Below, piece after piece: positions 1-40,568 of a stretch of 40,568 bases of DNA. Position 1 is the stretch's first letter. Each line of letters opens with the position of its first letter. Location: the IMG/VR virus record IMGVR_UViG_3300032053_004770, positions 1-40,568 of that record; one strand, 5' to 3'. Made by a program: the position numbers and the translations under genes. Origin of the DNA: a virus. The notes below the pieces were generated by a model. The model saw nothing but the letters and a program-made list of their open reading frames with translations. It made no database searches and had not been told where the DNA came from.

Positions 1-1886
1 GATCTTCGGGAACATCGGGAAGTTCGGGAACATCAGGGTCAGGATCTTCTGGAACTTCAGGATCTTCAGGAACATCAGGTTCAGGATCTTCGGGAACATC
101 TGGTTCAAGTGGAACATCAGGGTCAGGATCTTCGGGAACATCTGGTGATACAGGATCTTCAGGAACATCGGGATCTTCGGGTTCATCGGGAACATCAGGA
201 AGTTCGGGAACATCAGGAAGTTCGGGAACATCGGGGTCAGGATCTTCTGGAACATCTGGTATTGCGGGGTCTTCTGGAACTTCAGGTTCAAGTGGAACAT
301 CGGGAGAAGCGGGGTCTTCTGGAACTTCGGGTTCATCGGGAACATCGGGGTCAGGTTCTTCGGGAACATCTGGTTCATCGGGAACATCAGGGTCAGGATC
401 TTCTGGAACTTCAGGATCTTCAGGAACATCAGGTTCAGGATCTTCGGGAACATCGGGTTCAAGCGGGACTTCGGGAACATCTGGTATTGATGGATCTTCG
501 GGAACATCTGGTATTGATGGATCTTCGGGAACATCGGGGTCTTCGGGAACATCGGGTTCATCGGGAACATCAGGTTCAGGATCTTCGGGAACATCGGGTT
601 CAAGTGGGACTTCAGGTATAGACGGGTCTTCGGGAACATCGGGAGATTCAGGGTCTTCGGGAACATCCGGTTCAGGATCTTCGGGAACATCAGGAAGTTC
701 GGGAACATCCGGTTCAGGATCTTCAGGAACATCAGGAAGTTCGGGAACATCGGGAAGTTCAGGAACATCTGGTGCCGCCGGGTCTTCGGGAACATCGGGT
801 TCAAGCGGGACTTCGGGAACATCGGGAAGTTCGGGAACATCGGGAAGTTCGGGAACATCGGGTTCATCGGGAACATCAGGGTCAGGATCTTCAGGAACAT
901 CAGGTTCAGGATCTTCGGGAACATCGGGTTCAAGTGGGACTTCGGGAACATCGGGAAGTTCGGGAACATCGGGAAGTTCGGGAACATCTGGTTCAGGGTC
1001 TTCGGGAACATCTGGTTCAAGTGGAACATCAGGGTCAGGATCTTCGGGAACATCTGGTTCAGGGTCTTCGGGAACATCGGGATCTTCAGGAACATCTGGA
1101 ACATCGGGATATACAAAATCTCAAATAATTTCTGCTACTGATGCTGCTTGGGTAAGTCCAGAAAATGTAACTTTACTTTGGGTTACAATTGTTGGTGCTG
1201 GAGGTGGTGGCGGTGGTGGTGGTGGAGCAAATGCCACAAAACAAGGAGCGGGTGGCGGCGGTGGAGGTGGTGGTGAAACCGCCTGGAGAGTTCCTGTAAC
1301 CGTTGTAAGTAAAACATCTTATGCCATTACTATTGGTGAAGGTGGGGCTGGTGGTGGGCCAGGTGGTGTTGACGCTGTTGGAAAAATAGGAACAATTGGA
1401 GCAAATTCTAATTTTTCTACTAAACTTCTTGTTGCTGGTGGGCTTCCTGGAAACCTTGGTGGAAAATCTGTTGGAGCCGGTGGAAATGGTGGAAATGGTG
1501 GTGGAACACAAGGTGGAGCAGGTGGAGCAGAAAAAGTAGCCGGTGTTGCTGTTACCTCAAGTTATTGTTGGGGAGCAGGCGGATCTGGTGGAGGTGGTGC
1601 CGGAAATGATACTGGACCTGGAAAAGCTGGTGGAGTTTGTTTAAATACTGCTGGTGGTGGTATCCTTGCTGGGGCAAATGCCACTGGAGGTGGTGGAGGT
1701 TCTACTCCGTTTGGTGCAGGTGGTGCAGGTGGGAACTGGGTAGTTGCTACTAATGGAACTGCTGGTTCTGCTGGTTCTAATGGATCTGGTGGAGGTGGCG
1801 GAGGTGGGGGAGGAAATGCAAACAAAGAAGGTGGAGCAGGTGGAAAAGGCGGAAACGGAGTTTGTATTATAGAGTGGGTTGCATAA
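1..1886 (+). CDS. Ser/Thr/Gly-repeat tail fibre with glycine-rich tip, 5' end missing
   Basis: The gene enters from the left edge (reading frame begins at base 3) and has no start in the window. The first ~369 visible residues are almost only Gly, Ser and Thr in collagen-like G-X-Y triplets, mostly GSS and GTS, with occasional GDT, GIA, GEA, GID and GAA triplets and frequent two-residue G-S interruptions. There is no proline, so a standard collagen helix is uncertain. After about base 1110 the repeat gives way to a ~258-residue domain with long glycine runs and a hydrophobic ending (VCIIEWVA), like the glycine-rich tip domains of phage tail fibres. The stop abuts the start of the next gene, which repeats this tip domain. 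The repeat is visibly more GC-rich than the rest of the window. The role is inferred: a host-contacting fibre whose hydroxyl-rich shaft would suit O-glycosylation by the enzyme at 3933-7694. Confidence 0.8.
   Translation, partial: SSGTSGSSGTSGSGSSGTSGSSGTSGSGSSGTSGSSGTSGSGSSGTSGDTGSSGTSGSSGSSGTSGSSGTSGSSGTSGSGSSGTSGIAGSSGTSGSSGTSGEAGSSGTSGSSGTSGSGSSGTSGSSGTSGSGSSGTSGSSGTSGSGSSGTSGSSGTSGTSGIDGSSGTSGIDGSSGTSGSSGTSGSSGTSGSGSSGTSGSSGTSGIDGSSGTSGDSGSSGTSGSGSSGTSGSSGTSGSGSSGTSGSSGTSGSSGTSGAAGSSGTSGSSGTSGTSGSSGTSGSSGTSGSSGTSGSGSSGTSGSGSSGTSGSSGTSGTSGSSGTSGSSGTSGSGSSGTSGSSGTSGSGSSGTSGSGSSGTSGSSGTSGTSGYTKSQIISATDAAWVSPENVTLLWVTIVGAGGGGGGGGGANATKQGAGGGGGGGGETAWRVPVTVVSKTSYAITIGEGGAGGGPGGVDAVGKIGTIGANSNFSTKLLVAGGLPGNLGGKSVGAGGNGGNGGGTQGGAGGAEKVAGVAVTSSYCWGAGGSGGGGAGNDTGPGKAGGVCLNTAGGGILAGANATGGGGGSTPFGAGGAGGNWVVATNGTAGSAGSNGSGGGGGGGGGNANKEGGAGGKGGNGVCIIEWVA
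3..1109 (+). repeat. Low-complexity coding tandem repeat (GSS/GTS units)
   Basis: The DNA is built from short units such as TCTTCGGGAACATC and GGAAGTTCGGGAACATC, repeated dozens of times with synonymous changes (TCA/TCG/TCT, GGA/GGG/GGT). Units vary in length but stay multiples of three, so the G-S/T-S/T frame is kept. The structure invites length change by slippage or recombination, and it also keeps other frames open by chance. Read copy number may be wrong in an assembly. Confidence 0.9.
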
Positions 1887-2681
1887 ATGGCAAGAGCAAT
1901 AACCAAATCTAATTTATTTATCGCTACTGGAAAATTCACTTCCCACGCTAATTCAACACTTGTATGGGTTACACTTGTTGGTGGTGGAGGAGGTGGGGGT
2001 GGCGGCGGTGGTGCAGGTAAAGCTAATCAAGGTGGTGGTGCTGGTGGTGGTGGAGCAGGAGAAATTATTGTAAAATATCCATTGACCGTTGTTGGTGCTA
2101 CAGAGTATACTATCACAATTGGAGCCGGCGGAACATCTGGAGCAAACGCCGCCAAAAATGCTATAGGAGGAGAAGGGGGTACAGGTGGTGCTTCAAATTT
2201 CAGTACAAAATTAATTGCTGCTGGCGGACTTCCTGGAAATGGTGGACTTAACGGCTCTGAAGCAAAGCAAGGAAAAGGTGGTGCGGGTGGCGGAACTTTG
2301 GGTGGTGCTGGAGGAGCAATAACTCCAACTCCTGGCGGAAATATAACAGTAGAATATATAACTGGATGTGGTGGAAGCGGGGGAGGTGGAGGAGGAAATA
2401 ATACTACAGCAGGCCAGAAGGGTGGAATTTGTTTTAATGTTGCTGGTGGTTTAAATGGAACTGGAGCGAAAGGCGCAGGCGGTGGGGGAGGTTCTACTCC
2501 ATTTGGTCAAGGTGGAAATGGTGGAAACTGGGTAATTGCTACTGCTGGAACAGATGGTCTTGTCGGTGTAAATGGTTCTGGTGGTGGTGGAGGCGGTGGC
2601 GGTGGAAATAATAATACCGCTGGAGGCAAAGGTGGTGTTGGTGGTGCTGGACTTTGTATAGTAGAATGGATGGAAGCGTAA
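1887..2681 (+). CDS. Glycine-rich tail fibre tip/adhesin, paralogue of the upstream C-terminus
   Basis: 264 residues. After a ~28-residue lead it has a WVTLVGG strand running into an 11-glycine stretch, then further glycine loops separated by beta-type segments, and it ends CIVEWMEA. The same order of segments (STPFG, GGNWV, NGSGGGG, CI-EW) closes the preceding gene, so the two are recent paralogues. The ATG directly follows the upstream TAA without a clear ribosome binding site, which points to translational coupling. By analogy with the polyglycine-sandwich tips of T-even gp38-type adhesins it may be a receptor-binding tip. That is a structural analogy, not proof of homology. Confidence 0.75.
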   Translation: MARAITKSNLFIATGKFTSHANSTLVWVTLVGGGGGGGGGGGAGKANQGGGAGGGGAGEIIVKYPLTVVGATEYTITIGAGGTSGANAAKNAIGGEGGTGGASNFSTKLIAAGGLPGNGGLNGSEAKQGKGGAGGGTLGGAGGAITPTPGGNITVEYITGCGGSGGGGGGNNTTAGQKGGICFNVAGGLNGTGAKGAGGGGGSTPFGQGGNGGNWVIATAGTDGLVGVNGSGGGGGGGGGNNNTAGGKGGVGGAGLCIVEWMEA

Positions 2682-2722
2682 ATGAAAAGTAATAAATAAT
2701 ATAATAAAAGGAGATATAAACT

Positions 2723-3865
2723 GTGAATAATGTAATTCCGTTAAAAAATTTTAGTGATTATTTTTTTGAAAATGTTTCGGTTAATGCCCCAAATCAATTT
2801 CAAATAACATCTTTATGTAACGCAAAATGTATATTTTGTTCTAATGAGCAAAATCCTTTTGAAATAAAAAGGTGTGAATTTCGTTCATTGGAAGAAATAG
2901 AAAAGGTGGTCTGGGCAACACCTCTTTTAGATGGTCCAATAATGTTGAATGAAAGCCTTCCTGGAAGAATATCAGAAGGTGAAGCATTTTTACATCCCAA
3001 ATTCTTTGAAATATTAAATGTTATAAGAAGAAAATTTAAAAATACAATCAAAATTACCACAAACGGATCAATGCTTACTACTGATCTTATCAAAAAATTA
3101 TCTACATTCAATCCAATAGAAATAACAATTTCATTTCCAACTGTAAATTTACAGCATTGGAAAGAAGTATTTGGCCTAAAAGATGATCATTATTATACAG
3201 CCCTTAATTCTTTTCAATTATTAAAATCATATAATATTGGTATATTTGGATCAATAACCCCAATGCCTTCATGGATAGGTTGGGAAGAATTAGAAAATAC
3301 TTTTAAATTTTTATCTGGAAATGTAAAAAGTATCATCATATATGCTCCAGGATATACTAAAGATACTAAATCTACAGTTATAGATAAACTGAAATATGAT
3401 AAAATGGAATTATCTTTATTTTTAGAAAAGATGAGTAGGAAATATTCCTTTATATATAATTGGCATTTAGATCCAAGAAAAGCATTGTATGTAAATTTTG
3501 ATTCAATCGTAAATAATTTATATGCTTTTTATGAAAAAGGTCATCGTAAATTTTTATGGCTAACATCTGAATCCTCAGAAGAAAGATTTAGGGATCTTTT
3601 GGATAAATTAGCACTTGGTATTCCTGTAAAAAATACTGTTCTCGCAGTAAAAAATGATACCTATGGTGGAAATATTGAATGTACTGGATTATTTATGATC
3701 AACGATTTATCCAAGGCATTAAACGAATATCTTAGCATACATGAAAAACCTGATCATATTTTTATACCGGGAGGATTTATGGATAAGTATGGATATGACT
3801 TGTGTGGAAACAATATAATGGATTTCTTTAAGAAGTATAATCAAATATCAATATGGATTTTTTAA
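2723..3865 (+). CDS. Radical SAM protein in the fibre-modification cluster
   Basis: 380 residues from a GTG start, chosen because AAAGGAG at 2707-2713 is well spaced. Cys32, Cys36 and Cys39 form the CX3CX2C motif (CNAKCIFC) that holds the 4Fe-4S cluster of radical SAM enzymes, preceded by a QITSLC strand and followed by barrel-like segments (TTNGSMLT, ITISFP, GSITPMP). I see no second cysteine cluster of the SPASM type, though Cys occurs near the C-terminus (ECTG, DLCGNN). Substrate unknown. Its place between Gly/Ser/Thr fibre genes and a multi-domain glycosyltransferase suggests modification of a fibre peptide or a sugar; that is inference from context only. Confidence 0.75.
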   Translation: MNNVIPLKNFSDYFFENVSVNAPNQFQITSLCNAKCIFCSNEQNPFEIKRCEFRSLEEIEKVVWATPLLDGPIMLNESLPGRISEGEAFLHPKFFEILNVIRRKFKNTIKITTNGSMLTTDLIKKLSTFNPIEITISFPTVNLQHWKEVFGLKDDHYYTALNSFQLLKSYNIGIFGSITPMPSWIGWEELENTFKFLSGNVKSIIIYAPGYTKDTKSTVIDKLKYDKMELSLFLEKMSRKYSFIYNWHLDPRKALYVNFDSIVNNLYAFYEKGHRKFLWLTSESSEERFRDLLDKLALGIPVKNTVLAVKNDTYGGNIECTGLFMINDLSKALNEYLSIHEKPDHIFIPGGFMDKYGYDLCGNNIMDFFKKYNQISIWIF

Positions 3866-3868
3866 ATG

Positions 3869-3897
3869 TATACAAGTTATTAGAAATAGTGTATAAT
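3869..3897 (+). promoter_or_regulatory. Sigma70-type promoter before the glycosyltransferase gene
   Basis: TATACA (3869-3874), a 17-base spacer and a perfect TATAAT (3892-3897). Predicted start of transcription is near 3904, leaving a ~29-base leader containing AAAAGGAAAA before the ATG at 3933. The -35 box matches at four of six bases. It lies in the short gap after the radical SAM gene. Confidence 0.5.
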
Positions 3898-3932
3898 AAG
3901 AAAAGATTTATAAAGTATAAAAGGAAAATAAA

Positions 3933-6900
3933 ATGTATAATTTTGATTATGTGATTGCTCATTGTAGTTGGGTTTCAAAAACAGGTTATAGTCAACATAG
4001 TAGAGATTTTTTTACTCGCCTAAATAATTTCATTCCTGTCAGAGTTCATAATTTTTCTCATATGCCAGAGTTATCCCATCTTAGTCAACTTGAAAAAGAT
4101 ATGACCATATACCAAGAATGGGGGGAACCGCCATGGAAAATTGGAACGCCGTTTAAACCAAAACCATTAGCAAAAATTCTTAATATAATTCTTTTGGAAA
4201 CAAATCATTTTTGGTATTTTAATGAGTATAAAGGCCCGACTATTGCGTATAATGTCTGGGAATCTACAAGACAACCAGATGCTTTTTTCAAGAGACTTTT
4301 GAATTTTGAACAATTATGGGTTCCGTCTACATGGCAAAGAGATTGCTCTATAGAACAAGGATATCCACAAGATAGAGTAAAGGTTGTTCCAGAAGGAGTT
4401 GATGGATCAACATTTTTTCCAGAAGATATTTCAGATAAAGATGGTAGATTTAAATTTCTTATTTTCGGGAGATGGGATGATAGAAAATATATAATGGAAA
4501 TGATCAGGGGTTTTTTGGAAACATTTGATAAAAAAGAACCTGTTGATCTTATTATATCAGTAGATAATCCATTTTCTGTTGATGGGATGCATTCTACAGA
4601 AGAAAGATTGAAATATCATAATCTTGTGGATAGTAGAGTAAAAGTTTTACATTATTTACCAAGAAAAGAATATATTCGATATATGAAAAAAGGAAATGTT
4701 CTTTTATGTGTTTCAAGATCGGAAGGTTGGAATTTGCCTTTGATCGAAGCAATTGCTTGTGGAACACCAACCATAACAACGAATTGGGGAGCACCTTTAG
4801 ATTTTGCAAAAGATGTTTCATTATTGGTGAATGTAAAAGATTTTGCAAAACCTGATAAAGTTTTTATGCAACCGGATGGGACAACTCCCGGTGTCTGGTC
4901 TGAGCCTGATTATGATCATATGAAATTATTGATGAGAGAGGTATATGAAAATTATATTGATTGTAAAAAGAAAGCAGTAGAAAAAGCAAAGAAAGTGTCT
5001 GAAAAGTTTTCTTGGGATAACGCAGTTCAAATTGCATTGGAGACAATTAATACTATTAATGCGAGAAAATTTTATCCTGTCAAAATAGATGTAGGATCTG
5101 GTATTAAATCAAAAGGTGATGGGTATATAAAAATTGATAAATATGATAAAAATGCTGATATTCAAGCAGATATTTTGTTATTACCTTTTGAAAATGGTTC
5201 TGTTGATGAAGTAGTGAGTTCTCATATGATTGAACATCTCAGTAAAATGGATGTTCATAAAGCATTGAAAGAGATGCATAGAGTTTTATCTTATGATGGT
5301 AAATTATCTTTGGAAGTTCCAGATTTTGAATGGTGTATAAAAAATTTTTTGGAAAAGGGTGAGAATGAAAGATGGGATCATCCAATCAATACTATTTTTG
5401 GTCTTCAAGAAAATGAAGGAGAGTATCATAAGACAGGATTTACAAAAGATAGAATAAAGTTGTTACTTAATGAAGTGGGATTTTATAATAATAATATAAA
5501 AGTAGAAGATGTATTTTCACACGAACAACAGTGTATGAATGTAACAGCATATAAAAAGAAAATAGAATATAATGATGATGTTTTTTTTCTTGATTGTTAT
5601 ACTGATACTGAAGAAAAAGAAAAACTTTTATTGAACACAATTCAGAAATTGAAAAAATATAATAAACCAATTATTATTGTTACTCATTATCCTGTATCAA
5701 GTATTGTTCAAAAGGAAGTGGATCATATAGTTTATGATAGTAAAAATGTAATGAGTGAGAATTGGAATTTGAATTGGTGGTGGGTAAGAGATAATTTTTT
5801 AAAAATTGTTTCTTCATATGAACAACGGTATCATGCGGTTGGTGTTTATTCGTCTTTGAAAAATGGATGTTCTTTTGCAAAAAATAAATTTAATTTTGCT
5901 CATTTTATTGAGTATGATATTGATGTTGACTTAGATAAGTATTTGGAAAATGTAAATGAACAAAGAGCAAACGGTAAAGATTTTATATTCTTTCCTTATA
6001 GTGATGAACAAAACCGTAGAGTTATTATTGGTTTGATTGATAAAATTGGTATTGTTACAAATTTATTTTCTTTCAATATAAAACTAATGGATGATTGTTT
6101 GGTTCCTATAAACAGTTGGGAAGAATATCGTTCTATAAATGAAGATATAGCAAAAAGAATTGGACCTGAGAATGATCTTATTTTTGAAAATTGGTTGTAT
6201 ATGTATTTTAAGGATAAAGGTATTTTTGATAATGGATATTTCTTTTCATCTGATTTAAAGAAAGAAATTATTATAAACAGAAATATTATTGATCAAGGAA
6301 AAAAAGAACCTGGAATAAAAATTTTACTTTCAGAAACATATGAAGAGAAACCTATTATTTTTGCTATTAATACTACAGAAAAAGAACAATCAATAATTAT
6401 AAAATATAATGGAAAAGAAATTAAAAATATTGTTCCTGGGGGAGATATTACATATCTTGTTTTACCAGAAAAAAAAGGAACTGTTACAGTGAAAATTAAT
6501 CATGATGAAAGAAATATGGAATTTCATCAAACAACAGAATATACGAGAACAAAATTTAAATTTTATGATGATAGAATAATATGCAGGAAATGGGAAGGAT
6601 CTGATAGTTTGGGATTTGATAAAGATAAAGAAAACCAAATATATTATACATTTATTGACGGTGCAAAAATAGAAATATTGGGACATACTAAAGAGAAGTA
6701 TCACGTTAAATTTATTGATAATGATACTGATGTATTGTTTTATGAATGGGATATAGAAAATAATAATTGGTCGTCTCCTAATAAAAGATATTTTGTTAAT
6801 TGGAAATGTCAAATTGAAAAAGACAATAAAGTTATTTCAGAGCATCTTTTTGATTTGAAGGGTAAAAAAGTTTGTATTACACTTAACAGTAAATCTCTTG

Positions 6901-7694
6901 GTGATACGCTTGCATGGGTTCCATATATAGAAGAGTTTAGAAAAAAATATAATTGTATAATTTATGCAATAACTTTTTGGAATGATCTTTATAAAAACGA
7001 ATATAAAGATATTATTTTTATGTCTCCTGGAAATAAAATAAAAAATTTATATGCGTCTTATACAATAGGTTGTTATGATAATGATTATTCAAAGAATAAG
7101 AATAATTGGAGAGTAATTCCTCTTCAACAAGTAGCAACTGATTATTTGGGATTGGATTATATTGAAATAAAACCAAAAATTACAAGATCAATAAAACCAA
7201 GACCGATACCTGAAAAGTATGTGTGTATTGCGGAATATTCAACATTCCAGTGTAAACATTGGTTACATCCAGGCGGATGGCAAACAATAGTTGATTATTT
7301 GAACTCTATTGGATATAAGGTTATGGTTATAAGTAAAGAGAGTACGAAACTTAAAAATGTAATTAAAAATACGGGAAATCAGATAGAAGAAACTGTAAGA
7401 AATATTCAATATGCAGATATTTTTGTAGGTGTAAGTTCTGGTCCAGCGTGGGTTGCTTGGGGATTGAATGTCCCTACAGTTATGATTTCTGGTTTTAGTC
7501 CTGAATATTCTGAAATGCATAGTTGTGAAAGAGTTATAAACAAAAATGTTTGTAATAGTTGTGTTTCTGATTTGAGTGTTACATTTGATCGGGGTAATTG
7601 GATGTGGTGCCCAAGGAACAAAAAATTCGAATGTATGATAAGTATTACACCTGATATGGTAAAGAAAGCAATACATAATGCGTTAAAGACTTGA
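3933..7694 (+). CDS. Multi-domain glycosyltransferase: GT4 + methyltransferase + GT-A-like + TibC-type heptosyltransferase
   Basis: 1253 residues. Residues 1-375 look like a GT-B, GT4-family glycosyltransferase, with VVPEGVDGSTF and the E-x7-E region at Glu264/Glu272 followed by GTPTITTNWGAP. Residues ~380-545 resemble a class I SAM methyltransferase (DVGSG near 386, then SSHMIEHL). Residues ~550-790 have an EYDID DxD-like motif near 657, compatible with a GT-A fold but uncertain. Residues ~985-1253 match the bacterial autotransporter heptosyltransferase family (TibC/Aah): SLGDTLAWVP, STFQCKHW, PTVMISGFSPEYSE, and four cysteines (Cys1207, 1210, 1226, 1234) placed as the iron-binding set of that family, with WCP and FEC contexts. 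TibC-type enzymes add heptose to Ser of autotransporters. The upstream Ser/Thr fibre is the obvious candidate acceptor. The start is set by AAAAGGAAAA at 3919-3928. Confidence 0.85.
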   Translation: MYNFDYVIAHCSWVSKTGYSQHSRDFFTRLNNFIPVRVHNFSHMPELSHLSQLEKDMTIYQEWGEPPWKIGTPFKPKPLAKILNIILLETNHFWYFNEYKGPTIAYNVWESTRQPDAFFKRLLNFEQLWVPSTWQRDCSIEQGYPQDRVKVVPEGVDGSTFFPEDISDKDGRFKFLIFGRWDDRKYIMEMIRGFLETFDKKEPVDLIISVDNPFSVDGMHSTEERLKYHNLVDSRVKVLHYLPRKEYIRYMKKGNVLLCVSRSEGWNLPLIEAIACGTPTITTNWGAPLDFAKDVSLLVNVKDFAKPDKVFMQPDGTTPGVWSEPDYDHMKLLMREVYENYIDCKKKAVEKAKKVSEKFSWDNAVQIALETINTINARKFYPVKIDVGSGIKSKGDGYIKIDKYDKNADIQADILLLPFENGSVDEVVSSHMIEHLSKMDVHKALKEMHRVLSYDGKLSLEVPDFEWCIKNFLEKGENERWDHPINTIFGLQENEGEYHKTGFTKDRIKLLLNEVGFYNNNIKVEDVFSHEQQCMNVTAYKKKIEYNDDVFFLDCYTDTEEKEKLLLNTIQKLKKYNKPIIIVTHYPVSSIVQKEVDHIVYDSKNVMSENWNLNWWWVRDNFLKIVSSYEQRYHAVGVYSSLKNGCSFAKNKFNFAHFIEYDIDVDLDKYLENVNEQRANGKDFIFFPYSDEQNRRVIIGLIDKIGIVTNLFSFNIKLMDDCLVPINSWEEYRSINEDIAKRIGPENDLIFENWLYMYFKDKGIFDNGYFFSSDLKKEIIINRNIIDQGKKEPGIKILLSETYEEKPIIFAINTTEKEQSIIIKYNGKEIKNIVPGGDITYLVLPEKKGTVTVKINHDERNMEFHQTTEYTRTKFKFYDDRIICRKWEGSDSLGFDKDKENQIYYTFIDGAKIEILGHTKEKYHVKFIDNDTDVLFYEWDIENNNWSSPNKRYFVNWKCQIEKDNKVISEHLFDLKGKKVCITLNSKSLGDTLAWVPYIEEFRKKYNCIIYAITFWNDLYKNEYKDIIFMSPGNKIKNLYASYTIGCYDNDYSKNKNNWRVIPLQQVATDYLGLDYIEIKPKITRSIKPRPIPEKYVCIAEYSTFQCKHWLHPGGWQTIVDYLNSIGYKVMVISKESTKLKNVIKNTGNQIEETVRNIQYADIFVGVSSGPAWVAWGLNVPTVMISGFSPEYSEMHSCERVINKNVCNSCVSDLSVTFDRGNWMWCPRNKKFECMISITPDMVKKAIHNALKT

Positions 7695-7715
7695 TTTTAT
7701 TATTGAATTTATCTA

Positions 7716-7744
7716 TTGACAAGAAATCTGATATATGTTATAAT
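7716..7744 (+). promoter_or_regulatory. Perfect consensus sigma70 promoter with extended -10
   Basis: TTGACA (7716-7721), a 17-base spacer and TATAAT (7739-7744) preceded by TGT, so both hexamers and the TGn extension match the bacterial consensus. Predicted transcription start is near 7751, 18 bases before the ATG of the small gene at 7769. This is the strongest promoter in the window. Confidence 0.88.
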
Positions 7745-7768
7745 AATAAGAAAAATTAGGGAGGTTGT

Positions 7769-8014
7769 ATGTTAGATTTTTTTATGTATGGTTTGATCAT
7801 TTATGCTTCTTTGTTTACAGTTTTTTATTTTGATACTCGAAGAAAAATGAGACTTGTTCGTAGAACTCTTTTATTGATAGCGGGAATGAGGGGTTATGAA
7901 TTGGGAGAGGATGATCAAGAAGAATATCAAGAGATTTTACGAAAAAATGATATTCAATCTGAATATGATTTCTCGAAGATGCATAAAGAAGGAAAAAGAA
8001 TAAATATAGAATAA
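7769..8014 (+). CDS. Small single-pass membrane protein, moron-like
   Basis: 81 residues. Residues ~5-21 form one hydrophobic helix (FMYGLIIYASLFTVFYF), followed by a strongly basic stretch (RRKMRLVRR), which predicts the C-terminal two thirds in the cytoplasm, then an acidic and charged tail. No family recognised. It has AGGGAGG at 7758-7764 and is the only gene between a consensus host promoter and a clean terminator, so it can be made independently of late transcription. That layout is typical of phage morons, which often affect the host envelope or superinfection; this role is inference. Confidence 0.75.
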   Translation: MLDFFMYGLIIYASLFTVFYFDTRRKMRLVRRTLLLIAGMRGYELGEDDQEEYQEILRKNDIQSEYDFSKMHKEGKRINIE

Positions 8015-8031
8015 CAATATTCTATTTAATT

Positions 8032-8057
8032 AAAGGGAGTTTCACTCCCTTTTTTTT
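8032..8057 (+). terminator. Rho-independent terminator
   Basis: A 9-base perfect stem (AAAGGGAGT / ACTCCCTTT) with loop TTC runs into eight T. It closes the single-gene unit that begins at the 7716 promoter. Confidence 0.9.
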
Positions 8058-8068
8058 GGCCTACATTT

Positions 8069-8076
8069 TATAAATA
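8069..8076 (+). promoter_or_regulatory. T4-type late promoter box (TATAAATA)
   Basis: TATAAATA, just after the terminator. In T4 this box spans -13 to -6, which would place transcription start near 8082, next to the ATG at 8083. Either the transcript is nearly leaderless or the box is fortuitous. Confidence 0.45.
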
Positions 8077-8082
8077 CAAGCA

Positions 8083-8607
8083 ATGATAGAACGATCTTTT
8101 TTTAAAAATAAATATGTGAGTATAAAAAAGAATTGTTTATATAGAAAAATTGCTAAACTTGTAGAGACAAAAGGATTTATTGAAAAAATTTGGTTCTGCA
8201 AAATGGGTAATAAATGGGATGGTAGACTTTATTATACACATGAACAACCATTCCTAATTAAAATAACAGGTATGACGGCTAAAAGGCGTAAATTTGTAGA
8301 GCCTTCTGCTTTGATGGATCTTGAAATACTCACCGATAAACATATAGCATATAGTGATGGTAGAAATATTATATGTATTCTTATAGATCATAATTGTCAA
8401 GATGATCCTCTTTCAATTTTTATACATGAATGTATACATTATTTTTATGGTGAAATGCTTGAAGAACCAGAAGTTTTAAAAGTGGAAGATAAAATGATGA
8501 AAAAATTATCATGGAAATGTAAACAAAGAATACTAAAATCTCTTCTTAATGTAAAAGAATTGAAAAAATCTCCTCCTATTAGAGAATTGAATAAAATGAT
8601 ATTATAA
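8083..8607 (+). CDS. Small HExxH protein, putative zinc metallopeptidase
   Basis: 174 residues. HECIH at 115-119 is an HExxH zinc motif set in a hydrophobic helix (IFIHECIHYFYG) with glutamates downstream (127, 128, 130, 135) that could supply the third ligand, as in small zincins. Outside the motif I do not recognise a family. There is no good ribosome binding site before the first ATG, so the true start could differ; the conserved-looking part lies well inside. The gene sits between the moron-like gene and the fibre genes. Possible roles are processing of a fibre or of a host protein; neither is shown by sequence. Confidence 0.6.
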   Translation: MIERSFFKNKYVSIKKNCLYRKIAKLVETKGFIEKIWFCKMGNKWDGRLYYTHEQPFLIKITGMTAKRRKFVEPSALMDLEILTDKHIAYSDGRNIICILIDHNCQDDPLSIFIHECIHYFYGEMLEEPEVLKVEDKMMKKLSWKCKQRILKSLLNVKELKKSPPIRELNKMIL

Positions 8608-8610
8608 ATA
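8603..8610 (+). promoter_or_regulatory. T4-type late promoter box (TATAAATA) before the fibre cluster
   Basis: TATAAATA overlapping the stop codon of the HExxH gene, predicting a start near 8616. The leader then carries GGGAG at 8631-8635 before the ATG at 8645. Confidence 0.6.
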
Positions 8611-8644
8611 GATAGAGATATTATATAAAAGGGAGTTGTATTTA

Positions 8645-9841
8645 ATGATTTTTCATGAGATCGACATGCAGGGTAGTAACTTGACACAAAGGCTATCAAC
8701 TACTCCTGGCGTAAGCGGGGCTGTGGAAGGTAGATTTTTATATGCACAGGATATAGATACTTTTGTTTTTAGTTCTGCTACCGCATTCAAAAATTATATC
8801 GGTTTTCAAACAGTGGAAGTATCAGGATCAGCACAACATATTCATATGACTCTTGCTGAAGATACTTTGACTTTTGTTTCTGGAATCGGTTTAACAGTTA
8901 CAACAACCCCTGCAAGCAAAAAAGTTACATTTACATCTATTCCGACATGGGGAAAGATTACAAGTCCTTGGGGAGAAACAATATCTGCAACATCTGTTGG
9001 TGATACATTGACGTTTGAAGCGAGTGGTGGTTCTGTAAATATAAACACCCTTGCTCCTGGAATAAAGGGAATAAATATTGGTGGAAAACAAAGTATGTAT
9101 GTTATTAAATCGGCAGCATCTCCTGGTTTAATATATGCTGGGCAATCTGGAGATTTAATTAAACTTGCATCATCATCCTTATATTTTAATTGTGATCCAA
9201 CTAATAGAAGAATAACTGTTTCTGTTGGTAGTGGAGATGGGTTTCTTGCACCTGGAAGAAAGATATGGGTATATCAAACTACAGCACCTGCTGGATGGAT
9301 AATACATACAAATACAAGTTCACAAAATGGAACCCTTCTTGCTGTTAAAGCGGCTTCGGGTACTTATGCTGTTTCTGGTGGAACAATAGCGGGGTCATGG
9401 GCTCATCCGACACATAAACATTCTGGCGCCACACACTTTCATTATACACAGGGACATATACATTCTTTAAGTTCTCATGTACATTCAACATCGAATGTGG
9501 TTTTATCTTTAAGTCAATTTCCAAATCATGCTCATAATTATTATGATAGGTTTGCTGGTTCTGGTGCTGGAACTACATTTGGTAGTGGATTAAATGGTCA
9601 AATACAACGGCTTTCTTATACCAGAACTTCAGCCGGTGTTGTAAAATCAGATGGTAATATGCCGGCATATGGAACTTCACATGGTCATGGAAACACTGGT
9701 ATTAATACAGGCGGCGCGCCGGTTATTGAGGGTGCTGGTATTTATGTTGCACATAATTCATGGGATTCTTCTGATAATTCTTTAGAAGCAGATGCTTGGA
9801 GGCCGGTTATGAACCAAGGAATTATTATTCAAAAGGTATAA
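8645..9841 (+). CDS. His-rich tail fibre protein, copy 1
   Basis: 398 residues. The ATG at 8645 is chosen over one nine bases upstream because GGGAG is then correctly spaced and the N-terminus (MIFHEIDMQG) aligns with the two paralogues downstream. The N-terminal half holds beta repeats of the type DTLTF-G-GLT-TTP-K-VT. The C-terminal half has TTAPAGW, then many HxH pairs (HKH, HFH, HIH, HVH, HAH, HGH), closing with WRPVMNQGIII. Similar HxH clusters bind iron in trimeric fibre tips such as the T4 gp37 needle and the gp12 collar domain. Probably a trimeric short or side fibre. First of three tandem paralogues. Confidence 0.75.
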   Translation: MIFHEIDMQGSNLTQRLSTTPGVSGAVEGRFLYAQDIDTFVFSSATAFKNYIGFQTVEVSGSAQHIHMTLAEDTLTFVSGIGLTVTTTPASKKVTFTSIPTWGKITSPWGETISATSVGDTLTFEASGGSVNINTLAPGIKGINIGGKQSMYVIKSAASPGLIYAGQSGDLIKLASSSLYFNCDPTNRRITVSVGSGDGFLAPGRKIWVYQTTAPAGWIIHTNTSSQNGTLLAVKAASGTYAVSGGTIAGSWAHPTHKHSGATHFHYTQGHIHSLSSHVHSTSNVVLSLSQFPNHAHNYYDRFAGSGAGTTFGSGLNGQIQRLSYTRTSAGVVKSDGNMPAYGTSHGHGNTGINTGGAPVIEGAGIYVAHNSWDSSDNSLEADAWRPVMNQGIIIQKV

Positions 9842-9843
9842 AG

Positions 9844-10998
9844 ATGCAATATCATAAAGTAGATACGAATGGAAAATATTGGATACAAGAAGCGGATACT
9901 CTTCCTACATGGATTTCAGCATATAAGGGGAGAATATTGTATACCAAAGATAAAAATACTTTTTATATTGGTGGTCTTTCAGAATGGATAAGTTTTGCTA
10001 ATATTCAAAAGGTAAGTGTTTCTGGTCAAGGTAATATAATTATAAATAGTCCATATGATATTTTGACTCTTGAAGCAGGATTAGGTGTATCAATAACTAC
10101 AAATCCAACAGGAAAAACTGTAACATTAACACTTGCAAATAATTTTGGTCGAATTCATGTTGCTGGTGAACCTTCCACTTCTGATGCAATAGCAACATGG
10201 ATCAATGATAATTTTCTTATGTACGGCAATAATGGAATTACAGTATCGGGGTTTTCTTCTCTTAGAAAAATATGGTTTTCACAAACTCCCAATTATGGGG
10301 CAGTAAGTGTTGCGGGACAGCCAACCATTTCAGCAATAACAACAAATGATACGTTGACTTTTGTTCCTGGAACGGGAATTACTATAACAACAAATCCTTC
10401 AACGAGAACATTGACTTTTGGTATTGATACATTTTTTGCTGATGCAAAGGTATATATTTTTAATGATACCGCTCCTATTGGATGGAGAATTGTTTCTGGT
10501 ACAGGTGATGCTCTTATAGGTATCGGTGGAACTCCTGCAACGATGACTTGGAGTATAAACAGCCATTCTCATCTTGGTGGTTCACATTCAATGAATATCC
10601 CAACAAATCATGTTCATACAGGATCTGATCATATTCATAATGTTCCTGCTTTTCCGTTGACTATAGATCATGTTCCAAATCATTATCATACTTTAGTTGA
10701 TTATTATGAATTACAAACAGCCAGCCCGCCTATTGTACTTCCTGTCGCAAGACATGATTATGATTGTAGTGTTAATACTCTTTCAAGAATGACAATATCA
10801 ACAGTAAATACAGGGGGAACGGTGTCTGCACAAGGATTAGGTCATAGTCACGGAAATACTACTGCTACAACACCGTTTACATCATCAAGTGCGGGAGCTG
10901 GTGCTGGAATTTCAAATTCTGGGCCGTGGGTAAATTCTTCACCTGGAAATACATGGCGCCCTTATGCGGCTGTTGGTATTATTGTTGAAAGAACATAA
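9844..10998 (+). CDS. His-rich tail fibre protein, copy 2
   Basis: 384 residues from ATG 9844 (AAAAGG at 9831-9836), two bases after the previous stop; the start gives MQYHKVDTNG, matching the paralogues. It has the same plan: beta repeats (VSGQGNI, TNPTGKTVTL, VAGQPTI, TFVPGTGITI), then NDTAPIGW, HxH pairs and a WRPYAAVGIIVER end. The repeats are well conserved while the His-rich tip differs, as expected when tips adapt to different receptors. Function is inferred from architecture. Confidence 0.75.
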   Translation: MQYHKVDTNGKYWIQEADTLPTWISAYKGRILYTKDKNTFYIGGLSEWISFANIQKVSVSGQGNIIINSPYDILTLEAGLGVSITTNPTGKTVTLTLANNFGRIHVAGEPSTSDAIATWINDNFLMYGNNGITVSGFSSLRKIWFSQTPNYGAVSVAGQPTISAITTNDTLTFVPGTGITITTNPSTRTLTFGIDTFFADAKVYIFNDTAPIGWRIVSGTGDALIGIGGTPATMTWSINSHSHLGGSHSMNIPTNHVHTGSDHIHNVPAFPLTIDHVPNHYHTLVDYYELQTASPPIVLPVARHDYDCSVNTLSRMTISTVNTGGTVSAQGLGHSHGNTTATTPFTSSSAGAGAGISNSGPWVNSSPGNTWRPYAAVGIIVERT

Positions 10999-11012
10999 AG
11001 GAATATATAATT

Positions 11013-12632
11013 ATGCAATTTCATGAAATGGATATTATAGGTGAGCATACAATACAGACTGTTACAAGTCCTGATATTGCAACATATTCTTCATCTGATA
11101 AAAGAAGATTTGTATATAACAGCACTCTTGATACAGTTGTTATTGGTACGAATACAAAATGGGTTCCTTTTTATGGAGTTGGTGAAATTAATGTTTCTGG
11201 ACAAAGTGATATTAATGCTAATGCAAGAGCAGATGTATTGACATTTGTAAATGGAAATGGTATAACATTTACACCGAACCCAACAGCAAAATCATTATCT
11301 TTATCTACATCATATAGTTTTGGAAGAATTGTTGCGAGTGGATTATCAATACAAACAATTGTTGCAGGAGATACTTTTATTTTCGATACTCCAGGAATTC
11401 AATCGGGATTTAATATTTTTACTAATCCTACCACAAGAACAGTGAGTTTATATGCTTTTCCTTCGTGGGGAAGTGTTGCTGTAACTGGTCAATCATCAAT
11501 ATTAATGGGGTATCCATCTGGATCATATACAACACGAATGCTTACTTTTGCAGCAGCCAGCCCTTCAGTAACAGTAGTATCGAATACGACATCAAGAACA
11601 ATTACTATAGATGCCGGTGCTACCGCTGATGGTTTTTTCACTGATGGTAGGAGAATGTGGTTGTATGAAAATACTGCACCTTCTGGATGGAATATTATTT
11701 ATGGTACAGCGGATAGCCTGGTTGCAATAAAGGGTGGTACTGGTGGAATTGCATCATATAATAATACAGGGGGTTATCTTTGGGGGCTTTGGATACAAAC
11801 TGCACATACTCATGCCGAATATCCTCATAATCATAATGGTCCTTCACATACTCATACAGTAGGTACACATTCACATACTGTATATGGTGTGTGTCCATCA
11901 ATAGCAGAAACTCCACTTCATTATCATACATATCCAGATAGAACTGTTTTAGTTGGTGGGGGTGGAGAAGTTGGAGTATCCAGACAGGGAAATGTTGCTG
12001 GTCAACTTTCTGATCTTACCAGCCTTTCAAGTGGACAATATGATTATGCAACATCAACTTTAAATCCTGGTGGAGCAGTACATAGTCATATTTCTGGTAC
12101 AGCAGCCGCTACTATGACAAATCAAGTTGATGTTTCAACCTTTACTCCGGCCGGGTATGTTTCAACTGCCGCATATGAGCCTAATACATGGCGACCATAT
12201 GCTCATGTTGGAATTTTATGTGAAAGGGCTTCAGGATCAATACCTGTAAATGTTGAAAGAACAGTTACAGTTACTTCATCTGGGGAAACTCCCGCAGGAA
12301 TACTTGTAAAAATATATCCAATTGATAATCTTGGTAGAACTGATGGATATACAAATCAAGGAATTTCAAGAAAATGGTATAATGGAACGATTGCATCATT
12401 TATAGCACCGATGGTAGTAGGAACAAGTTATGCTTTTCAGAAATGGACGTTGGGTGGTGTTGATTATACAACCGATTCGATGGCTACAGTAACGATTGAT
12501 AATAATTATACTTTGAATGCAGTTTATGTGAATACTGCTTCTGCCGTTTTAACTATTGATTCTTCTATTCCAAGTACATATATTGATGTATCTCCTGCTG
12601 ATTTGGATGGTAATAGTGGAGGAACAACATAA
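11013..12632 (+). CDS. His-rich tail fibre protein, copy 3, with C-terminal Ig-like repeat
   Basis: 539 residues. The N-terminus (MQFHEMDIIG) and beta repeats follow copies 1 and 2, as does the tip with NTAPSGW, HNH, HTH, HSH, HSH and the WRPYAHVGILCER ending near residue 410. Unlike the paralogues, ~125 residues follow: an Ig-like module with YAFQKWTLGGVDYTT and TVTIDNNYTLNAVY, resembling Listeria-Bacteroides-type repeats, and then the first part of a second such module. The second module appears to continue in the next gene. The stop overlaps the next ATG by one base (TAATG). Confidence 0.75.
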   Translation: MQFHEMDIIGEHTIQTVTSPDIATYSSSDKRRFVYNSTLDTVVIGTNTKWVPFYGVGEINVSGQSDINANARADVLTFVNGNGITFTPNPTAKSLSLSTSYSFGRIVASGLSIQTIVAGDTFIFDTPGIQSGFNIFTNPTTRTVSLYAFPSWGSVAVTGQSSILMGYPSGSYTTRMLTFAAASPSVTVVSNTTSRTITIDAGATADGFFTDGRRMWLYENTAPSGWNIIYGTADSLVAIKGGTGGIASYNNTGGYLWGLWIQTAHTHAEYPHNHNGPSHTHTVGTHSHTVYGVCPSIAETPLHYHTYPDRTVLVGGGGEVGVSRQGNVAGQLSDLTSLSSGQYDYATSTLNPGGAVHSHISGTAAATMTNQVDVSTFTPAGYVSTAAYEPNTWRPYAHVGILCERASGSIPVNVERTVTVTSSGETPAGILVKIYPIDNLGRTDGYTNQGISRKWYNGTIASFIAPMVVGTSYAFQKWTLGGVDYTTDSMATVTIDNNYTLNAVYVNTASAVLTIDSSIPSTYIDVSPADLDGNSGGTT

Positions 12633-13822
12633 TGTCATTTACAAGAAGATATAATTTTGGAACAAGTGTAACCTTAACAGCACCATCAGCAGATTTTTAT
12701 AGATGGACAAAAGATGGTGTACATTATGAATATACACCAGAAGTTACAGTTGTTGCTGATGTATCACATACATTTAAGGCGTGGTATCCAACAGAAGTTA
12801 TAAGTTTTGTTACATCAGCAATAGAAGAAGGATATACACATCCTTCACCGCTTGGTGTAATATCAGTAATAATAAATGTTGCAGGAACAGGATATGATAT
12901 TGGGGATGTCCTTACTATAGTAGGCGGTGATAATAATGCAACGATTCGTATTACTTATATATCAGGACCAATTACATCTGTTTCTATAGCATATGGTGGA
13001 ACAAGTGGTTATCAAGTCGGGGATATTCTTACATTGACAGGTGGTACAGGAGATGGTAAAGTTAAAGTTGAGACAGTGGACGGTAGTGGTGTTATTACTT
13101 CTATATCAATAAATGATCCAGGGACTACTTATGATGCACCGAACGGATATAATGAAACAACAGGTGGAAGTGGAAGTGCTGATGCAATTATTTTTGTTGA
13201 TAATGTTGGTTCTCCTAAAACTGTAGTTGGTATTGATGTAAAATATTCTGGATCAAATTATATACTTGGTATATATGATACAACATACGGTGGAACTGGA
13301 ATAGGAACAAAAGTTGAGGTTACTTATATTTACCCAACCAATGCTTTTTTTACTACTGTTGCTCAAATGATTTTAGGAAGTTTTTCCAGTGAAACGCCTA
13401 CTGTTTGGGATAGTTGGGTTCATTTTAATAATATAAATGTTCCACAGGGAGCAACAATAGTATATGCTTATCTTGTAATTACGGGATATACAACATCAGG
13501 AACAACATGTAGAGCCGTTATTCATTTTCAAGATACAGATAATGCAGTTGCTCCAACAAATGCTACTCAATATTATACAATTACAGCGAATCTTACTTCT
13601 GGAGTAAGTTGGAATTCTGTTCCTGAATTTGTAAATAATATTCAATATCAATCGCCTAATTTGGCTACTGCATTACAAACTGTTATAAGTAGACTTGGAT
13701 GGGTACAGAATAATTCTCTTAATGTTCTTTTACGGGATGATGGTTCTTCTTATGGTGTTAAAAGATATATTCAACCATATTTTGATGGTGCAGCAGAACT
13801 TCATATAGGTTATATAGTATAG
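12632..13822 (+). CDS. Beta-rich fibre/decoration protein, probably split from copy 3
   Basis: 396 residues. It opens with what looks like the second half of an Ig-like repeat (FYRWTKDGVHYEYTP, VTVVADVSHTFKAWY), which pairs with FQKWTLGGVDYTT, TVTIDNNYTLNAVY of the preceding gene. Next come three GTGYDIGDVLT-type repeats (residues ~75-190), common in phage structural proteins. The C-terminal ~170 residues form a beta-sandwich-like domain (VHFNNINVPQGATIVYAYL, NSLNVLLRDDG) of the kind seen in surface and carbohydrate-binding proteins. No ribosome binding site of its own is clear; it is probably translated by reinitiation at TAATG. Confidence 0.65.
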   Translation: MSFTRRYNFGTSVTLTAPSADFYRWTKDGVHYEYTPEVTVVADVSHTFKAWYPTEVISFVTSAIEEGYTHPSPLGVISVIINVAGTGYDIGDVLTIVGGDNNATIRITYISGPITSVSIAYGGTSGYQVGDILTLTGGTGDGKVKVETVDGSGVITSISINDPGTTYDAPNGYNETTGGSGSADAIIFVDNVGSPKTVVGIDVKYSGSNYILGIYDTTYGGTGIGTKVEVTYIYPTNAFFTTVAQMILGSFSSETPTVWDSWVHFNNINVPQGATIVYAYLVITGYTTSGTTCRAVIHFQDTDNAVAPTNATQYYTITANLTSGVSWNSVPEFVNNIQYQSPNLATALQTVISRLGWVQNNSLNVLLRDDGSSYGVKRYIQPYFDGAAELHIGYIV

Positions 13823-13847
13823 TAGAATAAATTTTAAGGAGAAAATT

Positions 13848-14273
13848 ATGGAAAATACTTGTTGTTTCGAAAAGTGTGAGTTTGCTAAAATTTTAATGTT
13901 ATCAAACCCAAATCAATGTATGAATTATATAGAGTCGATGTGGATGAAAGGACCAATGGATGGTTCTGCTGGAGGAAGTAGACCAAAACTTGTTAATGAT
14001 TGTGCGCCTAAAAGAACATTTTTAATGGTTCAAGAATTATATGCAAGACAAATAGGAACACAACAAGCGGTAGAACAAATACGAAATGAAATTCAATGGA
14101 CAGAGGTTGTTGCAAATGTTGTAGGAAAGAACCTTGGTTTAGATTTGGAAAAGTTTGTTTCTGAGAGACAGAGATTGATTGAAGTAAATAAGATTCGCCA
14201 AATTGCAGCAAGTAAACAAGAATTTGATGATATTGTTGAAGGTGATAAGCAATTGAAAGAAAAGAATGAATAA
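13848..14273 (+). CDS. Conserved-looking small protein before the portal gene, function unknown
   Basis: 141 residues with AAGGAG at 13836-13841. The N-terminal third is Cys-rich (Cys5, 6, 10, 24 and 52), suggesting a metal site or disulfides. The C-terminal two thirds are predicted helical and charged, including a possible coiled coil (FVSERQRLIEVNKIRQIAAS). I do not recognise the family. It lies between the fibre genes and gp20 and ends just before a late-type promoter, so it is probably virion or assembly related. Confidence 0.6.
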   Translation: MENTCCFEKCEFAKILMLSNPNQCMNYIESMWMKGPMDGSAGGSRPKLVNDCAPKRTFLMVQELYARQIGTQQAVEQIRNEIQWTEVVANVVGKNLGLDLEKFVSERQRLIEVNKIRQIAASKQEFDDIVEGDKQLKEKNE

Positions 14274-14277
14274 TAAT

Positions 14278-14285
14278 TATAAATA
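14278..14285 (+). promoter_or_regulatory. T4-type late promoter box (TATAAATA) before the portal gene
   Basis: TATAAATA four bases after the previous stop. Predicted start near 14291, giving a short leader that begins with GAGGG and reaches ATG 14303. Confidence 0.6.
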
Positions 14286-14302
14286 TAACAGAGGGAAAAA
14301 TT

Positions 14303-15991
14303 ATGGGTTTACGTGATAGATTATTTGGCGTGTCTCAAAAAGAAGTGTCGAAAATTGTACAAGAAGAAATAAAAGCATTCCAGGGAAGGAGTGATCAACC
14401 AGATTATAATCTGGAAACCACTGCCGGAGAAGGTATAGAGGATGTTTTTTCTCTTGGATATGGGTCATATGGTCTTGGTGGTTTCAATAGATTTTATAAT
14501 AGATTTATCAATAAACCATTTGAAACGGAATACTCAAAAATTATGGAGTATCGAAAGATTGCAGAATCTCCAGAAATAGCAGATGTTATTGAAGATGCTG
14601 CCAATGAAGCAACAGAAGAAGATGATAATGGACAGTCTCTTAATTTACAAATTATTGATGCAAAACTTTCAAAGAACAGTAATATAAAAAAGACTTTATT
14701 GAAAGAATTCAATGAATTATTTCATGACAGATTAGCAATTAATGATAAGATTTGGGATTGGTATAAATCATTTCTTGTCGATGGTAGATTATATTATGAA
14801 AGAATTGTCAATACAAAAAGATTGTCTGAAGGTATTTGGAATATTAAAAAACTTCCATCAGAAACAATAGATTATGTTTATGATCCTAAGACATTAAAAA
14901 TTCAAGCGTTTTATCAGTATTTGGGAACAAATATGAAAAGACCTGTTACGATAGAAGAAGCGAAGAGAGATAGAAATACAATTGTCTTTTTACCGGAACA
15001 GATTGGTTTTATAAATTATGGTTTATTTGGTAGAACTCGACAAGAAATGTTTGGGTATTTAGAAAAAGCAAAAGTTCCTTATAATCAATTGAAACTTATA
15101 GAAACGGCAATTATTATATTTCGTATTGTTAGATCACCGGAAAGATTTGTATTTAAGATTGATACAGGAAATATGCCAAAAGATAAAGCAATGAAGTTTG
15201 TTGACAAAGTAAAGACCAGATTTATTAAGAGACAAACATATGATCCGTCTACGGGTAGAATGTCAGCAGAACCAGAAGTATTAAGTATATTAGAAAACTT
15301 CTTTATTCCAACTTCACCGGATGGAAGAGGTTCATCAATTGAAACTGTCGGTGGTAATTCTGCTGGATTTACAGAATTGTCGGATCTTTATTATTTCCAG
15401 AAAAAATTATATAGATCAATAAAATATCCCATGTCAAGGGTTATTGCAGGACAGGAAGGACGGGAAGGTGAAATAGTTTTCGGTGGTAGTAAAGCGAGTG
15501 AAATTTCCAGAGATGAAATTAAGTGGGCAAAATTTTTGGAAAGACAACAAGAAATTATGTGTAGAGAATTTAGAGAATTATTCTTGATGCATCTTGATTT
15601 TAAAGGATTAAAAAAAGAATATGATTTAGATAAAAGTAAAATAAAAGTTAAAATGCAAACACCTTCTCATTATAAACAATCAATGGAACAGGCGTTCTTA
15701 GAACAAACCTTTGCTAATTATAATGCGTTGAATAATAATCAAGAGTTTTCAAAGTCATATTTGATTAAAAAATATTTGAAATGGACAGATGATGAATTAG
15801 AAGAAAATCTTGCAGGATTTACAGCGGATGTTAAGTTGTTCCCACCGTTAGCACACGAAGAAGGTGGTGGTGATTTCATAGGCGAAGAGCCAAGTCAAGA
15901 TGAATTAGCCGCAGGTGATACTGAAGATACATCTGATTTGGAGGCGGAGGGTGAAGAATTAGATGCTCGTTTAGAAGAATTAGGTGGATAG
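14303..15991 (+). CDS. 20: Portal vertex protein, T4 gp20 type
   Basis: 562 residues, close to T4 gp20 (524). It begins with the usual GLRDRLFG lead, then EYRKIAESPEIADVIEDAANEA and the WDWYKSFLVDGRLYYERI block typical of gp20 portals, the SLGYGSYG region, and later GSSIETVGG and SRVIAG elements. Portals form the dodecameric DNA channel at one capsid vertex and nucleate prohead assembly. The tail is acidic and poorly conserved. It opens the head operon, followed by core proteins, protease, scaffold and capsid in T4 order. Confidence 0.93.
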   Translation: MGLRDRLFGVSQKEVSKIVQEEIKAFQGRSDQPDYNLETTAGEGIEDVFSLGYGSYGLGGFNRFYNRFINKPFETEYSKIMEYRKIAESPEIADVIEDAANEATEEDDNGQSLNLQIIDAKLSKNSNIKKTLLKEFNELFHDRLAINDKIWDWYKSFLVDGRLYYERIVNTKRLSEGIWNIKKLPSETIDYVYDPKTLKIQAFYQYLGTNMKRPVTIEEAKRDRNTIVFLPEQIGFINYGLFGRTRQEMFGYLEKAKVPYNQLKLIETAIIIFRIVRSPERFVFKIDTGNMPKDKAMKFVDKVKTRFIKRQTYDPSTGRMSAEPEVLSILENFFIPTSPDGRGSSIETVGGNSAGFTELSDLYYFQKKLYRSIKYPMSRVIAGQEGREGEIVFGGSKASEISRDEIKWAKFLERQQEIMCREFRELFLMHLDFKGLKKEYDLDKSKIKVKMQTPSHYKQSMEQAFLEQTFANYNALNNNQEFSKSYLIKKYLKWTDDELEENLAGFTADVKLFPPLAHEEGGGDFIGEEPSQDELAAGDTEDTSDLEAEGEELDARLEELGG

Positions 15992-16067
15992 CAACAATAA
16001 TTTGATGTATGTTGAATTTTATTAGAAAAATAATAAATAAATGTAGATTTATAATAAGGAGAAAAAA

Positions 16068-16304
16068 ATGGAAGAAAAAGATGTAAAACAAGTGCTTGAT
16101 GATTTTGAAAATGATGATTTTGTGGGAGCAAAAGAAAAGTTACAGGATTTGGTAAGAACCGCAAGAGATGTTCGCTTGAAAGAAAAATTAGGATTAGAAA
16201 AGGATATCAATCCGAAACAAGCTCCATTACAAAATCCGAAACAGTCTCCATTACAAAATCCTTTTAAACCAAAAGGACCGGAATTACAACGCAGGAGGAC
16301 ATAA
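16068..16304 (+). CDS. Small prohead core protein candidate
   Basis: 78 residues with AAGGAG at 16056-16061. The first half (VLDDFENDDFVGAKEKLQDLV, then KLGLEKD) looks like the short helical core proteins that lie just after gp20 in T4-like phages (T4 gp67 position). The second half is a low-complexity basic tail with a duplicated NPKQ(A/S)PLQ unit, also visible as a ~24-base direct repeat in the DNA (about 16208-16258). The assignment rests on position and composition. Confidence 0.55.
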   Translation: MEEKDVKQVLDDFENDDFVGAKEKLQDLVRTARDVRLKEKLGLEKDINPKQAPLQNPKQSPLQNPFKPKGPELQRRRT

Positions 16305-16309
16305 TAACA

Positions 16310-16630
16310 ATGAAGGATTTAGATAAGAAATTAAATAGACTATTGAGTGAGTCTGAATTGGTTAATGGAAAAACGAATGAAGAGATTACACTTCCTTCTT
16401 CTTTCAGTGACGCAAAAGATATTGCAAGTTATACTACGGGACTGAGAAGAATTTCTTTGTATGCAAAGAGATTGAATACACCTGTAAAATTTGCTATGTT
16501 TTGGCAGTTGATTGCGGATCTATCAAAAGCGTTTCCAAGTAATCAGAAACAGATAATGATTTTCAAGGCTGTAAGAGATGCGTTTGAAATGAAGTATGGA
16601 TCAAAATTCGGCCCATCAGAAGAAGATTAG
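16310..16630 (+). CDS. Small head protein, possibly core or capsid-targeted
   Basis: 106 residues, with GGAGGA inside the end of the preceding gene. Its position matches T4 gp68 but I cannot confirm homology. The N-terminus (MKDLDKKLNRLLSE) ends in LSE at residue 14, an (I/L)xE site of the type cut by T4 gp21, so it may be processed during head maturation. The remainder is helical (ASYTTGLRRISLYAKRL, FWQLIADLSKAF). It is followed immediately by the protease gene. Confidence 0.55.
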   Translation: MKDLDKKLNRLLSESELVNGKTNEEITLPSSFSDAKDIASYTTGLRRISLYAKRLNTPVKFAMFWQLIADLSKAFPSNQKQIMIFKAVRDAFEMKYGSKFGPSEED

Positions 16631-16646
16631 GAGGGGGAGAGTGAAG

Positions 16647-17285
16647 ATGAAAATCATAACTGAAGTTTCTCATAATATTGAGGTTCTTGATGAAGGGAAA
16701 ACCCCAGACGATAATAATGCAAAATATATTGCCGGTATTTTTAGTACAGCAGAACTTATGAATAATAACCAGAGAAAATATAAAAAGACAACTTTGGAAA
16801 GAGAAGTCAATACTATTATGGAAAAAATTCAGAACAAATGTCTTTGGGGAGAACTTGGACATCCGCCTAATCCAGAAATCAATCCAGAAAGAATTGCGAT
16901 TTTAACGGAGGCTTTGGAATGGAGAGATGATAATAATCTTTATGGTAAGGCGAAGATTCTTAATACCCCTATGGGAAATATTGCGAAGACCTTGATCAAA
17001 GAGGGTAGACTCGGTATTTCAAGTAGAGGTCTTGGAACCGTTTCTGAAACAGACAAATATGTAAATGATGACTATTGTTTGATCACTTGGGATTTGGTAA
17101 CTGATCCTTCAAACCATCCTTCATGGATAGATGGTGTTTATGAAGGGCAAGAATGGGCTAATCCACGACTTCCAAAAGAAATTAAACCAATCGTTCCTGG
17201 GGCAGAAGAACTTATTGCAAAAGCGAAGGATGAATATCATCGTAAGATTTGGCAAGTTCTGATGGATATTGAAAAAGGATCATAA
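16647..17285 (+). CDS. 21: Prohead core protease, T4 gp21 type
   Basis: 212 residues from ATG 16647, the same length as T4 gp21; this start is preferred because AGGAGGGGG ends nine bases upstream. Two motifs of the family are clear: LWGELGHPP with His72 and LGISSRGLG with the Ser at 125/126, about 54 residues apart as in T4 (His85, Ser140). Other shared elements are AGIFSTAELMNNNQRKY and TWDLVTDPSNHPS. The enzyme cleaves scaffold, capsid and internal proteins after (I/L)xE during maturation, then cuts itself. Candidate substrates are encoded nearby (gp22, gp23 and several small genes). Confidence 0.93.
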   Translation: MKIITEVSHNIEVLDEGKTPDDNNAKYIAGIFSTAELMNNNQRKYKKTTLEREVNTIMEKIQNKCLWGELGHPPNPEINPERIAILTEALEWRDDNNLYGKAKILNTPMGNIAKTLIKEGRLGISSRGLGTVSETDKYVNDDYCLITWDLVTDPSNHPSWIDGVYEGQEWANPRLPKEIKPIVPGAEELIAKAKDEYHRKIWQVLMDIEKGS

Positions 17286-17286
17286 T

Positions 17287-17373
17287 ATGGAAATTATGTT
17301 GATGCTTATAGTCTGCCTGTTGAGTATCATGGTATATGTAAATTGTATCAAAAAGATAGATAGTATAATATAA
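17287..17373 (+). CDS. Possible 28-residue membrane peptide
   Basis: A short frame right after gp21 with AAAGGA ~7 bases upstream. It encodes MEIMLMLIVCLLSIMVYV followed by a short polar end (NCIKKIDSII), that is, one hydrophobic helix. The composition and ribosome site favour a real peptide, but at this length chance is not excluded. Function unknown. Confidence 0.4.
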   Translation: MEIMLMLIVCLLSIMVYVNCIKKIDSII

Positions 17374-17405
17374 ATTTGATAAAATCATAATATTGTTATG
17401 GTGAG

Positions 17406-17413
17406 TATAAATA
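17406..17413 (+). promoter_or_regulatory. T4-type late promoter box (TATAAATA) before the scaffold/capsid genes
   Basis: TATAAATA with a predicted start near 17419. The leader contains AGGAGGGG (17427-17434) before ATG 17442. It would drive the Zn-ribbon protein, gp22 and gp23. Confidence 0.6.
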
Positions 17414-17441
17414 ATAATGACAAGTAGGAGGGGTAATTTAG

Positions 17442-17882
17442 ATGGGTAATGTAGAAGATAAAATTAAAACATGGTTGGATTCAAAGGACAAGAAGAAAGT
17501 CGATCCTAAAAAGATGAAGAAACTTCTATCCCCCTTCAAAGAAAGCAAACAACCTTTGAAAGAAGATTTTGAAGAGTTTGGTGATGAGAGCATTTATGAG
17601 AAGATGGAAAAATTGGTTTATAGTCTTGATCCAGATAAACTGGAAGATGAACAATTGATGCTTCGTGATGACATTGTAAGTTATTTGGAATCAGTAGGGG
17701 ATCAAGAAGAACCAGTTGAACCGGAAGATATAGATGATGAATTTGGTGAAGAACCAATGCTCGATCCTGAACCAGAGGAAATGTTCAATAAGTATGAAGG
17801 GACAAAACATGTATGTCCGAAATGCGGGAAACCACAAAAGGAAGATACAGATGGTAATTTAAAATACTGCCAAGGACACTAA
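17442..17882 (+). CDS. Acidic protein with C-terminal zinc ribbon, between gp21 and gp22
   Basis: 146 residues. A lysine-rich N-terminus (DKKKVDPKKMKK) is followed by a very acidic middle (~residues 40-125) and a C-terminal knuckle CPKCGKP with a further Cys near the end (YCQGH), which could bind zinc together with His. I know no T4 counterpart at this position. The location suggests a head core component; the neighbouring scaffold carries a similar CxKCG ribbon, which may indicate shared assembly or a common origin. Confidence 0.6.
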   Translation: MGNVEDKIKTWLDSKDKKKVDPKKMKKLLSPFKESKQPLKEDFEEFGDESIYEKMEKLVYSLDPDKLEDEQLMLRDDIVSYLESVGDQEEPVEPEDIDDEFGEEPMLDPEPEEMFNKYEGTKHVCPKCGKPQKEDTDGNLKYCQGH

Positions 17883-17910
17883 AAAGAAATACACAGGAGG
17901 AATATAACTA

Positions 17911-18822
17911 ATGTTGGTAGAACAATTATTGAAAGAATTAAATGTTGACAAACTCGATGAAGCAAAGCAAAAAGAAATTAAAGAAAAAGTCGATGGTATT
18001 GTCGATGTAAAGGCAAGAGAAAGAGCAGACGGTCTTCTAAAAGAAGAAAGGGAAAAACTATTAGAGGAATTTGAAGTTAAGTTTGAAGACTACAAGAAAG
18101 ACATTACATCAAAGTTTTCAAATTTCGTCGATTCAGTTATTGATGAAGAAATGGAAATTCCTGAAGTAGTTTTGAAGTATGCTCGTAAGGGTGAACTTTA
18201 TGATGAATTGATCGAACAGTTCAAAATCCGTTTAGGTCTTGATGAAGGTCTTTTGGATAAAGAAGTTCGTGACCTATTGAAAGAAGCAAAGGATGAAATT
18301 GAAAAATTAAGAACTGATGTCAACAAGTTGACTGGTGAAAAGATGGAATTGCTTGATGACAGTAAGAAAATGGCCGCACATATTTATTTGAGAAAGAAAT
18401 GTGATGGTCTGACAGAATCAGTGAGAACCAAGGTATTAGCATTGCTTGGTGATATTACTGAAAAAGAGGACATTGACAAAAAGTATGATTTGCTTGTCAA
18501 TGAGGAACTTGCAAAAGGAACAGAAACTCCAAAAGCAGAAGCAGAAACGGATCAGTTTGTATGTGATAAATGTGGTAATGTAATGACCACAAAAGGATCA
18601 CCTGGATCATGTTCAAAATGCGGTGGATCAATGAAACCTTTGCAGAATTTAACCCCGGCTGCCGATGCAGGACAGGGAAAGATGGAGTTGACGGATTCTC
18701 CTGAAATGAGAGAACCGAAACCGACAGATGGACCGCCTAACAGCATTGGAGAATCAACCGATGTTGCTTTCGAAAAGCAGAAAGAATCATGGTTGAAAAT
18801 GTTGAAAGAAAATAAGATATAA
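17911..18822 (+). CDS. 22: Prohead scaffold protein, T4 gp22 position, with zinc ribbon
   Basis: 303 residues with AGGAGG at 17895-17900. Residues 1-200 are highly charged and helical with coiled-coil character (KQKEIKEKVDGIV, KEAKDEIEKLRTDVNKLTGEK), as expected for the T4 gp22 scaffold that fills the prohead and is digested by gp21. Near residues 214-235 there is an unusual insertion, CDKCGNV...CSKCGGS, a four-Cys zinc ribbon. The C-terminus (FEKQKESWLKMLKENKI) looks like a capsid-contacting helix. The assignment rests on position between gp21 and gp23, size and composition. Confidence 0.75.
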   Translation: MLVEQLLKELNVDKLDEAKQKEIKEKVDGIVDVKARERADGLLKEEREKLLEEFEVKFEDYKKDITSKFSNFVDSVIDEEMEIPEVVLKYARKGELYDELIEQFKIRLGLDEGLLDKEVRDLLKEAKDEIEKLRTDVNKLTGEKMELLDDSKKMAAHIYLRKKCDGLTESVRTKVLALLGDITEKEDIDKKYDLLVNEELAKGTETPKAEAETDQFVCDKCGNVMTTKGSPGSCSKCGGSMKPLQNLTPAADAGQGKMELTDSPEMREPKPTDGPPNSIGESTDVAFEKQKESWLKMLKENKI

Positions 18823-18855
18823 TCGAAAAAAAGAAACATGGAGGAATTTAATAAA

Positions 18856-20082
18856 ATGGAATTGAAGGAATTAGTAAAAAAATGGAATGACATTCTCGTT
18901 GAGGGAAAGAAGATTAAATCTTCAAAAGTTGCAAAAGCAACAGCTCTTATGTTGGAGAATGAAAACAAATACTTGACTGAAACAGGAAACTATACACAGC
19001 CAGGTTTGACAAGAGATCCTGGGTATGCACATAGCGGTGATTTTCATCACATTGCTATCCCAATGGTAAGAAGAACCTTTCCCGAATTGATCGCACACGA
19101 AATCGTTGGTGTTCAGCCAATGACAGGTCCGGTTGGTTTGGCATTTGCTTTGAGATTCAGGGCTGGATCAACCTATTCAGGTTCAGGTCCACTTCCTACT
19201 CCTAATGTAAAAAATCTTGATGCTACAACATCATCTCTACCAGCAGATGAACTTGGATACAACAAGATGGATTCCAGTTATTCTGGATCAGCATTAACAA
19301 GCGCATATGAACTTTTGGGTTCAAATGTAACTGGTGATATTGGTCTTGGTGTAGGTGCAGGAACCGCAATCAAAGAAGTAAATATGACTGTTGAAAAAGC
19401 ACAGGTCGAAGCAAAGACCCGTAAACTAAGAAGCAGATGGTCATTAGAAGTAGCTCAGGATTTGAAGGCGATGCATGGTCTTGATCTTGAAGAAGAAATG
19501 TTGGACATTCTTGCGTATGAAATTACGGCAGAAATTGACCGTGAAATCATCACTGGAATTAATACTGTTGCCGTATCATCTGGTTGGGATTATAACAACC
19601 CCGCAGACGCAGACGGTCGTTGGCAGTCAGAAAAATACAGAACTCTGTATAACATGGTTGTCCGTAAAGCAAACTTGATCGCAGTATACACCCGTAGAGG
19701 AGCAGGTAACTTTGTAATCGCATCTCCTATGACATGCGCAGCATTGGAATCTTTGTCCTCATTCGTAATTCACCCAACCGATGGTGATATGAATACTTTG
19801 GTTGCCGGTGTATCAAAAATGGGTTCGCTTGATGGTCGTATCACTGTATTCAGAGACACATTCGCAACATCTGACTATTGCACAGTTGGTTACAAGGGCC
19901 CTTCAGAATATGATGCGGGTATTATTTATCTTCCTTATATTCAGTTGATGGTTAGCAAAACCATATTCGAACAGTCATTCCATCCAACCGTTGGATTGAT
20001 GAGCCGTTATGCTTTGCATTCACACATCTTTGGTGCGAACTTGTATTACAACAAGATCACTGTATTCAACCTACCCCAGTAA
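18856..20082 (+). CDS. 23: Major capsid protein, T4 gp23 type
   Basis: 408 residues from ATG 18856. An ATG at 18838 is rejected because the ribosome site GGAGG (18840-18844) lies just inside it and is correctly spaced for 18856. The gp23 signature is plain: IPMVRRTFPELIAHEIVGVQ, then MTGPVGLAFALRFR, later RSRWSLEVAQDLKAMHG and PSEYDAGIIYLPY. It is shorter than T4 gp23 (521), like other far-T4 capsids. A likely gp21 cut is after LTE at residue 42, which would remove the N-terminal delta piece; LVE at 16 is a second candidate. Codon usage here is richer in C-ending codons than in neighbours, fitting very high expression. Confidence 0.95.
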   Translation: MELKELVKKWNDILVEGKKIKSSKVAKATALMLENENKYLTETGNYTQPGLTRDPGYAHSGDFHHIAIPMVRRTFPELIAHEIVGVQPMTGPVGLAFALRFRAGSTYSGSGPLPTPNVKNLDATTSSLPADELGYNKMDSSYSGSALTSAYELLGSNVTGDIGLGVGAGTAIKEVNMTVEKAQVEAKTRKLRSRWSLEVAQDLKAMHGLDLEEEMLDILAYEITAEIDREIITGINTVAVSSGWDYNNPADADGRWQSEKYRTLYNMVVRKANLIAVYTRRGAGNFVIASPMTCAALESLSSFVIHPTDGDMNTLVAGVSKMGSLDGRITVFRDTFATSDYCTVGYKGPSEYDAGIIYLPYIQLMVSKTIFEQSFHPTVGLMSRYALHSHIFGANLYYNKITVFNLPQ

Positions 20083-20109
20083 ACTATATAGATAACTGAG
20101 TTCACATAG

Positions 20110-20143
20110 ACCCTTGTAGGTGAAAGCCTACGAGGGTTTTTTT
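20110..20143 (+). terminator. Rho-independent terminator after the capsid gene
   Basis: An 11-base stem (ACCCTTGTAGG / CCTACGAGGGT, one G-T wobble) with a six-base loop, followed by seven T. It separates the capsid operon from the terminase/PrkA operon. Confidence 0.92.
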
Positions 20144-20148
20144 ATTTT

Positions 20149-20156
20149 TATAAATA
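20149..20156 (+). promoter_or_regulatory. T4-type late promoter box (TATAAATA) before gp16/prkA
   Basis: TATAAATA immediately after the terminator, predicted start near 20162. A sigma70-type promoter follows within 12 bases, so the operon appears to have two overlapping promoter types. Confidence 0.55.
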
Positions 20157-20167
20157 CATTATATATG

Positions 20168-20196
20168 TTTACAATTTGTCAATTTTATGTTATACT
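20168..20196 (+). promoter_or_regulatory. Sigma70-type extended -10 promoter before gp16/prkA
   Basis: TTTACA (20168-20173), a 17-base spacer, and TATACT (20191-20196) preceded by TGT. Predicted start is near 20203, which leaves a short leader beginning close to the GAAGGA ribosome site of the gene at 20217. The same TATGTTATA(A/C)T string occurs at the 7739 promoter. Confidence 0.5.
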
Positions 20197-20216
20197 ATAT
20201 GAAGGAATTGGAAATT

Positions 20217-20768
20217 ATGCAGGAAATAAATGATAGTAAACTGAAAGAAGAATTTGGTTTAGAAGTCATTGATATTTCAGAAGAAATTGAAAAACCATCT
20301 TCAGGAATGCCAGTGTATCTTCCTGCCCGTGATCCCGCCCAAATTCTTTATAATAATATTGATAGGGCTAATCGCTTTCTTGATAGACTTGAAAGAAAAA
20401 TAGATGAAGATGACAGTATCGAATCAAGACAGGTTGAAGTCGCCGCAAAAATGTTGGATTCAATCACACAAGCCGCAGAAAGAATATTTACAACTCAATT
20501 AGAATATGATACACTCTCACTAAAGACTAAATTTTTGGATTTGAAACAAAGGGAACTTGATATAAAAGAAAAGATTGGTTTGTTGCAAAGTGGTGCCCCA
20601 AGAAGTCAGAATAATATTCTCATAGCAGATCGAGAATCTATTTTGCGAGTAATAAGGGAGAAATCCCAAGAGAAGGAAAAATTGTTATACGAAGGAGAGG
20701 TAAAGGAGAATGATAATGTCAATGCAGGAATATCGGCAGGTAATTCTGGAACAGAGGGAGAAGGTTGA
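20217..20768 (+). CDS. 16: Small terminase subunit, T4 gp16 type
   Basis: 183 residues (T4 gp16 is 164) from ATG 20217; upstream in-frame ATGs fall in the promoter or lack the GAAGGA spacing. The core (NIDRANRFLDRLERKI, RQVEVAAKMLDSITQAAERI) is the helical oligomerisation block of gp16-like proteins, followed by a charged coiled-coil-like region and a flexible Gly/Asn/Glu tail. gp16 regulates the packaging motor gp17. In most T4-like phages gp16 and gp17 are adjacent; here three other genes separate them. Its 3' end overlaps the next gene by 53 bases. Confidence 0.78.
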   Translation: MQEINDSKLKEEFGLEVIDISEEIEKPSSGMPVYLPARDPAQILYNNIDRANRFLDRLERKIDEDDSIESRQVEVAAKMLDSITQAAERIFTTQLEYDTLSLKTKFLDLKQRELDIKEKIGLLQSGAPRSQNNILIADRESILRVIREKSQEKEKLLYEGEVKENDNVNAGISAGNSGTEGEG

Positions 20769-22650
20769 TAATACCGAATGGGAAGGCTCTGTTCTTGATT
20801 ATTTACAAAAAGTAAAAGAAAATCCGAAAATTGCAAATTTTGCACCTGGAAGAATTTATGATATGATCGTAAATTATGGTGTTGAAGATGTTTCCCCTGA
20901 AGAAAAGATCAGGGGATATGAGGATTTGGTCAAATACAAATTCTTTTCAGGAAAGATTTATGGTAGTTATCAGGCTATCCATGATCTTATGAAATTCCTC
21001 AAAGCGTCTGCCCGTAGAACCGAAACAGGAAAACGTATCCTTATTATGGTTGGTCCTGTTAGTTCTGGTAAATCTACGATTGCTTCTCTTGTCAAAAGAG
21101 GATTGGAAAATGATCCTGTTGATAAATATGCAATCAAAAATTGTCCTATCAATGAAGAACCTCTTCATGTTATCCCAAAAGATGTAAGAGATTATTGGGA
21201 AAAAGAATTAGGGGTCAAAATTGAAGGAACCTTATGTCCTGTATGTTTACAGGAATATGAGAAAAAACATTGGGAAGAAATTCCTGTTTCCAAAATCAAA
21301 TTTTCTGAACAAAAGCGTGTTGGTATTGGAACATTTCAACCCTCTGATCCTAAGTCACAGGATATTTCTGAATTGATTGGTAGGGTCAATATGTCTAAAA
21401 TGACCCGCTTTGGTGAAACTGATCCGAGAGCATATCAGTTCAATGGTGAAATTCAAATCGCTAATGGTGGTTTGATCGAATACATTGAAATTCTGAAAGC
21501 GGATGTAAAATTCCATTATGTTCTTATCACCGCCGCACAGGAACAGGTTATCAAATCACCTGGATTTCCACAGATGTATATTGATACTTTGATTCTTGCT
21601 CATACTAACCAGACAGAGTATGATATTTTCAAAGCGGATAAAAAGAATGAGGCTCTTCATGATCGTATGTATCCGATTATGGTTCCTTGGAATGTCAAGG
21701 TAAGTGATGAAATCAAAATTTATCAAAAAATGATTTCAGAATCTGATTTCCGTAATATTCATATTTCACCAGGAGCATTGAAAGTAGCCGCTCAATTTGC
21801 TGTTCTTTCTCGCTTGAAACAATCAAATAAAATTTCTTCATTGGTTGAAAAGATGAGAATCTATGATGGAGAAATTAGTGAGGAAATGAAAAAACAAGAA
21901 GTTGATATAAAGGCTTTGCGTGAAGAAGGTCGTGTTCAAGGTGAAGGAATGTCAGGGGTATCTCCCCGTTTCATTATCAATGCTATAAATATTGCATTGG
22001 GAATGAAAGAGGAAAAAAAATGCGTTGATGCTATTGATATTCTTCGTGCATTACGCCAGAATTTTGATCATCATATTGGAGTCAATGATGAAGATAAGGT
22101 GAGATATATCAATCTTTTGGTAGGTGAAAAAGAATCTGTTGCTTATGAGTTCAAGCAGTTTGCAAAGAAAGAAGTAAATATGTCTTTCTTATCTGCATAC
22201 GATGAACAAGCGCAGACTTTGTTTGAAAATTATATGTCAAATGTTACTTCATATGTTCGTAAAGAAAAAGTAACCGATACTATTACAGGGGAAACAAGTG
22301 ATCCTGATGAAAAATTGATGAGGTCAATTGAAGAACCTATTGGGATTCCTGTTCCTTCGAAGGATGATTTTCGTAAAGGTATTTTTATTTACAAAGCAGG
22401 ACAATTGGAAAAACATTTACTCTTTACATTCAAAGATTATGGTCCTCTTCGTGAAGGTATCGAAAAGAAATTGATTCATGATCTCAAAAATGTTGTGTCC
22501 CTTACTATTGCGGATAGAACAGTATCCGATGATAAATCGAAAAGACGCAGGGGAACTGCAATCGCAAATCTACGAGAACACGGTTATTGCGATGAATGCG
22601 CTGGAAGATTGTTGAGTTTTGTCGGAGAAATACTTCGTAAAGAAAGTTAG
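20716..22650 (+). CDS. prkA: PrkA/YeaG-family AAA+ protein
   Basis: 644 residues, the length of cellular PrkA/YeaG proteins. ATG 20716 is chosen since AAAGGAG ends eight bases upstream. A Walker A motif, GPVSSGKST, lies at ~113-121, followed by the family block CPINEEPLHV, a CPVC knuckle at 174-177, GTFQPSDPKSQDISELIG, DPRAYQFNGE, ITAAQEQVIKSP and later EGMSGVSPR. The C-terminal PrkA domain is present (KQFAKKEVNM to the end). PrkA was described as a Ser kinase and more recently as a Lon-like ATP-dependent protease in Bacillus; it acts in stationary-phase and starvation responses. The gene overlaps the end of gp16, so translation is likely coupled. The three genes in order PrkA, YeaH, SpoVR match a conserved bacterial operon. 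Confidence 0.92.
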   Translation: MSMQEYRQVILEQREKVDNTEWEGSVLDYLQKVKENPKIANFAPGRIYDMIVNYGVEDVSPEEKIRGYEDLVKYKFFSGKIYGSYQAIHDLMKFLKASARRTETGKRILIMVGPVSSGKSTIASLVKRGLENDPVDKYAIKNCPINEEPLHVIPKDVRDYWEKELGVKIEGTLCPVCLQEYEKKHWEEIPVSKIKFSEQKRVGIGTFQPSDPKSQDISELIGRVNMSKMTRFGETDPRAYQFNGEIQIANGGLIEYIEILKADVKFHYVLITAAQEQVIKSPGFPQMYIDTLILAHTNQTEYDIFKADKKNEALHDRMYPIMVPWNVKVSDEIKIYQKMISESDFRNIHISPGALKVAAQFAVLSRLKQSNKISSLVEKMRIYDGEISEEMKKQEVDIKALREEGRVQGEGMSGVSPRFIINAINIALGMKEEKKCVDAIDILRALRQNFDHHIGVNDEDKVRYINLLVGEKESVAYEFKQFAKKEVNMSFLSAYDEQAQTLFENYMSNVTSYVRKEKVTDTITGETSDPDEKLMRSIEEPIGIPVPSKDDFRKGIFIYKAGQLEKHLLFTFKDYGPLREGIEKKLIHDLKNVVSLTIADRTVSDDKSKRRRGTAIANLREHGYCDECAGRLLSFVGEILRKES

Positions 22651-22654
22651 AACT

Positions 22655-22673
22655 AAGGGGTCATTGACCCCTT
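22655..22673 (+). terminator. Short hairpin between prkA and yeaH, possible attenuator
   Basis: AAGGGGT / ACCCCTT around CATTG, followed by ATAATTTTTA. The U tract is late and weak, so partial termination or an RNA stability element is more likely than a full stop. It starts four bases after the prkA stop codon. Confidence 0.5.
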
Positions 22674-22696
22674 ATAATTTTTAGAGGAGAATATTT

Positions 22697-24001
22697 ATGG
22701 CGATTGTTCCGCATGATTCTTGGGACTTGTCTGAAAAAGGAATGAAGGATGCCCAGAGACATAGAGAAAAAATAGATGATGCTATACGTAAAAATGTCAG
22801 AGATGTTATTGCTGATGAATCTATTATTACTCGAAAAGAAGGAAGAAAAGTAAAAATTCCTGTAAAGGGTCTTCGTGATTACAGGTTTGTTTACGGTATT
22901 CCAGAAAATCGCCAAGGGGGAATTGGTCAAGGAAAAGGAAAAGCAGGGGATGTTCTTGATGAAAAACAAGCGGGTAATGGAAATAAAGCAGGAAATCAAG
23001 CCGGTGAAGATTATATGGAAACCGAAGTTGATCTTGATTATCTTATCAAGATCATGTTTGATGAATTAGGTTTACCTTATATTGAAGAAAAAACAAAGAC
23101 TGAACATCTTGTTCCGAAGGGATGGAAGTTTGATACAATTTCGAAGGTGGGTATTCATCCCCGAATACATAAACATAGAACACTCAAAGAAGCAATCAAG
23201 AGAACGATGGAGTTTGCTTATGAGATTATTGAGGAAACTGGATGTACAGAAGATATTGCTTTAGCATCTCTTGAAGAAGCAAAGGGGGATTTACAAGTTG
23301 CAATTGAACTTGTAAAAACTGGAAATCTTACGCTAAAATCTCCTTCGGGTGCAATGTTTATTGAGGATGATGATCTTCGATTCAAACAAATTGAAGAAGA
23401 TATGGAAATTCATAGCAATGCGGCTGTAATTGCTGTTATGGATACTTCTGGTTCGATGACTTCAGATAAAAAATATCTTGCTCGTTCAATGTTGTTTTGG
23501 ATGGTTGAGTTTCTTCGAAAAGCATATAATAATGTTGCTATCAAATTTGTTGTCCATACAACCGATGCAAAGGTTGTAAGTGAAGAAGATTTTTTCAGAA
23601 AAGGGGAAGACGGGGGAACATACTGTCATACAGGACTTGATCTTGCAGATTATTTGATTGAAACAGAATTTCCTCTTGATACTTGGAATGTTTATGTAAT
23701 CTACATTTCTGATGGTGAAGATTTTGATTCGAATAAAACGATTGTTTCAATTCGTAAACTTGTTGATAGAAAAATCAATATGTTTGGATATATGGAACTT
23801 CAAGTTGATTCTGGATATGGGTTCAGCCCAGGTCAATCTTTACTTGGTTATATAACAAAAGCGTTTCCGTTTGATACTCATTCTGAACAAGGAACACAAT
23901 TTTATAAAAATGAAGAACTTCATATGTTGGCGGGAATAATAAAAAGCAGGGAACATGTTTATCCTGCATTGAAACATCTTCTCTTTGAGAAGAAGAAATA
24001 G
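22697..24001 (+). CDS. yeaH: YeaH/YhbH (DUF444) family protein with vWA-like domain
   Basis: 434 residues, similar to cellular YeaH (about 430), with AGGAG at 22684-22688. The N-terminus has the family pattern of a charged helix (RHREKIDDAIRKNVRDVIADESI) leading to VKIPVKGLRDYRF and a Gly/Lys/Gln-rich linker (~75-100). The C-terminal half is a von Willebrand A-like fold with a MIDAS motif DTSGSM at 249-254, then GGTYCHTGLDLADYLI and YISDGEDFD. In bacteria the gene accompanies prkA, and the proteins act in the same pathway; biochemical function is not established. The phage copy looks complete. Confidence 0.9.
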   Translation: MAIVPHDSWDLSEKGMKDAQRHREKIDDAIRKNVRDVIADESIITRKEGRKVKIPVKGLRDYRFVYGIPENRQGGIGQGKGKAGDVLDEKQAGNGNKAGNQAGEDYMETEVDLDYLIKIMFDELGLPYIEEKTKTEHLVPKGWKFDTISKVGIHPRIHKHRTLKEAIKRTMEFAYEIIEETGCTEDIALASLEEAKGDLQVAIELVKTGNLTLKSPSGAMFIEDDDLRFKQIEEDMEIHSNAAVIAVMDTSGSMTSDKKYLARSMLFWMVEFLRKAYNNVAIKFVVHTTDAKVVSEEDFFRKGEDGGTYCHTGLDLADYLIETEFPLDTWNVYVIYISDGEDFDSNKTIVSIRKLVDRKINMFGYMELQVDSGYGFSPGQSLLGYITKAFPFDTHSEQGTQFYKNEELHMLAGIIKSREHVYPALKHLLFEKKK

Positions 24002-24011
24002 GGGAAAAAAG

Positions 24012-25616
24012 ATGACACATGAAGACCTTCAACGGTTGATAAAAATTGAAGATAGGATAAATCAGATTGCGGTCGGAATGGGATTGAAACCTTGTCCTAT
24101 TGAATGGGATGTTGTGCCTCCCCCAAAGATGTTAGAAATTATGGCTTACCGTGGACCAACACAAGTTTCTTCTTGGAAATTTGGAAGAGATTATGAGAAA
24201 ATTAGAACCATGTATGAACATGGTGACTCTATTCCAATGGAAGTTGTTATCAATGATTGTCCTGCGAGAGCATATTTGATGAACTCAAATCCTCTTGCTG
24301 TTCAAGCATTGGTCATGGCTCATGTTGTCGGTCATGTACATTTTTTTACAATGAATAAATGGTTCAAGAATAATAGAAGAGATATTATTGGTTTGCTTGC
24401 GGATGCTTATGTTCGTTTCAATGAATATGAAAGGCTTTATGGTTATGATGCGGTTGAAAAAACTGTAGATGCGGCACATGCTCTTCAATTTCATTCTGAT
24501 CCATTTTATAATGAATCGGAAGAGGCTGCTCGACAAAGAGTTTATGAACAAAAAAGAGTTTCTCTAAGAAAAACAAAGCACGAATTTAATGATCTTACAA
24601 TAGGTGTTTCTGAAATTGAAGAAAAAAAAGAAGTGGAACATATAAATTCTAAAATTTGGCAGGAATTGAGAATGAAAACCCCTGTTGAACCAGTTGAAGA
24701 TATATTGAGATATGTTATTGATAATTCAAGATATCTTGATAATTGGCAGAAAGATATTCTGGAAACTTTAAGAACGGAAGGTCAATATTATTGGCCTATT
24801 ATTAAAACTAAAGTGATGAACGAAGGATATGCCACTTGGATTCATGAACAAATTATATCTCAATTATTTGTTGAGGATGTTCTTACAACTGATGAACATG
24901 GTCAATATAATTATGCTAATTCACTTGTAACTGCAAAATTGAGAATGACTATGAATCCTTATCTTGTTGGTAGGGAAATGTGGAAAGATATAAAGGAAAG
25001 ATGGGATAAGGGTCGTTATGGAACTGAATATGATAATTGTACCGATTATGTTCAAAAAGAAGCATGGGATACAAAAGAAATGAAAGGTATGGAAAAAGTA
25101 AATTCTGTTCTTGAAACATATACTGATTGGTTTTTTATGCAGGATTTTATGACTAATAAACTTATTGATGATTTGGATATGTATATTTATCAAAAAGTTA
25201 GACAGGGTGATATTGAAAAATGGGTTAGAACAGATCATACAATTGAACAAATACGAAAAATTATTGTAACAAGTTTTTCGTATAGTGGTATTCCAAAGAT
25301 TGAAATTATCAATGGAAATTATGATGGAAATGGATCATTGCTTATGATCCATTCAAATGATGATCTTCGTCTTGATGAAAAGTATTGTATTGAAACCTTG
25401 AAACATATTTACTTTTTATGGGGTAGACCCGTTATGTTGAGATGTAAAGTGGGCCCTGGAAAGGGACAAGATGCAATTTATAAAGTAGACGCTAAAGGTG
25501 TTGATACTGTAGATAAAGATGGGGGTTCAAGTTTAATGAAAAAGAAATCTAAATCAACCAACCTTACATATTTCAATCCGATGTTGAGCCAAGAAAAAAT
25601 TATCATTCTCCAATAA
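24012..25616 (+). CDS. spoVR: SpoVR/YcgB family protein
   Basis: 534 residues, near the length of cellular SpoVR/YcgB (about 500). ATG 24012 follows AGGGG at 24000-24004; an upstream in-frame ATG would run into the preceding gene. Family blocks are clear: PPPKMLEIMAYRGPTQVSSWKFGRDYEK, then VINDCPARAYLMNSNPLAVQALVMAHV and a His-rich motif AHVVGHVHFF near 103-112 that could bind metal; later EGYATWIHEQI and NPYLVGREMWKDI. SpoVR affects spore cortex in Bacillus; in non-sporulating bacteria it belongs with prkA and yeaH in stress response. It closes the three-gene set and is followed by a terminator. Confidence 0.9.
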   Translation: MTHEDLQRLIKIEDRINQIAVGMGLKPCPIEWDVVPPPKMLEIMAYRGPTQVSSWKFGRDYEKIRTMYEHGDSIPMEVVINDCPARAYLMNSNPLAVQALVMAHVVGHVHFFTMNKWFKNNRRDIIGLLADAYVRFNEYERLYGYDAVEKTVDAAHALQFHSDPFYNESEEAARQRVYEQKRVSLRKTKHEFNDLTIGVSEIEEKKEVEHINSKIWQELRMKTPVEPVEDILRYVIDNSRYLDNWQKDILETLRTEGQYYWPIIKTKVMNEGYATWIHEQIISQLFVEDVLTTDEHGQYNYANSLVTAKLRMTMNPYLVGREMWKDIKERWDKGRYGTEYDNCTDYVQKEAWDTKEMKGMEKVNSVLETYTDWFFMQDFMTNKLIDDLDMYIYQKVRQGDIEKWVRTDHTIEQIRKIIVTSFSYSGIPKIEIINGNYDGNGSLLMIHSNDDLRLDEKYCIETLKHIYFLWGRPVMLRCKVGPGKGQDAIYKVDAKGVDTVDKDGGSSLMKKKSKSTNLTYFNPMLSQEKIIILQ

Positions 25617-25640
25617 TGAAAAAACTCTCCGGCTCACGAC

Positions 25641-25675
25641 CCCAATATAGTAATATATTGGGGTTTTCTTTTTTC
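25641..25675 (+). terminator. Rho-independent terminator after spoVR
   Basis: A 10-base perfect stem (CCCCAATATA / TATATTGGGG) with loop GTAA, followed by TTTTCTTTTTT. It isolates the gp16-prkA-yeaH-spoVR unit from gp17. Confidence 0.9.
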
Positions 25676-25715
25676 TGGACAATCCTCTGATATAAATAAT
25701 ATAGTAATATATTGG
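25645..25715 (+). repeat. 18-base direct repeat shared by terminator and gp17 leader
   Basis: AATATAGTAATATATTGG occurs at 25645-25662, forming the inner terminator hairpin, and again at 25698-25715, just downstream of the late promoter box and touching the ribosome site GGAGGA. Each copy is itself a small inverted repeat (AATATA-GTAA-TATATT). Confidence 0.85.
25691..25698 (+). promoter_or_regulatory. T4-type late promoter box (TATAAATA) before gp17
   Basis: TATAAATA after the spoVR terminator, predicted start near 25704, leader with GGAGGA (25714-25719) before ATG 25729. Confidence 0.6.
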
Positions 25716-25728
25716 AGGATTTTTATTT

Positions 25729-27273
25729 ATGACGATCAGATATACAGAAAATGTAAAAAGACCAGGCGAAGAACATGAATATTCATTGGATCAAATCGCA
25801 GAATTGGGAAAATGTTCAGAAGATATCTGGCATTTTCTCAAGTATGTAAAAATCATTCATCCAGATAGGGGAAGAATTCTTTTTCATCCATATGAATATC
25901 AAAGAAAAATTCTTAAAATGTTTCAGAAGCATAGGTTTATTATTTCATTATTGTCTCGTCAATCAGGAAAAACGACAGTAGTTGCGATTTATGCTTTATG
26001 GTATGCGTTATTTTTTCCTGATAAAACTGTTGGTATAGTATCAAATAAACAAACATCAGCAACAGATATTTTACATAGAATAAAACTTATGTATGAAGAG
26101 TTGCCCGGATGGTTGAAGCCTGGAGTAAGAGAGTATAGCAAAACATTTATTACTTTTGATAATGGTTCAAGAGTTATAGTTTCTGCAACATCGGAAGATG
26201 CTTTTCGTGGTAGAACATTGAACCTATTGGTTATGGATGAATTTGCATTTGTTCGTAAGAATGTTGCAGAAGGATTTTGGTCTGCAAACTATCCTACAAT
26301 TTCCGCTTCTCAGGAATCAAAAATTTGTATTATATCTACCCCCAATGGTATTTTTAATTTATTTCATCAGATATATTCACAAGCAGAAAGAGGGGAAAAT
26401 GAATTTAAATATATCAAATCTACTTGGAGAGACGTTCCAGGAAGAAGTGATGAATGGGCAAAAGAACAGTTGCGAAACTTGGGTAAAACAAGATTTGCAC
26501 AAGAATTTGCTGTTGAATTTTTAGGTTCTAATAATACACTTATTGATACAATTGTACTTGAAACATTATTCAGTAAGTATTCTGAAACTTGGTCACAAGA
26601 ACTTGGCGGTGCGTTTAGAGTATATGAGAAACCTTTGGCTGGTGCCAAATATACAATAGGTGTTGATGTTGCTACGGGTGCTGGAGAAGATTTTTCTACA
26701 ATACAGGTAATAAGAATGATAGGTTTACAACCTGTAAAATGTAAACAAGTAGCAACATATCAAAATAATACGATAGACGTATATAATTTTACAGAAGTTG
26801 TTCATAGAATCGCAGTTTATTATAATCAAGCATATATTATGTGTGAAAATAATGCTGAAGGATCGGTTGTTGTCAATGGTTTATGGTGGGATTTTGAAAA
26901 TGCGGGATTGGTAAATTATGGAAATAAAACACGTGAATTAGGTATGAGGGCTAATAGAAAATCAAAACCCGCTGTTGTTCTTTATATGAAAAAACTTATT
27001 GAGTCTGGACAATTGGAAATTATTGATAAAGGAACTGTAGAAGAGCTTGGTGCATTTGTTGAAGAAAATGGTAGATTTTTTGGAAAGGATATAAATGATG
27101 ATCTTGTATCAGCATTGTATTGGTCTACTGCTATATTTCAAATGAATGTTCTGGATGAAACAGCAACTCTCCGAGTTGTCAATGATGTAAAAGAAGAAGA
27201 TGATACTTGGGGAATTTTATCGGATTCAGATACCTATGTTGATGACTTCTCTTGGGTAATTAGAGATAGATAA
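25729..27273 (+). CDS. 17: Large terminase subunit, T4 gp17 type
   Basis: 514 residues (T4 gp17: 610). The ATPase domain carries a Walker A SRQSGKTT at 76-83 and Walker B LLVMDE at 166-171, followed by the coupling motif region IISTPNG. The C-terminal nuclease domain starts with GVDVATGAGEDFS (Asp313), then MCENNAEGSVV, and ends with a DINDDLVSALYWS acidic motif, giving the three acidic positions of the RNase H-like headful nuclease. It packages DNA into proheads at the portal. The position after an unrelated three-gene insertion, and its own terminator and promoter boundary, set it apart from gp16. Confidence 0.95.
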   Translation: MTIRYTENVKRPGEEHEYSLDQIAELGKCSEDIWHFLKYVKIIHPDRGRILFHPYEYQRKILKMFQKHRFIISLLSRQSGKTTVVAIYALWYALFFPDKTVGIVSNKQTSATDILHRIKLMYEELPGWLKPGVREYSKTFITFDNGSRVIVSATSEDAFRGRTLNLLVMDEFAFVRKNVAEGFWSANYPTISASQESKICIISTPNGIFNLFHQIYSQAERGENEFKYIKSTWRDVPGRSDEWAKEQLRNLGKTRFAQEFAVEFLGSNNTLIDTIVLETLFSKYSETWSQELGGAFRVYEKPLAGAKYTIGVDVATGAGEDFSTIQVIRMIGLQPVKCKQVATYQNNTIDVYNFTEVVHRIAVYYNQAYIMCENNAEGSVVVNGLWWDFENAGLVNYGNKTRELGMRANRKSKPAVVLYMKKLIESGQLEIIDKGTVEELGAFVEENGRFFGKDINDDLVSALYWSTAIFQMNVLDETATLRVVNDVKEEDDTWGILSDSDTYVDDFSWVIRDR

Positions 27274-27274
27274 T

Positions 27275-27282
27275 TATAAATA
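27275..27282 (+). promoter_or_regulatory. T4-type late promoter box (TATAAATA) after gp17
   Basis: TATAAATA directly after the gp17 stop, predicted start near 27288, upstream of the small gene at 27314 and the neck genes. Confidence 0.6.
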
Positions 27283-27313
27283 TAAGAGAGTAAATACATA
27301 CAAGGAAATAAAA

Positions 27314-27523
27314 ATGAGATTATCAAATTATTTGACAGAGAAAGATCATGAGACAGGTGAATGGGAAGTCATGATGGTTGATAAAACATTGACCTGGAAA
27401 AAAACAGGGAAGAAGAGGGAATATTCTTTTGTTGTTCGTGCAAAAGATCAGAAACAAGCGAAGGAAAAAGCAGAACAGCAAAAACCAACAGCAAAATTTG
27501 TATCTGCAAAAGTTATGTCGTAG
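27314..27523 (+). CDS. Small protein with capsid-targeting-like N-terminus
   Basis: 69 residues with CAAGGAAA at 27301-27308. The N-terminus MRLSNYLTE resembles the T4 internal-protein targeting peptide (MKTYQEFIAE), including an (I/L)xE gp21-type cut after Glu9. The remainder is a small basic domain rich in Lys and Gln (WEVMMVDKTLTWKKTGKKREYSFVV, then KDQKQAKEKAEQQKP). No family recognised. If the motif is real, the mature ~60-residue basic protein would be packed with DNA and delivered to the host. Confidence 0.55.
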   Translation: MRLSNYLTEKDHETGEWEVMMVDKTLTWKKTGKKREYSFVVRAKDQKQAKEKAEQQKPTAKFVSAKVMS

Positions 27524-27534
27524 GAGAATAAAGA

Positions 27535-28311
27535 ATGAAAAAAAGTGATCTGATAGAGAGAATAAAGAAAAGACTGGGATATCCTATGATAAAGGTGGAA
27601 TTAGATGCAAGTCAGATTGAAGATCATATAGACTATGCAAGGGCTCGATGGATAAAATGGGCTGTTGGGAATGCAACGCAGGAATATTATTTTGCTGTTA
27701 TGTTATCTGGTGGACAGACCTTATATGATTGTCCGTCAAATACTGTAGAAGTTATCGGTTATGAAACTCGAACCGCAGGATCAATCAATACATTATTTAC
27801 AATGGAAAATTATTTATATAATCAGGGTATGTATGATCAGTTATTGATGCGTGGAGCATCTACTGGATATACTCTTGTTTCTTATCATATTGCGAGAGAT
27901 TTTTTGGATACTGTCAAAAGATATGTTGTTGATGCTTATAATTTTGCGTATCATCCGTATACAAATCAACTTGAAATTCAACCTCCACCTCCTTCCGGTG
28001 GAACGATATATTCTGGTAGTACGGTTTATTATAACACACCTGGATATATTTTATGTAGAGGATATAAAATTGAAGGAACAGATGATGATATTTATACTCA
28101 AATGTGGATAGTTGACTATTCAACCGCATTATGTAAAATTACTCTTGGTAGAGTTCGTTCAAAATTCGCAAATTTTACTTCAATAGGTAATACAGGATTG
28201 TCTCTTGATGGAGATGCATTGATTTCGGAGGGAACATCGGAGATGGAAAAACTTGATGAGCAACTGAGAACTGAAGAAACATTTGAGGGTGGTTGGATAG
28301 TTATAGGATAA
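27535..28311 (+). CDS. 13: Neck (head completion) protein, T4 gp13 type
   Basis: 258 residues (T4 gp13: 309) with AGGAG at 27524-27528. The opening block, LIERIKKRLGYPMIKVELDASQIEDHIDYA, is the recognisable gp13 start (a LxRLGAPxIxVELxxxQ pattern). It ends FEGGWIVIG. gp13 with gp14 forms the ring that closes the packaged head and accepts the tail. Order here is gp17, small gene, gp13, two small genes, gp14. Confidence 0.8.
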   Translation: MKKSDLIERIKKRLGYPMIKVELDASQIEDHIDYARARWIKWAVGNATQEYYFAVMLSGGQTLYDCPSNTVEVIGYETRTAGSINTLFTMENYLYNQGMYDQLLMRGASTGYTLVSYHIARDFLDTVKRYVVDAYNFAYHPYTNQLEIQPPPPSGGTIYSGSTVYYNTPGYILCRGYKIEGTDDDIYTQMWIVDYSTALCKITLGRVRSKFANFTSIGNTGLSLDGDALISEGTSEMEKLDEQLRTEETFEGGWIVIG

Positions 28312-28314
28312 AAA

Positions 28315-28605
28315 ATGAAATTACAAAAATACCTTTTAGAAGACCATATAGAAAAATTCGGTGATGTTGATGAAGAGATTATATTTCTTAAAAAACATGC
28401 CGGATATAAGTATCAAAAAATCAAATGTTGTTCTACTTGTAAATTTTCTAAAATAAAAGATACAATTGTTTATTGTACAAATAAAGATTTTGTAAAGAAA
28501 ATAGAAGATAATATAACATCTGAGATGGATGGTATTATTGATAGAAGAGAGGGGTATGTTCTGGTTCATATATTCGGTTTATGCCCCATGTATAGAGAGG
28601 ATTAG
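28315..28605 (+). CDS. Small Cys-rich protein with capsid-targeting-like N-terminus, copy A
   Basis: 96 residues. N-terminus MKLQKYLLE gives an (I/L)xE site after Glu9. The body has CCSTC near residue 39, a later YC, and an end motif GLCPMY; the same layout (CC-x2-C, YC, G-x-CP) recurs in the next gene, so the two are paralogues with a probable zinc or disulfide core. Start spacing follows the gp13 stop by three bases with only a weak ribosome site, suggesting coupling. Function unknown. Confidence 0.55.
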   Translation: MKLQKYLLEDHIEKFGDVDEEIIFLKKHAGYKYQKIKCCSTCKFSKIKDTIVYCTNKDFVKKIEDNITSEMDGIIDRREGYVLVHIFGLCPMYRED

Positions 28606-28607
28606 GA

Positions 28608-28844
28608 ATGGATACATTTGAAAAATATCTTACAGAATTTAGTATGGATTGGACGAAAGCAATCAAATATAAAGAACAAAATAAATTACCGTGTTGTGAT
28701 AATTGTGAATATGCTGAACACGATTATGAACATATATATTGTAGAAATATAGAAAATATAAAAACACATACGCTTTTTGATAAACATAATGATATCTATG
28801 TGAGAAGCCTTGGTATTTGTCCAAAGTTTAGATTGAGTAGGTAA
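28608..28844 (+). CDS. Small Cys-rich protein with capsid-targeting-like N-terminus, copy B
   Basis: 78 residues, two bases after the previous stop. N-terminus MDTFEKYLTE has an (I/L)xE site after Glu10. The Cys pattern CCDNC ... YC ... GICPKF matches copy A. A short spacer between targeting peptide and Cys core differs, while the core spacing is similar, which suggests duplication followed by divergence. No known family; possible injected zinc protein. Confidence 0.55.
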   Translation: MDTFEKYLTEFSMDWTKAIKYKEQNKLPCCDNCEYAEHDYEHIYCRNIENIKTHTLFDKHNDIYVRSLGICPKFRLSR

Positions 28845-28850
28845 TAATAA

Positions 28851-29498
28851 ATGCCCCCAAGAACAAATTTACCTGGAATTGCAAAACCTAAATGGTCATT
28901 ATATGACATTCAAGAAAATCCAGAACATGAATTAGCACGATCACTTGTTATGGAGTTTACTGATATAGCAGGAATTGAAATTCAATACTATATGAGAACT
29001 ACACCTATAACTAATTATGATCAAATATATGGTGAAATGAATTTGGTAGGTTTTGCTGCTGCAAGAACGACAAAAATCTTATATGATGTAGGTGAAGAAC
29101 CTAACTTATGGTCTAATTTTGGTATGGTTGGTGGTGATATTATTGTTGCTCATATTCCGCAGGGAACATTTTCAAGGGATGTTTCTGGTGGAATTGATGT
29201 AAATAATAAACCAATGATCCCGAATATAGGTGATGCTATATATGTTCCTTGGATGAATAGGCTTTTTGAAGTATCACACGTTGATGATGATGATAAAATT
29301 TTCCAGTTGAGAAAACTCATTTGGTTATTGATATTGAAACCATTCCGTTATTCTTCACAAGGAGCAGATGCGGATGCTATGACAACTACAGATATACCGC
29401 CTTCAGGAACATATGGTGATAATGAGTCTGTAAGTGAAGAAAGCACAACCATAGATACAACCCTAACTAATTTAGATAAGAAGATTTACGGATACTAA
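28851..29498 (+). CDS. 14: Neck protein, T4 gp14 type
   Basis: 215 residues (T4 gp14: 256). Shared with T4 gp14 are the early block LARSLVMEFTDIAGIEIQYYMR, the IYGE motif, WSNFGM, and the GDAIYVPWMNRLFEVSHVDDDDKIFQL block that matches [27 protein letters not shown] of T4. gp14 binds gp13 to form the neck. The C-terminal ~40 residues are flexible and Ser/Thr/Asp-rich. Confidence 0.85.
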   Translation: MPPRTNLPGIAKPKWSLYDIQENPEHELARSLVMEFTDIAGIEIQYYMRTTPITNYDQIYGEMNLVGFAAARTTKILYDVGEEPNLWSNFGMVGGDIIVAHIPQGTFSRDVSGGIDVNNKPMIPNIGDAIYVPWMNRLFEVSHVDDDDKIFQLRKLIWLLILKPFRYSSQGADADAMTTTDIPPSGTYGDNESVSEESTTIDTTLTNLDKKIYGY

Positions 29499-29513
29499 CA
29501 AATGTGGTATAAT
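29485..29513 (+). promoter_or_regulatory. Sigma70-type extended -10 promoter before the NMNAT-ligase fusion
   Basis: TTTACG (29485-29490), a 17-base spacer, and TATAAT (29508-29513) preceded by TGG. It overlaps the gp14 stop region. Predicted start is near 29520, at the GGAGA ribosome site of the gene at 29537, giving a very short leader. This suggests expression independent of the late neck genes. Confidence 0.55.
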
Positions 29514-29536
29514 ATATATGGAGAAAGTAATAATCA

Positions 29537-31357
29537 ATGAGACTTGAATTATTTTTAGAGAAAAATAAAATGATTGGAATATTTGTTGGTAGAATGAGCC
29601 CTCCTACAAGAGCGCATCAGGCAATTATCAATCTTTCTTTATCGAAATATGCGGAGGTTTATGTTGTTATTATAGAGGGAATGCAAACTTCTCTTTTGTC
29701 GAAGAATTTTTTGACATTTGACGAGAGAAAAAAATTATTACATATTACAAATCCAGGAGTAAAACCTCTCTTGGCAAGGCAAGGTTATCTTCCAGATATT
29801 ATCAAAGAGAACCATATCAATACAGTTCACGGTATTGCTATAATTGCAGGAACGGATAGAATTGATTCCTATATGAAACAATTCAAGAAAGAAGATTATT
29901 CTGTTATTGCAGATGAAATCAAAAGAACTGAAAAGGATGTATCCGCAGGAAAGGTTAGAGACACACTTGCGAGAAATGATTTTGCTTCATATAAGAAGAT
30001 GGTGGCGAAGGGTCTTGATAACCATCAATGGTTTCAGACATTGAGAGGATTATTGATCAAGAAACAAAAGAATGTAAAAGAAGAAATCCTGAGACTTTTT
30101 GGTGGTATGAAAAAACTGTATGAGAAAATAAAAAATATGTTATTTGGAGGAAAAATGTTGAAAGAGGAAAGTGTAAATAAACATATTGAACATTACGAAG
30201 ATAATGTTTTCAATATGGGGGCGCAAGGAATAAAACAAAATATAGCAATTGCATATTCCATAAAGGATATGCTTACTGGTGATGCAAAATTCAAGAATAC
30301 ATCAATAACCGTAAAATGGGATGGTGCTCCCGCAGTTATCTTCGGTAAAAATCCAGAAGATGGAAAGTTTTTTGTGAGTACAAAATCTTTATTCAATGTT
30401 ACACCAAAACTTGGTAGAACTGATAAGGAGATTGATGAAAATTTTGGACACTCTCCTACTCTTGCAAAAAAACTGAAGGTATGTTTGAAGTATCTTTCAA
30501 AATTGAATATCAAAACGATGTATCAGGGAGATTTACTTTTTACAGATGATAAGAAGAATGAGAATATAGACGGTGATCCTTTTATTACTTTTACTCCAAA
30601 TACAATTACCTATGCTATACCTGACGATGATTCATCTCTTGCAAAAAAGATTAGGGCTTCGAAGATGGGTATCGTTATTCATACAGAGTATACGGGAAAA
30701 TCTCTTCAATTATTATCAGCAAAATTCAATATTGATGTAACATCTCATTTCAATAATAGAGATATATGGATACAGGATGCTTACATAAAAGATATATCAG
30801 GTATCGTCAATTTGGAAAGGAATGAACAAAAAGCAATAGATACGAATATTGATAGTATAAATGATTTATTTGCAAGAATTGACACAGGATTTTTCAGTCA
30901 ATTGAGAGATAGTAAATTATTTGATCTATTGAAGATGTTCAATAATGTATATGTAAAAGAAGGTAAACCAGTTGAAAATCCAGGAGTGTTTATAAATGAT
31001 TTTTCTGCTTGGATAAATGATAAATATAAAAGTGAAATAAGTAAATTGAAAATAGATAAGGCGAAGAAAAGTAGAGAGGTTGAAAGAGATGCAATAATCT
31101 CATTCATGAAGACATATAAGAATGATTTTATCAATGCTATAACAATTTATTCATTATTCATAATAATAAAATTAATTTACATTCGTAGATTTGAGAAAAT
31201 TGATAATATCAAAGCATTGATCAAAACAAGTGATGGTGAATATCGTGTTTCTGCTCCAGAGGGGTTCTGTGTAATTGATAATGATGGTTCAGTATTGAAA
31301 CTTGTAGATAGATTAGAATTTAGTCGATCAAATTTTTTGATACAGAAGAGTTGGTAA
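29537..31357 (+). CDS. Fusion of NMNAT-like nucleotidylyltransferase and KxDG ligase-like nucleotidyltransferase
   Basis: 606 residues. Residues ~12-175 resemble class I HIGH-type nucleotidylyltransferases (NMNAT/NadM): FVGRMSPPTRAHQ with TRAH in place of HxGH, an IIAGTDRID strand and SAGKVRDTL like the second nucleotide motif. A linker (~176-210) leads to a second domain with TVKWDG (Lys260) as KxDG motif I of covalent nucleotidyltransferases (RNA/DNA ligase superfamily), MYQGDLLF and TEYTG segments, PEGFCVID near 574-581 as motif IV and LKLV near 587-590 as motif V. The spacing from motif I to IV is long for a ligase, so an unusual subfamily is likely. The N-terminus MRLELFLE is only an imperfect match to the capsid-targeting peptides of its neighbours. 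Substrates are not shown; NAD or RNA end metabolism is plausible. Confidence 0.7.
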   Translation: MRLELFLEKNKMIGIFVGRMSPPTRAHQAIINLSLSKYAEVYVVIIEGMQTSLLSKNFLTFDERKKLLHITNPGVKPLLARQGYLPDIIKENHINTVHGIAIIAGTDRIDSYMKQFKKEDYSVIADEIKRTEKDVSAGKVRDTLARNDFASYKKMVAKGLDNHQWFQTLRGLLIKKQKNVKEEILRLFGGMKKLYEKIKNMLFGGKMLKEESVNKHIEHYEDNVFNMGAQGIKQNIAIAYSIKDMLTGDAKFKNTSITVKWDGAPAVIFGKNPEDGKFFVSTKSLFNVTPKLGRTDKEIDENFGHSPTLAKKLKVCLKYLSKLNIKTMYQGDLLFTDDKKNENIDGDPFITFTPNTITYAIPDDDSSLAKKIRASKMGIVIHTEYTGKSLQLLSAKFNIDVTSHFNNRDIWIQDAYIKDISGIVNLERNEQKAIDTNIDSINDLFARIDTGFFSQLRDSKLFDLLKMFNNVYVKEGKPVENPGVFINDFSAWINDKYKSEISKLKIDKAKKSREVERDAIISFMKTYKNDFINAITIYSLFIIIKLIYIRRFEKIDNIKALIKTSDGEYRVSAPEGFCVIDNDGSVLKLVDRLEFSRSNFLIQKSW

Positions 31358-31369
31358 AGGAGTTGACTT

Positions 31370-32146
31370 ATCAAAGATTTTTATAATTATAACATAATTA
31401 GAAAAACATTCGTTCAGTTTATCGAAATGTTTGCCAATATGCGTATCGCAAGATATGATGAACAAGGGACTATTCAACGATATGTAGGTGTTCCTATAAA
31501 GTTTGGTCCGAAAGAAAAAGCATTTTATTGGTTGAAAGAAAAAAGAAAAACAGAAGAAGTTCTTCCAATGCTTGCTGTTGAAGTTGTCTCTGTTGATTTT
31601 GCAGGAGACAGAATGGCAAATATGAAAGAAAAAATTATAGTTACTGAGGATTCTTCTAACCATATAGTAAAGAGAGTTTATAATGCAGTTCCTTATAATT
31701 TTGGTATCAATTTGAATATATGGACGCTTTTTATGGTTGACCTTGACCAGATTCTTGAACAAATTTTACCATATTTTTCTCCTCACGCATTTGTTAAAAT
31801 TAATGTTCCAGAACTTGGTGTTGATATGGAAATCAAGGTTGTTTTACAAAGCAGTAACCCTGATGAGACATCTGAATACGGGGAAGAGGATTGGAGAGTT
31901 ATCAGATGGTCAATAAATTTTATGGTTCACGGTTATGTGTTTAAAAAGATGGAAGATGATGAAAAAACTATTATCAAAATAATTGATAATATATATACAT
32001 CTGAAACAGATTTTAATGAAAGAAGCACAACATCAACATTCTCATCAGCGGCAGCAAGTGGAGCGGATGAAGTAATGTATCTTGAAGGATTAGCAAAAGA
32101 TCCAAATACAGGGGTTATTACATATAAATTCGAAATATTCGATTAG
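31370..32146 (+). CDS. 15: Tail sheath stabiliser/terminator, T4 gp15 type, probable non-ATG start
   Basis: About 258 residues (T4 gp15: 272). The first ATG is at 31427, but the family's conserved N-terminus lies upstream in frame: KDFYNYNIIRKTFVQFIEMFANM matches T4 YFYNSSFRRYATLMGDLFSNI. The open frame begins after a TGA at 31364 and holds no ATG, GTG or TTG before 31427. ATC at 31370 is seven bases after AAAGGAG (31356-31362) and is the best-placed start. Other gp15 features follow: VGVPIKFGPKEKAF, DLDQILEQILPYFSPHA, IKVVLQSS and WSINFMVHGYVF. gp15 forms the hexamer that caps the tail and joins it to the neck. Confidence 0.8.
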   Translation: MKDFYNYNIIRKTFVQFIEMFANMRIARYDEQGTIQRYVGVPIKFGPKEKAFYWLKEKRKTEEVLPMLAVEVVSVDFAGDRMANMKEKIIVTEDSSNHIVKRVYNAVPYNFGINLNIWTLFMVDLDQILEQILPYFSPHAFVKINVPELGVDMEIKVVLQSSNPDETSEYGEEDWRVIRWSINFMVHGYVFKKMEDDEKTIIKIIDNIYTSETDFNERSTTSTFSSAAASGADEVMYLEGLAKDPNTGVITYKFEIFD

Positions 32147-32156
32147 GAGAATAATT

Positions 32157-32516
32157 ATGGAAGGAAACGTGGGCGGGAAAATAGAACAGTTGAGAAAGCA
32201 AATTCATACTATTGAACAGCAGTATGATCGTGCAAAAGAAGCGAAAGATACACAGAAAGCGCAAAGGATCAAAGCCGAATTGGATGCTCCGAAAAAACAA
32301 TTGGAACGATTTTCTCCGAAAAAGAAAGATGAATCAATTGAAAAAAGGCTTGGAAAATTTTTGGTTGAAGATAAATATGCAAAGTTAAAACCAATTCCTG
32401 GTGAAAAGAAATATGTAGAGGAAGAAGATGGATATTTTCATATTTTTGGTGAAAAATCTGGTTTTTCATATAGTCAACATAAAACGGAAAAAGACGCCAA
32501 GGATAAATTGAAATAA
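32157..32516 (+). CDS. Coiled-coil protein with internal capsid-targeting-like motif, copy A
   Basis: 119 residues, AGGAG upstream. Residues ~8-52 form a charged coiled coil (KIEQLRKQIHTIEQQYDRAKEA). Then comes SIEKRLGKFLVE, with an (I/L)xE site after Glu71, resembling the targeting peptide found at the N-termini of nearby small proteins. The last ~48 residues form a small domain with YVEEEDGYFHIFGEKSGFSYS. The plan is the same in the gene at 33451, so they are paralogues. Cleavage at the internal site would release the C-terminal domain. Function unknown. Confidence 0.55.
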   Translation: MEGNVGGKIEQLRKQIHTIEQQYDRAKEAKDTQKAQRIKAELDAPKKQLERFSPKKKDESIEKRLGKFLVEDKYAKLKPIPGEKKYVEEEDGYFHIFGEKSGFSYSQHKTEKDAKDKLK

Positions 32517-32525
32517 GGTAATATT

Positions 32526-33038
32526 ATGGCTGTAAACACAGTAACTATAAATCGTGCTACTCCGGTAAGTTATAAACTAACTATTCCGTTGTTACCTACT
32601 GAAACTTCTTTGTCTGCAACAAAAGAATTAATTTTGGATATATTCGGAACAATAATTCCTACTGTTACACTTGATCAGACAGAGGAAAGATGGCAGGCTG
32701 CAAAAATGCAAATGGCATCTGGAAGTGTTACTTTTGATACATGGACCTTTTCCTTTATTGTTGATAATCAATTTAAAAATTGGAAATCTTTATTCAAATG
32801 GTTGGTATATATAAACAACAATACGGATTCATATAATAAAAGACCACAGCAATATGCTATTGATTGTTCATTGAGTATTATAGATAATTTTAATAAAGAA
32901 ATTTTAAGAATATTTTTTAAAAATGTTTGGATTCAAGCCCTTGGAGAAGTGTCAATGTCCCAAAGAGAGGGTGAAATGATTCTTGAATGTAATACGACAA
33001 TGCAATATGACCGCTTTGAGATTGAGGAAAAGGTATAA
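32526..33038 (+). CDS. Tail-tube-fold protein, divergent gp19 relative
   Basis: 170 residues. It lines up by eye with the tail tube protein at 36120: TWTFSFIVDNQFKNWKSLFKWL against DWTITFNVDINSDINTMFMNWM, a YAIDCSLSIID segment where the tube protein has DQQIELLNLD, then VWIQALGEVSMSQREGEMILECNTTMQYDRF against AWVKMMGPITLDYASNDIAQFDVTFSYMY. Its N-terminus is different and lacks the FDI-Y lead. A gp19-fold part such as a tube cap, initiator or terminator is plausible; T4 gp3 and gp54 belong to this structural class. Confidence 0.6.
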   Translation: MAVNTVTINRATPVSYKLTIPLLPTETSLSATKELILDIFGTIIPTVTLDQTEERWQAAKMQMASGSVTFDTWTFSFIVDNQFKNWKSLFKWLVYINNNTDSYNKRPQQYAIDCSLSIIDNFNKEILRIFFKNVWIQALGEVSMSQREGEMILECNTTMQYDRFEIEEKV

Positions 33039-33454
33039 TGAAAAATATATATGAAAAATATCTTGTAGAGGCTAAAACAACAGGATTTGTTGGTGATATT
33101 GAACAATTGACATTGGATAATAATTATTTTAGACAGGTCTTGTTTACTGGTAAATATAATCAACTTGTTGTAATGAATATAAATGTTGGAGAAGATATTG
33201 GAGATGAAGTTCATCCTAAAGTAGATCAATTTTTTAGAATTGAAAAAGGTAAAGCAAAATTTATTTTCAATGAAAAAGAAGAACACGTTGTTAGTAATGG
33301 TGAAGCCGTTATTGTTCCCGCAGGAACTTTTCATAATGTAATCAATGTTGGATCGGAACCATTGAAAATGTATACCATTTATTCTCCACCAAATCATCCA
33401 GACGGAACGATGCATAAAACCAAAGCGGATGCGATAGAGGGGGAAAAGAAATGA
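33038..33454 (+). CDS. Cupin-domain protein with capsid-targeting-like N-terminus
   Basis: 138 residues; the ATG shares an A with the upstream stop (TAATG). N-terminus MKNIYEKYLVE ends in an (I/L)xE site after Glu11, followed by Ala as in T4 internal proteins. The rest is a compact cupin: GEDIGDEVHPKVDQFFRIEKGKAKF as motif 1 and PAGTFHNVINVG as motif 2, with SPPNHPDGTMHKTKADA at the end. This resembles bacterial single-domain cupins that bind a metal through His/Glu. Substrate unknown. Injection into the host is a hypothesis based on the N-terminus. Confidence 0.75.
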   Translation: MKNIYEKYLVEAKTTGFVGDIEQLTLDNNYFRQVLFTGKYNQLVVMNINVGEDIGDEVHPKVDQFFRIEKGKAKFIFNEKEEHVVSNGEAVIVPAGTFHNVINVGSEPLKMYTIYSPPNHPDGTMHKTKADAIEGEKK

Positions 33455-33792
33455 ATGATGTAGCAAAATTCAGTAAGGATATAAGTAATCTTCAAACAAA
33501 ATATGATCGTTTGAAAAGTAAATCAGATAGAACCCCTGATGAAAGCGCAATGATAAATGATATAAAACACGAAATTGATACACTTACTATGAAGAAAAAA
33601 CAATTACAGGGGTTTATGAAGAAGGAAAGTAATATGAGTATAGAAAAAATAGTAGATAAATATTTGAGGGAAGAAAAGAAACAATATAAGAGAGTAAAAA
33701 TTGATAGCAGAGAAGCAAAAAAATTACAAATGGATGGGTGGAAAATGATACATACCGATCCAAAATTAGGTTATGTAACATTTGAAAAATAA
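33451..33792 (+). CDS. Coiled-coil protein with internal capsid-targeting-like motif, copy B
   Basis: 113 residues; the ATG overlaps the cupin stop (ATGA). Residues ~5-58 are a coiled coil (KFSKDISNLQTKYDRLKSK), then MSIEKIVDKYLREE with an (I/L)xE site after Glu74, then a ~40-residue domain (DSREAKKLQMDGWKMIHTD). The arrangement matches the gene at 32157. An internal ATG at 33634 is preceded by GAAGGAAAG (33621-33629) at good spacing and would make a 52-residue product beginning exactly with the targeting-like peptide, so two products are possible. Confidence 0.55.
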   Translation: MNDVAKFSKDISNLQTKYDRLKSKSDRTPDESAMINDIKHEIDTLTMKKKQLQGFMKKESNMSIEKIVDKYLREEKKQYKRVKIDSREAKKLQMDGWKMIHTDPKLGYVTFEK

Positions 33793-33794
33793 TT

Positions 33795-34154
33795 ATGTCC
33801 CGTTCAATATTATTTACAGATGAAAATATAAAGGCTTTTGATATGTTTCTTACTCCTGATGGAAATTATAGAAGCAGGAGTAAGAAAAAAACATATTATA
33901 AAAATACTTGTTCTTGTGGAAACATATTTCTTGGAGCAAAAGAACAGGTATTTTGTTCTCCGTCATGTTCAATGTCAGATCCTAAAGTGCAAAAAAAGTA
34001 TAAGGAATCAATGAAAAAAGCACATGGGGTTGAATATAACTTCCAGAAAAATGAAATAAGAATCAAATCGCAAAAAGAAAAAGATCAAGATGCAGAAAAA
34101 ATGATGAAATATGATATTGATTACTATTTTGTCAATAACCCACCTATAAAATAA
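33795..34154 (+). CDS. Small Cys-cluster protein, possibly derived from a homing endonuclease
   Basis: 119 residues, starting two bases after the previous stop with no clear ribosome site. Central Cys motif CSCGNIFLGAKEQVFCSPSC would bind zinc. It is followed by SDPKVQKKYKESMKKAHGVEYNFQ, which recalls the DNA-binding repeats (KKYGVE...Q) of phage homing endonucleases. No nuclease motif is seen, so it may be a truncated endonuclease or a domesticated DNA-binding protein. An endonuclease remnant also lies at 36671-37015. Confidence 0.5.
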   Translation: MSRSILFTDENIKAFDMFLTPDGNYRSRSKKKTYYKNTCSCGNIFLGAKEQVFCSPSCSMSDPKVQKKYKESMKKAHGVEYNFQKNEIRIKSQKEKDQDAEKMMKYDIDYYFVNNPPIK

Positions 34155-34321
34155 TCCCAGATCAGTCTCGTAGTATCTTGTAATAAAATAATAACTTTGT
34201 AACTCTTTTCTTATTTCAAATAAAGAAATATAAATAGATAGTGAGAGAGGGATATTTGGTAAAAATATCTGCATCTCTTATTATGAGACAGACTTATGTT
34301 ATAATTTAGGAGGAAAAAGAA
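34155..34321 (+). promoter_or_regulatory. Leader region of the tail sheath gene with late promoter box
   Basis: A 167-base gap. TATAAATA at 34229-34236 predicts a transcript start near 34242 and a leader of ~80 bases, longer than others here. The leader contains GATATTT / AAATATC (34251-34257 and 34263-34269), a possible weak hairpin. AGGAGGA at 34308-34314 is the ribosome site for ATG 34322. A TATGTTATAAT string at 34295-34305 looks like an extended -10 but would start transcription inside the ribosome site. Confidence 0.55.
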
Positions 34322-36064
34322 ATGGCATTTTATTTAAGCCCATTGGTTGATGTAAAGGAAATTGACCTATCTACTACTATACCGGCAGTTGCGACATCAA
34401 TCGGAGTTGCTATTCTTAGAGAAACCTACAAAGGACCAGAAAGAAAGAAATGGTTGATTACTTCAACCAACGATCTTATTGACACTTTTGGTCAGCCCAC
34501 AAATACCGCTAATTGTTATCAGGATATTTTGGCTGCAACAGGATTTTTAAGATTTGGTAATGCTCTGTATTGCACAAGAACTATGCCGGCCTCAGCGACT
34601 TTCGCAGGCGCAAGGGCTGTAAGTGGGTCAGAAGTAACATTCAACGCATATGCTACTCCATATAAACTTTCGGATTTCGCAAGTGAAGATCCTGATGAAT
34701 TTGGAAATGAGGTTTCAGCAACAGGAAATGATCCGTTTTGGCTTATTGCTTCGTCAAGAGGCCTTTGGGGAAATAAAATTAGAGTAGCTGTAATTGACTA
34801 TAATACATATACTGAAATTGCATCGGGTGGACATTCTACATGGGAAACATATTCTGTATTAGCAGATGTTGATAGCCCCTTGCAAGATAGTAAAGATTTT
34901 TTGATTGTTGTTCAGGTATGTAATCAAGGTGGAAGTGTAGCAACAGCAAGTACAGATTGGATATTGAAAGAAGTATGGAATGTTTCGACTGATGAAAATA
35001 GAACAAACGATCAGGGAACAAAAACTTTTGCAGAAACAGTTATCAATCAACAGTCTAATTATATTAGAATTGCATTAAACCCAAATCAGAAAAATGAAAC
35101 AATGGTTATTTCTACAAGTTCATGGCAAGTATTTATTGGTGGTGTTGATGCTGCATCTGGAAATGATACTGTTACGGATGGTTTAATTCAGTCAGATTTT
35201 GATTTATATGCAAACGCAGAAGAAATTGATGTTAATATTCTTATTGATTCAAATAAATCTGATACTGTTAAAGGTTATATGGACACTCTTGCGGCAGGAA
35301 GAAAAGACTGTATCGCAGTTCTGGATGTTCCGTATGCAGACGTTATTAATAATAACGGATCAGAAGCAACTGATATGAGAACATGGAGAAGAGATACGTT
35401 GAATATAAATTCAAGTTATTCATCAGTTTACGGTAACTGGCTTGAAGTATATGATAAATGGAATGGAAAATACCGTTGGATTCCTGCATCCGGTCACGTT
35501 GCGGGTATCTATGTAAATACTGATGATGTATCTGATCCTTGGTTTGCACCTGCTGGTCTTAATAGAGCAATTCTTGGTAATGTTAGAAGATTAGCTTGGA
35601 ATCCAACACAAGCAGAAAGGGATTTGATTTATAAAGCAGGAATTAATCCAATCGTTAGCTTCTCAGGACAGGGAAAAGTTGTTTGGGGTCAGAAGACTAT
35701 GTTGGATAAGGAATCTGCATTTAATCGTGTAAATGTAAGAAGGTTGTTTATTGTTTTGGAAAAAGCGATTTCAACTGCTGCAAAATACTTCTTGTTTGAG
35801 CCTAATGATGACTTGACAAGATTGTTAATGGTCAATATGATTGATCCATTCTTGAGAGATGTAAGATCAAGAAGAGGTATTTATGAATATATGATCATTT
35901 GTGATGAAACAAACAACACACCCGAAAGAATTGATAGAAATGAATTGTGGTGCGATCTTTATATCAAACCAACAAGAGCGGCTGAATTTATTGTATTGAA
36001 CTTTATTGCAACAAAGACAGGTGCTTCATTTACTGAATTAGCGGGTGCTTCAACATCAGGTTAA
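34322..36064 (+). CDS. 18: Tail sheath protein, T4 gp18 type
   Basis: 580 residues (T4 gp18: 659). The start has the sheath signature: LSPLVDVKEIDLSTTIPAVATSIGVAILRETYKGPE, then LIDTFGQPT, FLRFGNALYCTRTM. The conserved C-terminal domain is present: PAGLNRAILGNVRRLAWNPTQAERDLIYKAGINPI, VWGQKTM, FNRVNVRRLFIVLEKAI, NDDLTRLLMVNMIDPFLRDVRSRRGI. This domain forms the inner contractile mesh. The strong AGGAGGA site and own late promoter fit a protein made in high copy. Confidence 0.95.
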   Translation: MAFYLSPLVDVKEIDLSTTIPAVATSIGVAILRETYKGPERKKWLITSTNDLIDTFGQPTNTANCYQDILAATGFLRFGNALYCTRTMPASATFAGARAVSGSEVTFNAYATPYKLSDFASEDPDEFGNEVSATGNDPFWLIASSRGLWGNKIRVAVIDYNTYTEIASGGHSTWETYSVLADVDSPLQDSKDFLIVVQVCNQGGSVATASTDWILKEVWNVSTDENRTNDQGTKTFAETVINQQSNYIRIALNPNQKNETMVISTSSWQVFIGGVDAASGNDTVTDGLIQSDFDLYANAEEIDVNILIDSNKSDTVKGYMDTLAAGRKDCIAVLDVPYADVINNNGSEATDMRTWRRDTLNINSSYSSVYGNWLEVYDKWNGKYRWIPASGHVAGIYVNTDDVSDPWFAPAGLNRAILGNVRRLAWNPTQAERDLIYKAGINPIVSFSGQGKVVWGQKTMLDKESAFNRVNVRRLFIVLEKAISTAAKYFLFEPNDDLTRLLMVNMIDPFLRDVRSRRGIYEYMIICDETNNTPERIDRNELWCDLYIKPTRAAEFIVLNFIATKTGASFTELAGASTSG

Positions 36065-36074
36065 TAAAAACTAA

Positions 36075-36093
36075 ACCCCCCATAGTGGGGGGT
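36075..36093 (+). terminator. GC-rich hairpin between sheath and tube genes
   Basis: ACCCCCCA / TGGGGGGT with loop TAG, an eight-base perfect stem that stands out in AT-rich DNA. It is followed by CCATATTTAA, not a T run, so it is more likely an RNA-stabilising or attenuating element that sets the gp18/gp19 ratio than a full terminator. Confidence 0.55.
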
Positions 36094-36119
36094 CCATATT
36101 TAATTGGAGGAATTTTAAA

Positions 36120-36668
36120 ATGCCAAGATTTGATATTGACAGTTATAGAGCATCTTTTCAGGGCGGTGCAAGGCAGTATTTGTTTTATGTTAAACCAAAT
36201 TTTCCCGCAGGAGTAGCGGGAGCTGATACGGAAAGAGCAACATATCTTGTAAGATCGTCAACATTACCTGAAACCACAACAGAAGAAATTATGCTTAACT
36301 GGCAGGGTTTTGACTATAAGGTTGCGGGAAAATATACATATGCTGATTGGACAATTACATTCAATGTAGATATTAATTCAGATATTAATACAATGTTTAT
36401 GAATTGGATGAACTTGATTCATGATCCAACAACAAATTTATACAATGTCCCATCTACATATTTAGCAGATCAACAGATTGAATTGTTAAATTTAGATAGT
36501 AAACCAATTATGAAGTATAAATTGGTAGGTGCATGGGTAAAAATGATGGGTCCGATTACATTGGATTATGCATCAAATGATATAGCACAGTTTGATGTAA
36601 CATTTTCATACATGTATCATGTTACTGATAAGGCATCTTATGGTGTTACACCTGCATTCAGTGGTTAA
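36120..36668 (+). CDS. 19: Tail tube protein, T4 gp19 type, copy 1
   Basis: 182 residues (T4 gp19: 163), with GGAGGA at 36106-36111. It has the lead FDIDSYRASFQGGARQYLFYVKPNFP, the YLVRSSTLPETT strand, the YADWTITFNVD beta-hairpin and the closing LDYASNDIAQFDVTFSYMYHV. Hexamers stack to form the inner tail tube. As the shortest and simplest of the three close copies, and directly after the sheath gene, it is the likely main tube subunit. Confidence 0.93.
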   Translation: MPRFDIDSYRASFQGGARQYLFYVKPNFPAGVAGADTERATYLVRSSTLPETTTEEIMLNWQGFDYKVAGKYTYADWTITFNVDINSDINTMFMNWMNLIHDPTTNLYNVPSTYLADQQIELLNLDSKPIMKYKLVGAWVKMMGPITLDYASNDIAQFDVTFSYMYHVTDKASYGVTPAFSG

Positions 36669-36670
36669 TA

Positions 36671-37015
36671 ATGTCAAGAAAATTAACATATGATTATGTA
36701 AAAAAATTCATAGAAGACACTGGATATAATTAGTATCCAGTGTCTATAAAAATGAATATCAAAAACTTGAATTAATATGTAATAAAGAACATAATTATAA
36801 ACAAGAATGGTTGTCTTTATTTAAATAAAGCAATAGAATTTAATGGATTATATTGGCATTCTAATTTATATCAACAATTTAAGGATACCCAGAAAATAGA
36901 ACAATGTAAAAAATTATGTATTAATTTATTAACAATAAATGATAATGAATGGGTTAATAATCAAGATGAATGTGTAAATAGATTAAGAGGGTTTATAAAT
37001 GAAGCCTGGGTTTGA
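36671..37015 (+). pseudogene. Remnant of a T4-like homing endonuclease
   Basis: Three broken pieces in two frames. ATG 36671 to TAG 36733 reads MSRKLTYDYVKKFIEDTGYN, a usual opening of these endonucleases. A second piece, 36736-36828, reads VYKNEYQKLELICNKEHNYKQEW, the typical following repeat. A third, 36809-37015, reads NKAIEFNGLYWHSNLYQQF, then KIEQCKKLC and NDNEWVNNQDECVNRLRGFI, the Vsr-like C-terminal nuclease region. The first two are separated by a frame change and a stop, and the middle of the gene is deleted. The third piece runs into the start of the next tail tube gene. It occupies nearly the whole ~330-base gap between tube copies 1 and 2. Confidence 0.75.
36715..36745. repeat. 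Perfect 12-base inverted repeat at the endonuclease break
   Basis: AGACACTGGATA (36715-36726) and TATCCAGTGTCT (36734-36745) around a seven-base loop. It sits exactly at the stop and frame change between the first two endonuclease pieces. No T run follows. It could be the result of a template-switch error or act as an RNA hairpin after gp19. Confidence 0.85.
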
Positions 37016-37844
37016 TATTGAAACATATAAAACAAGATTTCTTGGTGGGGCTCGACAGTATTTATTCTTCGTAGTAATGGTATTGCCTGCTACTGATTCT
37101 ACATTGAGTAAATCATCTGGTGGGGGCAGGGATGATGATTTAGGATTATTATCAGGAATTAAAGACAGGATACGAAATGCTACAGAACCTATTGTTTCGA
37201 AATATAATGCAATAAGTAAATTTGGTACTCCGGTTACAAATCCACTAACTGGTCTTGGTGGGCAATTACAGACAAGTGTTGGAAATGCTTTTAGTGATAT
37301 AACATCAAAAAGTATTGCAAATATGGGTCAGATAACAGGTTTAAGAGCGTTAAATATTTTTGGATTAAATAGAGAAAATGATATGATAGCATATCATGTT
37401 AGATCAACTACTTTACCTGGAATGGCATTTGATGAGAAAGTAATAGATTGGTCTGGTTTACCTTTTAAAATGGCAGGAAATGTAATGTTCAATGATTGGA
37501 CTGTATCTTTTAATGTAGATGAAGGCGGAACATTACTTCAAAAATTTAATAAATGGCAATCATTGATTGCTAATTCTGAAAGAGGATTTAGAGGTTCTAT
37601 CAGGGATTATATGATAGATCAAGAAGTTCATCTTTTAAGTTATTCTGGAGATAGTGTTACATCATATAAGTTATATGGATGCTGGCCAAAATCAGTAGGA
37701 GATGTTGCACTTGATTATTCATCACAAGAAATTGCTGTTGTTGATGTTACTTTTTCATATCAAAGATATGATGTATTACCTGGACCATCACCTGTAGTTG
37801 GTGATATAATTAAGAGAGGATTTAACAGGATTTTAGGTAAATAG
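36999..37844 (+). CDS. Tail tube protein paralogue, copy 2, with insertion
   Basis: 281 residues. Same ends as gp19: FDIETYKTRFLGGARQYLFFV at the start, then YHVRSTTLPGM, FNDWTVSFNVDEG, and LDYSSQEIAVVDVTFSYQRYDV. About 80-90 extra residues are inserted after the first strand (~35-125, with GGGRDDDLGLLSGIKDR and NPLTGLGGQLQTSVGNAFSD), probably a surface or lumen domain, and there is a short C-terminal extension. The start ATG lies inside the endonuclease remnant, with AGAGG at 36986-36990. It may be a specialised tube ring or a decoration. Confidence 0.85.
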   Translation: MKPGFDIETYKTRFLGGARQYLFFVVMVLPATDSTLSKSSGGGRDDDLGLLSGIKDRIRNATEPIVSKYNAISKFGTPVTNPLTGLGGQLQTSVGNAFSDITSKSIANMGQITGLRALNIFGLNRENDMIAYHVRSTTLPGMAFDEKVIDWSGLPFKMAGNVMFNDWTVSFNVDEGGTLLQKFNKWQSLIANSERGFRGSIRDYMIDQEVHLLSYSGDSVTSYKLYGCWPKSVGDVALDYSSQEIAVVDVTFSYQRYDVLPGPSPVVGDIIKRGFNRILGK

Positions 37845-37854
37845 GAGATATAGA

Positions 37855-38049
37855 ATGGATATAGATAAAGTAATTGAAAAGTATCTGGATGCTGAAATTC
37901 TTTCTGAAATTACGCCGCCAGGCTGGGAAGGAACAGTAAAAGCAATGAAAAAAAATTCTGATGTTGATAATCCTTGGGCTCTTACATGGTGGATGAAGAA
38001 TCAAGGTTATAAATCAAGAAAAAAACCACCTAAAAAAGAAGAAGATTAA
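37855..38049 (+). CDS. Small basic protein with capsid-targeting-like N-terminus
   Basis: 64 residues with AGGAG before the ATG. The opening MDIDKVIEKYLDAEILSE contains KYL and an (I/L)xE site after Glu18. The rest, TPPGWEGTVKAMKKN, then PWALTWWMKNQGYKSRKKPPKKEED, is Trp- and Lys-rich. Small proteins of this GWEGTVKAMKK-type are common near structural genes in marine T4-like phages, but I know no function. It lies between tube copies 2 and 3. Confidence 0.55.
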   Translation: MDIDKVIEKYLDAEILSEITPPGWEGTVKAMKKNSDVDNPWALTWWMKNQGYKSRKKPPKKEED

Positions 38050-38050
38050 T

Positions 38051-38767
38051 ATGACGATAGCAGGATTTGATATAAATACGTATAAGAGCAAGTTTCTTGG
38101 TGGAGCAAGAGCATATTTATTTTTTATAAGGCTTAATTTTCCAGGATATACAAATGTTATACAATCTACAATTCAAGGCGGTCTTGCTAATGGTCTTACG
38201 GGAAATTTAGGAATAGATGAATTAAAAATTATAGGTGAAGGTGCTGCTGTTGGGGCAGCACAATCTGCCGTTGATGTTGCATATTTAGGGAAAAAAACTG
38301 AGAATTTTTCATATTATGTAAGAGCAACAACTCTTCCAGAATCAAATATTAATGAAACCGTATCCCATTGGGGCGGACAAGTATATAAGTTTGGAGCAAC
38401 AACAACATTTTCGGATTGGACTGTAACAATGAATGTAGATTCAAATGCTGATGTTTTAGTAAAATTTAATGATTGGATGACAATGGTTCATAATCCGCAA
38501 ACAAATACATACGGAAGACCTGTAAATTATATGGTAGATCAGGAAGCACTTCTTCTTGGTGGAGATGGAAACCCAATCGCAGTTTATAGATTATATAGTG
38601 CATGGCCGAAGATATTGAATGCTGTATCTCTTGATTATGCGACAAATGATGTAGCAACAGTTGATGTTACCTTTTCTTATCAGTATCATACAGTTGATAG
38701 AAAATCTATTGGTCAGACAGAAGTAGAAATAAAGAAGGGTATAAGGTCGATTATAAGTGGATTGTAA
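38051..38767 (+). CDS. Tail tube protein paralogue, copy 3, with insertion
   Basis: 238 residues. It shows the gp19 plan: FDINTYKSKFLGGARAYLFFIRLNFP, YYVRATTLPESN, FSDWTVTMNVDSNADVLVKFNDWM, then NPQTNTYGRPVNYMVDQEALLL and LDYATNDVATVDVTFSYQYHTVD. A ~50-residue Gly/Ala-rich insertion (~33-83) replaces the short loop of copy 1 and differs in sequence from that of copy 2. The start follows a weak ribosome site two bases after the previous stop. Role beyond tube fold unknown. Confidence 0.85.
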   Translation: MTIAGFDINTYKSKFLGGARAYLFFIRLNFPGYTNVIQSTIQGGLANGLTGNLGIDELKIIGEGAAVGAAQSAVDVAYLGKKTENFSYYVRATTLPESNINETVSHWGGQVYKFGATTTFSDWTVTMNVDSNADVLVKFNDWMTMVHNPQTNTYGRPVNYMVDQEALLLGGDGNPIAVYRLYSAWPKILNAVSLDYATNDVATVDVTFSYQYHTVDRKSIGQTEVEIKKGIRSIISGL

Positions 38768-38768
38768 T

Positions 38769-38776
38769 GATAAATA
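38769..38776 (+). promoter_or_regulatory. Late-promoter-like box (GATAAATA)
   Basis: One mismatch to TATAAATA, two bases after the tube copy 3 stop; predicted start near 38782, upstream of AAGGAG and ATG 38809. Confidence 0.35.
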
Positions 38777-38808
38777 CCTGAAAAGAATAAATTATAAGGA
38801 GAAAAAAT

Positions 38809-39150
38809 ATGGAAGATTTTAAAATACCGGAAGCAATAATTGATCCAAAAGATCCTACATATGCAACTTCACCTCTTGGTGTTAGGTTTAAAATTCAGAC
38901 TTTTGGACCGAAACATTGGTGGTGGTGTGGCGGTAAGGTTCCCATATTGGAACTTTTAAAACCTATTGATACTGGAGGAAAGAAAAAAGGATGGTCTACA
39001 GATATTCTTTATTTTGCAGTTCCTTTCTTTTATTTTGATCAAACTACAGGACACGGAAGATTTTTTGAATCATCTTTAGCACCTGGAGCCTTTCCTATGG
39101 TTCAGGGTGGATATGCAAAAGTTGTTGGATATGAGACATTTGAAGAATAA
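38809..39150 (+). CDS. Small structural-region protein, function unknown
   Basis: 113 residues with AAGGAG at 38797-38802. It is rich in aromatic residues, including KHWWWCGG and ILYFAVPFFYFDQTTG, and looks like a compact beta protein (LGVRFKIQTFG at the start, GGYAKVVGYETF at the end). Family not recognised. It lies between the tail tube copies and the baseplate chaperone gene, so a tail or baseplate role is likely. Confidence 0.6.
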   Translation: MEDFKIPEAIIDPKDPTYATSPLGVRFKIQTFGPKHWWWCGGKVPILELLKPIDTGGKKKGWSTDILYFAVPFFYFDQTTGHGRFFESSLAPGAFPMVQGGYAKVVGYETFEE

Positions 39151-39172
39151 AAAATAAAATAGTGGAGGAAAT

Positions 39173-40057
39173 ATGTCTTTTAAGAATTATCTCAATGTAT
39201 ATGAATTTGACAGTGTGTTACCAGGAACAGGGGAAAAAGTAAAGATTAAACCGATAACAACTGGAATGATGAAGCGAATGCTTTTATATGAAAGTGCAAC
39301 AGATGAACAGGGTGCGATTGAAGATGCGTTAGATGATTTACTTAAACAGTGTGTTATTACACCTGGATTTGAACCCGATAAACAATATTTGCAGGACAGA
39401 TTTTTTCTGATAACAGAACTTAGAAAAATTACAAAAGGTAATTTATATACATTTCAAGCATCTTGTCCTGCTTGTAAATCGCAATCAAGTCAAACTGTTG
39501 ATTTGACAAAATTAAAATTAACAAAAAATAAACTATTGGATGAGAAAAAAGACGAACATCCTATAGCAAAAAAAATTACAGAAGAAGTAAAATCTCCTAA
39601 AATAAAACCTGGACTTCATGTTAAGAAACCAGAAAAGGAAATTCCTGTAGTAATAGAAGTGGAATTGAAAGTAGAAGTTCCAATAGCACAAAATGTAGTA
39701 AAATTAAACGATACTATAAGTGTTGAATTAGAATTAATTACAAGGGGAATGCAAAAAGAAGCATTTAAAATTACTAATAATTTGAAAAATGTAACAGAAA
39801 ATCAAAAAAGAGCGGAAACAATGACTGTTACAACTGCGATGGCTATACAGTCAATTATAACTCCTGATGGTAAAGAAATTCCTTTACTTGAAGATAAGAT
39901 TTTTTTAGTAAATAATATTACGCAGGGGGAAGTAGAAAAAATTAGGGAATGGTTTGAAGACCACGATTTCGGTATTGACTTTTCTTTTGACACAGTGTGC
40001 CCCCATTGTGGAGACAAGTCAAGGAGGGAAGTCCCTATGGAAGATTTTTTCTCCTAA
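39173..40057 (+). CDS. 26: Baseplate/tail assembly protein, T4 gp26-like (T4_baseplate family)
   Basis: 294 residues with GGAGGA at 39162-39167. The start matches the T4 baseplate hub family: VKIKPITTGMMKRMLLYES, then DDLLKQCVITPGFEPDKQYLQDRFFLITELRKITKGNLY. Two zinc knuckles, CPACKSQ (~100-103) and CPHCGDK near the C-terminus, could form one site, as usual in this family. A Lys/Glu/Val-rich stretch (~125-175) is inserted between. It ends EDFFS, two codons after a T TTT TTC heptamer that can shift ribosomes into the downstream frame, which would make a ~358-residue fusion. This arrangement resembles tail assembly chaperones. Confidence 0.78.
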   Translation: MSFKNYLNVYEFDSVLPGTGEKVKIKPITTGMMKRMLLYESATDEQGAIEDALDDLLKQCVITPGFEPDKQYLQDRFFLITELRKITKGNLYTFQASCPACKSQSSQTVDLTKLKLTKNKLLDEKKDEHPIAKKITEEVKSPKIKPGLHVKKPEKEIPVVIEVELKVEVPIAQNVVKLNDTISVELELITRGMQKEAFKITNNLKNVTENQKRAETMTVTTAMAIQSIITPDGKEIPLLEDKIFLVNNITQGEVEKIREWFEDHDFGIDFSFDTVCPHCGDKSRREVPMEDFFS

Positions 40058-40091
40058 TTTATCTGTTATGTGCTGATGTGACATTACAGAT
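40021..40091 (+). promoter_or_regulatory. Candidate programmed -1 frameshift signal
   Basis: Elements in order: an internal Shine-Dalgarno-like AAGGAGGG (40021-40028), 16 bases later the slippery heptamer T TTT TTC in the gp26 frame (40045-40051), a zero-frame stop at 40055-40057, and after a nine-base spacer a hairpin ATCTGT (40061-40066) / ACAGAT (40086-40091) with an inner TGT/ACA pair. The -1 frame is open to 40248. Confidence 0.65.
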
Positions 40092-40248
40092 GATAACTGA
40101 AGATCAGTATATATTAGCAAGTAGAGCAAATATCTCTATATCAGAAAGTAATCAAATGGCTGATTTTGAAAGAGAAGCCATGATAAATTTAGTGATAAAA
40201 GATATAAGACAAAAAGCAGAACAACAAAAGAAACAAGGACAACAATAA
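40051..40248 (+). CDS. Frameshift extension, or separate ~52-residue gp51-like protein
   Basis: The frame is -1 to the gp26-like gene. If translated alone, the best start is ATG 40090 (52 residues, MITEDQYILASRANISISE), but no good ribosome site precedes it; GTG 40078 is an alternative. If reached by the -1 shift at 40051 it adds 65 residues (LLIYLLCADVTLQ, then the same segment). The small helical protein following gp26 in T4-like phages fills the T4 gp51 role (baseplate hub catalyst) by position; homology is not certain. Confidence 0.6.
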   Translation, partial: LLIYLLCADVTLQMITEDQYILASRANISISESNQMADFEREAMINLVIKDIRQKAEQQKKQGQQ

Positions 40249-40282
40249 AAACCACGCTTGAACACAGTTCAATGGATCATAT

Positions 40283-40319
40283 AAATGGTCTAAAGGGTAA
40301 ACTTTAGACCATTTTTTTT
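40283..40319 (+). terminator. Rho-independent terminator
   Basis: A 13-base perfect stem (AAATGGTCTAAAG / CTTTAGACCATTT) with loop GGTAAA, running into eight T. It ends the tail tube/baseplate chaperone unit. Confidence 0.95.
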
Positions 40320-40332
40320 AAGAGGATATGAT

Positions 40333-40568
40333 ATGGCAAGAATGTTCGGAAAAAAAACACCAAAAAGCCCGTATGAAAAAGAACAAAAAGAATATGAAAA
40401 ATTAGTAAAAACAGCAAGAATGGCTGCTGGATTTATTAGTGGCGCTCCTATGGGTATGGAAAAACCAATGCAAAGGAGATGGTTAGGAACCTGGCAGAAG
40501 TTTCTTTATACAAAGGTATATTTTCCTTTTAAAAAATTCTTTTTTGATTTAAGAAATTATGCGATAAA
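40333..40568 (+). CDS. Unknown protein, 3' end beyond the window
   Basis: 78 visible codons from ATG 40333 with AGAGGA upstream. The sequence is basic and aromatic: MARMFGKKTPKSPYEKEQKEYEKLVKTAR, then MAAGFISGAPMGMEKPMQRRWLGTWQKFLYT and a hydrophobic-basic stretch FPFKKFFFDLRNY. No stop before the edge. Its place after the gp26-like chaperone suggests a tail or baseplate hub protein, possibly the tape measure, but the visible part is not diagnostic. Confidence 0.55.
   Translation, partial: MARMFGKKTPKSPYEKEQKEYEKLVKTARMAAGFISGAPMGMEKPMQRRWLGTWQKFLYTKVYFPFKKFFFDLRNYAI

Follow-up and report, generated by a model that had tools for sequence, protein, structure and literature searches.

Why does a virus carry three genes of a bacterial operon between its two terminase genes, and what might they do there? 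The window analysed here, a whole stretch of 40,568 nucleotides (IMG/VR record IMGVR_UViG_3300032053_004770), holds prkA, yeaH and spoVR inside a T4-like head module, with a gp16-like small terminase gene on one side and the large terminase gene (TerL) on the other. PrkA, YeaH and SpoVR are of wide occurrence in bacteria. Their cellular homologues have roles under starvation and stress and during sporulation (PMC4664914, PMC6299236, PMC13001217). Comparison of the locus with its relatives makes it very probable that a T4-like clade captured a complete bacterial prkA-yeaH-spoVR operon, which became fixed 3' of the small terminase gene, the four genes forming one predicted late unit. The trio is a fixed part of the terminase gene block across a whole group of uncultured T4-like phages, which is unusual.

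The trio genes and their neighbours

The features of the locus are as follows.

18838 to 20082, plus strand: major capsid protein gene (MCP, gp23-like), upstream neighbour; PF07068, 4.5e-101
20108 to 20139, plus strand: intrinsic-terminator-like hairpin 3' of the major capsid gene; 14-pair stem, loop of 4, T-rich tail
20149 to 20156, plus strand: T4-type late promoter motif TATAAATA of the small terminase-trio unit; exact match
20217 to 20768, plus strand: small terminase (gp16-like), 31-member family A4; profile matches PDB 3TXS/3TXQ
20716 to 22650, plus strand: prkA, AAA+ protein with PrkA C-terminal domain; PF08298, PF06798, phrog_22605; clade of relatives
22654 to 22674, plus strand: short hairpin between prkA and yeaH, possible attenuator; 9-pair terminator-like stem
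22697 to 24001, plus strand: yeaH (DUF444), VWA-like protein with complete MIDAS; PF04285, phrog_19072
24012 to 25616, plus strand: spoVR; PF04293, PF24755, phrog_35217
25638 to 25665, plus strand: intrinsic-terminator-like hairpin after spoVR, end of the unit; 12-pair stem, T-rich tail
25691 to 25698, plus strand: separate late promoter motif TATAAATA, 38 b 5' of TerL; exact match
25729 to 27273, plus strand: large terminase TerL (gp17-like); PF03237, PF17289, several TerL PHROGs

Profile searches with Pfam assigned all three trio families, well over the cut-off and over nearly the entire length of each protein, which bears out an earlier note on this DNA that had read them as full-length genes. 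PrkA matched PF08298 at residues 27-375 (4e-111) and PF06798 at residues 379-637 (2e-65), YeaH matched DUF444 (6.5e-85), and SpoVR matched PF04293 (3e-91) and PF24755 (6e-11). The start of prkA at ATG 20716 is favoured over the alternative ATG 20710 by a better-spaced Shine-Dalgarno sequence, AAGGAG; the overlap with the small terminase gene is 53 b from the former, the length given before, and 59 b from the latter. The spoVR gene starts at ATG 24012 and not at the upstream TTG 23985. Numbered from ATG 20716, the Walker A motif GPVSSGKST of PrkA occupies residues 113-121, and CPVC in PrkA, the MIDAS DTSGSM in YeaH and AHVVGHVHFF in SpoVR were all found where the earlier note had seen them. Walker A, the acidic Walker B-like E257/E260, N300, R319 and R420 of PrkA are invariant in 16 phage sequences including those of Thermus phages, their putative roles being assigned by analogy. 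The MIDAS of YeaH (DxSxS...T...D) is complete: D249, S251, S253, T308 and D339 are the same in all 18 phage and cellular sequences. In SpoVR, HxxxH (104/108), ExxxD (149/153), E271 and H278 are invariant in 20 phage and cellular sequences, and the EGxAxxxH motif is kept, G272 and A274 being invariant too.

Relatives with a solved structure were found by sequence search for PrkA only (9xip, 9xiq, 9xir), with no credible one for YeaH and none for SpoVR, and the 15 long contigs examined held no second PrkA copy. PrkA had been described as an AAA+ kinase or protease. The AAA+ domain is confirmed by PF08298, but the kinase and protease labels are doubtful, as neither activity was detectable in purified B. 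anthracis PrkA (PMC13001217). As a candidate defence system, the locus was rejected, PADLOC showing just a weak Csx3 P-loop match.

The small terminase gene gave nothing above noise in Pfam and PHROG. Its reading frame is open from ATG 20187, and homologues favour ATG 20217. The best PDB matches of a 31-sequence profile were 3TXS and 3TXQ, the T4-family gp16 of phage 44RR (E 7e-4, profile positions 30-97), in agreement with the gp16 label given earlier. An hhalign comparison with T4 and C48C1 gp16 gave E 6e-4, but a probability of just 28. For the predicted model, 3txs_B stood at rank 45 among helical matches and Foldseek gave nothing at E <= 0.001.

A predicted late transcription unit

Of the 11 plus-strand TATAAATA motifs, seven are found 10-60 b upstream of a gene start, compared with 14.8% for permuted 8-mers. 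Among relatives, the motif precedes TerL in 43/70 cases, the small terminase gene in 18/38 and the trio genes at 0/220 starts. Since it stands before the small terminase gene and TerL and never before trio genes, small terminase-PrkA-YeaH-SpoVR is predicted to be a single late transcription unit, with TerL separate. The term "packaging operon", used for this locus before, would thus be right in joining the trio with the small terminase, but not in including TerL, which stands apart in the second of two predicted units.

Spread and conservation in the phage clade

Among 83 different IMG/VR contigs with this PrkA, the trio is collinear in 71, cut by a contig or locus end in 12 and rearranged in none, so that the cellular gene order at an unusual site holds well beyond the window. 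In the same contigs TerL follows the trio in 62 and the small terminase gene precedes it in 59, which extends the gp16/gp17 synteny to relatives. A search anchored on TerL and blind to the trio found trio genes before TerL in all 10 of the 10 loci having upstream sequence. The dN/dS values of the trio are 0.067, 0.077 and 0.092, compared with 0.082 for TerL and 0.073 for MCP, and the median identity of PrkA is 0.665, compared with 0.664 for MCP. Judged from these values, purifying selection on the trio is equal to that on the capsid gene. Together with the intact motifs, they agree with the earlier statement that the genes show no decay.

In four relatives (L004, L005, L011, L173), whose contigs are fragments, the trio is relocated next to SbcCD/thymidylate synthase genes. 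Two sister phages (L053, L045) have the small terminase-TerL pair with no trio between. In L023, L027 and L169, the trio block stays with TerL though it is inverted relative to both neighbours. Such conserved placement in one late unit with the terminase, kept by the inverted blocks as well, is the pattern expected of an assembly factor.

Inserts that interrupt trio genes are in-frame inteins, found in all three genes; group I introns were rejected as the cause, with no Rfam match at gathering. Literature searches, in a set of papers with few subscription titles, turned up neither an account of this operon nor one of inteins in any of prkA, yeaH and spoVR. Phage trios are already known (Thermus phages, huge phages); new here are the clade-wide fixation, the terminase late operon and the inteins in all three genes.

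Origin of the trio

In each of the PrkA, YeaH and SpoVR trees, this phage group forms one clade (SH-aLRT 99-100), and in all three its sister is a rare chromosomal prkA-yeaH-spoVR operon of Desulfobacterota/Spirochaetota. One phage clade with the same chromosomal sister in three trees indicates that the trio was taken up once, as a unit, from a bacterial-type operon. The chromosomal operon (L193 Syntrophobacteraceae, L191 Spirochaetales) has the same three families in the same order, with identities to the phage trio of 54-57% for PrkA, 40-46% for YeaH and 39-43% for SpoVR. It differs in having no terminase or head genes nearby and a G+C content of 0.53-0.66; where its neighbours were read (L193), the flanks are clearly bacterial. 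In the phyla to which the nearest cellular relatives belong, most of the sampled genomes have no PrkA match at all (matches in 19/118, 6/149 and 11/56).

A single shared origin of all phage trios was rejected by the AU test. Thermus phages phiYS40, TMA, phiLo and MN1 have a complete trio (annotated as serine kinase, SpoVR and "conserved bacterial protein"), but ordered as YeaH-SpoVR-PrkA and away from the interval between the two terminase genes, with PrkA only 30-33% identical and of separate origin (AU p 0.014). The phage copies therefore form one clade within this T4-like group, but not together with the Thermus phages. Huge metagenomic phages (LR756511, LR745206, LR756502, LR756504) have all three families per genome and take two further places in the PrkA tree, the SpoVR of LR756502 being distant from PrkA. 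With complete trios in both groups, the earlier remark that single homologues may exist in other phages was an understatement. The yeaGH genes of E. coli and the prkA genes of B. subtilis and B. anthracis are under cellular regulation by stress promoters, and in E. coli spoVR (ycgB) is located away from yeaGH. These genes share the PrkA family with the phage trio and have stress or sporulation roles (PMC4664914, PMC13001217). Ralstonia phage RsoM2USA, compared by its published table, is a myovirus with SpoVR (ORF28) and PrkA (ORF30) close together, like the trio, but it is a jumbo phage and the best matches given are gammaproteobacterial (PMC8504454).

Possible role of the trio

We tentatively favour, at somewhat less than an even chance, the reading that the trio is a remodelling machine of AAA+/VWA type that, late in infection, works on the infected cell, and not a structural part of the packaging motor. 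PrkA would form an AAA+ ring driven by ATP, YeaH, as a VWA/MIDAS protein, might dock on this ring as an adaptor in the manner of RavA-ViaA or CbbQ-CbbO, and SpoVR could be an effector or client loaded or remodelled by the PrkA motor. The machine would be made late and would act in protein quality control, or in a starvation/stress state that sustains late synthesis to lysis. Host reprogramming by the trio, suggested earlier, is plausible. In MoxR-type AAA+ systems (RavA-ViaA, CbbQ-CbbO, NorQ-NorD), the motor gene adjoins the gene of its VWA/MIDAS partner, and PrkA-YeaH is likewise an AAA+ gene beside a VWA/MIDAS gene, with motifs intact. PrkA differs from MoxR in forming a separate AAA+ family that has a C-terminal domain of its own, and SpoVR is a third gene without a counterpart there.

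The trio may instead be a late morphogenesis or packaging factor, an AAA+ chaperone that in this clade serves virion assembly exclusively, by remodelling, loading or disassembling an intermediate of the head, portal or terminase. The small terminase in the same predicted late unit, the block kept with TerL even when inverted, the MCP-like conservation and the lack of own late promoters at trio gene starts all fit this alternative, but we consider it rather unlikely: the trio has no place between the terminase genes of the sister phages, and four relatives have it elsewhere, both of which speak against a part reserved for packaging. Moreover, 2,927 phage records with a homologous TerL package without the trio, because apart from Thermus phages and huge phages just a prophage flank matches PrkA. 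The earlier idea that an AAA+ machine was recruited to a late function is thus supported by the promoter evidence for late transcription with the small terminase, but its packaging side is weakened by these observations and by the other neighbours or order in Thermus and huge phages. Slightly less likely still seems the reading in which the trio is now indispensable late in infection as a device for virion assembly or packaging, which would be the first PrkA-YeaH-SpoVR role outside cell physiology.

Improbable in our judgement is an auxiliary gene set that induces or keeps the host starvation programme ruled by host PrkA/YeaG and is mainly useful in slow or starved cells. E. coli yeaG aids rpoS-dependent expression as well as adaptation to nitrogen starvation (PMC4664914), and has been described as slowing ATP-consuming transcription as a molecular brake (PMC6299236); in a study of an oxygen minimum zone, no sporulation-related viral gene was more abundant than spoVR (PMC8940887), and phages acquired the trio several times independently. 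However, the predicted expression is late, not early, and the presence of PrkA in just a minority of related-phyla genomes suggests that what the phage carries may not mirror a host pathway. The chance of an assembly chimera, host contamination or a recent functionless passenger is negligible. Such errors occur, as prophage record LAU1 has yeaGH at its very end, in probable host flank, but here the trio is followed by TerL in 62 contigs, is under strong purifying selection and is monophyletic. A chimera with bacterial DNA, which the earlier note had named as a danger to its reading, is ruled out by a base composition continuous with the flanks and by an arrangement repeated in dozens of independent contigs.

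The phage clade, with its compact, predicted late and capsid-like-constrained module, offers a minimal, separable version of PrkA-YeaH-SpoVR, whose job becomes testable in a virus. The natural contrast among phages with the trio present, absent or relocated makes it possible to distinguish a role in packaging from one in the infected cell. The clade also shows that genes named as auxiliary genes of sporulation or starvation can belong to the core of a virus lineage and not to its optional cargo.

SpoVR and zinc metallopeptidases

For the predicted SpoVR model, Foldseek gave no match at E <= 0.001, and the top VIA rows were mostly zincin peptidases or their relatives, with middling Z (3o0y 11.7, M32 3dwc 8.5, M2 ACE2 7.3, M61 7.2). 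The modelled SpoVR core may resemble zinc metallopeptidases, without the catalytic glutamate of HExxH. The HExxH motif of gluzincin metallopeptidases is not present, as position 105 is never E; it is V in the window and in nearly all relatives, with HxxxH and ExxxD kept.

Organization of the module

The IMG/VR virus record that makes up the window is 40,568 bases long and carries a T4-like morphogenesis module comprising portal, prohead protease, scaffold, gp23-like capsid, small ORF, PrkA, YeaH, SpoVR, TerL, Ad2, Hc2, sheath stabiliser, sheath and tube. Its central genes are:

18838-20082, gp23-like capsid
20217-20768, small ORF, called small terminase here
20716-22650, plus strand, prkA
22697-24001, plus strand, yeaH (DUF444)
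24012-25616, plus strand, spoVR
25729-27273, TerL (gp17-like)

Family profile searches assigned PrkA, YeaH and SpoVR as the earlier note had named them, with very low E-values and at nearly full length, and the motifs it had described were correct on inspection. PHROGs has one family apiece for the three, each of unknown function. PrkA keeps the AAA+ residues, YeaH the whole MIDAS, and SpoVR the invariant HxxxH, ExxxD, E271 and H278 common to cellular homologues. ATG 20716, where the Shine-Dalgarno is better placed, was taken as the prkA start, and the reported 53-base overlap with the upstream gene follows from it.

This upstream gene, labelled gp16 by the earlier note, had no match in single-sequence searches. 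A profile from 31 aligned relatives gave 3TXS/3TXQ, the small terminase of phage 44RR, a relative of T4, as best PDB matches (E 7e-4); T4 and C48C1 gp16 were matched at E 6e-4 but with low probability. The predicted model shows the expected long helical hairpin, and a structural search with it was not decisive. A homologue also precedes TerL in two sister phages lacking the trio (L053 and L045). Because of the profile evidence and this position, we call the gene small terminase, in line with the earlier label.

Conservation and origin

PrkA-based searches and independent TerL-based searches gave 83 different contigs with window-type PrkA. PrkA, YeaH and SpoVR are collinear in 71, the other 12 being truncated where the contig or locus ends, and a rearranged order was found in 0/83. 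The small terminase lies directly upstream in 59/83, and 62/83 have TerL downstream in the same orientation; the position between the terminase genes, as in the window, recurs in relatives. In the TerL-based search, trio genes preceded TerL in 10/10 loci having sequence there; no trio was found near TerL in relatives at ≤45% identity. In three contigs (L023, L027, L169), PrkA-YeaH-SpoVR-TerL is inverted as one block with respect to both flanks, which hold capsid and neck genes; the block thus travels together. PrkA is single-copy in 15/15 long contigs.

Judged from sequence comparison, the trio genes are core genes of this phage group, not decaying cargo. Among 24 dereplicated contigs, median pairwise identity was 0.665 for PrkA, 0.664 for capsid, 0.613 for TerL, 0.589 for YeaH and 0.516 for SpoVR, and the divergences of all five were intercorrelated (Mantel r 0.51-0.88). 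Median dN/dS was 0.067, 0.077 and 0.092 for the trio versus 0.082 for TerL and 0.073 for capsid.

The PrkA, YeaH and SpoVR trees each recover this phage group as one clade (SH-aLRT 99, 100 and 100), in every case beside chromosomal prkA-yeaH-spoVR operons of Desulfobacterota and Spirochaetota MAGs. Such operons are uncommon in these bacteria; the neighbours of one (L193, Syntrophobacteraceae) are clearly bacterial. Thermus phages fall outside this clade, as do two sets of huge phages. A single clade for all phage trios was rejected (AU p 1e-47), as was one group of this clade and Thermus phages (AU p 0.014). Phage copies thus form one clade in this group but not across phages as a whole. Placements and rejections together indicate that the trio entered phages several times, and this clade once, as a unit. 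T4-like isolates are not close (best TerL identity 40%). The yeaGH of Enterobacter phage LAU1 (MN688132.1 1-3308) is most likely host flank at a prophage edge, recorded as phage genes.

Trio-family genes in phages were already known as annotations (PMC8504454; spoVR in PMC8940887), and all three as record annotations in Thermus phages. Our literature search found no description of a small terminase-prkA-yeaH-spoVR unit that was captured once, is shared across a clade and is predicted to be transcribed late.

Predicted late transcription

TATAAATA is the late promoter core in T4-like phages. The window has 13 copies versus 5.9 expected, 11 of them on the coding strand, and 7 of these 11 sit 10-60 bases upstream of an ORF start (15% for permuted 8-mers). 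One copy lies 38 bases upstream of the small terminase ORF (68 from the homologue-supported ATG) and one 38 bases upstream of TerL; none precedes prkA, yeaH or spoVR. In relatives, the motif was found before TerL in 43/70 and before the small terminase in 18/38, and before PrkA in 0/76, YeaH in 0/71 and SpoVR in 0/73. Terminator-like hairpins lie 3' of the capsid gene and 3' of SpoVR; a third, shorter hairpin lies in the prkA-yeaH gap. We therefore predict that the trio is transcribed late from the promoter ahead of the small terminase, and TerL from its own.

Possible role of the trio

Late co-transcription with the small terminase, as predicted, and co-inheritance with TerL favour a role of the trio in assembly. 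We consider this rather unlikely, since sister phages package without the trio, some relatives moved it to other gene neighbourhoods, and Thermus and huge phages carry it in other arrangements. In two sisters, a minus-strand lipoprotein-like gene and a dNMP-kinase-like gene occupy the gap between small terminase and TerL:

L053, 5192-6410
L045, 3021-4201

Four contigs of 33-68 kb (L004, L005, L011, L173) carry the trio with neither TerL nor capsid gene detectable. It adjoins Hsp20 and tmRNA in L004, and SbcCD and thymidylate synthase in L173. Within 400 bases of PrkA, no TATAAATA was found in L004, L005 or L011 and only one, 318 bases upstream, in L173. The phage-borne tmRNA of L004 (17847-18213) immediately follows SpoVR.

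The same three points speak for an action on the infected cell, the reading that we tentatively prefer at slightly below an even chance. Starvation mimicry, a narrower version of the infected-cell role, is more doubtful than either; in E. coli, YeaG aids adaptation to starvation (PMC4664914, PMC6299236).

Mechanistically, PrkA would be the motor, YeaH a VWA adaptor and SpoVR an effector or client. The kinase and protease labels of PrkA are in doubt because purified B. anthracis PrkA showed neither activity (PMC13001217). B. subtilis SpoVR binds RNA in vivo (PMC12456014). The predicted SpoVR model (pTM 0.78) aligns best with zinc peptidases or their relatives (3o0y, Z 11.7; M32, M2 and M61 enzymes, 7-8.5); Foldseek gave it no significant match. 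Like gluzincins, phage and cellular SpoVR have HxxxH plus ExxxD, but they lack the catalytic Glu of HExxH. As a lead, SpoVR may be a metallopeptidase-like protein with altered chemistry. The zincin-like alignment offers a possible fold assignment for the SpoVR family, for which a sequence search found no solved structure.

Mobile elements and other features

The most conserved trio motifs are targets of homing elements. LAGLIDADG inteins lie within PrkA, YeaH, SpoVR and TerL of relatives:

L012, 8653-10001
L184
L016, 8554-10001
L004, 13421-14661
L013, 6136-7205
L015, 16445-17457

PrkA has two sites (SDPK/SQD and LLK/CD), YeaH one before SGGT of the MIDAS region, SpoVR one within NEGWA/TYW, and TerL one in the P-loop. 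Inteins in prkA, yeaH or spoVR were not found described in the literature search. A TerL insert in the contig L018 (5095-6182) has intein-like ends (CVTGD...NHN/C) and 21 stops in the TerL frame; it represents a broken intein or else a nested endonuclease in a shifted frame. Free-standing homing/HNH endonuclease genes stand between trio genes in L173 (10343-11329) and L004 (15071-16306), and PrkA-YeaH gaps reach 1.4 kb in relatives.

Elsewhere in the window, one module holds four tail-tube-like paralogues (phrog_45; 32526-33038, 36120-36668, 36999-37844, 38051-38767). At 29537-31357, a 606-aa protein joins a cytidylyltransferase-like N-terminus to DUF6267. Positions 1-2681, with collagen-like and fibre genes, reach a G+C of 0.51 versus about 0.33 elsewhere.
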